A stretch of 64,000 nucleotides of DNA from Ophiocordyceps camponoti-saundersi (nom. inval.) (lineage: Eukaryota > Ascomycota > Sordariomycetes > Hypocreales > Ophiocordycipitaceae), in assembly GCA_003339415.1 (NCBI GenBank), contig PDHQ01000032.1:62001-126000 (forward strand). Reading direction: 5' to 3'. Shown one piece after another: positions 1-64,000 of this stretch; the stretch's first letter is position 1; each line of letters opens with the position of its first letter. The notes under the pieces were generated by a model. It was not told where the DNA came from. It worked only from the letters and a program-made list of their open reading frames with translations, and ran no database searches. Made by a program: the position numbers and the translations under genes.

Positions 1-450
1 CAGTTTTGTCACGCCATCTTAGAGGGCGCGGACGAAGATGATGAGGCCAAAAGGGACAGAAGACTTGCCCAAGGTAAGTCGAGCAACAATAAACTCGACT
101 CGACCGTCGCGATGAGCTGACGGCCGAGTTTAGTCGGTCAATATGCGAGCCAGGACGGCTGCTGCTTCCTGCTTGGCGCAATGGAAAAGGCCTTTAGGTC
201 TCGCTATCGAATAATAGGGTCAGAAGGGAGCGGCCACGACGCCGAACAAGGTCATTGGGAGCTCCAGAAGCACGTCGAAAGGCCGTTGGAATCCCAAGAG
301 GACGGTGAGAGGCGGCGCCAAGCTCATCGGGATGTTGAGACCAAGTTGAGGTTGAGCAGAGAGAAGCGGCAGAATTTTCTCTGGGCACTCATCGATGCCT
401 TGGAAGGGACGCATCGATCGTTGTTGAGAAGTTACCCAGCTCGGTCGTGA
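1..450 (+). CDS. 3' end of an unidentified protein-coding gene (partial)
   Basis: The frame is open from base 1. It runs to a consensus donor (GTAAGT at 74-79), a 60-nt intron with acceptor TAG at 131-133, and then in frame to a TGA at 448-450. Proposed exons are 1..73 and 134..450. The first exon encodes an acidic stretch (GADEDDEAKRDRR). The second encodes a Cys-Cys segment followed by a charged, Glu/Arg/Lys-rich tail of about 100 residues ending SYPARS. I do not recognise a family. The intron phase matches on both sides and no ATG is needed, because the gene starts left of the window. An alternative is that only a short reading frame starting at the ATG at 181 exists, but the clean splice junction favours a real 3' terminal exon. 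Confidence is limited by the low-complexity tail. Confidence 0.4.
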
Positions 451-935
451 TTTCTCAGAGATGACCTTGGTGATATCAAGTATTGCTATTCAGCCAACCC
501 CGTCTCTCTATGTGCCCCCTCCTCCGTCATCAAAGCCAGCCCCTCCCCCCTCCCCCTTCCGTCCCTCCTCCTCCGCCCGCAGAGCTGGTACGAAAGAAAA
601 GCTAAAAGCTCGGGCCGTAGCTTGAACCTGTCAAACGGTGTAAGCATCAACTACAGAAAAGGTACACGGTACGTGCCTTAGTACCCACAGGTAGAGAAGC
701 TCTCCAGAGCTACCCAAACTTGGACTAGCGTCTGTGGCTGGAATTACAGCATGCCTACCAATACGGTGGCAGTATCACAGTTACCAGCAGCTCTCCACTA
801 AGCCTCTCTTCCCTCTGCTGCTCTGCACTATGCGCTCTGCCCATCTCCACCTGTACAGCCAGCCTGTAGCCTGTAGCCCGTAGCCCTGTAGCCTGTAGCT
901 TGTAGGGGGGACTACTAGGGACAAGGGAGCAGGGA

Positions 936-968
<33 letters not shown>

Positions 969-1388
969 CACCAGCCCCGCCTGCGCGCGCGCGTCTTTGA
1001 GGGAAAACAATCCTATTTTGTCTCTCTCTCTCTCTCTCTTTCTCTCACTCTCCCACTCTCTCTCTTTCTCTCACTCTCACTCTCTCTCTCTCTGTTTTCC
1101 CCTTGGTGGCCTCAATCGGGTCCCTCTTCTTTCTTTTCTTCTCTCCTGACTCTCTAACGTGAGAGAGGGAAGGAGGGAGAACAAGAAGAAGAAGAAGAAT
1201 CACACAAGTCTTTCATCCCCTTGTATCTTTGAAGCTCTCCCATCTTCTTCTTCTTCATCGTTGTTTCCTCAACCGGGAAAACAAGGGAAGAGAAAAAAAA
1301 AATACACAAACAGAAAGAGAGACAGACTTCTTCATCATCCTTTTCGACGCGTGTGTTTTTCTTCTTCTTCCTCCTCTTCTTCGCCGCC
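451..1388. promoter_or_regulatory. Intergenic region and pyrimidine-rich promoter/leader of the HMG-box gene
   Basis: No convincing coding frame is seen. The stretch holds a short degenerate tandem repeat of a TGTAGCC-like unit at about 858-905, a GA tract at about 940-966, and nearly continuous CT tracts at about 1020-1092. From about 1200 to the start codon at 1389 the plus strand is CT-rich with TTCTTC runs. That pattern is typical of fungal 5' leader regions just upstream of start codons. Role inferred from position and composition only. Confidence 0.5.
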
Positions 1389-2443
1389 ATGTTCGTCGCC
1401 TCTCTTCGTCGCGTCGTCGCCCGTCGAGCGCTGCCTTCGGGCCTCAATTCCCTCGCCGCTCGTCGTCTCGTCCTCGCTCGAGCCTTCTCCGGTTCTTCAT
1501 TGCTGCGCGACCCCACCACAGCCACCGCCACGATCAAGAAGCAGCCCGCTACCAAAAAGGTCTCGATTACCACAAAGACCACCACCACCAAGACCAAGAC
1601 CAAGGCTAAACCGGCTGCCAAGAAGAAGAAGGCTCCCGCAAAGGCCAAGAAGGCGGCTGCTGCCCCCAAGAAGAAGAAGAAGAAGAAGGCTGTCATCGTC
1701 AAGAAGAAGAAGAAGAGGCCCCAGCCCCCCCTGACCGAAGAGCAAAAGGAAAAGATCAAGTTGCGCTACCTCAAGATGGTGTCTTTGTGGAGAGGACCGA
1801 CTACGCGTCCGCCCTGGCCGTGGACCGTTTACGTTGCCGAAAACATGCAGAAAGGAACTAGCGAGTCCAACAAGGACAAGCTTAATAAACTCTACGCTCG
1901 CTACGCCAAGCTTTCCCCGGCAGAGAAACAGGTGATTTTTTCTACTGACCTTGCCACCTGTCCGCCGCGCTGACCCCCCCTTTCCCTCAGACGCTCGAGG
2001 CCAGAGCTGCGGCCAACCGCGAATGGAACGAGCGCGAGAGGGTGAGATGGGTCAAGTCGTACCCGGTCGAGGTCGTCTATCTGGCCAATCTCGCTCGTCG
2101 TCGCCTCGTGCGCATCACCAAGAGAAACCGCACCTACATCCACGATGATCGTCAGCCCAAGCGCCCCGCCGGAGCCTTTCCGCTCTTCGTCCGTGACCGT
2201 CACTCGTCCATCAAGACTTCAAGCTCGACAGAGACCTTGGTAGAACTTCAACATCAGTGGAAATCCATGAGTGATGCGGAGAAGAAGCCCTGGAAGGACG
2301 AGGCCGATGCCCAAAGAGTCAGATGCAAGGGCCAGTTCGACAACTTTACCGCAAAGGCCAGGAAGTACTGGCTAGACAACAAGCCCAAGCGTGTCCCTAC
2401 TGTCCCCAAAATAAGGACGTCGGCCGCCAAGCCGTCTGCATGA
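1389..2443 (+). CDS. Mitochondrial HMG-box DNA-binding protein
   Basis: Exons 1389..1931 and 1991..2443 join in phase 0 across a 59-nt intron, giving about 331 residues. The first 40 residues are Arg/Ala/Leu/Ser-rich without acidic residues (starting MFVASLRRVVARR), a strong mitochondrial presequence. A Lys-rich linker of AKKKK-type repeats follows at about residues 50-110. After it come two HMG-box-like segments, the second the clearer (KRPAGAFPLFVRDRH near 255, then a W...E..K.PW pattern). Known: fungal mitochondrial HMG-box proteins related to yeast Abf2 package mtDNA and often carry two boxes. Inferred: this is a nucleoid protein. I chose the ATG at 1389 because it directly begins the presequence; an upstream in-frame start would put a run of Phe residues first. 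Reading frames on the other strand and in other frames here are shadows of the Lys-rich repeat. Confidence 0.82.
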
Positions 2444-3543
2444 TTTCTCGAGCCCGGTCTGGCTTACTTCGGGCGCGGCTTTGCACAATCAACGCCACCA
2501 TCACCACCAGCATTCCTTTCGCTCGAGTACCATGTTTCCTCTGTGTGTTGATCGGCAAAAAGGTCTCGTCACTCTCGCCGAGTCAGGGCCACCTTGTACG
2601 ATGCCCGCTGTCAATACGGTCTGTAACTTACCTGAGGCATCCTGCTCTCCCCGGCCACTTGTTTGTGGCTTGCTGTGTCGATTTCGAGGGCTATCGAGGC
2701 ATAACTCTTCTCTTTTGTGGACGGGAGAAAGGGGATAAAGGGGGAGGGGGAGGGAAGGGCTCATACTTTTTTTGTCCTCCCATTGTTATATGACATTTGC
2801 TCTCCTCCATTTCTCCCTTGACAGTAACCCAGCACGCTCACTGCTCGAGACTGGTGACTGTATAATTTGTAGGTGCCTGGTATGTATGTAGGTATGTGTG
2901 AAGCCATCATCGTCCCAGTATCATCGTTCCCGCAGAGGGAAATCCGAAAGACGGTAAACCCGCAACTCCCACGCTGCCATCCCGTCCCGGAAATCATGGC
3001 CACGTCGTATCGTATATCTATCTGCCTTTGCCCAAAACCCATAACCATACTCATCATCGCATGTATGCATCCTTTACCCTTTTCCCAAGCTCGAAGAGAA
3101 GACAAGGAATATCAGAGAAGAAAAAGAAACAAGGAAAAGGAAAACAAGGCTCAAAAGCAGCTCAAACCCCAACCCAGCCGTTGCAATGCCTCCTTGAACC
3201 CAATCCTTGTATGCATGTATACGGATACACCCGCTATCCTAGGAGCAGGGACGCAACACCCAAATAGGCAATGAAGTTTGAGATAGAAGTCACATGGAAG
3301 GAAAAGAATGGAACTCCCGCGTAAAAGTGAAAGGGAATCGAGGAAGAATAGGGTCGTTTCAAGAGGATGAGAGACGGATGAGATCGTGAGGAGAGGTGAA
3401 AGAAGACGTGAAAAAAGGGGGGAAGATAAAACGAGGAAGAAACAGGGTAATATCAAGAGGAAGAGAGACGGATGAGATGGTGAGGAGAGGTGAGAGAAAA
3501 CGTGAAAAGAGGGGGAGATAAAACGAGGAAGAGAGACGAAAAA
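2444..3543. other. Intergenic region, convergent 3' ends
   Basis: Lies between the 3' ends of the HMG-box gene and the minus-strand gene at 3544. No supported gene. It contains pyrimidine and purine stretches, one TACGGATAC motif at 3220-3228, and a purine-rich tandem repeat at its right end (listed separately). Confidence 0.5.
3361..3540. repeat. Imperfect tandem purine-rich repeat
   Basis: Two imperfect copies of a unit of about 90 bp, 3361-3454 and 3455-3540, share blocks such as AGAGACGGATGAGAT and GATAAAACGAGGAAGA. A partial third copy (CGAGGAAGAATAGGGT) lies just before 3361. The tract abuts the stop codon of the minus-strand gene at 3544, so it would lie in that gene's 3' untranslated region. 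Confidence 0.75.
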
Positions 3544-4872
3544 TCACGTCACATGCCTCCCACTAGGAGGCACCTCGATGACAACGACACCCTCAGCATC
3601 GTACCAGCTCGCACCCGAAGCCTTAACGCGCCTCCCGCTAGCAAGATAAAGAAGAAGATAGGTATGCTTCGCGACGCAAGCCCAGCAGTAAAGACGAATA
3701 GAGTCGTGGACGGGGTCGACGGACCGTCGACACCAGACGCCCCATCCAGCGAGGCCGCTGCCCAGGTAATTCGATAGAAAGACCCAGGTCTCGGCGCGCT
3801 CGTCCGCAGGCCAGGCCGTGCAGTCGACGAGCCAGTAGCCGCGCTCGAGGGGATCGACGGCGCGGCTGGGCGGGTTGGGCCGGTACCTTGATGATAGGTC
3901 CTGGGCGAGCTTCAGGAGCTTCTCTGATGCTAGGCTTGACGGGTCGATGGTTGCGCTTCCGACGGGGGGCGAGGGGGGGATGATTTCCAGCTCGGTTGTT
4001 GCTTGGGGGCTTTTGAGGGGGGGGGATGGGGCGTTGCTTGCTTTTGGGGTCGGGTCTGTTTCTGTTTCGATGGATAGCTTCCGCTTTTTGAAAGGGGGGA
4101 GAGGTGGTGGAGGAGGAGGAGGAGGAGGAGGCTCGGATTCGGCTCTATTCTGGAACGAAGATGGAGAGAGGGGACTGCTCGAGATGTGCGTCACGTCAAA
4201 GGGCCAAGGAATCTCATCAGGAGAGTCGTTTTTCCGTTTCTCCCCTCTCGCCTGGACAGCCGCCGGGGCTATCACCAACATGGGCGTGACGGGTATGACC
4301 TGCGGGACATCATCTCCAACAAGCGACAGCACCTCCTCCTCCTCGTCTCTTCCAAGAGCCGGGTCCGGTATAGAAGACGGGACGTGAAAGACGACCTGCT
4401 CGGGAAGAGAAGAAGGGACATGATGATGATGATGATCTGCCAAAGGAGAAGAGCCGATTGAGCGCGTACTGCTGAGGTAATGCTCCAACACTCTCGTCGG
4501 CGAAGCATGACAAAAGTCCTTTCCCGGCAACGGATATGAATCAACAATCTGACTAGGAGGGGAACAAAACGACGACGATAAGCAAGGATCAGCAACGTCA
4601 GCTAACCCCTGATTTTCATCCCCCTTCTTCTTCTTCAACCTCGGCGAAGCCCGATTATCTACCACGCTTCGAAAGCTAAGCGCAGGCGAAGACTCCAACT
4701 CCAGTCCCGAAAACGACGAGGCCTCGCCTTCTCCATCCGCAAGTCGGATCCGACTCTTAGCTTCGAACGATAGATAGGCCCTTCCCAGGTCTCGGTATGC
4801 GACGTCATCTGTCGTCGTGCTCGGCGCCGTGATGTGAACGAGGATTTCGACGTCGGGAGATTTGATCGTCAT
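3544..4872 (-). CDS. Uncharacterised protein with a conserved-looking C-terminal domain
   Basis: A single uninterrupted frame of 442 residues starting at the ATG complementary to 4870-4872. Residues 1-320 are low complexity, rich in Ser/Pro/Glu, with a poly-Pro stretch followed by FKKRKL near residue 250-265 that could be a nuclear localisation signal. The last 120 residues look globular and are rich in Trp and aromatic residues (motifs YWLVDCTAWPADE and GWGVWCRRS). I know no functional assignment for this domain; it looks like a fungal protein of unknown function with a disordered N-terminus and a folded C-terminus. The length and absence of stops in a GC-biased segment, plus the folded tail, support a real gene. 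Plus-strand frames here are shadows. The start of the gene at 5341 lies 468 bp away and is divergently transcribed. Confidence 0.65.
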   Translation of the reverse strand: MTIKSPDVEILVHITAPSTTTDDVAYRDLGRAYLSFEAKSRIRLADGEGEASSFSGLELESSPALSFRSVVDNRASPRLKKKKGDENQGLADVADPCLSSSFCSPPSQIVDSYPLPGKDFCHASPTRVLEHYLSSTRSIGSSPLADHHHHHVPSSLPEQVVFHVPSSIPDPALGRDEEEEVLSLVGDDVPQVIPVTPMLVIAPAAVQARGEKRKNDSPDEIPWPFDVTHISSSPLSPSSFQNRAESEPPPPPPPPPPLPPFKKRKLSIETETDPTPKASNAPSPPLKSPQATTELEIIPPSPPVGSATIDPSSLASEKLLKLAQDLSSRYRPNPPSRAVDPLERGYWLVDCTAWPADERAETWVFLSNYLGSGLAGWGVWCRRSVDPVHDSIRLYCWACVAKHTYLLLYLASGRRVKASGASWYDAEGVVVIEVPPSGRHVT

Positions 4873-5340
4873 GGCTTGCTTCTTGTTGTTGTTCTTCTCC
4901 TTCTCCTTCTCTTTTCATTTGGCATATCACTCGGTGTGTCACTCGGTGAGTCACATCGTGAACGGAGAAAAGGAGAGAAAGATGGCAGGAAGGGAAAAAA
5001 AAAAAATCGCTTTGAGAGAAGCTTTGGTCAGAATCGCGCGCGTTTGAGAGCACAGACGCTGATGATTCATTGCTTGGACGCGTCGTCGGTCGTTGGTCGT
5101 CGTCCAGAAAAGGTGCATCACGTGATAATCCTAAAGTCAGCGTCGGATGTGAAGAAGCCTAGGGTAAGTGGAATCACACCAAAACTTACTCGGGAGATTA
5201 AACGAGGACGAAGCGACATCGGACGAAGCGACATCGGACGACACTCGAAGCAAGACAGAGGTAAAAACAACTCCATCACGGCTTTGGAAAAAAAAACCAG
5301 CAGACGATCAAAAAAGCACACACACTCTCTTTCTAAAACA
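4873..5340. promoter_or_regulatory. Divergent intergenic promoter region
   Basis: The 468-bp spacer separates the divergent starts of the uncharacterised gene (4872, minus) and the ERG26-like gene (5341, plus). It includes a CT tract at 4885-4915, a duplicated CGACATCGGACGAAG-type element near 5213-5240, and an A-rich leader just before 5341. The plus frame stays open upstream of 5341, but that upstream part has no protein-like character and I treat it as leader. Confidence 0.5.
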
Positions 5341-6474
5341 ATGGAACCAATCAAGGCCTCCGACCACCAACAAAAATCCCTCGGTCACGTCGTCGTCATC
5401 GGCGGCAACGGCTTCCTAGGCCACCACATAATCGACCAAGCACTGAGCAGATGGAAGACGCAATCCGTGACGTCGATAGACCTGAAGACGACGCGAAACC
5501 GCAACGCGAGGGCAAAGTATCACGAATGCGACATCACGGATCAAGTCCGTCTGACGAAGCTGATGGAGGAGACGAGACCGGACGTCGTGATCCACACGGC
5601 CAGCCCCGTCGCCAGCGGCGAACAGGGCTCCGCCTCCAGACAGCTCTACCAAAGGGTAAACGTCGAGGGCACGCGAGCCGTCATCGAAGCCTGTAAGGAA
5701 GCCAAGGTGAAAGCACTGGTGTACACGAGCTCGGCAAGCGTCGTCAGCGACAACAAGGCAACAGACCTCTTCAACGTCGATGAATCTCGTCCGAAAGTTC
5801 GCGGCAGGAATCAACACGAGTATTACTCAGAGACAAAGGCCGCGGCAGAGGACATGGTCGTCGCCGCAAACAGGGACCCCATCTTACTCACCACCGCCAT
5901 CCGTCCCGCCGGCATCTTCGGCGAGGGAGACGTCCAGCTTTTGCCCGGCCTCTTACGAGCCTACCGCGACGGAAAGACAAACGTCCAGATAGGAGACAAC
6001 AAAAATATCTTCGACTTCACCTACGTAGGCAACGTAGCCCACGCCCACCTCCTCGCCTCCCACGCCCTCCTCCTATCCTCATCCGCCTCCACCCAACCTC
6101 TCGATCACGAAAAGGTCGACGGCGAAGTCTTCTTCATCACAAACGACTCCCCCTGCTACTTCTGGGACTTTGCCCGTGCCGTCTGGCGCGCCGCCGGCAA
6201 CGATCGTGGCACAGACGCCGTATGGGTCCTACCCAGCGGCCTGGGCGTCTTCATCGGAGTCGTGGCCGAGACGTTCTGTCGTCTTCTCGGCTTGCCGCCC
6301 TTCCTCACCCGTCAGAGAGCCGTCATCTCCACCTTGACGCGTTATTACAATATTTCGAAAGCCAAGTCTGTCCTGCGCTACGAGCCTCTCTGGTCTCTCT
6401 CCGAGGGCATCGCTCGCAGTCTCAACTGGTTCCGGGAGCACGATGCGTCGATGCTGGCAAAGAAAGCCGCCTGA
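5341..6474 (+). CDS. ERG26: Sterol-4-alpha-carboxylate 3-dehydrogenase (decarboxylating), Erg26-like
   Basis: Intronless, 377 residues. It has a short-chain dehydrogenase Rossmann signature GGNGFLGHH at residues 21-29, a following acidic residue after strand 2, and the catalytic YSETK (Tyr162, Lys166) of the extended SDR / 3-beta-HSD family. A hydrophobic C-terminal segment near residues 295-320 could anchor it in the ER membrane, as in known Erg26 proteins. Known: Erg26 removes the C4 carboxyl group during C4 demethylation in ergosterol synthesis, with Erg25 and Erg27. The ATG at 5341 is preferred because it lies 20 residues before the Rossmann glycines, the usual spacing; the open frame extends upstream but is not conserved-looking. 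Fungi carry several 3-beta-HSD paralogues, so a paralogue with another steroid-like substrate cannot be excluded. Confidence 0.82.
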   Translation: MEPIKASDHQQKSLGHVVVIGGNGFLGHHIIDQALSRWKTQSVTSIDLKTTRNRNARAKYHECDITDQVRLTKLMEETRPDVVIHTASPVASGEQGSASRQLYQRVNVEGTRAVIEACKEAKVKALVYTSSASVVSDNKATDLFNVDESRPKVRGRNQHEYYSETKAAAEDMVVAANRDPILLTTAIRPAGIFGEGDVQLLPGLLRAYRDGKTNVQIGDNKNIFDFTYVGNVAHAHLLASHALLLSSSASTQPLDHEKVDGEVFFITNDSPCYFWDFARAVWRAAGNDRGTDAVWVLPSGLGVFIGVVAETFCRLLGLPPFLTRQRAVISTLTRYYNISKAKSVLRYEPLWSLSEGIARSLNWFREHDASMLAKKAA

Positions 6475-7413
6475 CTTGCTTGTCTGTATGTCCTTGCACC
6501 AACATCTTCGAATATGATGGGCAATTCTCATTGTCCCCTTCCCCCTTATTTCTCTCCCAGTTACTCAAGTCTTTGGCCTCGAATAGCTCAGAGAATCTTA
6601 ATTATTCAGCCTCGTAACCTCCTAGTCTGACATCATCTCTGTGTGTCTCTCTCTGTGTGTCTCTCTCGCTCTCAGCTCACTCACTTTCTCACCTCGTCAT
6701 CTCCTCATATCAAACACATCCACTAAACTCACACATCCACGCCCCTGACGGCTCCAGGCACGCACGCAGAGGGCCATCCATCAGGAAAGAAGGTAAAAGC
6801 GACCAAGATCCCCCCTGTTCCACCCCCGGTGGAAGAAGAGCTGACCTTCCGTCACTTCTGTAAGCACAACGGCAGCGCAGGCGAAAGTCAAGGGCCTGGG
6901 CCCAAATCCATCCAACGGAAAAAGTATGACGAAGAACCAATGTAAGAAGAAGAAAATAAACAAGGGAAAGGAAGAGGGAGAGGGAAAGCCTCCTTTCAGC
7001 CCGTTCTTGCTGCAGGAATTCGCAAAACGGCAGAAAAAAAATGGCCCGTCGACAGGCCCTCATCTCCTTCAACTGCCCCCATCGATCTGCTCAGCGCAGC
7101 CTCTCCACGTATCAGGGGCAATGGAATAATAGACGTGACGACACGAGGTATCCCGCCTCCCGCCTCGAATCCGGAAGTGCCTCTCGTATGTATGTCGCCA
7201 AGGCTGTAAAATAAAAAGAAAGGGGGGAGGTCGATGGGAATCAAGGGAGAAAAGAAGAAAAGTAAAAAACGCCGAGGATCATGCAAGTGAGCTGCACCAA
7301 AATCATGTCACCGGGAAGAAAGGACAAAGAAGAAGAAGAAGAAGAGTAAAAAGGGGTAAAGGGGGTGGGGAGGAAGAGAGGTAAACGGTCCGGCGTCCTG
7401 GCCGGATTCCCGG
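6475..7413. other. Intergenic region, convergent 3' ends
   Basis: Between the stop of the ERG26-like gene and the stop of the minus-strand LIM-RhoGAP gene. It contains CT-rich stretches at 6640-6680 and purine-rich stretches at 7210-7370. No gene, tRNA or conserved repeat recognised. Confidence 0.5.
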
Positions 7414-10400
7414 TCATGAGTTGCCGCCGACTCCGACCCCGCCACCGCGGCGTCCCCAAGCCGAGTTCCGCCACTCTCCGCGCTGGCTGTGATCCGAGCT
7501 GTCCAGATGGCTGTCCGATCGGTTAAGGCGGTCACCATCGTAGAGAGAAGGCTGGTCGACGGGGCCGTGCTGCCACTTGTTCGGCGGCGTTTCCTGCCCA
7601 GAGTAGACGGCATGCGACGTCGCAGGATCCATCACCGGCCGTACCGTCACCGTCTTCTCGCCCTGCAATACGGCCGGGTCCGTCTCGACCCTCCGCGGCG
7701 GTGACCGCGTCGAGCTGTCTTGCCGGCTGTACACCTCTCCCACGTCGACCGGCGGGGCCTGCCCCCGACGATCCTGGAACCGGCGGAGTATCTCCTTGGT
7801 CGTTATCTCGCCGCTGTTGCTGAAAAGATATGGATCATTCAGTAGATTGAGGAGCTCGTCCGGAACCTTTTCGTGCGTCATCGTCAGTCAGCCGCCGGCT
7901 CACGGGACTCGCCGCCCAAAGACCAGACATACCTGGCACATCTCCTCAATGTTCTTGATGAGAATCTCCACCGTATCGATGACGAATATCGCCTCGCTGT
8001 CCAGGGCGAGCGCCTTGTTGGGGTTGGTAAGGATGTTCGGGGCGATGACCGTCGCCAGGTTCCGTATGTCCATCTTGGACCCGACCTCGTCGTCCAGCTG
8101 ATGGAACGAGCCGGCCCACTTCAGAAAGGTAAACAGAATCTCCAGACAGTCCCGATGGCTCTTGGGTAACAGGCAGCACGTCATATGCAGGCACTGCTTC
8201 CGCCTCTCGGCGTCGGGAATCTTGGCCGCGCTGATCCAGAGCCGGTACAGCTTGTGCGTCATCAGGGGGTCCGGCAGGTCGCGGAGGTACCGCTTCAAGA
8301 GCGCCGCCAGCTGGACCACGGGCTGCTCTGTAAAGTTGACCACGTCGCAGCCCTCGGCGTTGATCCTGTCGACGAGTTCCTGCTGCTTCTTTATGTTGCC
8401 GTTCTTGCGGAAGATGCCCTCGACGGACAGGTCCATCTTGCGCATCGACGAGATGATATCGTCTATGATGGCCGGGATCCGAAGCGTGCCCGGACCAACG
8501 CCATCCGTCGACTCGGCCCCGTCGCGGTCGATGATGATTTCCAGCGGCACGCCGAAGACGCCCTTTTTCTTGACGTTCTTGCTCTTGTCGTTCTTGAACG
8601 CCTTGCCCAAGTTCTTCCAAAACGTCGCTTGCTTCCTCGGCTCGATGAAGCTGAGAAGCTCGTCCAGCGTAAACCCTTGCTCGACCATGGGTTGGATCGT
8701 CAGCACGGCCAGGTGCCGCACGTTGAAGTACTCGAGGCCAGAGAGCTCTGGGAAGAACTTGCGCACCACCCGCACCGACAGGGGATCGCCCCCCCGGACG
8801 TCGGGGTCTCTGCTGGCTGACTGCGTCCGCTGGTGGGCGAGGATCCGACCTGGATCGGTGGCGGGCGACCGGGCGAGGTCCAGGCGCGGGTTGCGGTCTC
8901 GCTGCTGCTGCTGCTCACGCGACTGCTCCACGGCAACGATTCGAGGGATGTCGTCGAGGGTGATGGCGTCGTTTTGGCCGAACATGATATCCGTCGACCC
9001 CTGCGTCTCCGGCTGAGCATCCTGCCCGTCGTCCGAGCCGGGACGCGGGCCTCGGCCGTCGCTGTCCATGACTCGAGACGTCCGGGCTTGCCTGACGCTC
9101 GACGACAGGTGCCGGTCGAGCCGGGTGCTCCGCAGCCTCCTGACTTCGTTGAGTGTGTTCTCGTATGTCGATTCACGGTGGTGCTCCTTTCCCGCGCCGG
9201 TGTACGACTTGGACCTCGCGTCCGAATTGAGAAAGGGAGGCGCATCCCTGCTCCTCTCACCTCCCCGATGGCTGCCGCCGGGCTCCTCAGAGGGGTTGTA
9301 GGGCAGAGCGCCGTTGCTCCGCAGGATGTCGAGCAGCCGGGCCAAGGCCACCTTGAGCAAAAAGACATACTGCTGCAGCTTGGTGACGTGCTCAAAGGGC
9401 GGGCAGCCGTCGGCGTTGACGGCGCAATTCCTACAATAAACCTTGCGCTCCGACGTCTTGCAGCGAGCCTCTCCCAGGGAGCGCCCCAGCTCCCGGCCGC
9501 ATCGCGTGCAATTGAGGCAGGGCAGATGCCAGCGCGTATCGCCGGACCTGGCGCACTCGTCCTCGACGGACCTACTGCAGAGGACGCAGTGATCCGAGTC
9601 CCTTGCCGACAGGCGCGCGCCGCCCATTGTCTTCTGGAGCAGATTCTCGTCCGTCTTGTAGGTCTCGAAGTCGGCGAGGTCGGCCAGCAGCTGGTTGAGG
9701 CCGTCGCTATTGCCCGCGTCCCGTTCGAGCCGGAGCGACCCCTGAAGGCAGATGCGGATGAGGAGCTTCAGGTAGTGAGCCAGACCCGTGACGAGGGATA
9801 GGAGCTCCTGGGTCACGCCCAACTTGCGAACGGTGGTGTCCTGGGTCTTGGAGAGAAGCGAGAAGAAGGCCACTATCTTCTTGCAGAGGAGCTTCGCCTC
9901 TCGCCCGTAGGACATTCCTTGATGCATGTCAGCAACCGGTACCGGAGAATTGCATCAGGGCCAACTTACCCTTGCTGTTGCGACTGAGTGTCATGGTGTC
10001 CAGCCTGTCTGCAGACTGGAAGAGGACCTCGACGTGCCAGATGAAGCGCTTAGCTACCAGGACGCCGTCGACGTACGCCCCATTGCTGACGTGCAGCAGC
10101 ATGTCGGAGATACAGGCCGCCGACGACTCCTCAAAGGTGGAGAGGACGCTCCATATCCGGTAGACCTTGTCTTCCATGCGTTCTTCCTCGCGGCGAATCA
10201 GCTGTCTGCTGGCCGGGTCGTGAGGCTCGGCCGCGACCGGGTTTGGCTCCGACGACTGGGCCAGCCGGACGTTCCAGAACTTGTGGATCATGTAGCATTC
10301 GGGATGCCAGTGTTGGTTCTGACCGTTGCGGTAAATCTCGACGAACTGCTTCAATATCGCCGTCTGACAGCCGTTGCAGCGTTGGGCATACTGAGTCGAG

Positions 10401-11052
10401 TAGTGGAAATGGCAATAGACGTTGCCGTCGTGCTCGTAATAGCTATCCTGAGCGCCGAAGACGGTGGAGCAGAGCGAGCAGGTGAAGTGGTCGACGTGGT
10501 ACTTGCGGTCCAGGGCGGTAATGTAGGAACCGCGGAGCGCACCACCGCACTGGTGGCAGAGCAGGCCGAGGCGTCGAAAGTAGTCGGTCTCGCACAAGGG
10601 ATACTGTCCCTTGCCGTTGTCCTCGTCGGCGGGGAAGAACTTGGAGGCAACGATCTGGCCGCAGTCCTGCGACAAAGGCGCGTTAGCAGGCGCAGGCAGA
10701 GGGGATAGAGGGGGCGAGGTCATACTCGGCACTTGAAGCAGTCGAGGTGAAAGGTGCCTTCCAGTGCGCGGACGAACTGGCCGGTCAAGGGCTCGCCACA
10801 TTTGGTGCAGATGCGCGACTGGCCGCTCGCATTTCGTCCGTTCCTCGGGCGCGATCGGTTCCGCTCGTCGCTCTGCCGGGGCGGCGTGTCGTCGGTGCGA
10901 GCCAGCAGAGCGCCCGAGGCTGGAGGTCTGAGGCTATCAGGGGTCTTGGTGCCGCCATTGGGCCGACCCCAGTCGCTCGTGTCGAAATCCATGACGCGAT
11001 CGTCGGCGCGCAGACGCTCGACGAAAGAGGCGTCGTCGCGATCCGGCGCCAT
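7414..11052 (-). CDS. LRG1: LIM-domain Rho GTPase-activating protein (Lrg1 type)
   Basis: Proposed exons on the minus strand: 11052..10726, 10666..9970, 9917..7933 and 7866..7414. All phases match and give about 1153 residues. LIM domain 1 begins near residue 82 (CTKCGEPLTGQF) and is interrupted by intron 1. LIM 2 is near 145-200 (CHQCGGALRGSY). LIM 3 is near 452-515 (CVLCSRSVEDEC). The RhoGAP domain lies at roughly 795-1000, with the arginine-finger motif EGIFRKNGN. Known: yeast Lrg1 has this LIM-LIM-LIM-RhoGAP order, acts on Rho1 and limits cell-wall glucan synthesis and polarised growth. Inferred: the same role here. The start at 11052 is the first ATG giving a compact protein; an upstream in-frame segment runs into poly-Pro coded by the poly-G tract and is probably leader. 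The last intron is placed so that EMCQ joins VPDELLN. Plus-strand frames of up to 322 codons across this gene are antisense shadows. Confidence 0.88.
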
Positions 11053-11989
11053 CGAAGTTCGGCAATCCAGCGAAGCACTGGAAAGCCCGGCGGTAGGTCT
11101 GATGATGACGAGGCACCGACGTTGGGAGAAGAGGGGGGGGGGGGGGGGGGAGGGGGCACGAAAAAGGACGCCACAAGGCGGAAAAAAAAGAACCCAGCAC
11201 GGCAAACGACGGGAGGCTGGCGAGGAAGAAGAAAGANNNNNNNNNNNNNNNNNNNNNNNNNNNNNNNNNNNNNNNNNNNNNNNNNNNNNNNNNNNNNNNN
11301 NNNNNNNNNNNNNNNNNNNNNNNNNNNNNNNNNNNNNNNNNNNNNNNNNNNNNNNNNNNNNNNNNNNNNNNNNNNNNNNNNNNNNNNNNNNNNNNNNNNN
11401 NNNNNNNNNNNNNNNNNNNNNNNNNNNNNNNNNNNNNNNNNNNNNNNNNNNNNNNNNNNNNNNNNNNNNNNNNNNNNNNNNNNNNNNNNNNNNNNNNNNN
11501 NNNNNNNNNNNNNNNNNNNNNNNNNNNNNNNNNNNNNNNNNNNNNNNNNNNNNNNNNNNNNNNNNNNNNNNNNNNNNNNNNNNNNNNNNNNNNNNNNNNN
11601 NNNNNNNNNNNNNNNNNNNNNNNNNNNNNNNNNNNNNNNNNNNNNNNNNNNNNNNNNNNNNNNNNNNNNNNNNNNNNNNNNNNNNNNNNNNNNNNNNNNN
11701 NNNNNNNNNNNNNNNNNNNNNNNNNNNNNNNNNNNNNNNNNNNNNNNNNNNNNNNNNNNNNNNNNNNNNNNNNNNNNNNNNNNNNNNNNNNNNNNNNNNN
11801 NNNNNNNNNNNNNNNNNNNNNNNNNNNNNNNNNNNNNNNNNNNNNNNNNNNNNNNNNNNNGTTCGTGGTGCGGTCGGGCGGTGGCCGCGGGCCGGGGGGG
11901 GGGGGGGGGGGGGGTGGGGGGGGGGGGGGGGGGGGGGGGGGGCAGAGGGGGCTGACCGTGACGCTGTAGCGGCTAACTAGAAGGTACAT
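11053..11989. other. Assembly gap (N) with flanking poly-G tracts
   Basis: Bases 11237-11860 are N. The left flank has an uninterrupted G run at about 11133-11150 and the right flank an almost pure G tract at about 11896-11942. The gap falls in the upstream region of the LIM-RhoGAP gene. Its true length and content are unknown; G homopolymers and possible G-quadruplexes are a likely cause of sequencing drop-out. Confidence 0.95.
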
Positions 11990-13449
11990 ACTGTCCCTGC
12001 CAGCGTGCGCCTAACGTCCTTCTCGGTGGAGAGGTAGCCCAAGATGGTGGGCGCCAGGCGCGGAGTACTTTTGCTGAGTCATTGGGCAGGCTTCTGGGGG
12101 TTGGTGGGCGTCTAAGGCTCAGGCTGTGGCCGCCGCTACTTTAGGGCTGTTAGCCGATAACAGCAGGGGCAAGGGGAGAGGTATAGGAGGGATAGTGACT
12201 GCGCCACGGTGCTCGCCAGACAAAGGCATCTGCACCGCTCTCTACGCATACGCTTCACAATGTGTGTGTGTACGGTTGGGCGGGCGCGTGCTGTGGCCTC
12301 CATTGTATGTATGTATGTCTGCACAGGGTTCCAACAGGAACAGACTTATAGGGTTAAAAAGGCATCCTGATACGGATATCTATGTATGTATGTTGTATGT
12401 ATGTATGTATGTAGGCAGGCAGGCAGGCATGCCCAACTTTACCGCCCGCTGGCCCGCTGAAGCTGCCACTCGCAAGCCCTGAAGGCCGAAAGGAGTCTTG
12501 AAAGGATAAAAGGAAGAGCCCTGAAAGGAGGAGCCTTGAAAGGAGCAGCCACGATGATAGCTGACGGACTGCGCGCCACCTCACCTTACCCAGTCTATCA
12601 AGTTAGTAACGGGTTGTTGGGACCGGTGAGGCAAAGGCTTCGCACCTTGAGGATGCTTAGATAGGCTATGTGCCCCGTGCATTTTTATGTACGGATTATG
12701 CTCTGTCCTTTCTGACACGGTTCAGTCCCACCTATTGTGTCTGTCTGTCTGTCCTGGCAGCTCTTCGCGTCCCTGAGAAATCTCGCTGTCCGCTCCAGCT
12801 CCGCCGCATAGCTAGGATCAGGGCATGCATGTATATACGTACATAGGTACATATGAACTTGTTCGTTCCCCTCCTCCACATTCACCATGCTTCCCCTCGA
12901 AGCCGCAGTCAATTCGTCTTCCCCGGCCCCTTAATCCGTCCTTGACCGCGCTTCACCACGACTGTGCGACGCTTACTAACTTCAACCCTTGACCTAGAAT
13001 GCTGGCACGAAACGTTGGCCCTTAAGGCCTTGACCCTTGTTTTCTTCTCGTGACAGTTGGTTTCCCCTCCACCTTCGGATGTGGTCGACGCCATCAACAG
13101 GGATCTGCCTTACTCACCTCCTATTTTTACTTCTTAACAAGGGCCAGCTTTCTCCTGGCATGAACTCGACCTTGTCTACAACCGGTATGTTGAAACAGGC
13201 AATTGATTGAACAGTTCATACATATGCTTGCTAGCTCGAACTTGTCAGACTCGAGGCTTAATATAGGCTGGCAAAAATAGTAGAGAGTGAAGATGGGGTG
13301 ATAGAACCTCATTCCGGGAATAACACCTCCAAGGAGTATATGATGAATATCCAAATCCAGATACAAACGAAAAGAGCCAACCACTGTTTTACCCCCGATT
13401 GCTTCTTCTTCAACTTGCAACTCAGTGTTATGTGGAATCTAGGTCAACT
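11990..13449. other. Gene-poor spacer with TATG microsatellites
   Basis: About 1.46 kb without a supported gene. It contains TATGTATG runs near 12305-12320 and 12380-12415 that pass into a GCAGGCAGGCAGGCA run, a repeated AGGAG(C/A)CTTGAAAGG-like motif at 12490-12545, and a TACGGATAT motif at 12371. The reading frames present are short and show no protein features. Confidence 0.5.
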
Positions 13450-15029
13450 TCACGCGTGTACCAGCTGCCGGAGCCGCTCCTCGATTCGCTTCCTTCCTTT
13501 AGACGACTCCCAAACCTCGTGCGGTGCCTCGTCGACCACGTCCCAGTGCTTCAGGTTCTCCGTCAGCTTCGTCAGGTCACGCTGCTTTTGAGCCCAACCC
13601 TCGCTGCGCTTCATCTCGTCGCCCGAGCTGATGACGACGAGCGCCGTGTTCTGGTCTTGAATTCGCCGGCTACCCTCTACGTCGCGCCGCGTGAATGAGC
13701 CGGCCACCAGGTTCTCCTGCAGTCGGGCGAAGATGAGCTTGCTGCCCTGCGACGAAGCTCGCCCGTAGATGCGGTCCCGACTCGTCCGTCCCCTGAAGAC
13801 TGCTCCCGGTAGACGGTCCAGCCCAAGAGGCGAGATGACGCCACGCAGCCACAGAAGGAACCCCCGGCCCGGCGACGCTACCCGATCGAGCAGGTCCTCG
13901 TGAAGCGGATCGATGAGTACGAGCCCGCGCACCTCATGCGCGTGACGAGACGAAAAGACGCGCGAGTATATGGAGCCGATACCGGCGCTGGCAAGCACCC
14001 ATGGACCCTTTTCATCCGCTGCCGCCAGCGCCTCGCTCAGAACGTCGACGGCGAAGCCGGCCGACAGCGGCGACGGCGCCGTATCCGACCAGCCGTAACC
14101 CGGGCGGTCGACGAAGCAGAAGCGCGAAAAGGACCTGTTGCGCACGGCAGAATGGGCCAGCTCCCACAGACCCTGCTCGACAGGCTTCTCGCCGCCCTCA
14201 AATAGTACCGTCGGCCGATCGGTTGCATTGCCATGGCAGTAGACGTGGATGCGGTACTTGCCGCCATCTACCCCGTACAGCTTGCCAGGAGGCGCGACGC
14301 CGGCATCGAGAGCACGCAGGATGATGTTGAGCGTCATGAGGAGGACGGCGATGGCCATGACGACATAAGCGATGGTGGATAGCAGTACGGCCAGCCACTC
14401 CGATAATGTGCGGCGCGTCTCGGCGCGACCCGTCAATCGCTCTTCCTCTTCCTCCTTGCCCCATTTGACGGCTCGATCGGCCAGAAGAGCCCATATGCTC
14501 ATCAAGAGAGCCCAGGTGGCACTGACGAGACCGACCCAGCCTTCCTCGTAACGGGTCTGCTGCACGCTTGCAAGTATAACCAGGTCGATGAATAGCAATA
14601 ACTAGCCGGCGGTGTCAGGACCTAAGCCACGACGAAGGGTACCTAGGTAGAAAGGGGAACAGGGGCGAGTGACTCACAGCCGTGATGACGGCCAAGACGC
14701 GCACCGACTTGGACGGCACGCCGAAGAAGACGAGGGTAAAGAGCATATTGGCCAGAGCCAGACTGGCAAAGCCGTAGGCCAGGAAGCTGCTGCCCCGCGT
14801 ATTCAGGCCTGGAGGGGTGGCAAAGGCCGAAGCCAGCAGCAGCAGCCACCAAGCGAGGGTGATGGCGGTGACGAAGAGCGTCAGGTAGCGCAGGATACGG
14901 ATGCTCCAGAGGTTGTAGGGCGTCACGGCGGGATCGTCGGGTGCGAGCATGCCGCGGCCAGCATCGCCTCGGCCCGGCAGCAGCCGCGTACGCTCGTCGG
15001 CCGGCGGTCGCTCGGCATCATGGGAGGGC

Positions 15030-15062
<33 letters not shown>

Positions 15063-15121
15063 TGATGGTGCTCATCTTCGACGTCCGAGCCGTTCTTGTT
15101 TGCCTTTGAGAAAAGCGGCAT
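13450..15121 (-). CDS. Polytopic membrane protein with alpha/beta-hydrolase-like domain
   Basis: Exons 15121..14678 and 14601..13450 join in phase 0, giving 531 residues. The ATG at 15121 is used; the open frame extends upstream only through a non-ATG codon. Residues 1-80 are polar with a ten-residue poly-Gln tract. Five hydrophobic segments follow at about 84-108, 115-140, 148-162, 170-195 and 215-240. Residues 265-531 resemble an alpha/beta-hydrolase fold: an oxyanion-type loop (VLFEGGEKP), a strand/turn motif FVDRPGYGWSDT, and a predicted nucleophile-elbow region reading LASAGIGS near residue 352. The usual G-x-S-x-G serine is not in its place there, so catalysis is uncertain. Known: ascomycetes have related membrane hydrolase-like proteins of unknown role. 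I cannot name a substrate. Confidence 0.72.
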
Positions 15122-15999
15122 GGCTGGCAAGCTGGCAGGCACGCACGGATAAGAGAGAGACGGAGAGAGAGGGAGAAGAAACAGGTAGGCTCCGAAAGAC
15201 TACTGCCTGACAAGGGGGGAGATGGGGAAAACAGGATCCGAGACCGTCACCGCGAGCTTTGAGACTCTCTCTCTCCCACCTATCATCCAACGTCTCTGCT
15301 ATTCAACGACCTGCAGCCGGTGCTAGTTGGTGGGAGAGACACCGACGTCATAGGCCATCATGGGGCCTGGAGCTTCAGCGGCACAGGCGGGGGCGCGCTA
15401 GCCAATTACTGACGTGGGCAGCCTTTCAGCTCGCGCCGCATCGAAGATCCCACATCGAAGATGCCACAAACCTTGGGCCAACAGCAGCAAAAACGCTCCG
15501 GCAACAGCAGAGAACCTTGATGTCTGGAGCTTGCAGAGACCCAATCCAGGCTCTCTTCTAGACCACGTGATTCTTCTTCTCACCGAGAGTCTTGGAATTG
15601 CGCGTGTACGGAGCATCCGCAAGGCCATGCAAAATGATGATCATCCTCAGACCATTGCCGATCCCCTTTCGTTCGGCAATTGTTTTCCTTATTCCCTTGT
15701 CTCACGAGCACGCCCGCCTGCAACAGTCTGCCGCCGCTCTGCTGTGGGACTATGTTGCAGAAAGCAGCCCTTGCGCTCATTGTGCGGTCAGAGCATGTGC
15801 GATGATGATGATTCCAACCTTGCTTCGTTTCAGTCCTTGTCTCAATCTTAAAAGAGCAACTCGCGCGTGGCACTCAAATCGGCACACGCAGACGACGGCT
15901 GGCCGAGTATCAATCTTTTCTTCGTGTTCCGCAATTGAGCTCTCATAACTTCGTTAAACCGAGCATATACCTGGAGATGAGCAAGCTCGTGGAACATCT
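15122..15999. other. Intergenic region
   Basis: Upstream of the membrane hydrolase-like gene and downstream of the small gene at 16000. Short frames occur on both strands, the longest 145 codons, without recognisable features. I see no supported gene, RNA or repeat. Confidence 0.45.
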
Positions 16000-16524
16000 C
16001 TAGGTCCACGGGGCCACAGCCTTGTTGACTCCCCGGGAGCTCACGCTGGAGAGGCCACTCGACATGGAACGAGAGTGCTCCAGGTACGACTGCTTGGCGA
16101 TCGTCTCCTGCGTCCGCATCCTCAATGCCTTTTCCGGACTGGGACCTTTGGTCGACGTCGTCACGCCCTCGGGCACCTTGCCGATGGGGAGGTGCATCTT
16201 GGCCGCCGCCCGCGGATCGTCCATCTGTACGCCGTACTTTTTGTATGCCATCTTCTTCTGCGCCTTCATGGCTTGCGAGGATGGCTCGCTAACCGACAAC
16301 CAGTCCTTGATCTGGCCCAGCCACCGTGGCCGCAGCGAGTGACGTGTCTTGACGCTTTCGGCTTGCGTCGTCAACATGCCGATGCTTCGGAACGAGCGAC
16401 TGTCGTGGCTGAGGTTGCCGAGGCCCGTTCTAGCTGTTGCCACCGAGGGTCTCCTGGTTGTAGCCAGCGAGGGCCTCGGCTCCGCATAGATGCCTGCTGA
16501 GGCCAGCTTATCTGTCGTCTCCAT
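16000..16524 (-). CDS. Small basic protein of unknown function
   Basis: A single-exon frame of 174 residues from the ATG at 16524; the open frame extends further upstream to 16608, but the METTDKL start is the more plausible one. The protein is basic and Ser/Thr/Arg-rich. Its most structured-looking part lies at residues 70-130, with the motif RWLGQIKDWL, then QAMKAQKKMAYKKYGV and AAKMHLPIGKVPEGVT. I believe this resembles a short fungal protein of unknown function, but that is memory of similarity rather than a search. No signal peptide or membrane segment is evident. The surrounding spacers are long, so it is probably transcribed alone. Confidence 0.55.
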   Translation of the reverse strand: METTDKLASAGIYAEPRPSLATTRRPSVATARTGLGNLSHDSRSFRSIGMLTTQAESVKTRHSLRPRWLGQIKDWLSVSEPSSQAMKAQKKMAYKKYGVQMDDPRAAAKMHLPIGKVPEGVTTSTKGPSPEKALRMRTQETIAKQSYLEHSRSMSSGLSSVSSRGVNKAVAPWT

Positions 16525-17779
16525 GGCCGCTACTGAATTTAGTCGGCCACACCAGCCCCGGCCAGGGAGCCTAGTTGAACGCGATGCCACAGACTTTTCC
16601 GAGAGCAAGGCGAGATAGCTCGTTCGTCTGAGAAGAAACGAGACCGATGCGAAGCTCAGCTGTCGAACTCAATGGTTGAGTACGGGAGAAGAAGACGAGC
16701 GGCGATATTTCTATTTTTGGTTCCTCTCCGTGTATGAGGCGAAGTTGCACAAAACTCCTGCAGCAATAACCTGGCCTGGATATGTCTGCAACAGCCAATA
16801 GGCAGGCTGCAGCCGCTTGTCAAATGGTGCCTGTGGTAGCGTGAGTATCTCTCTTCAGGTCCGGTCTATAAGAAAGAAGCCGACATCTAAAAATCTCGCC
16901 TCTTAACCAGGCAAGTCTGATAGCATTGTGCGAAGGCCGCAACGACAGGAAAAGCAAATCACGCTTTCTCGAGCGGTCCCTTTGTTAGGCAAGACTGGTA
17001 AAACCGCAGGCTCCGGTCAAGGGAGACAGAATCGAATTGACAAACAAACGGACTTCGTCTTGACTCCGAGGCCGACTAAAGTAAAATGTTGCAACCGCAG
17101 AAGAAGAAAGCAAAAAAGTAAAGCGAGCAACAAAGCTGAGACGGTCGTCGAGGCGTCTCAACTACCTACCTAAGTAGGCCTTCCAGACTAAGGTCCATCC
17201 TCCTCATCTTCCTACCTCGCTAATGAAGTGACCAACGATTAAGACCGGCCATCGATACAGAGTACTTTCTCCTGTCATGAGCCAGTGAAGAAGGCCGGGA
17301 TCCGAAATGACGCTCTCGTATGTCGTACGATGGTGTCGACTCTTTCTCTCTCTTCCTCTCTCGCCCCCTCAAGTCACCGCGCGTTTTCTTCCCGCTCGGG
17401 CCCGTCGCATTCGATAGTCTCACTAAGAGCTGCTAGTGGCGCTCGTCTTGCCTCAATGAATCACTTTGGAAGGGTCTGGACCGAGAGACGATGCGGTCTT
17501 TTATAGGGTAGGCCTTGCTTTCTTGGCGACAGGGCGACCGGGTATCGGCAGCCAACTGGAGGGCGGCTTCCGCTTATCTAAGCAAATAGACCCGTTCTGC
17601 TGCCTGGGGAGGCTCCGCCATGGACGATCATCGTCACCTATGCCGCTCTGCATTTCACTCCAAGTCCAGCCGTGCGCGCGTCGCGCTACTCGATATACAC
17701 ACACAACCATACACGCCTTGCTACCTGTGCCGCACAGACGCTGTATCCGCGGGCTGCTTTTTCACCCCTGCTGCCTGCC
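16525..17779. other. Divergent intergenic region
   Basis: The 1.26-kb spacer lies between two divergent start codons. It contains mostly unremarkable mixed sequence with scattered short frames. No repeat or RNA gene recognised; the promoters of both flanking genes presumably lie here. Confidence 0.45.
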
Positions 17780-18490
17780 ATGCCGCCGCCGCCGCCGCAA
17801 CCACCACCTCTCAGCCTCGCCGCCCCTTCGACGGATGATGATGATGCTGGCGTCGTCCCCCCGCCGCCCATGTCCCCCATCACGCCTACCCTAACGCCCG
17901 CGTATCTCGCCGATGTGACGCCTCAACAGCCGCTGCCGTCGCCCATCTCGCGGCTTCCCATCTATACCCATGCCAAACAAACCGACCAGGTGGCAGTTTC
18001 ACCGCCGCCGCCGGAGTCCATCGACTTTGACACGAACACGGACGTACTGGCGCTAAGATCGGCCATCTCCGTCCTGCAGGTGCAAAAGAAACGGGCCGCT
18101 GCCGATATCCAGTCTCTCAGTAGTGCGCGAGACGCCGCGCTCGACGATGCCGACGCCTTCGTCCGTGACCTCGCCTCCGGCAAGGTTAACAACGCTTCCG
18201 CCGCGGCCGGAGCAGACGACGCCAAGCCCTGGACGTCACTCCCGCGGCCGCAGGAGGTGGTGCGCTGCCCACCCATAAACTGGTCCCAATACGCCGTCGT
18301 CGGCGACTCCCTCGATAAGCTTCACGCCGACGAGGTCCGTCGCCCGTCGCAGGGCATCCCCGCCACCGTCGGCCCGGACGGCTCCTACGAGTTCAGGGGC
18401 GAGGGCCCGCGCGAGACTTATCCCGGCGTCGCTACCCCTTTCGCGCCTGGCAAGGATCGCATCGACCGGAAGCCTAAAGCGAAGAACTGA
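17780..18490 (+). CDS. Uncharacterised Pro-rich protein with a conserved-looking helix and C-terminal motif
   Basis: Intronless, 236 residues from the ATG at 17780; the open frame continues upstream to 17672, but the Pro-rich start follows a leader-like segment. Residues 1-90 are Pro/Ala/Thr-rich. Residues 95-150 form a predicted helix (LRSAISVLQVQKKRAAADI). Residues 165-236 include VVRCPPINWSQYAVVGDSL and a Gly/Pro-rich tail ending in a basic KPKAKN. The CPPINW...VG.SLDKLH motif looks like a family signature, and I recall similar uncharacterised filamentous-fungal proteins, but I can assign no function. The helix plus conserved-looking tail suggests a small subunit of a nuclear complex; that is speculation. 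Confidence 0.62.
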   Translation: MPPPPPQPPPLSLAAPSTDDDDAGVVPPPPMSPITPTLTPAYLADVTPQQPLPSPISRLPIYTHAKQTDQVAVSPPPPESIDFDTNTDVLALRSAISVLQVQKKRAAADIQSLSSARDAALDDADAFVRDLASGKVNNASAAAGADDAKPWTSLPRPQEVVRCPPINWSQYAVVGDSLDKLHADEVRRPSQGIPATVGPDGSYEFRGEGPRETYPGVATPFAPGKDRIDRKPKAKN

Positions 18491-18966
18491 GACCATCCAT
18501 GGCTCTTATTCTACATTGATCGGCCTGTGCATGAGTACGACATTTGGAAGATAACGGCCTCCTTTCTCATTTATTCGGTCACAACCACGTTCGTTATCAT
18601 TCAACTGCTTGCATTACTTCTCGGTGTTTAGAACTGCACGGAATACGGCGCCGGAGGATCGAGTGTTGTCGTAACCCATTGCTTTGTGTTTTTTTTATCC
18701 CCGAAGGGTCCTGCATTCATCCTGCGATGGTGGAGGAAATGTGAACATGAGGAAATGCCGCGAGGCAGACGCATTAAGATATCTATATTAATAAGACGGC
18801 CATATCAGTTCGGCATTCTATACCCTGAGTTGAAGGATAGAAGATCCATGTTTATACGATTGTGTTCTCAGGTTTTGTGAGTCCCGTGGTATCATTGCTT
18901 CTCGACGATACCTGTTTGCGCTAAGACCTCTTAGTGCAAGTTTTCGGAATTTGGAGGTATAGTACA
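18491..18966. other. Intergenic region before tRNA gene
   Basis: The 3' flank of the Pro-rich protein gene and the 5' flank of the tRNA gene. AT content is higher than in the neighbouring genes. No gene recognised. Confidence 0.45.
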
Positions 18967-19048
18967 GGCCGTGTGGCGTAATGGCAGCGCATCTGACTAC
19001 GATCCCCACGTTATCAGGAGGTTGCAGGTTCGACCCCTGTCTCGGTCA
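18967..19048 (+). tRNA. tRNA-Arg (anticodon ACG), with 10-nt intron
   Basis: The cloverleaf reads directly. The acceptor 5' strand is GGCCGTG, the D arm GCGT...GCGC, and the anticodon stem TCTGA/TCAGG with loop CTACGA-intron-A. The T arm is GCAGG TTCGACC CCTGT, the acceptor 3' strand CTCGGTC, and the discriminator A. The mature length is 72 nt after removing a 10-nt intron placed one base 3' of the anticodon; the intron contains ACGT, which can pair with the anticodon as expected. Position 6 (U) faces position 67 (U), a mismatch in the acceptor stem shared with the second copy. A run of six T follows immediately. ACG becomes ICG and reads CGU/CGC/CGA Arg codons. Confidence 0.93.
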
Positions 19049-19054
19049 TTTTTT
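19049..19054 (+). terminator. RNA polymerase III terminator (T6)
   Basis: Six consecutive T directly after the discriminator base of the plus-strand tRNA-Arg gene. Confidence 0.85.
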
Positions 19055-19230
19055 GCCGATTCTTATTCCTTGGAGTTCTCTCCTCCTAGCAATAGTAAAC
19101 TGATTTCCAGTCTGTGTAGTATTTAAGTTTTTTTTTTCTTCCCGCCTACATACGAAACAGTTTTTTTTATATGCTAAAAAAAATGTTTACATCGACTGCC
19201 GGCTTTCCTGGAACGTCGGTATTTAGAGTG

Positions 19231-19235
19231 CAAAA
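19231..19235 (-). terminator. RNA polymerase III terminator (T5)
   Basis: Five T on the minus strand, about 10 nt past the 3' end of the minus-strand tRNA-Arg gene. Confidence 0.8.
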
Positions 19236-19245
19236 AGAGATTGAC

Positions 19246-19329
19246 TGACCGAGACAGGGGTCGAACCTGCAACCTCCTGATGACGTCACTTGATCGTAGT
19301 CAGATGCGCTGCCATTACGCCACACGGCC
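19246..19329 (-). tRNA. tRNA-Arg (anticodon ACG), second copy, with 12-nt intron
   Basis: The mature sequence appears identical to the plus-strand copy at 18967, including the U6/U67 mismatch. The intron is different: 12 nt, containing ACGTC that can pair with the anticodon. The two genes converge and are separated by 197 bp, forming an inverted repeat of about 72 matched bases. The spacer is AT-rich with several T and A runs. Confidence 0.93.
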
Positions 19330-20353
19330 ATGACTAAGAAGGCAGCTCTTTCAGTATATATCGGTGTCTACCTCCGCAGCGAAGACCGCAACAATCCCGC
19401 GCCGGGTTCATCGTCGCAATGATCCTAGGCAACTTGTCAACAGGAGCATCTCCCATCAAATCCAGAATCACGTTAATGAAAGAAGGGGAGTGAGCGTTAT
19501 ATCGCGCGCAGCAGTTTAGGCCACGAAGCGTTACGCACGTTGGAGAACAACAAGGGGGAAAAGACAGAAACCCATCGCAGACTCCTTCAAGAGGGAAGAC
19601 GCAAGGACGGAGGTATTTACCCAGCTTGGTTCTCAAACCAGCTTTCTCCCGCTCTTTTACGCTTGCCGTATATGGGATTGTCAAGCAGGTAGGAAGGTGG
19701 AGAGAGACCAAGGGAGAGGATGAACAGCATCTGGTAACAGAGGATTAGTTAGAAAGGGTTGAGAAGAGGACAGTGCCCTTTCACGATCATCGACGTGCCT
19801 CACAGGCCTTCCAACCCGGCTGTAGTGCCAGCCTATCCGTCAAGATCGGCAGGGAGGGAGTCAGGGATGGAGTGGCCCTGCGTGTCCTGCGTTCCAATTA
19901 CAGTTACAGTCTTGTCCAAGTGGTGATACACGGCCATACCCTTTCAGGCTTCAAAATCCCATTCGATTGATTTCCCACTGAACCTATCAAGTTAATGGAC
20001 ACGATGAGTGTACTGTGAAGAAGCAAAAACCTCTCTGTTGACAGCAACGTGCCTGTTCATAAGAAGAAGCTCATCGTGGTAATGATGGGATAGTAACTTT
20101 TCTTTTGCTTTCGTCCACTCCGTTGATGCGAGGCAAAGAAACACACCTCGTAAGACCAATTCCCCTTTTCCCCTACGCCCTGATGAAAACAAACCACGAC
20201 TTGCTTCGCTACAAAGCCTGTTCCCTCTCCGCGAGCAATGGCTGTGAGAAAATAGAGGAGAAAAGAAACACTTCATTCCATGCAATCCCTTGAATCATGT
20301 CAGCAACCCTTGCGACGGGCTGGCGCAAGGCGGAGTGAAAAAAAAAAAGACAC
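19330..20353. other. Intergenic region
   Basis: About 1 kb between the tRNA pair and the 3' end of the E2 gene. Frames of up to 125 codons are present on the minus strand but show no domain or compositional support. No gene annotated. Confidence 0.4.
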
Positions 20354-22104
20354 TTACTCCATGCTCTGCTGTACTGACCGACGCAGGCGCCTGTTATACA
20401 GCTTCCTACCAGCCTGGCCGTCTGCCCAAAACATGCGCGTGGCCTCTGGATTCACAATCTCTCGAGGATCGTACGCAGGATCGTCCTCTTCAAGCTTGGC
20501 GACAATGGTCTCGATGTGACCTCTTATGTCTTCCTTCCTCAGAGGGTTGGGCGAGTAGCAAGCCGTGCCGTCTTCGGCGACATGGTGGTGGAAGATCTTC
20601 GTCTCGAACCGGACCCGAGGCTGCTCGTCGGGGAAGCGGGGGCTGAAGCTCATTCTTATGCGAAAGAGCCCTCCGTCGAGGTTCGTCATCGGACGCCCAA
20701 AGTATGTCAGGATCCAAACGAACGGGTTGTCGTCCTCGAGGGTGACGACGTGGGGCATGTCGCCCCGCTTCAAGGAAGCTGATACCTGATCAAACTGATG
20801 TCGGAGGTTCACGCTCACCGTCGATTCCCTGGCCATGGCCGCGAGGCCCTCGACGGCCCATAGATTCGTCTCTGCATCAAGCGCCGCCTTGATTCTCTTG
20901 AGTCTTCGTTCAAGATCGTTCCAGTAAAATCGGCCGTCCATGGTGTTGCTGCTAGGCGACTCAAACGGCATCCGAACGAAAGATTGACCTTCTTTGACCT
21001 CGGACTTACCCTTCTCTATCGCTGTCAGATATGACTGGTAGTACCAGAGGAAACGCCGCTTGATGAGGTCTTTGAAAGGCTCGAATGGAATGTTGATTTC
21101 TTCACAATCTTCATCATCCTCGTCCTTCTTGATCTCGGTGCCGTCCGGGTTCAGCTCGAGATAGCCCTCGAGACGCTGTATGACGGAAAGACGCAACGAC
21201 TCGTGACGAATCTGCGATCCGTCAGCGAGGGTCTCACAGGCAAGCCGAGTTTTGGCACCTTTTGTACGTAATCCTTTTGCAACTTCTTGTCCATTTCCTC
21301 GTTGGCATCTTCGAAGCCGGGTTCGTTCTCGTACGGGTTGGATGAGAGTAGGCTTTGGATGGACAGCAGGATGGACTCGAGACCCTGAGCTGAGGACCAC
21401 TCCTCTCCTCTTTCTCCCCGCCATGTGCTGTCGAAAAGAAAATGTCAGATGATCGAGCGCGGGGGAGGGGAGGGTGGGGGACATTCGTACCCGAGGATAG
21501 ATCTGGGAGGATAGTTTCAGCCCTGTCTGACGGATCGGAGGAAGAAGACTCACAAGCAAATCTTTCCGTTGGCGTATATATTGGGGTTGAATCGACATTG
21601 ACCACCGTTGGTCGTGATACACTGCACGTTTGGTGCTTTGGAGGGATATTCTGCGGACTGTAAGAGAGAGAACGACGACGAGTAGAGTATGAACAACGAG
21701 TATTCACCTTTGTTGAATCGAACGGCGAACTGCATTTGAACAGTCAGTATTTGAGGACATGGCAGAGACGGCGGAGAAGAAGCGCTCACTTCGAAGAAGC
21801 CAAACTCGTACGGAGTCTCGTGCGGACCGACGATCAGGGCCTTGACGTTGCGGACATCGATATCGCGGCAGGCAACAGCGATGGCTACCGGAGAAACGTC
21901 AGCTGAGATGCAGAGCAGAGCGAGTCACGGATGGGGATGGGGAGACGCAACCCAGGTCAGAGCCCTTCTGAATATCACCCAGCTCCTGAAAACTGACAGT
22001 CAGCCTTGCGAACTCGGCGGGCGGGGCACGAGCAGGTGGTAGCTGGGCAAATGAATCCGGCACGGATGACGCACCTTTGAGATGCGGATGATAGACTGAT
22101 CCAT
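20354..22104 (-). CDS. UBE2Z-like ubiquitin-conjugating enzyme with two UBC folds
   Basis: Proposed exons on the minus strand: 22104..22075, 21985..21952, 21884..21790, 21729..21708, 21650..21554, 21502..21491, 21427..21259 and 21211..20354. All phases agree and give about 438 residues. The N-terminal E2 domain has the motif [20 protein letters not shown] with active-site Cys92, followed by the extended TWRGERGEEWSSAQG segment seen in UBE2Z/Use1-type and related fungal E2s. A 12-nt exon supplies SIL and part of the flanking codons. After a helical, acidic linker, residues 300-430 form a second UBC-like fold in which DGTACYSP puts Cys371 at the equivalent place. Known: UBE2Z charges with ubiquitin or FAT10 in animals; fungal roles of this long form are unclear. 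The last codon area (ATGGA then GTAAGT) also fits a donor, so a short extra 3' exon is possible. Confidence 0.8.
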
Positions 22105-22845
22105 GGCGCTTCTCGTCAGTGGCTTCGGCTAGGGAAAGAGTCGATCATGAGGAGAGCGCGACGATGCTGGCCACCCCTTACTGTTTCTCTCTCTATCTCT
22201 CTCGCGTTTGCTGCAGATGATGATGGTCTGATGGGAAGAGAAGGGTAGAAGAGGTCTCCTCCCACAAGGTGGTGACTCGAATCAGCTGGCTGGCCAAGCT
22301 TTTGGGAGGTCAGGGTAGAGCCTTAGAGGCTCGTACAGGCAGGCACATGTAGCCGCTACCTGGGGCGGGGGTCGATTACCGAGTACGTGCGTCACATGAC
22401 ACAAGTCTAGAGTACCTGGGCACCGATGACGGCTTTCCGGCTGTCTTCAGGCTGCGCTTTTCTTTGGCCGCACGCAAACTGGGCATGACGCAATTGCCTC
22501 TGCGACCGACTCTACAAACGGCCGTCTGTTTTGCATCTGTTTACCAGCTGATGATAAGTCCGTACAGCTGCTGGATCTACGGCTGAGGGAGCGTCTGTCC
22601 ATCGTTCAACGTCATGAGAGCAAGCCGACCTTGACATGTCCTGTATCCTGTATGTACCTACTACGCACACTTGCACATCACCAGTACCTACTCCGTACAT
22701 AAGATGGAAAGGCACATCGTCATCATCACTCTTCACCCTGGCGTCTGCAGCTGAATTGACATCAAGAGCCTCACGTGTGCACACCTTGCTACCTACCTGC
22801 TTGGGTAGGTTGCTTATCAACATTGAACCATGGCATGTCTTCGCG
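22105..22845. other. Intergenic region
   Basis: Upstream of the E2 gene and downstream of the adenylosuccinate synthase stop codon. It includes a palindromic TACTCCGTA at 22689-22697 and CT-rich sequence near 22180-22205. No gene recognised. Confidence 0.45.
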
Positions 22846-25428
22846 TCAAAACCGTTTGATCATGGCCTCACGGTCCGGGCCAGTCCCGATCCACTTGATC
22901 TGCTACTTGTCAGCAGCCTCTTCTTGTCTCTCGTCAGCCGAGGACAGAGAGCCTACCTTGACTCCGACGGAATCCTCAATGTACTGTCCGATCAAGTCAG
23001 CGACATGCAGACATCGAGTGATAGAACGCTCTCTACCTTGACATAGTCCTGAGCCTCTTTAGGGAGATCGTCAAACGTCTTAGCATTGGTAGTCGACTTG
23101 TTCCAGCCAGGCATTTCGTGGTAGATGACCTCGGAGCGGTCCAGCAGGTCAAGATCGGCCGGGTATGAAGGAATCTCCTGTAACCGGTCAGTACACATAT
23201 AATACTTGGCGCATCACCATTATGCATCTGCCTTACCTCGCCGGTGTCAGGGTCCTTGTACGCGATGGCGATCTTGATTGTTGGGAAATCGTCCAGGACA
23301 TCAAGCTTCATGGTTCCAGGTAAGCAAAGTCTCGTCTAAGATGCAGCCATGCTCTCTACCTTTGTAAGGTTCAGCGCCGTGTAGTGGTTGATGTCCTGGT
23401 GTCTGTCAGAGGGCCGGACGGTAAGCTCAGTAAAGAACGATCCATACCGTGGTATACTTGACGACAACGAGATCTATGAGATGCCTGTGAGAAATAAGGT
23501 GCAGATACCAGAGCAAGTCAAGTACGCACCGAGCCTGTTCCCGAACTTAGTACTGAGTCTGAGTAGCCCACGTTCCTGAACAACTTACCAACCGCATCGA
23601 CGTCTCCGGCCAGTCGTAGTGCCCTGAGTCCCATGTCAGCTGCGTTGGTGATGACGAACCAAGATAGCGAGCGATTCCTACCCATTCTCGACCCCTCTCC
23701 TGGAACTTATGGCCGATCCTGAAAATGAATTAGAAATCGTCTCCAAGTGAAGAAGATGAAACTTACTCGCCAAGATCCTCAGTCTTGAATGCGCCAGACC
23801 CTACCCGAGTAGTGTAGCTCTTGACCACGCCGATCACTTCGTCTATCTTCTTGATATCGAGCGAAAGCCCGTTGACTATGCCGCCAATGCTGTGCGTAAT
23901 CAACAACCATTTGCAATAACGCAACCACGTCGCAATTATTCGCGGAGAACATACCCAGTAGAGCTGCTTGTCACGTATGGATACTGGCATACTGGTCAGT
24001 GGCTGGTTGGTCCAGAATTAACGCCGCGACTTACTGATCCCCAATCAAGATCCAGCATCAGGGCTAACCAAGTTAGACAATCAGGATCAGCATACAAGGC
24101 CAAGACCTGTCGGGAAGCTCACCATTTGCACCCTCGCATAGAATCTTCATCTTCTTCTCCTGTGCCTCTTTCATGAAAGCGACGGCATCGATAGTGTATT
24201 TAGCAAGCTTAGGCCGATATTCGTTAAAGCGGGCAAGCTCCTCGTCAACGTTATATTTCAAGAGATCGCCATATCTCTTCTGGTAGCCCGATGCTAGTCG
24301 CCGCAGTTTTGATGCAAAAAGCTCGGCATTAAAGACCTCGGCTAACCGAATGCCACTTCGCTACGACAAGAGTCAGCCAAAAGTCGCTTTCATGCCTCTC
24401 AGCCGCCACTTACCGCCGCTTTGGTGCTGTACGCGGGACCGATGCCTTTGCCTGTAGTTCCGACTTTGCGCTCTGGCACGGTCGTCAATAACCGACGAGA
24501 GCTGGTGTCGTTACCAAGCCACTCACCTCCCAGCTCAATTTCCTCCAAGCCGTCGACGGCAATATGGAGGTCAAGGTCAATATGGACTCGATCGCTGATG
24601 AATATTCGCTCGTGAACGCTAGATCACAGTCAGCGCCAGTCCATGACTATTTGGAGAAGACTGGGTAGGTGGTACTTGGAGAGTCCTTTCCGCTCCAGCT
24701 CCTCTAGTTCCTTGAAGAACGTCGGCTGCATGGATAATTAGCTATGAAGCTCACCGCAGATCAGTGAGGGACACGAACAATATGGGCGACGACAGAGGAA
24801 CCTATGAGGTTCAGACTAGTAGACACACAATGAGCTTGACGGATGCATTTGAAGTACCATACTGCCAGTAACGTACCAGTTGGGGTTGACAAGGCCGGAA
24901 GGCAACAGGTGAAAGCTACTGGCCGTGAGATTTCGCGCCGTAAAGGAAACGCCATAGACGAGCACACCTGTAAGACACGCCATTGGCACTATTCAAGTCA
25001 TGGTCAGTGGGGAAAAGAGCGATAATCGGACGTGCCCTCTTCTCACACGATGGAATGGCCAGCGTTATGACCGCCCTAGTATTCCTCCTCAGCACGTCAC
25101 GTTCTCGACTGATGCGTAGGTTGGGTCGTGTCTCACAGCAGCCCGTGCACATAGTTGAACTTCGGGTGCAAGAATATCGGTCAATTTCCCTTTCTGTCCG
25201 ACACAGTCAATGAGCTGAGGACAAGCAAACAAGGTGAAGACCAGAGACAAACGTACACCTTCATCGCCTGTCGAACACGTCGCCGTTGCGTCAGCGCACT
25301 GCGATATCGGCCGGTTAAAGAGACGGAGGTTACGAACCCCATTGCGCGCCCAGCTATGCCCGTCTCGGCGTCAGTCCCAGGTCACGAAGAACAGTCCGAG
25401 TCTCGCAACTCACGATGATCGTAGCCAT
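22846..25428 (-). CDS. ADE12: Adenylosuccinate synthase, split into 24 exons
   Basis: Catalyses IMP + aspartate + GTP to adenylosuccinate, the first step from IMP to AMP, in the cytosol. Minus-strand exons: 25428..25414, 25353..25338, 25267..25257, 25193..25137, 25075..25047, 24988..24968, 24918..24877, 24815..24779, 24725..24676, 24618..24527, 24472..24414, 24360..24123, 24063..24035, 23983..23955, 23889..23767, 23718..23682, 23623..23589, 23534..23530, 23473..23448, 23395..23360, 23305..23237, 23177..23037, 22983..22957, 22899..22846. They total 1278 nt, or 425 residues, the normal family length, with no gap in the family pattern. Motifs seen: GAQWGDEGKGK at the N-terminus (split over four exons), [48 protein letters not shown] and the C-terminal KWIGTGPDR. 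All 23 introns are 48-70 nt with GT...AG ends. Neighbouring genes have 0-7 introns, so the density is exceptional. The sequence resembles ascomycete orthologues, which argues for intron gain rather than import. No single long frame reveals this gene. Confidence 0.9.
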
Positions 25429-26412
25429 GGTCGAGTCGCTATATCGCTGCGCCGGATGATGGAAGTCGCTAGGTTGAGATTTTTTTTCAAGGCACGATTG
25501 AACGATGCGATTTGATCGCCCAAATAGCTGTGAGCGCGGTTACATAAGCCATGCTGCACCTCGAGGCGCCGAATAGCTGCATAATCGTCATCTTCCTCCT
25601 GCACTGCATCCATCTTACATCTATCGTGTAGGTATGTATTCGTATTCCTTGAGCCAGATACCTACCCCTTAGACAAGTAAGTAGGTGGGATGGTTGTAAG
25701 TAGGTACACGAGGTTGTCGCCGAATGGCTTGAAAAGACCGTGACAGGTTTAGATAATCTTCAACCTGCACACCTTCAAGCACGTCCTCCGAGACATTGTA
25801 ACTCGTTCGGTCGTAAATCTTCGACGCTTATTTTCTCGCTTTGGCTTATTGGCTGGCCGATATCGGACTACTCAACTCGAGGAAAACATGGTCGTCCGAC
25901 TTCGCAGGCAACCGGGCGCTTCGTTCGTCTGCAGAAATAAGCACGCAGGGAACTTAAGGCAGGCGGTTGGACTGCCAAGGCTTACGATACAGCTTTACGA
26001 ATTGGTGCTACTTGTCTCTGCTGCTTGTGCATTTGCTCACACGGTGAGAACTTGAAAAGACACTCACGGTTCATCCAGGCAAATACCCTTCAGATACGAT
26101 ACAGCAAGCAAGTATCCGTAATCAATTCTTTTTATGAGTTGACTGAGCCTAGGGAATCGTACTCCTATTTTGGTCTGTAGTCTCGAATCCCGTGATAGAC
26201 AGACACTAATAACTTGGACTTTCCCCGTGAGCGGAGTCCGACCATAAAAGCTCACGTGACATCTTGAGCGCGTGATTTCGCGACAGTCGAGCCATCATGT
26301 CGCGACGCGTAAATTGATCTCCGGTTACCTCGCAGGCTCGCACCCACCAGCCTCGTCCTGCCAATTCCGCCTCTAGCCGCTCGCTGTTCGCTCCGTCAGG
26401 ATAGCAGAGAAA
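25429..26412. promoter_or_regulatory. Divergent promoter region of ADE12 and RFC2
   Basis: The spacer between two divergent start codons, with TAGGTA/TACCTA-type short repeats at 25625-25710. A minus-strand frame of 67 codons (25613..25410) starts upstream of ADE12 and overlaps its start codon in another frame; it could be an upstream reading frame in the ADE12 leader, unproven. Another minus-strand frame of 149 codons overlaps the RFC2 start and looks like a shadow. Confidence 0.45.
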
Positions 26413-27716
26413 ATGGCAAGCTTCTTCGATCTCAAAGCCCGAAAGGCAGCTGCGGCTTCCGCAAGCTCTGCAGGCCCAAAAAGCCATCGCGAGGTCGACG
26501 TCGGAAAGCAGCCCTGGGTCGAGAAATAGTCCGTTCTTTCGCATCCTTCTTCGCTCACCGTCCTCTGACACTGCTCTTACACCAGTCGGCCCAAGACGCT
26601 CGATGACGTGACCGCTCAAGACCACACCGTCAACGTCCTGCAGCGGACTTTGCAAGCGTCAAATGTCCGTCTTCACTTCGAATAAGTGTCTAACAGTCAT
26701 CTGACGAAGCCTCGCAGCTTCCGCACATGCTTTTCTACGGTCCTCCCGGCACGGGGAAGACGTCTACCGTCCTCGCCCTCGCCAAAGAGCTCTACGGCCC
26801 AGACATGTTCAAGTCTCGCGTGCTCGAGCTCAACGCCTCCGACGAGCGTGGCATCTCCATCGTTCGCGAAAAGGTCAAAAACTTTGCGCGCATGCAGCTG
26901 ACCAATCCGCCACCGTCCTACAACCAAAAATACCCCTGCCCACCGTTCAAGATCATCATTCTCGACGAGGCCGACTCCATGACGCAGGATGCACAGAGCG
27001 CACTACGTCGAACCATGGAGACTTACAGCAAAATCACCCGCTTTTGCCTTATTTGCAACTATGTAACCCGCATCATTGACCCGCTTGCCAGTAGGTGCAG
27101 CAAGTTTCGCTTCAAGAGCTTGGATCAAGGCAACGCTAGGAAACGGCTCGAGGACATTGCTCAGGCAGAGGGACTCTTGCTGGAAGATGGGGCCGTTGAC
27201 GCTCTCGTGAGATGCAGCGAAGGCGATCTGCGTAAAGCCATCACCTTCATGCAAAGCGTAGCTCGGCTGGTCGTCCCCAATGACAAGTCAGGTGGTGACC
27301 CTGATCAAATGGAAGTGGACCGCAAGCCGGTGACTGTCAAGATGGTCGAGGATATCGCGGGCGTGATACCCGACAAGGTCATCGATGACCTCGTCGAGGC
27401 CATGCGGCTCAAAGGCAACAGACAGACTCACGAGGCCGTCGCCAAGATTGTCGAGGACATGGTTGCCGATGGCTGGAGCGCTACACAAGTCGTCTTCCAG
27501 GTGAGTCGAGACCTCAATGCTATTCCTGCCTGTTGCTGAACATCTTTTCAGTTATATCAGACACTCACAACGGATGAGTGCATTCCCGACATGCAAAAGA
27601 ACAAGATCGTCATGGCCTTTTCTGAAGTCGACAAGAGGCTAGTCGATGGTGCCGACGAACATTTGTCCATCTTAGATTTAGCGACGAGAATATCAGGCAT
27701 CATGGCCGAGAAATGA
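26413..27716 (+). CDS. RFC2: Replication factor C small subunit (RFC2)
   Basis: Exons 26413..26528, 26586..26664, 26718..27500 and 27552..27716, all in phase, give 380 residues. The RFC box [18 protein letters not shown] spans the first intron. Walker [10 protein letters not shown] is at residues 73-81, Walker B ILDEAD near 147, the arginine-finger SRC motif (ASRCSKF) near 189, and the C-terminal collar domain follows. The sequence around [20 protein letters not shown] and [16 protein letters not shown] matches the RFC2 class (human RFC4 type) rather than the other small subunits. Known: part of the RFC clamp loader that opens PCNA, and of the Rad24, Ctf18 and Elg1 variants. The first two introns both begin with GTCCGT, an unusual donor. 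The stop lies only 6 bp from the stop of the convergent gene at 27723. Confidence 0.93.
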
Positions 27717-27722
27717 CACATG

Positions 27723-29219
27723 TCAGGCTGTGGGCTTGGCGTCAATGGAATCGAGGTTTCCGTGCAAACTTGACCAGGGATCAACACTTTGTTGCCTCGA
27801 GACCTCCTTATCAGAGTGCTCTTTGTCTTGCATGCTCCGGCTCAGGAGATGATTAATGTCCTGAAGAGACCCCATGCAGCTCTCAAGAGCAAGTTGACCG
27901 CCCTCGATCGCCTCCGCCACGGCTTCCAGCGTAGAGATCTTGGCCGAGTCAGCGGCCGCGACCCACGGCATTGCGCGAGTTGCAGCTTGTGGTTGACTAG
28001 ATGACCCGAAAACATGGTTGGATGAGCCGCCTATCCGCGGTAGAGGATTCTTCAGGGGATGAGATGGAAGGAGTTGGCTTTCTTCCGCAAGGCGGTCCAG
28101 TGCTTGATATACGGCCTTGGATTGTTTGTTCATGACCGAGCTGCTGTGAGATTTATGAGCTACCATACTCTTCTGCTGCTTTGCGATGGACAGTAAAGTC
28201 TCGACGTGCGGCGTCAGTAGATGATCAACAGAAGTCGGGTCGACGTCGGTGTGCATCGAGAGGGTAGCTCGCTGGCCCGGTGGCGATATCGACGGTTGCC
28301 AACGAGTACATGCCAGTTCTAGAACCTCTCCCCTGGCAGCTACATAATTGGCATACTTCTGGCTAATTGCGTTGAGCTGTGCTGTGATCATTGTTTGTCT
28401 GTCTGCAGGTTGACGCCGTCCTTCCGAGTCGTCAGTCCGTCCCTCGGGATCCTGCGCAGAAGCCTTGCTCAACTCAGTCTCGATCCACGCAATCAACTCC
28501 CCGCGTGTGGCGCTCAGAGCCTCCAATTTCGCGCCATGGCCGAAGGTGCCACCGCTCTCTTCAAGCCTGGTTCTCGACTCAAGCAGTAGCCTCGTCTCTT
28601 TCTTGAGAAGCAAACTGGCTCGAAAAAGCGCTTTATCGACCTGATGTACGCGACTTGGAAGTTCTGGCTGGGTAATGCTTTGCTCAGCCGCAATGTCATC
28701 GACTACCGACTTCGGAACCTCTGGTAAAGCCGGCGCGGCCTGCTTTACTTGCTCAGTGTCCAGAGAGGCTTGAACTGGGGCCGCCTTTTCGGACAAGCGT
28801 TTCAAAGCCCGGTGGATAGTTAAGAGACTGCTCTGTTTTTGCTGCAGCTTGAGCAAGGCCAGGTGACTGTCTAGGAAATCGAAGTCATGGGAGGGTGGTT
28901 CCGTACGCGAATCGTCGTCGTTATGCCTTGCAGCTTCCAATTCCGCTTCAAATTCGCGGCGCGCGGCAGAGTTCGCCCGCACAGCCTCGACATAGTCCTT
29001 GTAAACGCCTTTCAACTCGTTGCCGACATCGCAAGGGCGCTTGCAGTCGTTTAACGCCAGCGGCGGCACGGCTGGTCCGTCTCCATAGGTCTCCAGGTGC
29101 AAGGTCAATATGCGTCGGATGTAATTGACCTGCTCTCGAGGTTTGATGTACGGCTCCAGGCGGGCCTGAATCGTCGATACGAGGTCTTCCGAGGCGTTCA
29201 CGGTGTTTGTCGCCTCCAT
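27723..29219 (-). CDS. Uncharacterised helical (coiled-coil) protein
   Basis: A single-exon frame of 498 residues, ATG at 29219. The N-terminal 60 residues include LEPYIKPREQVNYIRRIL, which looks like a folded segment. The rest is rich in Leu, Gln, Glu, Arg and Ser with heptad-like stretches (residues 75-190 and 215-330) and a Ser-rich C-terminal third. I do not recognise the family; helical, Leu/Gln-rich composition fits a microtubule, kinetochore or tether protein, but that is guesswork. The gene is convergent with RFC2 with a 6-bp gap, so the transcripts must overlap. The divergent BRR2 start is 449 bp upstream. Confidence 0.68.
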   Translation of the reverse strand: MEATNTVNASEDLVSTIQARLEPYIKPREQVNYIRRILTLHLETYGDGPAVPPLALNDCKRPCDVGNELKGVYKDYVEAVRANSAARREFEAELEAARHNDDDSRTEPPSHDFDFLDSHLALLKLQQKQSSLLTIHRALKRLSEKAAPVQASLDTEQVKQAAPALPEVPKSVVDDIAAEQSITQPELPSRVHQVDKALFRASLLLKKETRLLLESRTRLEESGGTFGHGAKLEALSATRGELIAWIETELSKASAQDPEGRTDDSEGRRQPADRQTMITAQLNAISQKYANYVAARGEVLELACTRWQPSISPPGQRATLSMHTDVDPTSVDHLLTPHVETLLSIAKQQKSMVAHKSHSSSVMNKQSKAVYQALDRLAEESQLLPSHPLKNPLPRIGGSSNHVFGSSSQPQAATRAMPWVAAADSAKISTLEAVAEAIEGGQLALESCMGSLQDINHLLSRSMQDKEHSDKEVSRQQSVDPWSSLHGNLDSIDAKPTA

Positions 29220-29668
29220 GGTGTTTGTTTTCGCCTCATGATTCCTGGCTGGTGGTTGAAGCAGGTGTGTACGGATAATACTCCGTACTTCATACCTGTA
29301 GCCTGTGGGTGAACTCCATGGCTCGCGCCACTTGCCCTATTCCAAGTGTGGCTGGTGTGCGTGATGGGAGGTACCTATGTACATACCCACACCTCTGTGG
29401 TGAGGCTGTCGCGTGGCGCGCCCTGGCTAGCCCAATCTTTCTTAGTGCCGCCCTCTCTGCCTTCGCCTTGCAGCTGCTTCAAACGTCGATGGCCAAGGCT
29501 CTGAAATTTCAACGGCGACACTCCTTTCGCTCGCAATCTCTTCAACAGCTGCTGGCCAGATCTTCCCGTTAATCCCGAGATCAGCCGGCGCACCTCATGG
29601 TGTGACCTGTGCGCCGCCTCTTCTTCTCAGCGCCATAGCGAGCCTCTCAAATTACGCACGAGTTCAAG
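29220..29668. promoter_or_regulatory. Divergent promoter region (uncharacterised gene / BRR2)
   Basis: The 449-bp spacer between divergent starts. It contains a TACTCCGTA palindrome at 29279-29287. No other signal recognised. Confidence 0.5.
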
Positions 29669-32600
29669 ATGGCGGACCATCATCGCGATGTCTCCCAGTA
29701 CAAATACTCGGCCATGTCCAACCTGGTTCTCCAGGCGGACCGTCGTTTCGTCACGCGAAGAAATGACGAGGCCACAGGCGATCCTGAGTCTCTCGCGGGG
29801 AGGCTGAGCATCAGGGATATGGGCAACAGGGTCGCTCGAGACGAAGCGCCCAAACAGAAGAAACAGCCAGGCCTGCCGGATGTCCAGAGAGGGGGACTTC
29901 AGGAAGGCGAGGATGTTCTCATGCGGGAGCAGCGCAAGGCAAGGACGGAAGCCTCACAGCAAACAGGCACTGGACTGCTCGGCGCCAACGACGCACTGAT
30001 CGAGGGCATCACGTATCGGCCACGCACAGCGGCTACTCGTGCAACCTTCAACCTGATCCTCACATCGGTGGCGTCCAGCTTGGGCGATGTGCCCTACGAG
30101 GTTGTTCGGAGCGCCACCGACGCTGTCCTGGAATATTTGAAGGATGACGAGCTGAAAGACGTCGACAAAAAGGCTGAGATCGACGATATCCTTGGAACCG
30201 CTCTCAGCCCCAAGAAATTCACTGAGCTGGTTAATCTGGGCAAGAAGATTACCGACTACGACACCCAGGACGACGAAGACCCGGATGTTGGCGGCCAAAT
30301 CGGCGAGACTGAAATCGATGAGCGCCAGGGTGTCGCCGTGACATTTGACGATGATCAAGATGAGAATGATGTTGTAGAAGAAGTGAACGAAGATTTGTCC
30401 GAGGACGACGTCAGTGAGGAAGATGAAGACGAGAACCGAAACGCTGCCGAGGATGACGAGGTAGTTTTCGACAACGAAGAGCTGGCTTTGAACGCCGATG
30501 CGCCGGGAGCAAAGAACAAGAAGGACGAATCAAACTCCGTTCCTGCGCGAGACATCGACGCCTTTTGGTTGCAACGACAAATTGGAACCTTGTACCCCGA
30601 TCCGCACGAACAGACCGACAAAACGAAGACTGCCCTGCGTCTACTCTCCGGCGAGGCCGACGCCGCTGGAGGGGAAGAGGAGAGGACTTTGCGAGAGATT
30701 GAAAATGACCTTATGGAGCTCTTCGACTTTGAGCATCACGAGCTCGTGCGAAAACTGGTCGAGAACCGGGAGAAGGTGTACTGGCTCACGAGGCTGGCTC
30801 GGGCCGAGACTGCAGAACAGCGGGCCAACGTCGAAAGGGAGATAGCTTCAGAAGGCCTGCATTGGATACTGAACGAGCTCAGGGGCGAAGATGCTGGGGA
30901 CGACGAAAAGAGGCGCAAGATGAGCATGAAGATGGACATCGACGTACCGGCATCCATCGTGGCCGAGAAGCCGGCGCCGGAGCGACCAGAAGGCCACCTG
31001 GTGGGCGGGCTAAAACCTAAGCGAGTCATTCAGCTGGAGAATCTGGTATTCGAGCAGGGTAATCACCTCATGGCGAACCCCAAAGTCAGACTACCTGAAG
31101 GCTCGACCAAGCGGACTTTCAAGGGCTACGAGGAAATCCATGTTCCGCCTCCGAAGAAGCGAAACGAGCCTGGCGATACGTTGATACCCATCTCCGACTT
31201 GCCGGGGTGGGCACAGGGTCCCTTCAGCAGCGCCAAGTCGCTCAACAAGATTCAGTCGAAATGCTTCCCCTCTGCCTTTGAAGGCGGCGACAACATGCTC
31301 GTCTGCGCGCCTACCGGTAGCGGAAAGACCAATGTCGCCATGTTGACCATCTTGCGCGAATTGGGTAGAAATCGCGATCAAAGTACCGGCGAAGTTGATC
31401 TCGACGCCTTCAAGATCGTCTATATCGCCCCCCTCAAAGCCCTGGTTCAGGAGCAGGTCGGCAACTTTGGGAAACGGCTTGAGCCGTATGGCATTCGGGT
31501 ATCAGAATTGACGGGCGATCGTCAACTCACAAAGCAGCAAATATCCGAGACCCAGGTCATCGTGACGACGCCGGAGAAATGGGATGTCATCACCAGAAAG
31601 GCCAACGACCTTACATATACCAATCTTGTACGTCTGATCATCATTGACGAAATTCATCTCCTACACGACGATCGTGGCCCCGTGCTCGAGAGCATCGTCA
31701 GCAGAACGATCCGCAAGACGGAGCAGACCGGTGAGCCGGTCCGGCTTATTGGCTTATCAGCCACCCTTCCCAACTACCGCGACGTTGCGAGCTTCCTGAG
31801 GGTCGATGCAAACAAGGACTTGTTCCACTTTGACAGCACTTTCAGGCCCTGCCCACTTCGACAGGAGTTCGTTGGTGTGACGGACCGCAAACCCATCAAG
31901 CAGCTGAAGACGATGAACGACGTGACGTACAACAAGGTGGTGGAGCATGTTGCGACGAACAAAAACCAAGTACTCATCTTCGTCCACTCACGCAAGGAGA
32001 CGGCCAAGACGGCCAGATACATCCGCGACAAGGCCATCGAGTTGGATACCTTGAATCGTATCTTACGGCTGGACGCGGCGTCTCGAGAGCTGCTTCAAGA
32101 GGCTTCAAGCCAGGCCAAGAACGAGGATTTGAAGGACATCTTGCCTCATGGGTTCGGTATCCATCACGCCGGCATGAACCGCATCGACAGAACAGACGTC
32201 GAAGATTTGTTTTCCCGAGGCGCCATTAAAGTGCTCGTCTGCACGGCAACGCTCGCTTGGGGAGTCAACCTCCCTGCCCACACAGTCATCATCAAAGGGA
32301 CACAGATCTATTCTCCGGAGAAGGGCGCCTGGGTTGAGCTTAGCCCCCAGGATGTCCTCCAGATGCTTGGACGTGCGGGTCGACCTCAGTTCGACACATA
32401 TGGAGAGGGAATCATCATCACTACTCAAAATGAGATTCAATACTACCTATCCCTCCTCAATCAGCAGCTACCGATCGAGAGCCAGTTTGTTGGTAAGCTG
32501 GTTGACAATCTCAACGCTGAGATTGTTCTCGGCAACGTTCGGACAAGAGACGAGGGAGTTGAGTGGCTCGGCTACACGTATCTCTTCGTTCGGATGCTCC

Positions 32601-35600
32601 GATCCCCCGGGCTTTACCAAGTCGGTGCCGAGTATGAGGACGACGTGGCGCTTGAGCAGAAGCGAGTCGATTTGATTCACTCTGCTGCCATGGTTCTCAG
32701 GCAGTCAAACCTCATCAAGTACGATGAAAAGACGGGACGGCTTCAGTCGACCGAACTGGGCCGGATTGCATCGCACTACTATATCACGCACGGCTCCATG
32801 AACACGTACAATAACCTCATCCAGCCATCCATCAACACCATTGAGCTGTTTCGAATATTCGCTCTCAGCGCAGAGTTCAAGTATATCCCCGTGCGGCAAG
32901 ACGAGAAGGTGGAGTTGGCCAGGTTATTGGGCACTGTCCCCATCCCGGTCAAGGAGAGCGTCGAGGAGTCCCACGCCAAGATCAATGTCCTTCTTCAAGC
33001 CTACATCTCGCAGCTCAGTCTGTCAGGTCTAGCGCTCATGTCGGACATGGTGTATGTGACGCAGAGTGCGGGCCGCATCTTGCGGGCGATATTCGAGATT
33101 TGTCTCAAAAAGAATTGGGCATCCGTCGCAAAGCTTGCGTTGAATCTGTGCAAGACGGTCGAGAAGCGGATGTGGCCGACCATGTCGCCGCTGCGTCAAT
33201 TTCCTACCTGCCCGCGTGATATCATCATCAAGGCAGAGAAGATGGACGTTCCTTGGAGCAGCTACTTCGATCTGGATCCGCCGCGCATGGGCGAGCTGCT
33301 GAACATGCCGCGAGCCGGCCGCACCGTCTGCGGCTTGGTAGCCAAGTTTCCGCGGCTCGAGGTTCATGCTCAGGCTCAGACGATGACGAGATCGATGCTC
33401 CGGGTGGAGCTCAGCATCACGCCGAATTTCGAGTGGGATGATAGCGTACATGGGGCGGCTCAGAACTACTGGATAATCGTCGAGGATTGCGATGGGGAAG
33501 ACATTCTCTTTCACGACACGTTTCTCTTACGCAAGACGTACGCCGAGGCCGAGTCGAACGAGCACATTGTCGACTTCACCGTGCCAATCACGGAGCCGAT
33601 GCCGCCCAACTACTTTGTGTCCGTTATCTCGGACAGATGGATGAACTGCGAGACGAGATTCGCCATCCCCTTCCAAAAGATCATTCTCCCTGATAAGTTT
33701 CCTCCTCATACAGAGCTTCTCGACTTGCAGCCGCTCCATGTGGCTGCCCTGAAGGTGGAGAGCTACGTCGACTTGTACCCTGGCTGGAAGCAGTTCAACA
33801 AGATTCAGACGCAGACATTCAATTCCCTCTACAAGGGCGACCAAAACGTCTTCGTCGGTGCTCCCACGGGAAGCGGCAAGACGGTCTGCGCCGAGTTCGC
33901 GCTGCTACGACACTGGTTGCAAGACGAGCCCGGCCGGGCCATCTACATCGCACCGCTACAGGAGCTGGTCGATTCGCGACTTCAGGACTGGCAGAAGCGA
34001 CTGTCCAGCTTGGGTGGCGGCAAGGAGATTGTCAAGTTGACCGGGGAGACCACGACCGACCTCAAGCTGCTGGAGAGGGGAGACCTGATACTGGCGACGC
34101 CGGTGCAGTGGGATGTCTTGTCGAGGCAGTGGAAACGGCGGAAAAACGTTCAAACAGTTCAGCTGTTCATCGCCGACGACATACACCTTCTCGGGGGCAG
34201 CATGGGCTACGTGTACGAGATCGTCGTGTCCCGCATGCACTACATCCGAACCCAAACGGAGCTTCCCATGAGAATCGTCGCTCTCAGCGTCTCCCTGGCC
34301 AACGCGAGGGACGTGGGAGAATGGATCGATGCCAAGAAACACGACATCTACAATTTTGCTCCTCACGTCCGGCCTGTGCCGCTCGAATTACACATACAAT
34401 CCTATTCGAACCCTCACTTTCCGTCGCTCATGCTTTCCATGGCTAAGCCAGCCTACCTTGCCATCACTCAGATGTCGCCGGACAAGCCAGCAATCATATT
34501 CGTGCCGAACCGGAAGCAGACGCGGGCGACGACGAGAGACTTGATGGCCGCCTGCGTCGTTGATGGCGACGAGGATCGCTTCTTACACGCCGAGGTAGAG
34601 CAGATGAAACCCTTACTCGAGCGCATCAACGAAGAAGCTCTCGCGGAGGCGCTGTCGCACGGCATCGGCTACTATCACGAGGCCTTGAGCCAGAGCGACA
34701 GGCGCATAGTCAAGCATCTCTACGACAACGGCGCGATCCAGGTCCTGGTAGCCTCTCGAGATGTGTGCTGGGAGTTGACCAGTACCGCCCACCTCGTCGT
34801 CGTCATGGGGACGCAGTTTTTCGATGGCCGAGAGCATCGATACATCGACTATCCCCTCAGCGAGGTGCTGCAGATGTTTGGAAAGTCGCTACGTCCTGCC
34901 AAGGACGGTCGTTCTCGCGGTGTTCTCATGCTGCCTCAGGTCAAGCGTGATTACTACAGGAAGTTTCTCAACGAGGCCCTTCCCGTGGAATCTCACCTGC
35001 ACCATTTTCTGCAGGACGCCTTCGTGACGGAAATCAGCACCAAGATGATCGAGTCCGGTGACGACGCCATCAACTGGACCACCTTTACCTATTTCTACCG
35101 TCGGTTGCTGGCGAACCCCAGCTACTATGACCTGCGAAGCACGACGCACGAGGAGCTGAGTACCTTCATGTCGGACCTTGTAGAGAGGACGTTGCGCGAG
35201 CTTGGCGAGTCCAAGATCATCGAGTTTGACGAAGACGACGGCACGGTGGCGCCGCAGAACGCTGCCATGATTGCGACGTACTACAACATTTCGTACGTAA
35301 CGATGCAGACGTTGTTGATGTCCCTCAACAGCCGCACGAAGCTCAAGGGCATCTTGGAGATTGTGGCTTCTGCCGCTGAATTTGAGTCGATTCAGGTTCG
35401 TCGCCACGAGGGAGGTCTCCTCAGGCGCATCTATGATCGGGTCCCAGTCAAGATGTCGCAGCCGAGCTACGACTCTCCCTACTTCAAGGCATTCGTGCTG
35501 CTGCAGGCCCATTTTGCGCGCATGCAGCTGCCGATCGACTTGGCAAAGGATCAGGAGACGATCCTCTCGAGAGTGCTGGGCCTCCTGAGCGCCGCCGTCG

Positions 35601-36397
35601 ACGTCCTCTCTTCCGAAGGGCACCTCAACGCCATGAACGCCATGGAGATGTCGCAAATGGTGGTGCAGGCCATGTGGGACCGCGACAGTCCTCTGAAGCA
35701 GATTCCTCACTTTGGCCCCGACGTGGTGAAGGTGGCGAATAATCACGGGTTAGTCGCGGTGCGGTCGAAACCGCTTCGCGAGCGCATGCTGACAGTCACT
35801 TCTAGCATCAAGGACATTTATGGCTTCATGGAGGCCATGAACCCCGAAGACAATCCCAACTATGACAAACTAGTCAAAGAGCTGGGATTGTCACAGACGC
35901 AGTTGGCGCAGGCGGCCAAATTCATCAACGACGAGTATCCGGACCTGGAGCTCGAGCACGAGGTTCTAGACGAGGACGAGATACGGGCAGGCGAGCCGGC
36001 GTATCTGAGCATCAAGGTGAAGCGCATAGTGGAAGAGGACGACGAAGAGGCGAATTACGACTCGACGGTTCACGCCCCGTTCTTCCCGGTGAAGAAGATG
36101 GAGAACTGGTGGTTGGTGGTTGGCGATGCAAAGTCTCAAAACCTCCTGGCCATCAAGCGGGTAACCATTGGGCGCGAGCTCAAGGTGCGACTGGAGTACA
36201 CGGTGCCGACGGCGGGTGAGCACAAGTTGAGGCTGTACCTTATGAGCGACAGCTACATCGGTGTCGACCAGGAGCGAGAGTTTGTTATCAAGGCGGCTGA
36301 AGGGATGGACATTGACGACGAGGACGAAGACGAGGACGGAGACGAGGATGGAGTCAAGGACGGAGACAAGGACGGACACGAGAACGGAGCCGATTAA
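29669..36397 (+). CDS. BRR2: Pre-mRNA-splicing helicase BRR2 (U5 snRNP)
   Basis: One uninterrupted frame of 2242 residues, the usual Brr2 size. An N-terminal region with a PWI-like helical segment and long acidic stretches occupies residues 1-450. Helicase cassette 1 has Walker A APTGSGKT near 546, DEIH near 659 and SATLP. A Sec63 domain follows near 990-1310. Cassette 2 has Walker A APTGSGKT near 1396 but altered motifs (ADDIH instead of DEIH, SVSLAN instead of SATLPN), then a second Sec63 domain. The tail is a run of Asp/Glu/Gly. Known: cassette 1 unwinds U4/U6 to activate the spliceosome, while cassette 2 is a degenerate regulatory and interaction platform. The start at 29669 (MADHHRDVSQYKYSAMSNLV) matches the conserved N-terminus. 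Its lack of any intron over 6.7 kb contrasts with ADE12 nearby. Confidence 0.96.
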   Translation: MADHHRDVSQYKYSAMSNLVLQADRRFVTRRNDEATGDPESLAGRLSIRDMGNRVARDEAPKQKKQPGLPDVQRGGLQEGEDVLMREQRKARTEASQQTGTGLLGANDALIEGITYRPRTAATRATFNLILTSVASSLGDVPYEVVRSATDAVLEYLKDDELKDVDKKAEIDDILGTALSPKKFTELVNLGKKITDYDTQDDEDPDVGGQIGETEIDERQGVAVTFDDDQDENDVVEEVNEDLSEDDVSEEDEDENRNAAEDDEVVFDNEELALNADAPGAKNKKDESNSVPARDIDAFWLQRQIGTLYPDPHEQTDKTKTALRLLSGEADAAGGEEERTLREIENDLMELFDFEHHELVRKLVENREKVYWLTRLARAETAEQRANVEREIASEGLHWILNELRGEDAGDDEKRRKMSMKMDIDVPASIVAEKPAPERPEGHLVGGLKPKRVIQLENLVFEQGNHLMANPKVRLPEGSTKRTFKGYEEIHVPPPKKRNEPGDTLIPISDLPGWAQGPFSSAKSLNKIQSKCFPSAFEGGDNMLVCAPTGSGKTNVAMLTILRELGRNRDQSTGEVDLDAFKIVYIAPLKALVQEQVGNFGKRLEPYGIRVSELTGDRQLTKQQISETQVIVTTPEKWDVITRKANDLTYTNLVRLIIIDEIHLLHDDRGPVLESIVSRTIRKTEQTGEPVRLIGLSATLPNYRDVASFLRVDANKDLFHFDSTFRPCPLRQEFVGVTDRKPIKQLKTMNDVTYNKVVEHVATNKNQVLIFVHSRKETAKTARYIRDKAIELDTLNRILRLDAASRELLQEASSQAKNEDLKDILPHGFGIHHAGMNRIDRTDVEDLFSRGAIKVLVCTATLAWGVNLPAHTVIIKGTQIYSPEKGAWVELSPQDVLQMLGRAGRPQFDTYGEGIIITTQNEIQYYLSLLNQQLPIESQFVGKLVDNLNAEIVLGNVRTRDEGVEWLGYTYLFVRMLRSPGLYQVGAEYEDDVALEQKRVDLIHSAAMVLRQSNLIKYDEKTGRLQSTELGRIASHYYITHGSMNTYNNLIQPSINTIELFRIFALSAEFKYIPVRQDEKVELARLLGTVPIPVKESVEESHAKINVLLQAYISQLSLSGLALMSDMVYVTQSAGRILRAIFEICLKKNWASVAKLALNLCKTVEKRMWPTMSPLRQFPTCPRDIIIKAEKMDVPWSSYFDLDPPRMGELLNMPRAGRTVCGLVAKFPRLEVHAQAQTMTRSMLRVELSITPNFEWDDSVHGAAQNYWIIVEDCDGEDILFHDTFLLRKTYAEAESNEHIVDFTVPITEPMPPNYFVSVISDRWMNCETRFAIPFQKIILPDKFPPHTELLDLQPLHVAALKVESYVDLYPGWKQFNKIQTQTFNSLYKGDQNVFVGAPTGSGKTVCAEFALLRHWLQDEPGRAIYIAPLQELVDSRLQDWQKRLSSLGGGKEIVKLTGETTTDLKLLERGDLILATPVQWDVLSRQWKRRKNVQTVQLFIADDIHLLGGSMGYVYEIVVSRMHYIRTQTELPMRIVALSVSLANARDVGEWIDAKKHDIYNFAPHVRPVPLELHIQSYSNPHFPSLMLSMAKPAYLAITQMSPDKPAIIFVPNRKQTRATTRDLMAACVVDGDEDRFLHAEVEQMKPLLERINEEALAEALSHGIGYYHEALSQSDRRIVKHLYDNGAIQVLVASRDVCWELTSTAHLVVVMGTQFFDGREHRYIDYPLSEVLQMFGKSLRPAKDGRSRGVLMLPQVKRDYYRKFLNEALPVESHLHHFLQDAFVTEISTKMIESGDDAINWTTFTYFYRRLLANPSYYDLRSTTHEELSTFMSDLVERTLRELGESKIIEFDEDDGTVAPQNAAMIATYYNISYVTMQTLLMSLNSRTKLKGILEIVASAAEFESIQVRRHEGGLLRRIYDRVPVKMSQPSYDSPYFKAFVLLQAHFARMQLPIDLAKDQETILSRVLGLLSAAVDVLSSEGHLNAMNAMEMSQMVVQAMWDRDSPLKQIPHFGPDVVKVANNHGLVAVRSKPLRERMLTVTSSIKDIYGFMEAMNPEDNPNYDKLVKELGLSQTQLAQAAKFINDEYPDLELEHEVLDEDEIRAGEPAYLSIKVKRIVEEDDEEANYDSTVHAPFFPVKKMENWWLVVGDAKSQNLLAIKRVTIGRELKVRLEYTVPTAGEHKLRLYLMSDSYIGVDQEREFVIKAAEGMDIDDEDEDEDGDEDGVKDGDKDGHENGAD

Positions 36398-37015
36398 GGG
36401 GAGAGGGAGGGGGGGTTGTCAAGACGCGTCGGCCCGAAGCCTGGCGTCGGGCAACCAAGCAGCCCAAAAGGGATTCAAAGGGAGGCGGACAGGAGTCGAT
36501 GTGGGACAGAGAGTGATTGACAATACCTACAGGCTACAGACTACAGACTATCTAGGTAGATACAGTAGGCTATTGCCCTGCCCTGCCCTGCCCTCAGTGC
36601 CCTGTGCCCTGCCCTGCTGCCCGTTGTCGGTGCGTCCGCCTCCGGGGCGAAAGTATGTACGATCACGTGATGGTCTCTGACTGGTGACGTTTTGAAGCGG
36701 TTCCCTCTGGGTTCTCTGACTGCTTGTGTTTTTTTTTCCTCACATCCTCCGCCCGCCAAAGACCTACCAAGAGCCGACTCTTCTGGGGGAGGAGGCTCGC
36801 GCAATCCATCCTCACAACCTTCAGCCTGTGTATCGCGCGAGGGAAAGGCCTGAGATTAACCGTCTCCTACTTGCCTCTACGCGTTGCCGCAAACGCGTCG
36901 CAACCTGTTGAAGGAGAGAAGGAGGAGAAGAAAAAAACACAAGCTGCCGAAGCCGGTGTGACCCGCGTCTTTCCTCCCCTCGCATCCCCACTCTAAGTCC
37001 ATCATAAACTGCGCA
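36398..37015. other. Intergenic region with CCCTG repeats
   Basis: Contains a short CTACAG(A/G)CTA run at 36525-36550 and tandem CCCTG/GCCCT units at 36575-36620. The rest is the leader of the PWWP gene. No gene recognised. Confidence 0.5.
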
Positions 37016-39340
37016 ATGGCCGACAAGCCGACGGACAATGCGCCTGTCTCCAGCGCCGACAAGCCTCGGGAAGACGGGCAAGAAGCGGCCGAGAAGGAAG
37101 CTTCAACGGTCGACGCAACAGAAAGTGCGAAGAAGGATTCTTCTGGTGAGTTTTCCATGTGAACAATTCGGTGCGCGCCGTAACGCGTCTTGTTTCGCCT
37201 TGTTTTTTTTCTTCTCTCTTTCTTCTTTTCGTGGCGGGCAATAGGGCTATTTTCGTCCCGTCCCTTACTGTTACTGCTCTTCTTTGGTATTGCGATTTCC
37301 TGTTGGTTGATTTTGATTTGCCACCTGTTTTTGGAACGCGTTAGTCTTCGCGGCTTGAAGTCAAGGCTGACCAGACGTCAATTAGGAGCCGAAGCGCCCG
37401 AGACCGAAGAGGGTGCTGCCAACGGTGAAGCTGTTTCTAACGGACAGGCAGCCGTTGACGAGGAGAAAACCGCCGACGAAGACAACTCGGCCGATAAGAT
37501 GCCTGTGACAAGACAGAAAAGGTCCAACGTCGAGGCCAAGGACGCTGCTGAACCTGGTCCCTCCGCCGCCAAATCCAAAGGCGGCCGCCGCAAGTCGAGC
37601 CTCGGAGAGAACAAGGGCAAGACGCTGGCCAAAAAGGGATCCAAGGCGCGTCTCACCCATGTCGACGCGAAGCCTGGCGACCACTTTCTAGTGAAGCTCA
37701 AGGGTCACCCCGCCTGGCCGGCCATTGTTTGCGACGAGAGCATGCTACCCGCCGCCCTTACTGGCAGCCGCCCCGTCTCCGCCGCCAGGCCAGACGGAAG
37801 CTACGCCGAAGCTTACGCCGACGGAGGCAAGCGTGTCCACGACAGAAGCTTTCCCGTCATGTACTTGTACACCAACGAATTGTGAGTCTCGGCTGACAGG
37901 TCGGACGCTTCTCAACTGACCCCCTGTCGTCGCAGTGGCTGGGCTCAGAACTCGACCTTGTCCGAGCTTACCGCAGAGAAGGCTAGGGACGCCATCACGG
38001 AGAAGATGCGCAAGGACCTGAGGGCCGCCTACCAGCTCGCCGCCGAACATAACGAGGTTGAGCACTACAAAGAGATACTCCAGTCATTCCAGGAAGAGCA
38101 GATTGCGCAGGAAGAGGCCAGGAAGCAAAGTGCTAACCTCAAAAAGTCCAAGAAGGGCAAGGCCAAAGCCCTCGAAGATGACGACGAGGATGTGGAAATG
38201 GAGGATGCTGATGTCGCCCCAAAATCGGCCAAGTCTAAGAAGCGCAAGGCCGAGGACGACACCGGCGTAAGTGGCCTACAGTTTACACCTGGAGAAGAGG
38301 AGACTCGTCGGCTTACTTCTAGACTATGCAGACTCCTCAGAGACCAGAATCGGTGAAGAAACCCAAGATCAAGCTCAACATGTCGTCCACTCCAAAAACG
38401 GCAAACGGCGCCGCCACACCCAAGTCGGCGGGTGCCTCTGCGGCCAAAGCCTCCAAGGCGAAGCCCAAGAAGGCCAAGGACGGCGGCGAGAAGAAGACGG
38501 AGACGCCCAAGGAGGTCAAGATGACTCCGGAGGAGCGACATGCCCGGAAGGAGGTACGTGACATGGAAACGGGACTGGAGAAGAGCAATGCTGACCTTTT
38601 CACCGCAGAAAGAGGTGCTCTACCTCCGGCACAAGCTCCAGCGGGGTCTCCTTACCAGGGAGCAGCAGCCCCGCGAGGACGAGATGAAGACCATGTCGGA
38701 CTTCATCACCGTTCTCGAGAACATGGTGGACCTCGAGGTGTCCATCATACGGGCGACCAAAATCAACAAGGTGCTCAAGGCTATCCTCAAGCTCGATTCT
38801 ATCCCGCGCGAGGAGGAGTTTGAATTCAAGAAGAGATCACAGTCGCTGCTGGACAAGTGGAACAAGCTGCTTGCCGATGACAGCACGGGTGCCCCCGCGG
38901 CACCGACCAACGGGGTGAAGGGCGCGTCGAAGCCGGACGGTGTGACGGACGATGCTGGCGAGGCTAGCAAGGCCGAGCCCGACAAGGCCGAACCGGATAA
39001 GACGTCGGAGTCCAAGGGGGAGGAGAAGGACGATGAGGAAGAAGCAGCCGATAAAGAAGTCGACAAAGAAGAGACGGCCGAGGACAAAAAGGTCGAGGCC
39101 GAGGACAAGGTCGAGGCTAAGGACAAGGTCGAGGCTAAGGACAAGGTTGAGGCCGAGCCTGTGACTGACAAAGAGGAGCCTGCCGACGACAAGGCAGAGC
39201 CTGCCGACGACAACGAGGCGGTCAAGCCATCGTCTCCCGCGGCGGTAGGTTGCGACAAGGCACGGCTCGACGTCTTTACACAGTGAACTGACATGTGGTA
39301 ACAGGATGCTCCGGCGAAGGCAGCCGAAGCGGAAAAATGA
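37016..39340 (+). CDS. PWWP-domain chromatin protein with a TFIIS-N/LEDGF-like domain
   Basis: Exons 37016..37145, 37386..37881, 37936..38266, 38332..38553, 38609..39244 and 39305..39340, all in phase, give about 616 residues. The first intron is long (240 nt). A disordered acidic N-terminus leads to a PWWP domain at about 135-225 (GDHFLVKLKGHPAWPAIV; the classical PWWP tetrapeptide is here PAWP). The second exon junction reads NEF-GWAQ. Lys-rich segments then lead to a helical domain at about 394-480 (KEVLYLRHKLQRGLL ... FKKRSQSLLDKWNKLL), similar to the integrase-binding or TFIIS N-terminal fold of LEDGF/HDGF-type proteins. The tail is repetitive Lys/Glu/Asp (EDKVEAKDKVEAKDK type). Known: PWWP domains bind methylated H3K36 nucleosomes. 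Inferred: a reader linked to transcription elongation or a histone-modifying complex. Confidence 0.82.
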
Positions 39341-40018
39341 AGACGAAGGGTCAGGTCAGGTCATTTGATGCCATGGTTTCCATTGCGGGGTCGTCTTTTC
39401 TACTCTTCTCCGTCTTGCTTCTCTGTCTTTCTCTCTGTGGCGTACGGCCTCTGGTTCGATTGCGTTATTCCGACATCTATTTCGACTTCTCGGTGGCTTA
39501 TGACTCCAAGCTCCATGCACGTGTAAGAATAGCGGCAAAGCACGACTCTCTCGCGCACGGCAACAGGGCAAAGGGCGGGCGGAAGGGGAAAGAATGCGGC
39601 GAGCGTCGTGGGTTGGTGCATGTGATGCGAAGGGGGAAGAAGAATGGGCCAGCTCGAGATGTAAATTCAAAAGACTGGCTCCCAGCAGCGGGAAACAGTG
39701 GCTGGTGTAGCAAGAAGCCGGTCAAGCTCTCGGTGCTGGCATGTGAGTCTGCCTTCTTTCAAGCGGACGCAGACGATAATTGACAGCGGTTTTCGGAACT
39801 TGGGTGGCGCGGTTGTTGGTGTTGGTGGTGGTGTTGGTGTTGTGTTTGGTTGATGCCACAGAACAAGGTTGATGATGTGTATAGGGTAGGTAGAAAATAC
39901 ACGCACATAGAAGGGCAATGGCCATGCAGGTGTGTGCAAATACAACAGTTTTATTACTGCCACCACGAACGCGTTCTCTCAGCACACGCTTCTTACATAC
40001 ACGCACCATATAACCGCC
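39341..40018. other. Intergenic region
   Basis: Between the PWWP gene and ORC3. A frame of 162 codons at 39295..39783 overlaps the PWWP 3' end and has no support. A GTTGGTGTTGGTGGTGG-like run lies at 39815-39845. Confidence 0.45.
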
Positions 40019-42645
40019 ATGGGCTCGCAAGAAGACCACCAACTGGCTTATCTTCTGGGCGCGGACGAGAAAGATTCTCGACCGGCGAAGCGCCGCAAGG
40101 TATCGCGACAGACGACGAAGCGGATTCCGGAGGAGACCCTGTTCGTGCCGCTGCTGAACGGAGCAGAGAGGCCGGAATGTGTCAAGCTACGACAGAGGCT
40201 CTTCAAGGAGGGATGGGGGAAAGTTGAGGGGCGAATACAGGTTGGTTACTTTGCTTCCTGTCAAGGAGCTGTCGTTGCTGACGAACTCTTCTTTTTTTCA
40301 CCTCCAGGAGATATTGCGCGACGCCAACTCGTCGACCCTGGAACAGGTCTCGGCCTTTATGTCGGCGGCCAAGGAAGAATGGTAAAGAGGCGCAAAAACT
40401 CCCGCGTGCGATTGTCAATTCGCTGAAAGAAGGGGGACTTGGTGTGAATAAAATCAGCGCGGACCAGATCCCGTCGGCCTTGATCATCACCGGGCCCAAC
40501 ATTGCGTCGCAAGACCTACTGTTCGAGCAACTTTCGGAGACGCTGCTGCGATCGTCGGCTAGCAAGTTCGTCTTGCTGAGGTCTTCGGAGGTAACGACGC
40601 TCAAGGCGGCGCTCAAGAAGACGATACGCGACGCAACGTCGGGCGACGCGGGCGACGAAGAAGAAGTGCAGGTCAAGCCGGGCCGAGAGGTAGTCGAACT
40701 ACGTTGTGCTGCTTGATCGATAGGAAGATTCTTACTGACCCTTGAGGTCTAGGGCCGGAGACGATATCTCGACTACGATCTGGAAGCGCTCGAAGCGTCT
40801 TTGGCAGACGAGCCATGCCAGGACGTCTATGTGGCCTTTCAAGACAGTGAAGGATTTGACAGCGGGCTTCTGTCTGATCTGATATCGCTTTTCCAGTGAG
40901 GAGGTTCTTTACTTCTTTAGAGGCTGACGATACTGACGGGGGTACTGTAAGCTCTTGGCGACCCCGTATACCCTTTTCACTCCTTTTCGGCATCGCCACC
41001 TCGGTCGAGCTTCTCCAGGCGCGGCTGCTCAAATCGGCGTGTCGACTGGTCTACGGCGCACAATTCGACTGCGTCCAGACGGAGACGATCCTGGAGACGG
41101 TGTTCAGGAGAGCGGTGGCGGCCACGGACTTGTCCCTGCGGCTGGGAGGGCCTCTGCTGCGGGGCATGCTGGAGCGGCAACACACGCAAATGGCCGGCAT
41201 TCAGGCCTTCATCAGCTCGCTAAAGGTAAGGGACGGAGCCGGCAGGGAGCAAGAGGTATGCGGTCGCAGTGCTGACGTGGGATATGGGACAGTACGGCTA
41301 CATGTGTCATTTCTACGCAAACGCGCTGAGTGTCCTTGAGTCTCCGGACGTAGGAGTCCTGCAAGCGGAACACTTGGAAGCGCTACGGAATCTGGAGTCA
41401 TTTCGACGAGAGGTCGAACGGGCGGTGGAGGTCGGCAGCGACCAGTCGATGGCACATGCTCGGTCGCTCTTGGAAGATGACGCTTACCTGGCGAGCCAAG
41501 TGGGCGAGATGGGGCAGCGCCGGCAGCGGTGGGTGGAGAGGGTGCTGCGGACAGTGCTGTGTCTCGAGGCGGCAGGCCAACAGGATAAGACATTTCCGGA
41601 GGCGTACGCCGACGCCGTGAGCGGCGACGGCGCCGGGCTGGCGGAGCAGCTGGACAAGATGCGACGAAGCGGCGCCGATGAGCTGGTGACGATGATCAGG
41701 CGGGTGTTGGCCGTTCTGGAGCGAGGAGATGACAGGTTGGCGCTGGGGCCTTGGACGGACGACGAGGGCATCGAGGCTCAGCGGTCGCTCCAGCAGTGGC
41801 TGACCGAGGTGGAAAGGCTCCAGGAGGCGGCGCGGGTCGGCGGCTTCAGCCTACGGAGCCGATACAGCGGGCAGAGCAGGGTGATGCGAACGACGGTGGT
41901 TGGGCAGCGGGTGCAGCTGAGCCAGGACTCGGCGGCGCTGCGGGACGAGGACGGGCGACTGACGGAAGTGGTTGACGAGGTGGTGGGGCTGCTGACGAGG
42001 GTGCTGGCCGGTTCCGGATCCGGGCCGGAGACGGTGGTCTTGTCCGAATGCTGGCTCTACGACTCACGAAGGCCGATGCGAGACGTCTTGGTGCCACGAC
42101 CGCGGGCCGTTTTCGAGCGCAGCCTTGGCAGGCCGCGCGATTACCTAGGTGGAGGTGGAGAGGCGCGGGCGCCGGCCACGTGTCTCCTTTACCGGCTTTA
42201 TCTGGAGACGGGCAGTCTGATTAACGTGGCGGATCTGTGGACGGCGTTTGCGGAGCTGGTGGGGGGTTCAACGAAAGGGGAGGATGAAGCGGATGAGGGC
42301 GGCGAAGACGGGAAGCGGGTGGTTGAGGAGGAGGAGGAGGAGGAGGAAGAGGAGGAGGAGGGGGGGAGGAAGAAGGTGGAGAAGAGGAAAAAGAGATACA
42401 CGGAGAAGCAGAAAAAGCAAAGGCAAAAGCAAAAGGACAAGGACAAGGAGGAAGAGGAAGAGGAGGAGGATGATGATGGGAAGAAGAAGAACAGGACGAA
42501 GAAGCAGCAGGGGGGGGCTGGGGGCGACAGGGAGCGGGAGACGCTGGCGCAGTTCTACCGCGGACTTGCCGAGCTGCGGGCCATGGGGTTCATCAAGGCT
42601 ACGAAGAGGAAGACGGATCATGTGGCCAAGGTGAGATGGTTGTGA
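40019..42645 (+). CDS. ORC3: Origin recognition complex subunit 3, with an apparent frameshift
   Basis: Exons 40019..40240, 40308..about 40379, about 40381..40689, 40753..40895, 40952..41225 and 41293..42645; roughly 820 residues. Motifs include ALIITGPNIASQDLLFEQL (AAA+-like region near residue 125), WRPRIPFSLLFGIATSVELL, and a C-terminal winged helix (ATCLLYRLYLETG ... FYRGLAELRAMGFIKATKR). Between 40308 and 40689 the frame shifts by one base around 40374-40384: the upstream frame stops at TAA 40383-40385, while the downstream frame is clearly coding. An extra base, or an atypical 43-nt intron at 40347-40389, would explain it. A charged insert of nearly 90 residues (42268-42531; Glu/Lys/Gln/Asp runs) interrupts the winged helix. 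Known: Orc3 is part of the six-subunit complex marking replication origins. I report the gene as probably functional with an assembly error or unusual splice. Confidence 0.82.
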
Positions 42646-44525
42646 TGTAGTACGGATACATGGAGAGTCAGAGACAGGGGTAGTAGTATGTAGTATACGG
42701 ATACAGGTCGAGTATCTATTTTCCCCTTTGCGTATCATCTTTTTCTACGGAGAATGGGGGAAAAGATGAGAGAGAGAGAGAGAGAGAGCATGTTTCTAGA
42801 GAGACGAACAGGGTATGATGATATGATGAGAGTGATGATAGTTATGGTGAGGGGTGGTGGTGATGATGAGGAACGGCACGGGAGGGGAGGGGGGGGATGG
42901 CTAGGCTATCGGTAGATCAGGTGCGGCCTGAAGACGGCGCCCGAGGCAATCAAAGGAGCGAGACAATACCTACCGCTCTTTTTTGTATCCGCAAACTGAT
43001 TGATGTCCGTACAATTACATCCATATATGCCTAGTATCATGAGGATGAAGAGCGTGGAAAAGACGAGGCCATGTTTGCAGCTGCCTGTACATACATTGAC
43101 CCGTTTTAAAACATGTGATGGGCGTGTTTGTTACGGACTCGGATTTGGTGTGTGCCGCTTGCATGACGATGTTTTGGGTATAAAGATAATGAGAATAACA
43201 AAGATATTCACGGATAGAGAGACAGAGAGACTGGATAAATAAAGGGACGGGAGCAGCAGAGACAAGAGAAAAAAAAAAGGACACGAGACAGACCGAGACA
43301 AGACAAGACAAGTCAAGACAAGACGAGGAAGACGGGACGGGGGGGTTCGGTCATTCATGGATGTAAGCAATGGTATTAATAGGAAAGGAAGAAGAGGGCG
43401 TCTCGTGAGCGGGCCGGGGCCGGCGATGGTGAGAGACATGAGAGAGGCCAGCGTGTCTTGTCTTGTCTTGCATGATTGTCTTGACCCTTTTTTTTGTGTG
43501 TGTGTCGGTCATGGATGGGATAAATGTGTCTCGCATCGTTGATTGTTGGTTGCGGTTACGACCAGCGCACACACCCCCCCCTCCTCCTCTTCCTCCTCTT
43601 CTTCTTCCCCTCACCATGTCTCAGTCTTCTTCAGGCCCTCACTTACCCTCTCACCCTCTCTATCTCTCACGTTTCCATATCAAAGGAGGCTGGTAAAAAA
43701 ACGAGAAGAGAACAAAGGTGGGAGAAAATAGGGAAGGGAGGGGGAAAAAAAGTGACGCTGGCATTCCATGACCAGCCACCGCCGTTTCCGCTTACATACT
43801 TGTTTCTTCGTGATGTCGCCGTATGCGGGGATTTTTATAGAGAGGAAATAAAGGGAGAGATGAAAGGTTTAAAGGCTATTCGGAGGCATCAGCCATCAAC
43901 GGCATCGTCGGCCGTTATTACAGGTTTGACAAGGGCAAGGGAAGGGGGGGGGGCTGGGTTGGGAGGTTTGTTGGCTTTAGCCTTTTTAGGAGGGGGGGAG
44001 GAAGAAGAAGAAGAAAGAGGGGCGCCGGGGCTTTTTGCTTTCTGTCGGCACGTGGGAGTAGCTAAGGGTGTCTGTGCGCCGTATGTACATACATATGTAC
44101 ATGAGAGAGGCGTATGTAAGCAGAAAGATGGAAGACGAAAGGACGAAGGACGAAGACGACGACGAAGAAGAAGAAGAAAAAAAAGAAGGGGATGAAAGAT
44201 TGCATAAAAGAGAGAAATGTCTCGTCTCGTCTCGTCTTTCTTTCTTTCTTTCTTTCATCGTACATACGGATCGTGAAGAATACATGTTCGGCAGCAGATG
44301 GTAGCAGGTTAGGTAGTGAGAGTCGGCAGTACCTAGGGTAGGTTAATGGTTGTGGTCGTGGCTTGTTTCTACACTAACTGGGTTGCCTTTATGCGGCGGC
44401 ATGTCTCACCAGTGGGCTGCGTCCGTCGCAACAGGATGGGGAAGGGCATAAAAAAAAAGACGTTGAAAAAGCCTTTTTTTTTTGGGTTCTCTTTCTTTTA
44501 AATTAGTTGGCGGAAACAGTGAAAG

Positions 44526-44575
44526 AGACACGCGCACACACACACACACACACACACACTCTCTCTCTCTGTCAG
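44526..44575. repeat. AC/CT dinucleotide microsatellite
   Basis: Alternating CA repeats of about 30 nt followed directly by CTCTCT repeats. Confidence 0.9.
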
Positions 44576-46857
44576 TGTATGTATGTGTGCGGATAGAGAG
44601 AGAGCGAGAGAGAGATGTACGGATAGTCCTCCAAGAAAGGACCCCCTTCGCTTCTCCACTCGCCGCGTGCGTTTCTTTTCTTTTCCTTGCCTTCTTTTTA
44701 CACATGATTGATGCCTGGTTTTTTTTTTAAAACTTCTTCTTATTTTTGCTGCAAACAGTTGTTAACCCATACCGGCTATTAGACCCTTTACATGTACATA
44801 CGGATATGCATCTCTGTTCCCGTTAGCCTTGCCTTGCCTTATCTTGCCTTAGCTTGCCTTTGCTGTCCTGAAACGTCAATTCAACGATCCATGATGCTTA
44901 CATACATATGTATGTACATGCAGCGCGCGGGGAGGGGAATAAGAAGGAAAGAAAAAGACAAGGAAAAAAAATGAAAACCCTATTAAGATCATATACATGT
45001 TGTATGTGCGGAGTATCCGTAGAAAAGAAGAGAAAGAGAGAAAGGGAAGAGAGAGAGAGAGAAAAAAAAAAGTCCCTCGCTTCGACGCAACCTGACACAT
45101 GAATGGGAAAAAAAAGAAGATAATTGCCGGTACGAGTATCCGTATCTGTAGGTACGGATACATGCGCCGTAGAAAAGGGGAGGGTTAAAAGGAAGAGGAG
45201 AGAGGGGGTGAGGAGGAGAGGGAGGGGGCGGGGGAATAGATGGAGAAGGAAAAAATAAAACGTCAACGTCTGACGGGGTCCCGTAGCCACGGCATGTTTA
45301 TTCGCGCGCGACACGTGCGAGTCTTTTAATGTGCCTAGTATGTATGTATGTATGTATGTATGTGTGTGCTGTCCACGTTTGCATCCATGTCCGTGCGGAC
45401 GGAAGAGAAGCAGGGCAGGACAGGATAGGATAGGGCAGGGGAGGAGAGGAGACCTACATACACGCCTTCTGTCGTGGCGGCTGGTGAAGGAGAAAAGAGG
45501 AGGCTGTGACGAAACATGTTAATTTTTTTTTAAAAGAACGATGTGCTGGAATAGGATCGATGATGGGAAAGAAGAAGGCCGGTCTGGATAGATAGATGGA
45601 TGGATGGATGGATGGATAGGTAGATGATGGATGGAGGGGAGGGTTTCTTTCTCAGCTCAGCAACTACGACGGATAGAAGAACAACTAAACTTGTTCAACT
45701 TTCACAGCCCTGTTTAGCGGGTTTACCTTTTTCTAGGTAGGTAGGTAGGTTTATAGGTACTACAGGTGTTGGTTAACAGGGACTCAGAAGGGGGAGGAGG
45801 GGTGATGACAGCTTATAGGTTGGGTATGTAAGACTATGTATTTCTATGGCAAGGTCATGGCTACCTACCTATGAGGCCTCATCTTTCATCACGTCTTCTT
45901 ATTCTTGATAGTATCCCTTTTAAAAAAAGAGAGAGACATTTTCTTTTCGTCAGCTGTATCCGTGTAATTTACATACATATGTATATCCGTATATAATGTG
46001 ATATACTTACTTGCACATACATACATACATGCATACATCGATACATAACTCACTCGTTTAAATTCTCTTTTTTAGACTTTTTATTCATTCATTTTTTTTC
46101 TTGACTTGCTTGAGGGAGAGAGAAAGAGAGGGTTTGCAACGGAGACTCCGCTCCGCGTGTGGTTGCGGCGAGGCGGACGCGTGCGGCGAAGCCAAGAAAG
46201 GAGAGGGGGAAAAAAACACACACGCAACGTATTCGAGAGCGTGTAATCCGTATGTGTGTATGTATGTACGTGTATGTATGTACTTACATCAGATAGACAC
46301 ACAGACACACGATATATGTAGGTATGTACAGTATGTTTATACGGACATGAAGAAGAAGAACGTGAACATATGTAAAGACAAGAAAAAAGGGTGACGATTC
46401 CGGGTCTCGCAAGTCGAGCAAGATGCGTAAAGAAACAACACGCCACATGATGCTTGCTACACTCCCCCCCCCCTTTCCCTTTCCCCTTCCCCTCTTCCGC
46501 TTCCCTCCTATATGTACTGTATGTACATTTCTCCAGGCTTTTTCTTCGTCTCTTTTTTATTTTCCGAAACAGATTTATGTATATGCATCCGTATGTTTGC
46601 ATGTGTCCCGTTCATATGGATGTCTGTCTTTCTTCCGCGCACAGAGAGAAATCTAGAGACGGAGAAGAGAGACACTCACAACTCACACGCACACGCCTCT
46701 TCCCATCGAGAGCAGAAAAGCAGCTAAGCTAAGCCCCTCTCTGTCTTCGTTCCCGGACTAATGCAATGGCTGGGCTGGGAATAGAAGGAATACATAGGAT
46801 ACATGGAAGGAAAGAGGGGTGGGCGTGTGTCTTTTACCTACCTAGCTAGGTGTGTGT

Positions 46858-46888
46858 GGAGAGAGAGAGAGAGACATTTGCACACGGG

Positions 46889-46921
<33 letters not shown>

Positions 46922-46972
46922 CGAGAGAGACGCAGAGAGATAGAAAGAGACAGAGAGAAAGAGACAGAGAGG
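46858..46972. repeat. GA/CA microsatellite block
   Basis: GAGAGA runs, then ACACAC, then a long degenerate GAGAGA(C/T) run on the plus strand. Confidence 0.9.
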
Positions 46973-47858
46973 GGGGTGAGAAAAAAACGAGAGACAGGGG
47001 GGTGGGAGCAAAGCAAGAAAGGAGGGGAGGGGCGCCCGGCGGCGGTCTTCACCCCCACCTTTCTTCTCTCTTTCCATGCTTCTCTTTTCGTCGACTTTTC
47101 TTTTCTGCCCTCTTTCTCTTTTTCTCGCTCTCACTCTCTCTCCCACACTCACTCACACTCACACACTCTCACTCACTCTCTCACTCCTTTTCTTAAAAGA
47201 AACCTCCAATCCTTTCACCTTGTCGAAGCTTCTCCCTTTTTCCCCTCCTCTCTTTCCTTTCTCCTCTTCTTCATCGCTCACACCCCCCCTTTTTCTTTCC
47301 TTTCTTTTCTCAATTGCCAGCATACATTAACAATCATATACTTATTCACACCCCCTTATTCTCTTTCCCTTTCTTCATCGCCGCCCACGCCCCCAGCTTC
47401 TTCGTCGTCGTCGTTCGCGCTCCGATCGTCTCCTCCCGTCTCGTGTCAAGAGAACGAGGAGAAGGGGGGACGCCACAGGAACGGCCGAAACACAAGAATT
47501 GAGATGAAAGAGTAAAGAAAAAGAGACGATCATCGCCATCGAGTCAGAACGCCTCTTTTTTTTTTCCCCCTCTCTCTTTGGGCCTGGTGGCTTTTTTTTG
47601 TCCGCTTTTATTTTTCCCCTGCGAAAATCCCCGCAAAGAGAAAGTTGCGTGACCACAAAAAAAAAGAGGGCAATCGAATTCCACAACTCGTCAAAAGTCC
47701 GTTTTCGGCTTTGCGCTTGGGCAGGAAACAGAAAGCGAAGAATAAGGAGACAGGAACCGCCCCCTTCTCCTTCTCTCTCTCTCTTTCTCTTCCCTCGAAC
47801 AAGACAAACTTCAACTACTGCTGCAGGCGGGATTCCTGAGGCAGACGAGAGAGTGCCA

Positions 47859-48183
47859 ATGCGCCCGCGCGTCTTCTTTCATCCTTCAACCGTCATCGAC
47901 GACTTGTCGCTAGAGTCGATAGGAGAGCCGCTTACCGAGTCCGATCACCACTTGCGATTGGCCATGATGCATCGGCGTCAGCAGGAGCAGCAGCAGGAGG
48001 CGCCGCAACCGCCGTCGCAGCAGCAACAGCAACAGCATCACCATCACCATCACCACCACCACCACCACCATCATCATCCGCATCATCAGCATCAGCATCA
48101 GCATCAACACCAAGAACACCAAGATCAACAACAGCACCTGCAGCAACAGACGCATCATCACCTTCACCAGCAACTTCCATCCC

Positions 48184-48218
<35 letters not shown>

Positions 48219-48779
48219 CCACCACCACCACAACAGCAACTCTTCTATCACAACCACCATCCTTATCACCACCAACACAACCTCGCTCCTCACCACCACT
48301 ACCAACAACCGCAACCGCAATCGCAACCACAAGATCAACATGTCCAAGCCCCGACGCCTCTCCAGCTCCTCGCCATCCGCAATCCGCCCCTCGCCCACAA
48401 GCTGCACCAGATGGCTCTCCTCCTCTCGCCCCTCGTCCAGCTCACCACCGGCGCCGTCCACCCGCACTTCCCGCGAACCGTCCTGCACTTCTGGCTTCTG
48501 ACCGACGCTCAGCTCGAGAGCCTCGCCTCCTTCTACCACCAGCGCACCCCGAGCCCCTGGTCCGCCCAGTACCCATGCCCCGTCGCCTGGCGTTCCGACC
48601 TGCCCCTCGAGGAGAAGCGCCGTCGCATGGGCAAGTTCATCGGCCTGCGCGGTTGCGATACCTCGCCCGACGTCGCTGCCGTCGCCCGCGCCCTGCGCTC
48701 CGAGGACGACATCGCCGAGGAGGCCCGCCTGGCCGCTGCCGACGATGAGATGTGGCGCAGGAAACTGAATCCCTGGTGA
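47859..48779 (+). CDS. His/Gln/Pro-rich protein with a conserved-looking C-terminal domain
   Basis: A single exon of 306 residues from the ATG at 47859; the open frame extends upstream through a CT-rich leader. Residues 1-40 (MRPRVFFHPSTVIDDLSLES) look ordered. Residues 45-165 are homopolymeric: Gln tracts, a run of 14 His, alternating His/Gln, Pro and Ser tracts coded by CAC/CAT/CAG/CAA. Residues 175-306 form a folded domain with TGAVHPHFPRTVLHFWLLTD, SLASFYHQRTPS and GKFIGLRGCDTSP, followed by a helical tail ending RRKLNPW. I recall this C-terminal domain from fungal proteins without known function. The low-complexity middle could bind metals or drive condensation, which is inference. Antisense frames here are shadows of the CAN repeats. 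Confidence 0.68.
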
Positions 48780-48905
48780 ATGAGACAGGAAGCTGGGATA
48801 CCCCATTTCTCTCTCACTCTCTCCCTCACTCTCTCGTACTCACACACACACACTCTCTCACTCTCACTCTCACACTTACTCTCTCTCACACTCTCACACA
48901 CACAC

Positions 48906-48947
<42 letters not shown>

Positions 48948-49919
48948 CCTCACACTTTTCTCTCCTTACTCCCCTCCTCCACCTCTTCTTTTCTTTTCCG
49001 TCTATTCTCTCATCCTCTTTGTCTCTTGGCCATTACTTCTCCCCGCGAGCATGTAGACGGAACGGACTAGGGCTTCATGGGCGGGCGTCACATGCACAGC
49101 ATCGGACGGAGTTTCTTCTTCTTCTCCTTTCTGTTGTACTTGTTTCTCTCTCTTCCCGTCTTTTTTCTTCTTCTCTTCTTTCACCTCCACTTCTCTTCCC
49201 TTCTCTTGTCGTCATTGCATAGAAAACGCATAGCAATTGTGCCTTCTGTATATTGCATTGTGCCGGCGGGCATTCTACCGAATAGTCTGCCTGAATCACA
49301 CAATACATGGTCATGAACTTTCATCCCTTCTTCACTAATATCGTCATGATGGTCCGAAGAAGGCGAGAGGGGCCGAGCATGAACTGGTGGCGATTCATTG
49401 ATGACTACCACTTTACGTGCTGCGTAGCATGTAGCTGATGTGCAATGATGTGGTGATGCGTCGCAAACCACCTACTCAGTTCCTAGGCACCTAACCCAGG
49501 TGGGCGGCCGAGCGTCGCGAACCAGCATGAGTCGGGGCCATGCGTCGCCGGCCAGCCAACCAACTTGAATGCGATGGGCCACGAGTTGCGAATCAGCTTG
49601 AGAGAGAGCAATGGGGCCATGAGTTGCGATCCAGCTTGAAATGGTTACGCGCCGCCGAAATTCCCCCCCTTCTCCCTCTGTATCCGTACATATGTTTCTC
49701 TTGTCTGGCGCGCAAGTCCGATTCTTGTGCCTCGTCTTCTTCTTCCTCTTCTAGGATGCGCAACTCAAGTGAGGCGACTAAATTCTTTGACGGACCATCT
49801 GTCCTCGACAAAGTCCCCCCCTTTGCCTCTCCCCAACACCATGCACACTACCCCTCACAACTCGTCTCCTTTGTTTTTTCTTCAAAAAAAATCAAAAAAA
49901 AATCTTTGTTTAGTATTAT
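48780..49919. other. Intergenic region with CT microsatellites
   Basis: Long CT/CA-rich stretch at 48805-48950, including a nearly pure CT run at 48910-48944, followed by pyrimidine-rich sequence. A repeated GAGTTGCGA(A/T)(T/C)CAGCTTGA unit occurs near 49580 and 49621. No gene recognised. Confidence 0.5.
48908..48944. repeat. CT dinucleotide microsatellite
   Basis: Nearly uninterrupted CTCTCT repeats of about 37 nt in the 3' flank of the His-rich gene. Confidence 0.9.
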
Positions 49920-50815
49920 TCATTTCCTGCCCTTCTTGGCTGACTTTCCGGGCGTGTCGATGAGGACGGCGTCGTCTTCGCTCGTCGTCTTGGAGGAGGT
50001 CTTTTCGGAATCTTCAAGCTCTTTTAGGAAGTCGGTTCGGATCTGGCCTCGGCGCTTGTCCCACCATTGCTTCTCTGCCTCCGTCTGGGCGTGGATTTCG
50101 TCGAGGCGTTGACGGAGGCGGGTGTTTGCGGCCATTTCGTGGGCTGATTGGAAGATGGTTGGGCCCCAATTGGGGGCTAGGGCGTTGGCCTGTGGGATTG
50201 ATTGTTAATGATTTTTTTTTTTTTTGGTTTGCTACTTCATGGGGTTCGATGGAGAGAGACTGATATGCTTTTTTTTCTTCAGATTGGGAGAAACAGATGT
50301 TGTTACCTCGGTGACGACGTCGCGTAACTCCTCCTCCATCTCTTTCTCGGCTCGTTGAAAGCGCTGCCATAGGTCGTCGCCGACGCTGCCGCGGAGAAGT
50401 AGCGTGCTGCACGCCTGCTTGGCTGACTTTATCTGGATGAGGCGCTCGATGTCCTGGACGGCGCGGCGGAGGAGCGCGGCGCGAAGAACGCTATCGGGGA
50501 CGCGCGGGCGACGCTGCTCCGAGCCATCTTCGGAGCCCATGTGTAGAAGCGAGAGGTAGATGTTGCGTTGGAGATTTGGACCGAACCAGGGGGCTAGGTT
50601 TGCGCTTTCGGCTGTGTTTTTTTTTTGGGTTTGTTCAGACTTGCGAGACTTGACTTGTTCGTGTCTGGGCTGAAGACTTCAGGGATTGAAGGAAAGAACG
50701 TACCGGCTTTTCTCTTGCGATAGATGCTGGAAAAGGTCATGAGGGCGCCGCCGAGGACGACGAGGTAGGCGAAGGGGAGGGCCAGACCCATCCAGTCGAC
50801 GCCGAACCGGGCCAT
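49920..50815 (-). CDS. SEC66: ER translocation complex subunit Sec66 (Sec71)
   Basis: Exons 50815..50704, 50611..50307 and 50189..49920 join in phase, giving 228 residues. An N-terminal transmembrane segment lies at residues 10-30 (LALPFAYLVVLGGALMTF), followed by SSIYRKRKA. The soluble domain has APWFGPNLQRNIYLSLLHM, PDSVLRAALLRRAVQDIERL, RGSVGDDLWQRFQRAEKEME and ANALAPNWGPTIFQSAHEMA, the recognisable Sec66 pattern. The C-terminus is charged (KSAKKGRK). Known: Sec66 belongs to the Sec62/Sec63 complex that drives post-translational import through the Sec61 channel. The ATG at 50815 sits just before the membrane segment and is the only sensible start. Confidence 0.93.
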
Positions 50816-51570
50816 TGCTGCGGCCTTTGAGATTCCTTTGATTCCGTGATTCCTGCCGTGTGAAGGTTTCTCTATTTCTTTTGTTCCGATTGAGCGCGCG
50901 CGAATCTTCTCGTGGCGTCTTTTTCTTCCGGGGGGGCTTTCCGTAGTGAGTTGCTGTGGTTAAGGGCGTTGTCGTCGATGGTATGGAGACGGGAATCTGG
51001 ACAGGTAAGCAACCCTACCAACCCCAGTCTCTCTCTCATATGTAGTACTCCGTAACAGGCAATTAATTCGGGAGGCATATGTACTCTACGTAGCCTGGAA
51101 AACGCGGATACGCTCGGGCCGTTTTTATCCGTTATGGTCGCTGGCTTTACCCTCTGTTTGGCCGTTGAAATCGGGCTCGAGGTATCGGTCTTGTCTTATG
51201 TCAGGTGTCGGGAACCTTGAACCTTGCCTGGCTTTGAGGAGGGGGACCACTGCGAGCTTTGTAGCTGGTACTTTATCACGTAAGAGGCTGATACTTCAAT
51301 CGCCTTCCACAGCTTGCCTCCCCCCCCCCCGTTCGTTCGTCATCATCACCTGGAACTCTCCAAGCTCTACCGTGGAACAGGCTGGGGGGATATCTTGGTT
51401 TGAATCCTTCTCTTTTTCCCTTCCCTTGTCTTTCTTCGTGGCTCTCTTATCGTCAGATCTCTACATCTTCTCCTCTGCGTCTTTGGGCTTCCCTTGGCTG
51501 GCCTGACGTTGGTCCCATCATCGTCAATCTCTCGTCTCCATACAAACGACCTTCGGATCGCTCGCCGACC
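50816..51570. promoter_or_regulatory. Divergent promoter region (SEC66 / NPL4)
   Basis: The 755-bp spacer between divergent starts. It has a TACTCCGTA palindrome at 51046-51054, a poly-C run at 51321-51330 and a CT-rich NPL4 leader. No gene recognised. Confidence 0.5.
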
Positions 51571-53729
51571 ATGTTGCTGCGACTGCGCGGGCCTGATGGC
51601 ATGGTCCGCTTGACGGTCGAAGCGAGTACCTTGTTTGGTGAACTGGGTGAAAAGGTGAGAATAGAGAGAGAAAAGCCTTCCTCTTACCAAGCATCGCCTC
51701 TGACCTTTTGTTCCCAGTTGTTGCCTCAGCTGCCCACCACCGTCGACCCCAATACGATCACCATGTCGAATTCCCCGACAGGAGGGGACGTCAAGAAACT
51801 CGTCGACATTGCAAACTTCAAGGTCGGCCAGATCGGCCTGAAGTAATTCGTTTCCCCCCCTATAACCGTCTGCGAGCGAGCTTTCAGGCGCTGACGATGG
51901 GCAACCACAGACATGGAGACTTGATATTCATCGATTACAAGCATTTGGCTGATGCTGCCACCAACGGAAAAGCACCTACCGGCTCATCGATCGCAAACGC
52001 CGCGTTGCCTCCCCCATCAGACGTTGTCGTCGACCGCAAGACGCAGAGGATAGCGCGGCCTTGGGAGGTGGTGAAACAGTCGGCACTCGACGATAGCCTC
52101 GACAAGCTCCATGGTAAGATATCGCGCAGCCGCGATAGGATGTGTCGGCACGGACCCAAGGGAATGTGCGACTATTGCCAGCCTCTAGACCCTTTCGACG
52201 CTGGCTATCTGGCCGAAAAGAAGATCAAATACACTTCCTTTCACTCCCACCTCCGCAAAGTCAACGCCTCCACCAACAAGCCCGAGCTGGGAAGCTCCTA
52301 TATCCCTCCCCTGGTTGAACCCTTCTATCGCGTCAAGGCCGACTGCCCCTCGGGCCACGCCCCTTGGCCCGAGGGCATCTGCTCCAAATGCCAACCCAGC
52401 GCCATCACGCTGCAGCCTCAGTCGTTCCGCATGGTCGACCACGTCGAGTTTGCCGACTCCTCCATCATAAACTCCTTCATCGATACCTGGCGCAAGACGG
52501 GCACCCAGCGCATCGGCTTCTTGTACGGCAGGTATTCCCAGTACCCGGAGGTGCCTCTCGGCGTCAAGGCTGTCGTCGAGGCAATCTACGAGCCGCCCCA
52601 GGTGGACGAGACGGACGGCCTCACCACCAATCCATGGGACGACCAGACAGCCGTCGACGAGGTTGCCCGTCTTTGCGGCCTGGAGCCCGTCGGTGTCATC
52701 TTCACCGATCTGCTGGACGCCGGTCGCGGTGACGGCTCCGTTGTCTGCAAGCGCCATGCCGACTCTTACTTTCTCTCGTCGCTCGAGATCTGCTTCTGCT
52801 CACGGCTACAGGCTCAACATCCAAAAGCATCCAAATGGAGCGACACCGGCCGGTTCGGATCCAACTTTGTCACCTGCGTCATCTCCGGCAACGAGTCGGG
52901 CGAGATCGCCATATCGTCCTACCAAATGTCCAACGCGGCAGTCGAGATGATGCGCGCCGACATCATAGAGCCGTCGGCTGAACCTAGTGTCATGCTGGTC
53001 CGGGACGAAGCCGAGGCGGACGGCTCCCCCAGCCGCACGAGATACGTCCCCGACGTCTTTTACCGAAAGGTCAACGAGTACGGCGCCAACGTTCAGGAGA
53101 ACGCGAAGCCGTCGTTCCCGGTCGAGTACCTCTTCGTCACCCTGACGCACGGCTTCCCCGCCAGTCCCAAGCCCGTCTTCACCAGCTCGGGCTTCCCGAT
53201 CGAGAACCGCGAGTACGTGGGCGAGAGCCAGGAACATTCGGCCCTTTCTAGGGCCCTTAAGATGAGCCCTGGTCTTAAGCCCAGCGACGACCTGCACGAG
53301 ATATCCGACTTTCATCTTCTTTGCTTCCTTTATCGGATGAGTGTTTTCTCACAGGTATCTGAAAGGGCACACCTCGATTTCCCGTCTCCTCTCCTTCGCC
53401 CCCCTTTTACGCGATTTCCTACCTTGCTACGAAAAATCGAAGAAGCGTATACGAGAAAGCCACTGACGTTGTCTTTTTTTTCACGCTAGGACGAATTCGC
53501 CCTCTTGTGCCGCGTCGCGAGCCAGCACGACCTGGCCGACTCGTTTCAGCTCCGCTCCACTGAAGGATGGCAGACGCTGCAGGCCATTCTCCAATCGACC
53601 GGTGAGCGCATCCCCAAGCGAAGACGTGTGCGCAGAGACGAAAATGGCCTCGCCGTCTTAGAGTCTGGTGAGCCGCTGACGAAGCGTTTGGCTGCCTTCA
53701 GGCTGAAGGAACGCCAAGGGGCTGCTTAA
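51571..53729 (+). CDS. NPL4: Nuclear protein localization protein 4 (Npl4)
   Basis: Exons 51571..51654, 51718..51842, 51911..53354 and 53490..53729, in phase, give 630 residues. An N-terminal ubiquitin-like (UBX-like) region ([19 protein letters not shown]) comes first. The zinc-binding region near 147-230 has [12 protein letters not shown] and [16 protein letters not shown]. An MPN-like Npl4 core follows ([46 protein letters not shown]), and a C-terminal helical domain crosses the last junction (SVFSQ-DEFALLC). Known: with Ufd1 it is the substrate adaptor of Cdc48/p97, pulling ubiquitinated proteins from the ER membrane and chromatin and binding and unfolding ubiquitin. The last intron is 135 nt, longer than most here. 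Start chosen as the first ATG of the UBX-like fold. Confidence 0.94.
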
Positions 53730-55758
53730 ACAAACAGAGGAAGGGTGTTTTGGATGGGTGGGAGGGTGGCAGAGGGGCCAGGGCCCTAACACTCGGCTTC
53801 AGCTCTATACGCCGGGCATGTTGCGCATCACCTTGGTCCGGGACTTGAGCCGAGGGCGTGGCGGTGGTGGGCGGCCCCTCTCTCTTACCGGCATCAATCA
53901 GGCATGTATGTACACATACATGCATTGCATATTTCTCTTTCTACTCTTCGTTTTTCCCTTGTTTTTTTGTTCTTTCCCTTTCCATCCGGATGAGAGGAGG
54001 GAAGCCCGGCATTCCGAGATTCGTCGAGATTCCGAAGGTCATCATGGTTACCACCCATCATCGTCTTTATCATCATCACATGGCGTGCAAGAGGGTTTTT
54101 CTTATGAGGACGTCGAGAAGGGCCAGCAACGCATATAGAGGCTCTGTTCGCGATGGGGAGGGCTATTTACGCAGAGATGAGTGTTGCCTTGAGCGGCGCC
54201 GTTTGGCTCTCACATACATACATACATACATAGACGAGACGAGGCAATCAATGGCATGGCTAGGTACCTATCAACCTATGATTTGAACTTTAGACACCTG
54301 CGTACCTGCGAACTACGGATACATGCGTGGCTGCTTGCTTGTTGAGACTAAAAATAGACCAACTGCCTTACCTCTCTGTCTGTGTACATACATATGCGCG
54401 TATGTACGAACATGTAAGTAGACGTTGATGGCAGGATGAGGGTAGGCGGTGAATTTTGCTTCTCTTATAGGAGAAAACCTTGCTATGTATGTATAAAGGC
54501 TGGTCGGAGGGATGAAACAAGAAAGAACACGCCGAGAGCTATCGATCGGTTCAGGATGCAATCGTCGTCGATCCCCACATGGATGTCGCCATAGGTATGG
54601 ACACATTGTGAGGCGTCAGTCTCAGCTGTTGTGGTTTTTTTTCCACGACGCCGATTGTGAGACCCTCCCTTTTCCTGGAGCACGATGTGTTTGTATGTAT
54701 GTATGCTTGAGACGGGGGACTACTGGTAGTAGGTAGGTAGGTAGTAGGAGTAGGTGGTAAGTTGAAAGGCTTGGAAGAGGTATTGGGGGGGTAAGGGTTA
54801 CAGGTTTGGTGGATGACGGTTTCGACTGCACTTATTTTTGTGCGTTTTGTGCTGTTCCGCCCACGTGACTGATTTTTCATGAATCCATTGATTAAGTAGG
54901 TAGGTCACAGGTGTGAGGTCGGAAGAGACACGGAGAGAAAAAGCTGCAAGCCAAATCTCTGTGGGTGGGTGGGTAAGCTTACCGGAGAAAGCAGGCTGCA
55001 GATTAGAGATGAAGACGGCTGAAAGAGAAAAGGTGCGTCTGATTTTATCGTCAGCTCAAGCTGCATCTTAAGCCCTAATACTCTTAGACTCTCAGTAGCA
55101 CCTACATAGGTAGGTATATAGCACCGTACATAGTGCATGCATGAATCCTGTCGGCGTTGGACGTCTCTCTGAGCCTTCCTTTTTTCCTTTCTTTCTTCCC
55201 TTCTCTTCCACGGGTAGAGAGCGGGTAGAGAACCGGTAGAGATACCTCGCTTCTACAGACGACTTGTCCTCTCCGGTCATCGGCCTGTCACCGTCTCGGT
55301 ATTCGGACCCTTATTCGGAGCCAGAACCGGTAGAGTGATGGTCTCGTATCTTGCTTGTACACGGTACATGCACAACCCCCCCCCCCAGTCTGCACCATCT
55401 CCTCACCCCACCCCTCCACCCGGTGGGCTTAGGTGCTTCCGCTCCGTCCCCGGACCCACCAATGATGACTCTCTGTGCCCACTGGCTGAGGTCCCGCTTC
55501 CTCTAATGATCCATCTGAGTGAGACCCCCAGAAGAGACAGTTCTACTTCGTCTCTGCTTCGTTTTCCCCCCCCATCATTAACCCGCTTCGCCCGCGCATA
55601 AGCAGAGAGCATCTTGAATCCCTTTGGAGCTCTTCACCTCAAGTCGTCTTCGCCCGACTGACGACACCTTCTCGCTCCTTCTCCCCCAATTGGCATTCAT
55701 CCCGTTCCCAAGGCTGTCCGCGGGACGGTGCAGTCGACGACGCCCAGGAGCTTCTACC
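53730..55758. other. Intergenic region with TAGG/TACA repeats
   Basis: About 2 kb without a supported gene. It has TACA runs at 54211-54230, a TACGGATAC motif at 54314-54322, TAGG runs at 54727-54760 and 54895-54905, a poly-C run at 55376-55386, and a CT-rich leader before CPA2. Frames of up to 142 codons lack protein features. Confidence 0.5.
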
Positions 55759-58700
55759 ATGCTACCTTATGCGCTGGCCGGCCGAGCGCCGGCCGTTGTT
55801 GTTCGAGCTCGAGGCGGTAGCTCGCGGGCTCTGGTGCGGGCCTATCAGTCGGCGACGAAGACGACGACGCTGCTTCAATGCAGGACCTTGTTGTCGGAAC
55901 GGCTTCCTCGTCCCCGCCTCTACACCTCTGCGGCGAATGCTGCTGCTGCCACCGCTCCTAACCCTCAGGCCTATCTCAAGAGCGGAATTATCAAGCCTAA
56001 GCAGGTCGTCGACGTGAAAAAGGTGCTCGTCATTGGTAGCGGTGGCTTGGCCATTGGTCAGGCTGGCGAGTTTGACTACTCAGGTCCGACTTTCTACACT
56101 TCGTGGACCCAAGGTGCATGGCTGACATCGACCTGACTTTCACAGGCTCGCAAGCTCTCAAAGCACTCAAGGAGGCGGGCGTTGCCTCGGTCTTGATCAA
56201 TCCCAACATCGCGACTATTCAGACTAACCATGAGCTTGCCGATGAGGTCTACTACCTGCCCGTCACACCCGAGTATGTGTCGTACGTAATCGAGAGGGAA
56301 AAGCCCGACGGCGTCTTCCTCTCCTTTGGCGGCCAGACGGCCCTCAATCTTGGTGTTCAGATGCAGCGACTGGGTCTCTTTGAGAAATACGGCGTAAAGG
56401 TTCTTGGCACCAGCGTTCGGACCCTGGAGATGAGCGAGGATCGAGACTTGTTCGCAAAGGCTCTCGAAGAGATCAACATACCCATCGCCAAGTCCATTGC
56501 CGTAGGTACTGTTGAGGAGGCTCTCGACGCTGCCGAAAAGGTCGGCTATCCCATCATCGTCCGCGCCGCCTACGCATTGGGTGGTCTCGGCTCCGGCTTC
56601 GCCAACAACAAGGAAGAACTCCGCAACATGGCAGCCCGTTCCCTCACACTCTCCCCGCAGATTCTGGTCGAAAAGTCCCTCAAGGGCTGGAAGGAACTCG
56701 AGTACGAAGTTGTCCGGGACGCCAACAATAACTGTATCACCGTTTGCAATATGGAGAACTTCGACCCTCTCGGCATTCATACCGGTGACTCGATCGTTGT
56801 GGCGCCCAGCCAGACGCTCAGCGACGAGGAGTACCACATGTTGCGATCGGCCGCCATCAAGATCGTTCGTCACCTGGGCGTTGTCGGTGAATGCAACGTT
56901 CAGTATGCCTTGCAGCCGGACGGCCTCGACTATCGAGTTATCGAGGTCAATGCTCGTCTCTCGCGATCATCTGCTCTGGCCTCCAAGGCTACCGGATATC
57001 CACTAGCCTACACCGCCGCCAAGATCGGCCTCGGCCATAGCCTCCCCGAGCTGCCAAACGCCGTGACAAAGACGACGACGGCCAACTTTGAGCCGTCTCT
57101 CGACTACATCGTCACCAAGATTCCTAGATGGGATCTGTCCAAGTTCCAGCATGTCAAGCGCGACATCGGCAGCGCTATGAAATCGGTTGGCGAGGTCATG
57201 GCCATCGGAAGGACCTTTGAAGAGTCGTTCCAGAAGGCCATCCGCCAGGTCGACCCTCGCTTCGTCGGCTTCCAGGGCGACAAGTTCGAAGACCTCGACC
57301 GGGAGCTGCAGAACCCGTCGGATCGCCGATGGCTCGCCGTCGGCCAGGCCATGCTCCACGAGAACTACTCGGTCGACCGCGTCCACGAGCTGACCAAGAT
57401 CGACAAGTGGTTCCTCTACAAACTGCAGAACATCGTCGACTGCACTCGCGAGCTCGAGGACGCCGGCAACCTTCAGGCGCTGACGAAGAGTCAGATTCTC
57501 AAGGCCAAGAAGATGGGCTTCTCCGACCGCCAGATCGCCATGGCCGTCAAGAGCACCGAGGACGACGTGCGCAAGTATCGCCTGCGCCTCAATATCCACC
57601 CATGGGTCAAGAAGATTGACACCCTGGCCGCCGAGTTCCCCGCCGACACGAATTATCTGTACACGACTTATAACGGCTCCACGCACGACGTCACGTTTGA
57701 GGATAAGGGCACGGCTGTCTTGGGTAGCGGCGTCTATCGTATCGGCAGCTCAGTCGAGTTCGACTGGTGTGCCGTCAGTGCGGCGCTGGCTCTTCGTCAG
57801 ATGGGACACAAGACCATTATGATAAATGTAAGTTTTCGCTATGCGCTGGAGAACACTCTCTCTCCTGAGAGAGGAAAGAGAAGAATTGGCTGCTCACTCT
57901 GCCTCAACCAGTATAACCCCGAAAACGTCTCGACCGACTTCGACACCGCTGATAAGCTATACTTCGAAGAGCTGAGCTATGAGCGCGTCATGGACATCTA
58001 CGAGCTTGAAAACTCATCTGGCGTCGTCGTTTCTGTCGGCGGCCAGCTGCCTCAGAACATCGCCCTTCGTCTGCAGGAGTCGGGCGGCGCCAAGGTTCTC
58101 GGAACGGACCCCAAGGACATCGACAAGGCCGAGGATCGCCAAAAGTTTTCCGAGATGCTCGACAGCATCGGCATTGACCAGCCCGCCTGGAAGGAGCTGA
58201 CGTCGGTCAAGGCGGCCGAGGACTTTGCCGACCAGGTTGGATACCCGGTTCTGGTCCGCCCCAGCTACGTCCTCTCTGGCGCTGCCATGACCGTCATCCG
58301 GAGCAAAGAGGACCTCAAGGACAAGCTCGAGGCCGCCAGCAACGTCTCGCCCGACCATCCCGTTGTCATCAGCAAGTTCATCGAGGGCGCTCAGGAGATC
58401 GACGTCGACGGCGTTGCTTCCAAGGGAGAGCTCATCGTCCATGCCGTCAGCGAGCACGTCGAGCAGGCCGGCGTCCACTCCGGTGACGCGACCCTCGTGC
58501 TGCCCCCTGCGAACCTCGACGAAGCCACCATGGGCCGTCTCAAGAGCATCGCCCAGAAGGTGGCCAAGGCATGGAAAATTACCGGCCCCTTTAACATGCA
58601 GATCATCAAGGCGGACAACCCCGAAGGCCGCGGCGAGCCTCTGCTCAAGGTCATCGAATGCAACCTCCGCGCCTCCCGCTCGTTCCCCTTCGTCAGCAAA

Positions 58701-59477
58701 GTCCTGGGCACCAACTTCATCGATGTTGCCACCAAGGCGCTCGTCGGCAAGGACGTCCCGAAGCCGACAGACCTGATGGCCGTCAAGCGGGATTATCTGG
58801 CTACCAAAGTCCCCCAGTTCTCGTGGACTCGCCTCGCCGGCGCCGATCCCTTCCTCGGAGTCGAGATGTCGTCGACGGGCGAGATCGCCTGCTTCGGAAA
58901 GGACCTCGTCGAGGCCTACTGGGCTTCGCTGCAGTCGACGATGAACTTCCGCATGCCGGAGCCCGGCGAGGGTCTCCTGTTTGGCGGTGACGTCTCCAAG
59001 AAGTGGCTCACCCAGGTCGTCGATTACGTGGCGCCTCTAGGTTACAAGCTGTACGCGGCCAGTCAAGAAGTCAAGCGGTTCATCGAATCCACCTCTCGGG
59101 ACGCGGTGGAGGTCGAGGTCATTGAGTTCCCTACGGACGACAAGCGTGCCCTCCGCGAGGTTTTCAAGAAGTACGACATCCGCGGCGTCTTCAACCTCGC
59201 CGTGGCCCGTGGCAAGACGACCCAGGATGTCGACTACGTCATGCGCCGCAACGCCGTCGACTTTGGTGTCCCGCTCTTCATGGAGCCCCAGGTAAGGCCT
59301 GTGTCGCGATGCCATCCATGTCAACTCGTTGCTGACCTACGTTCTTCTTCTTTTCCCTTTCTTCGCTAGACCGCTATACTCTTCGCTCAATGCATGAACC
59401 AGAAGCTGCCCCGCAAGGAGGGCATCCCGTCAGAGGTGCGCCGGTGGTCTGAGTTCATCGGTGGCAAGCCGCTCTAA
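55759..59477 (+). CDS. CPA2: Carbamoyl-phosphate synthase, arginine-specific, large chain (mitochondrial)
   Basis: Exons 55759..56083, 56146..57827, 57912..59291 and 59370..59477, in phase, give 1164 residues. The first 60 residues form a mitochondrial presequence (Arg/Ala/Ser/Leu-rich, no acidic residues until the mature start). Then come the N-terminal carboxyphosphate domain (VLVIGSGGLAIGQAGEFDYS), an ATP-grasp with RAAYALGGLGSG near 247, the oligomerisation domain, a second ATP-grasp (RPSYVLSGAAM near 784) and a C-terminal MGS-like regulatory domain from about 1045. Known: with the small glutaminase chain it makes carbamoyl phosphate for arginine synthesis in fungal mitochondria. The presequence separates it from the cytosolic pyrimidine CAD-type enzyme. 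The intron at 57828-57911 is 84 nt and contains no in-frame stop, so it is easily mistaken for coding. It is removed here because MIN-YNPE restores the family pattern. Confidence 0.95.
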
Positions 59478-61005
59478 ACTGCTGGAACTGCGATGCTCGC
59501 CTCGCTTTACCCTTGTCGTCCCCCTCCGTCCCCCTTCCGTCCTCTACACCTAGAAGGGACAAAACATGGATGAGCCGGCGTCGGCGTTTAACAACCTCTG
59601 CTTCCTCTAATGTTGTTGTCTTCCCCATATTTCTCTTTTCCAGCCGCATATTGTCAAGCCTTGATCTGCACTTTCTTCGCTTTCTTTCCTTTACCTTCCT
59701 TCGCCTGCCATCTGCCATCCATGTTGAATACCGAGCATGCTGTTCGCTACCAAAGTGTTTTTTCTTCCCCTCCCCGGTGGGCAAAAAGGGACCCTAAAAG
59801 TTTTCTTGCTGTGCGTGTGGTGCAAATGCGCGAGTGGAAGACAAGAAGAGCCTCGAAAGAGCTACGGCTTGCTTCTCTTCTGTCGGGCTTTGTATGTTTT
59901 TCTTCTTTATTCTCTCTTCTTTCTTTGACATAGATGGTCTGCGGGCTCAATCTAGTGGAGTTGCACAGCTTCGGGACGCGCTTATCCGAGATGAAATCAT
60001 TGAGCCGTGAGTTTTGCATATCCTCAGCGTTGGTTTGTTGACGGAGATGAGGGATGGTAAGGTGAACGAAGCTTGCCAGGTAAGTTCGTCGATTATGTTG
60101 ATCATGTTGGGCCATTGCCCGAATCTCCAGAGATAAGGACCGGAAGATGATTGACGGTGGCTTCGGCATTTAAGTGGCATTGGCTGGTGAACAGAAGGTG
60201 AGAAATGAGAGGAAACAACAAGCCTCTGTTTACGAGGCAGGCAGGCCGGTTGGTTCGTGGTGGTGGTGTTATCTTGAGTTTGAGGCTCACGAAGAAAACT
60301 CATCACCATTGCAGCAGGAGGAGGAGAAGGAGGAGGAGGAAGACAACGATGAATGCCTGCTCTACCGATCGTGGCCAACGACCTCGTGCCGACGCCACGA
60401 TACCCTTCAGCGAGAGCGCTGTTGGGCAGCCCATTCCGCCCTCAGGCGGGCCGCACCGCCCCAACTTGGTTCTTATCAATGCTCCCTCGCCTGGATTATG
60501 GCCATGCGCCACGCCAGCCTTCACGATCTGTTTTTTTCTGATTACTGTCAAGTTGGAATCTCCTGCTGTCAGAACTCTCCGGTCGTCCAGGGCCTGGATG
60601 GGACGAATTCCTGAACGCGCGCTCTCGAGGTTCCTGAGGGGATTCAGGCTGGTTGTTGATGGCGTTTTTACCTTCTACGTGCCGGCTGGGCGACGTTGGC
60701 TTGAGTCGGAACTATTGGAGCTCCCGGAATGCGTGAGCTCGGGGGAAGCAACAGGTGAGAAGAGCGTCGAGCATGCTGTGCCGGTCGAGGGACCAGACGC
60801 CTTTCAGACGCGTATAAGATGTCATGCCAGATCCCGCAGTTCGGTTTGTTTTTCTTTCCCCCTTTTCCCTTCTCTCATCAGCAGCAGTTCTCGACTCTGT
60901 GCTTCCACTCAGGTTCAGCAGCACACTGAAGAGACAGAAGCTAGCAGCCTTTCTTTCCCCCCTTTGCCCTACACCCCTCTTCCGACTCTTGAACAGCAAG
61001 CAAGG
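59478..61005. promoter_or_regulatory. Intergenic region and promoter of the repeat-precursor gene
   Basis: The 3' flank of CPA2 and the upstream region of the gene at 61006. It contains GGAGGAGGAGAAGG-type purine repeats at 60318-60345 and a CT-rich leader from 60850 to 61000. Minus-strand frames here extend into the repeat gene and are shadows. Confidence 0.45.
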
Positions 61006-64000
61006 ATGAAGACTCCTGTCGTGAGTTCGCTCCTGGCCCTCAGCCTGGCGGGCAGCGGCCTCGCTGCGCCTGCCAACGGTGGCGGTACCGTGGAGCCGAC
61101 CCGTCGGGATGTGACGTCCTCTCAGCCTCTCGAGAGGCGCGACAATGAGGCTTCGGACGCTACTCTCGCGGAGAACGGAGGCGAGCGCATGGATGGTGGC
61201 AAGCACGAGAAGCGTCAGCCTGAGAAGGAGGGCAGCAACTACTGGCACGACCCTTACTACGAGGACGGCCATTACGGCTATGGCTATGGCTATGCGAAGA
61301 AGCCGGCTGCCAAGAGAGGACTCGCCGACCAGGCTAAGCAGGGTGCTCTCGACAAGCGCCAGCCCGAGAAGGAAGGCGAGAACTACTGGCACGACCCCTA
61401 CTATGAGGACGGACACTACGGTTACGGTTACGGTTACGCCAAGAAGCCGGAGAGCAAGAGGAGCGTCGTCGACGGAAAGGAGGCCCTCGACAAGCGCCAG
61501 CCTGAGAAGGAAGGCGAGAGCTACTGGCACGACCCCTATTACGAGGACGGCCATTACGGTTACGGTTACGGTTACGCCAAGAAGCCGGAGAGCAAGAGGA
61601 GCGTCGTCGACGGAAAGGAGGCCCTTGAAAAGCGCCAGCCTGAGAAAGAAGGCGAGAGCTACTGGCACGACCCCTACTACGAGGACGGCCATTACGGTTA
61701 CGGTTACGGTTACGCCAAGAAGCCGGAGAGCAAGAGGAGCGTCGTCGACGGAAAGGAGGCCCTTGAAAAGCGCCAGCCTGAGAAGGAAGGGGAGAAGTAC
61801 TGGCACGATCCCTACTACGGTGGAGGTTACTACGGCTATGGTTACGATTACGCCAAGAAGCCGGCGAGCAAGAGGAGCATCGACAAGCGCGAGCCGGCTG
61901 AGGAAGAAGGGGATGCCGGTGACTGGTACAATAACCCCTATTACTCGGAGGGCTACTACGAAGGCGGCTATGAAGGCTATGGCCATGGCTATGGCTACGC
62001 CAAGAAGCCGGAGGGCAAGCGGAGCCTGGATAAGCGCGAGCCGGGCGAGGAAGACGGCGATGCCGGTGACTGGCACCACAATCCCTATTACTCGGACGGC
62101 TACTACGGAAATAGCCACGACGGCTATGGCTATGGCTATGGCTATGCCAAGAAGCCGGAGGGCAAGCGAAGCCTCGACAAGCGCGAGCCGGCTGAGGCAG
62201 ACGGCAATGCCGGCGACTGGTACTATAATCCCTACTACTCGGGCGGCTATTACCATGACGGCTATGGTTATGGCTACGCCAAGAAGGAGGAGGGTAAGCG
62301 AAGCCTCAACAAGCGCGAGCCGACCAAGGACGGCGGCGATACCGGTGAATGGCACCACAACCCCTATTACTCGGACGGCTACTACCACAACGGCTATGGC
62401 TACGACTACGGCTACGGCTACGCCAAGAAGAAGGCGAGCAAGCGAGACGAGCAGAGCGGCCTTGAGAAACGTGCACAGAGCGCCGGTGCGTGGCGCGGTG
62501 GTTGGGGAGGCCGTGGAGGCTGGGGAGGTTACGACGGCTGGAACGATTACGGCGGCTACGGCGGCTGGGACGACGAGGACGGCCTCGTCTCCGGCCTACT
62601 TCTCGGCCTCCTTGGCAAGCGCGGCGAGCAGGCGGCCGAAGGCGCCGGCTTGGATAAACGGGCGCCGCTGGACAGCGTCGACGGCGACTTGCGCAAGCGT
62701 GGCGAGCAGGCCGAGAACATTCTGGATGATATTGGACTGCTCACGGGCCTCCGTAAGCGCGGAGAGCAGGCTGAAGGCCTTTTGCACGGCGATCACCACG
62801 TCGGAGTTTCTCACCACGGCGAAACGGTTCACCACGGCAGTGTTCACCATGAGGGCGTCGTCAACAACCTTGTGGACGACTTGCTTGGCAAGCGTGACGA
62901 GCAGGCTGCAGGTCTCTTGCACGGCGATCACCACGTTACTGTTGCTCACCACGGCGATACTGTTCACCACGGCGATACCGTTCACCACGGCGGCAGCGTT
63001 CATCACGAGGGCGTCGTCAACAACCTGGTGGACAATCTGCTTGGCAAGCGTGACGAGCAGGCTGGAGCTCTTTTGCACGGCGATCACCACGTCAGTGTTG
63101 CTCACCACGGCGATACTGTTCACCACGGCGGCAGTGTTCATCACGAGGGCGTCGTGAACAACCTCGTTGACAATCTGCTTGGCAAGCGTGACGAGCAGGC
63201 TGGAGCTCTTCTGCACGGCGCTCAACACCTTGGTCTTGCTCACCACGGCGGTTACGCTCACCACGGCAGCAGTGCTCATCACGAGGGCGTCGTCAACAAC
63301 CTGGTGGATAACCTGCTTGGCAAGCGTAGCGAGCAGGCCGGAGCTCTTCTGCACGGCGCTCACGGCGCTCATCACGGTGGTGTCCATCACGAGGGCGTCG
63401 TCAACAACCTGGTTGATGACCTGCTTGGCAAGCGTAGCGAGCAGGCCGGAGCTCTGCTGCACGGCGCCCACGGCGTCCAACACCATGGTGGCCATCATGA
63501 AGGTGTCGTTAACAACCTAGTGGACGATTTGCTGGGCAAGCGCGGCATCGAAGGCGAGGACAAGAAGGAAGACGCACTGAGTGGGCTTGCTAGCCTGCTC
63601 AGCAGCTTCTTCAACACTCCCAGTGCCGGCACCGCCCCCGCCGCGGCCGGCAGCGTCGCCAAGCGAGAGGTTTCGCAGATGCACGAGGACGCCAAGAGCC
63701 AGTTGATGGAGATGGCTGAAGGCATCACGAAGCTGATGGAGAAGAGGGCTTCGCAGAATCCCTCGACCAAGCTGGGGTCGGAGATTGGAAGCCAGCTCGG
63801 GACCGCCGTCAACTCCTTCATCGACACCATCGGACGCTTCATCGGCACCGACAGCAAGACGCTGGCCAGCAGCCAAATCGGAGGGGCGCTCAGGACGATG
63901 CTCGAGCCCGTGCCCGAGGTGGCCAACAAGGCCACCTCTCTGTGGGGAGCCGGCGAGGAGGCCGAGGGTGTTTCCGGTAAAGAGACGGTCGTCCCAAACT
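61006..64000 (+). CDS. Secreted Kex2-type repeat precursor with Tyr/Gly-rich and His-rich peptides (3' end outside window)
   Basis: From the ATG at 61006 a single frame stays open to base 64000, at least 998 residues with no stop. Residues 1-20 are a signal peptide (MKTPVVSSLLALSLAGSGLA). After a pro-region come nine Tyr/Gly-rich units at residues 71-480, each ending in Lys-Arg and most with a second internal Lys-Arg. A Gly/Trp/Asp-rich segment occupies 490-539. Short GEQA-type peptides follow, then six His-rich units at 586-846, each ending VVNNLVD(D/N)LLGKR. The region after 846 is not repeated; it carries further Lys-Arg sites (near 886 and 915) and amphipathic segments. Known: repeats bounded by KR after a signal peptide define fungal KEP precursors cut by Kex2 in the Golgi; some are RiPP precursors (ustiloxin type), others repellents or mating peptides. 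Inferred: about 25 or more secreted peptides from one chain. No tailoring enzyme gene is seen within the window. The function is unknown, and competing frames over the same DNA are shadows. Confidence 0.88.
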   Translation, partial: MKTPVVSSLLALSLAGSGLAAPANGGGTVEPTRRDVTSSQPLERRDNEASDATLAENGGERMDGGKHEKRQPEKEGSNYWHDPYYEDGHYGYGYGYAKKPAAKRGLADQAKQGALDKRQPEKEGENYWHDPYYEDGHYGYGYGYAKKPESKRSVVDGKEALDKRQPEKEGESYWHDPYYEDGHYGYGYGYAKKPESKRSVVDGKEALEKRQPEKEGESYWHDPYYEDGHYGYGYGYAKKPESKRSVVDGKEALEKRQPEKEGEKYWHDPYYGGGYYGYGYDYAKKPASKRSIDKREPAEEEGDAGDWYNNPYYSEGYYEGGYEGYGHGYGYAKKPEGKRSLDKREPGEEDGDAGDWHHNPYYSDGYYGNSHDGYGYGYGYAKKPEGKRSLDKREPAEADGNAGDWYYNPYYSGGYYHDGYGYGYAKKEEGKRSLNKREPTKDGGDTGEWHHNPYYSDGYYHNGYGYDYGYGYAKKKASKRDEQSGLEKRAQSAGAWRGGWGGRGGWGGYDGWNDYGGYGGWDDEDGLVSGLLLGLLGKRGEQAAEGAGLDKRAPLDSVDGDLRKRGEQAENILDDIGLLTGLRKRGEQAEGLLHGDHHVGVSHHGETVHHGSVHHEGVVNNLVDDLLGKRDEQAAGLLHGDHHVTVAHHGDTVHHGDTVHHGGSVHHEGVVNNLVDNLLGKRDEQAGALLHGDHHVSVAHHGDTVHHGGSVHHEGVVNNLVDNLLGKRDEQAGALLHGAQHLGLAHHGGYAHHGSSAHHEGVVNNLVDNLLGKRSEQAGALLHGAHGAHHGGVHHEGVVNNLVDDLLGKRSEQAGALLHGAHGVQHHGGHHEGVVNNLVDDLLGKRGIEGEDKKEDALSGLASLLSSFFNTPSAGTAPAAAGSVAKREVSQMHEDAKSQLMEMAEGITKLMEKRASQNPSTKLGSEIGSQLGTAVNSFIDTIGRFIGTDSKTLASSQIGGALRTMLEPVPEVANKATSLWGAGEEAEGVSGKETVVPN
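61216..62445 (+). repeat. Nine Tyr/Gly-rich Lys-Arg-bounded coding repeats
   Basis: Units at residues 71-118, 119-164, 165-210, 211-256, 257-295, 296-344, 345-393, 394-437 and 438-480 of the precursor. The first five begin QPEKEG and carry YWHDPYY; the last four begin EP and carry (D/E)W..NPYYS. All share a GYGYAKK-type core followed by KR. Units 2-4 are nearly identical in DNA; the others have diverged. Confidence 0.92.
62761..63543 (+). repeat. Six His-rich Lys-Arg-bounded coding repeats
   Basis: Units at residues 586-630, 631-682, 683-728, 729-774, 775-810 and 811-846. Each starts (G/D/S)EQA(E/G/A), contains a variable HHG-rich core, and ends with HHEGVVNNLVD(D/N)LLGKR. Length differences come from gain or loss of HHGDTV/HHGGSV sub-units. 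Confidence 0.92.

Follow-up and report, generated by a model that had tools for sequence, protein, structure and literature searches.

A 998-residue KEP-type precursor of Ophiocordyceps camponoti-saundersi predicted to release secreted Tyr-rich and His-rich peptides

We analysed 64,000 nucleotides (the window) of contig PDHQ01000032.1 from Ophiocordyceps camponoti-saundersi, at the downstream end of which lies a long forward-strand frame encoding a putative secreted precursor of many peptides, a candidate Kex2-processed repeat protein (KEP). The first-pass annotation had described this frame as open to the window edge and suggested extending the sequence to find its stop. No stop lies inside the window, but the frame is complete: read onward along the contig from the ATG at position 61006, it runs for 998 codons to a TGA at window positions 64000–64002 that straddles the edge, with two stop bases outside it. 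Truncation of the gene by the window edge is thus ruled out. The codon-position GC of the frame (0.68/0.42/0.74) is like that of the neighbouring CPSase (0.61/0.39/0.77) and BRR2 (0.60/0.36/0.72) genes. Our own scan for complete intron signals found none in the precursor ORF, none in CPSase and four in BRR2, and an intron excising the repeats is rejected on this result. Cys is absent from all 998 residues. The 998-codon frame of this putative secreted multi-peptide precursor is confirmed as a real feature of the DNA.

The hydropathy of the precursor peaks at its N-terminus (1.80, residues 5–19) and does not exceed 1.11 past residue 30. There are fifteen long units (five A, four B and six H), together with short spacers and single peptides (Table 1), in agreement with the earlier count of at least 15 repeat units. 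The A-unit copies are 75.5–98.0% identical in DNA sequence, and their spacers are GLADQAKQGALDKR (once) and SVVDGKEAL[DE]KR (three times). A five-residue S[IL][DN]KR spacer directly precedes each B unit, and the A and B units are related in sequence. The H units are laid out as xEQAxxLLHG, two to five HH pairs and HHEGVVNNLVD[DN]LLGKR, with nested 18-base repeats; the helical moment of their tails is not above that of shuffles (0.16–0.18 of shuffles reach it). Tyr occurs in all nine A and B units but in only one of the six H units. The 18 fragments longer than 25 residues carry net charges of −1 to −8 and are mostly Tyr- or His-rich. A single-sequence AlphaFold model of residues 847–998 has a mean pLDDT of 48, a low confidence that is too low for use.

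Table 1. Features of the precursor gene and of the open frames that overlap it (window coordinates)
Feature	Position	Strand	Basis
KEP-type ORF, complete, 998 aa	61006..64000	+	contig read past window edge
Signal-peptide-like N-terminus, residues 1–20; cleavage point assumed	61006..61065	+	hydropathy
Pro-region, residues 21–70, two RR and one KR	61066..61215	+	KR/RR fragment table
Five A units, QPEKEGxxYWHDPYY...AKKPxxKR, 34 aa each, plus spacers	61216..61875	+	fragment table
Four B units, EP...NPYY...GYGYAKK..., 39–44 aa	61876..62445	+	fragment table
Single peptide DEQSGLEKR	62446..62472	+	fragment table
Trp/Gly-rich single peptide, 50 aa	62473..62622	+	fragment table
Three short single peptides (13, 13 and 20 aa)	62623..62760	+	fragment table
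Six H units, 36–52 aa	62761..63543	+	fragment table
Single peptide GIEGEDKKEDALSGLASLLSSFFNTP...VAKR, 41 aa, amphipathic stretch	63544..63666	+	fragment table
Single peptide EVSQMHEDAKSQLMEMAEGITKLMEKR, 27 aa, amphipathic	63667..63747	+	fragment table
C-terminal fragment, non-repetitive, 84 residues	63748..63999	+	fragment table
Shadow open frame, 558 aa, judged non-coding	60712..62388	-	ORF list and pN/pS
Shadow open frame (+2), 670 aa, judged non-coding	61145..63157	+	ORF list and pN/pS
Shadow open frame, 300 aa, judged non-coding	62596..63498	-	ORF list and pN/pS

Shadow frames over the same DNA, about which the first-pass annotation had cautioned, are present (Table 1). We compared pN/pS between repeat copies in all six frames for five repeat groups; the ratio is undefined in some of the other frames, where pS = 0. 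The minimum fell in the precursor frame in all five groups (A, 0.14; A with spacer, 0.06; B, 0.48; H head, 0.36; H tail, 0.03). The margin for the B units is slight, with one antisense frame at 0.49; for the H head that same antisense frame gives 0.47. Most of the changes that separate repeat copies are synonymous when read in the precursor frame, which is therefore very likely the coding one, in preference to the shadow frames. The pN/pS comparison rejects the placement of the repeats in a non-coding frame.

After residue 20 the precursor contains 31 KR pairs, whereas 5000 shuffles of the same residues average 3.0 (sd 1.6) and reach at most 9, consistent with the earlier description of units nearly all ending in Lys-Arg. 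This excess is overstated because repeat copies share their KR; with each repeat family counted once, a hand count of the fragment table gives 14 sites. Among the 42 Arg residues, 33 are the second residue of a KR or RR pair, and the paired Arg residues sit at unit borders, those of single-copy peptides included. Cutting at KR and RR yields 34 fragments including the C-terminal one, where Le Marquer 2019 sets a minimum of four. That survey also asks for a motif shared by three or more fragments; our clusters hold 6, 3, 4, 3 and 6 fragments and come from our own clustering, which differs from its FIMO pipeline and assigned one of the B units to the cluster of A units. Clusters of at least three fragments cover 657 of the 978 residues after residue 20 (criterion, at least 15% repeats), a figure that counts whole cluster members rather than applying the minimal-motif rule of Le Marquer. 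Umemura 2020 defines KEPs by at least three tandem repeats between Kex2 sites, each 8 aa or more in length and none longer than 100 aa; by inspection rather than with their code, the long units of 34–52 aa fall within this definition. The proposal that the gene encodes a secreted KEP precursor is supported, the repeats agreeing with these computational criteria. Le Marquer 2019 further asks for a signal peptide and no other membrane segment, of which the hydropathy profile is suggestive.

Candidate processing enzymes are encoded elsewhere in the genome. A P_proprotein (kexin-type) match above cut-off lies on contig C443 and reads through two TGA codons, implying an intron or a break inside the match; a DPPIV_N match lies on contig C720. 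All nine Tyr units (A and B) have [QE]P directly after KR, one XP per unit without runs, and a single AP occurs elsewhere among the 31 KR sites. KK pairs inside the units (AKKP) make the actual peptide ends uncertain; additional cutting there would trim the A and B units to about 26–37 aa, no shorter.

The whole precursor found no match at E ≤ 0.001 among the 7992 best word-sharing candidates of a protein database (about 549–1746 aa), and residues 835–998 found none at E ≤ 10 with all 1965 candidates scored, again proteins of about 549–1746 aa only. A control search with the neighbouring NPL4 showed that fungal and Ophiocordyceps proteins are present in that database. At E ≤ 1 there was no match in Pfam or the PDB, and a search of the genome itself recovered only the precursor. 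Six unit pieces of 6–9 residues are absent from open-access PMC papers, although supplementary tables or figures of the KEP surveys could still list them. The KEP design is known in fungi; a description of these Tyr-rich and His-rich peptides was not found in open-access papers. The view that this is a new member, unlike any described precursor, is supported within the size range of about 549–1746 aa, where no homologue appeared.

The precursor gene lies between the CPSase and Mpo1-like genes, and its recognised neighbours are for the most part housekeeping genes. NPL4 is 93% identical to its counterpart in O. camponoti-leonardi and 85% identical to that in O. camponoti-floridani, with both alignments spanning 91% of the query; this one protein puts the genome close to these ant-parasitic species. 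The solved structures closest to BRR2 are 5m59 and 6qv3, which we take to be from Chaetomium. None of the genome's 11 UstYa (PF11807) matches and none of its six tyrosinase matches lies on the 226-kb contig of the precursor (C255), where UstY-like (DUF3328) and tyrosinase genes had been suggested as a check; the UstYa matches are spread over six other contigs. A scan for frames with two HxxHC motifs found none in 154 kb of the precursor contig (150 kb without overlap) and five across the 122.5 kb that surround the UstYa matches. At two of the UstYa loci, a separate precursor with short repeats is encoded at a distance of about 1 and 3 kb, respectively.

We consider it likely that the gene encodes a secreted repeat protein from which Kex2 and Kex1 cut linear peptides, possibly for the surface or matrix, with function suggested by composition and analogy. 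The signal peptide would carry the precursor into the ER, Kex2 would cleave after KR in the Golgi, and a Kex1-type carboxypeptidase would remove the KR. The predicted products are nine Tyr/Gly-rich peptides of 32–42 aa, six His-rich peptides of 34–50 aa and several single peptides. A Ste13-type peptidase may remove the QP or EP found directly after KR in the nine Tyr units, or the Gln may cyclise. The peptides most likely remain linear rather than cyclic, because the contig has no UstYa or tyrosinase match, the 154 kb of it that were scanned hold no frame with two HxxHC motifs, and housekeeping genes predominate among the recognised neighbours; linear peptides derived from KEPs are documented, and the Kex2 and Kex1 of Pichia pastoris itself have been used on other KEPs (PMC9769878). 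In the least supported step, the Tyr/Gly-rich peptides might associate with one another or become cross-linked, and those rich in HH might bind metal, either on the surface of the hyphae or within the matrix around them. The computed MH+ of the predicted KR-trimmed peptide QPEKEGESYWHDPYYEDGHYGYGYGYAKKPES is 3829.64 (17.03 less with a cyclised Gln) and that of DEQAGALLHGDHHVSVAHHGDTVHHGGSVHHEGVVNNLVDNLLG is 4587.20; each cross-linking bond would lower a predicted mass by 2.016 (loss of 2 H).

The product could instead be secreted and act uncut, at full length, as a repetitive protein of the surface or matrix whose KR pairs arose incidentally or are cut only in part, which we regard as unlikely. 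Its composition would suit such a role, Gly/Tyr- and His-rich sequence being characteristic of structural and matrix proteins. SP7, which is likewise secreted, repetitive and equipped with Kex2 sites, has been described as active in its native form (PMC5293756). The concentration of paired Arg at unit borders, including those of single-copy peptides, and the kexin-type domain in the genome argue against it.

Rather unlikely, too, is a reading in which a single gene of an ant-parasitic Ophiocordyceps lineage supplies the unlike Tyr/Gly-rich and HH-rich sets in a fixed ratio, and the two would cooperate outside the cell, either as a metal-hardened, Tyr-crosslinked hyphal coat or as secreted peptides that act on the ant. 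Genome surveys that limit small secreted proteins to those below 300 aa would have passed over this precursor as a small secreted protein.

The first-pass annotation had named the ustiloxin/asperipin class, for which we find no support. The precursor resembles those of the dikaritins (ustiloxin, phomopsin, asperipin-2a) in its repeats, Kex2 sites and Tyr-containing A and B units, and Tyr-rich cores (YGYGYGYA, directly followed by KK) could be cross-linked into cyclic RiPPs by UstYa encoded on one of the six other contigs. Tyr is indeed found in 65.6% of UstYa-linked KEP repeats versus 38.2% of unlinked ones (PMC7329392). Such a product is nonetheless quite improbable: neither UstYa nor tyrosinase is linked to the gene, two UstYa loci already have precursors close by, and five of the six H units are Tyr-free. 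Typical repeats in ustiloxin, phomopsin and asperipin precursors measure 13, 14 and 8 aa, respectively (PMC7329392); the long units here are at least twice the length of the repeated sequences in known cyclic precursors and lack the short Tyr repeat of 8–14 aa.

A pheromone-like signalling precursor, also raised earlier, is highly improbable: alpha-pheromones share the repeat-precursor design, and the XP after KR with the DPPIV-type domain recalls Ste13 trimming, but there is only one XP per unit, the peptides of 32–50 aa exceed the 9–24 aa of alpha-pheromones, and the lack of Cys, two of which are conserved in Sordariomycete alpha-pheromones, excludes the Cys-type (PMC6339444).

Returning to linear, Kex2-released peptides, a repellent-like surface role is possible by analogy with Ustilago maydis Rep1, likewise a precursor cut by Kex2, from which 11 peptides are released and secreted (as cited in PMC5293756); the Rep1 type is marked by peptides that form surface-active amyloid-like fibrils, and the likeness is one of description, not sequence. 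Candida albicans Ece1 also yields several non-identical peptides from one precursor (PMC6339444); compared by description, the 18 longer fragments here carry a net negative charge and are mostly Tyr- or His-rich, and no cytolytic activity is implied. HH motifs recur in the repeats of KEP types G-3 and G-8 of Umemura, again compared by description only, but those are mostly UstYa-linked (57/64 and 45/49), whereas the gene here is not.

Two published studies that looked for genes of host manipulation in Ophiocordyceps species infecting ants defined small secreted proteins as those below 300 aa (PMC7341126, PMC5624889). A 998-residue precursor of 32–50-aa peptides falls outside that definition, although wider secretome lists could still contain it; if the peptides are real, such precursors would give these fungi secreted peptides that are easy to overlook. 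The precursor shares with fungal KEPs (Le Marquer 2019, PMC6339444; Umemura 2020, PMC7329392) a hydrophobic N-terminus, KR-bounded repeats, more than 15% repeats and the lack of a sequence relative in the searches made. It differs in carrying, by our own reading, at least three long repeat classes (A, B and H) plus spacers, more than nearly all KEPs of the Le Marquer survey, in which 2 of 1193 KEPs have three motif types and 77 have two (PMC6339444); the clustering differs, and since A and B are related that pipeline might count two.

The first-pass annotation had proposed that a frame beginning at 61006 encodes the precursor of a Kex2-processed repeat protein (KEP), and this frame is real. 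It seemed open inside the window because only the first base of its TGA stop lies there; reading past 64000 on the contig (C255; 226,114 bases) closes it. The precursor comprises, in order, a hydrophobic N-terminus, a pro-region, five A units and four B units (both Tyr/Gly-rich), five single peptides, six His-rich H units, two single peptides and an 84-residue end. The H units contain two to five HH pairs each and a nested smaller repeat with an 18-base period. Part of the repeat array looks young, since the A units, 75.5–98.0% identical in DNA, reach 98.0% between units 3 and 4.

On sequence criteria, the precursor is very likely coding in the 61006 frame because its codon-position GC agrees with that of two certain genes nearby, differences between repeat copies are mostly silent, and a signal scan of the ORF detected no complete intron signal. 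An intron removing the repeats, named earlier as contrary to this reading, thus found no backing in the scan. In the 61006 frame, pN/pS is 0.14 for A (five units), 0.06 for A with spacer (three), 0.48 for B (four units; first 21 residues compared), 0.36 for the H head and 0.03 for the H tail (six units each). One antisense frame comes near these values for B (0.49) and the H head (0.47); the shadow frames, antisense and +2, are most plausibly a side effect of the repeats.

The KR-bounded pattern is also real: the precursor contains 31 KR versus 3.0 ± 1.6 (maximum 9) in 5000 shuffles, a contrast overstated because repeat copies are not independent, and by hand count 14 KR are left when every repeat family enters once. 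A fragment test for at least three similar KR/RR-bounded fragments (8–100 aa each) was applied to 1570 open segments (each 80 codons or longer, overlapping sources included) and gave 12 rows. Eight rows come from the KEP locus and its own +2 frame, seen in four overlapping sources. The remaining four represent three loci close to matches to UstYa (DUF3328), one of which appears in two overlapping sources. The complete frame, the hydrophobic N-terminus, the KR count and the mostly silent copy differences uphold the proposed secreted precursor, and that the KEP gene is real and complete is well supported. At 998 aa, it would be left out of small-secreted-protein surveys limited to <300 aa.

The precursor would most likely be secreted and cut by Kex2 after KR, and the peptide C-termini would then be trimmed, setting free fifteen major linear peptides that fall into two chemical classes. 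By chemical analogy, the Tyr/Gly peptides may self-associate outside the cell and the HH peptides may bind metal. P_proprotein, a mark of kexin-type convertases, has one genome match (C443), which reads through two TGA and therefore has an intron or break inside. DPPIV_N likewise has one match (C720), which does not distinguish the Ste13 type from others. In an amphipathic-helix test of seven stretches, three, all in the C-terminal part, lay above nearly all shuffles; the two H-unit tails and two other stretches did not.

No homologue of this KEP was found in database searches admitting proteins of about 549–1746 aa. Such an orphan is ordinary, as a larger survey (PMC7329392, in excerpt) left 2560 of its 7878 KEPs without a homologue. 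The neighboring NPL4 has one match in the genome and is 93% identical to that of O. camponoti-leonardi, an ant parasite, over 91% of the query. Identity is 85% to O. camponoti-floridani, described as an ant parasite in excerpts of PMC7341126 and PMC10449854. The assembly, at 45.7 Mb, is larger than those given in the excerpted sources for O. camponoti-floridani (30.5 Mb; PMC7341126) and the O. unilateralis and O. australis groups (21.91–23.92 Mb; PMC5624889).

Nineteen ORFs or exons, reaching ~24 kb to the upstream side of the KEP gene and ~26 kb to its downstream side, were searched against Pfam; 17 came from a table of 19 frames, whose other two entries (the KEP and an antisense frame) were set aside, and two more were added. 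Of the 19 searched, 12 have a family and seven have none. Upstream lie an ORC winged-helix protein, Sec66, NPL4 and the CPSase large chain; downstream lie an Mpo1-like lipid dioxygenase, an Rpb7 N-terminal domain, a CS-domain protein, DUF3602, actin-capping protein beta and a GDSL lipase. No Pfam family matches a 306-aa frame at window 47859–48779, which contains long runs of His, Gln and Pro. A long N stretch, either a gap or withheld sequence, lies within window 10811–11989, adjoining frames with many Pro or Gly runs.

The first pass had also linked the precursor to the ustiloxin/asperipin class and pointed to possible tyrosinase, UstYa or methyltransferase genes nearby. The 19 neighbors include no UstYa, tyrosinase, P450, methyltransferase or transporter, although small or intron-rich genes may escape this search. 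None of 11 UstYa and six tyrosinase matches genome-wide falls on C255. Since Pfam may overlook divergent UstYa proteins, we added a scan for two copies of their HxxHC motif, which is blind to motifs split by an intron; none turned up in the 154 kb of C255 that were scanned, made up of the window and nine further stretches (150 kb once overlaps are removed), and five turned up in 122.5 kb at UstYa loci. The scan can outreach Pfam, because one of the five (L029, 8238) falls within a 242-aa frame unrecognized by Pfam, probably a divergent UstYa-like protein. Another of the five, at 6189 of the stretch L026, may be chance.

Coordinates of the KEP precursor and of frames near UstYa matches (G000, genome assembly; C, contig; L, contig stretch around UstYa matches)
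Feature	Position	Strand	Remark
KEP precursor frame, 998 aa	window, ATG 61006 to TGA 64000-64002	+	closed on contig sequence
Short-repeat precursor candidate	L029:5923-6636, G000:C659 ~61,922-62,635	-	fragment test
242-aa frame, two HxxHC motifs, beside C659 short-repeat precursor	L029:8047-8775	-	no UstYa model match in Pfam
Second short-repeat precursor candidate	L023:1066-1866, G000:C22 ~195,065-195,865	+	SSNVTLHRR-type units
Fragment-test match, 854 aa, RRKEKLEADK repeats, Cys-rich segments	L020:3583-6147, G000:C15	+	no Pfam family

The fragment test found no precursor at the UstYa loci on C280, C104, C201 and C659 near 386 kb. The C15 frame, ~4 kb from UstYa matches, resembles a Cys-rich secreted protein, and its status as a precursor is doubtful. 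On C22 and C659 the short-repeat pattern is clear. The C22 candidate lies ~1 kb from a UstYa match. The C659 candidate, of Kex2 type and ~3 kb from a UstYa match, encodes 237 aa from its ATG with 13 similar fragments such as DNADEAWKFHTAEKR and has no Pfam family; this region is likely a cyclic-peptide locus of the fungus. The UstYa-linked precursors visible in this genome thus combine short units with a nearby UstYa gene. The KEP on C255 is unlike these, and a cyclic-peptide reading of it is unlikely. Its design is already known among KEPs; its set of units is unusually mixed.
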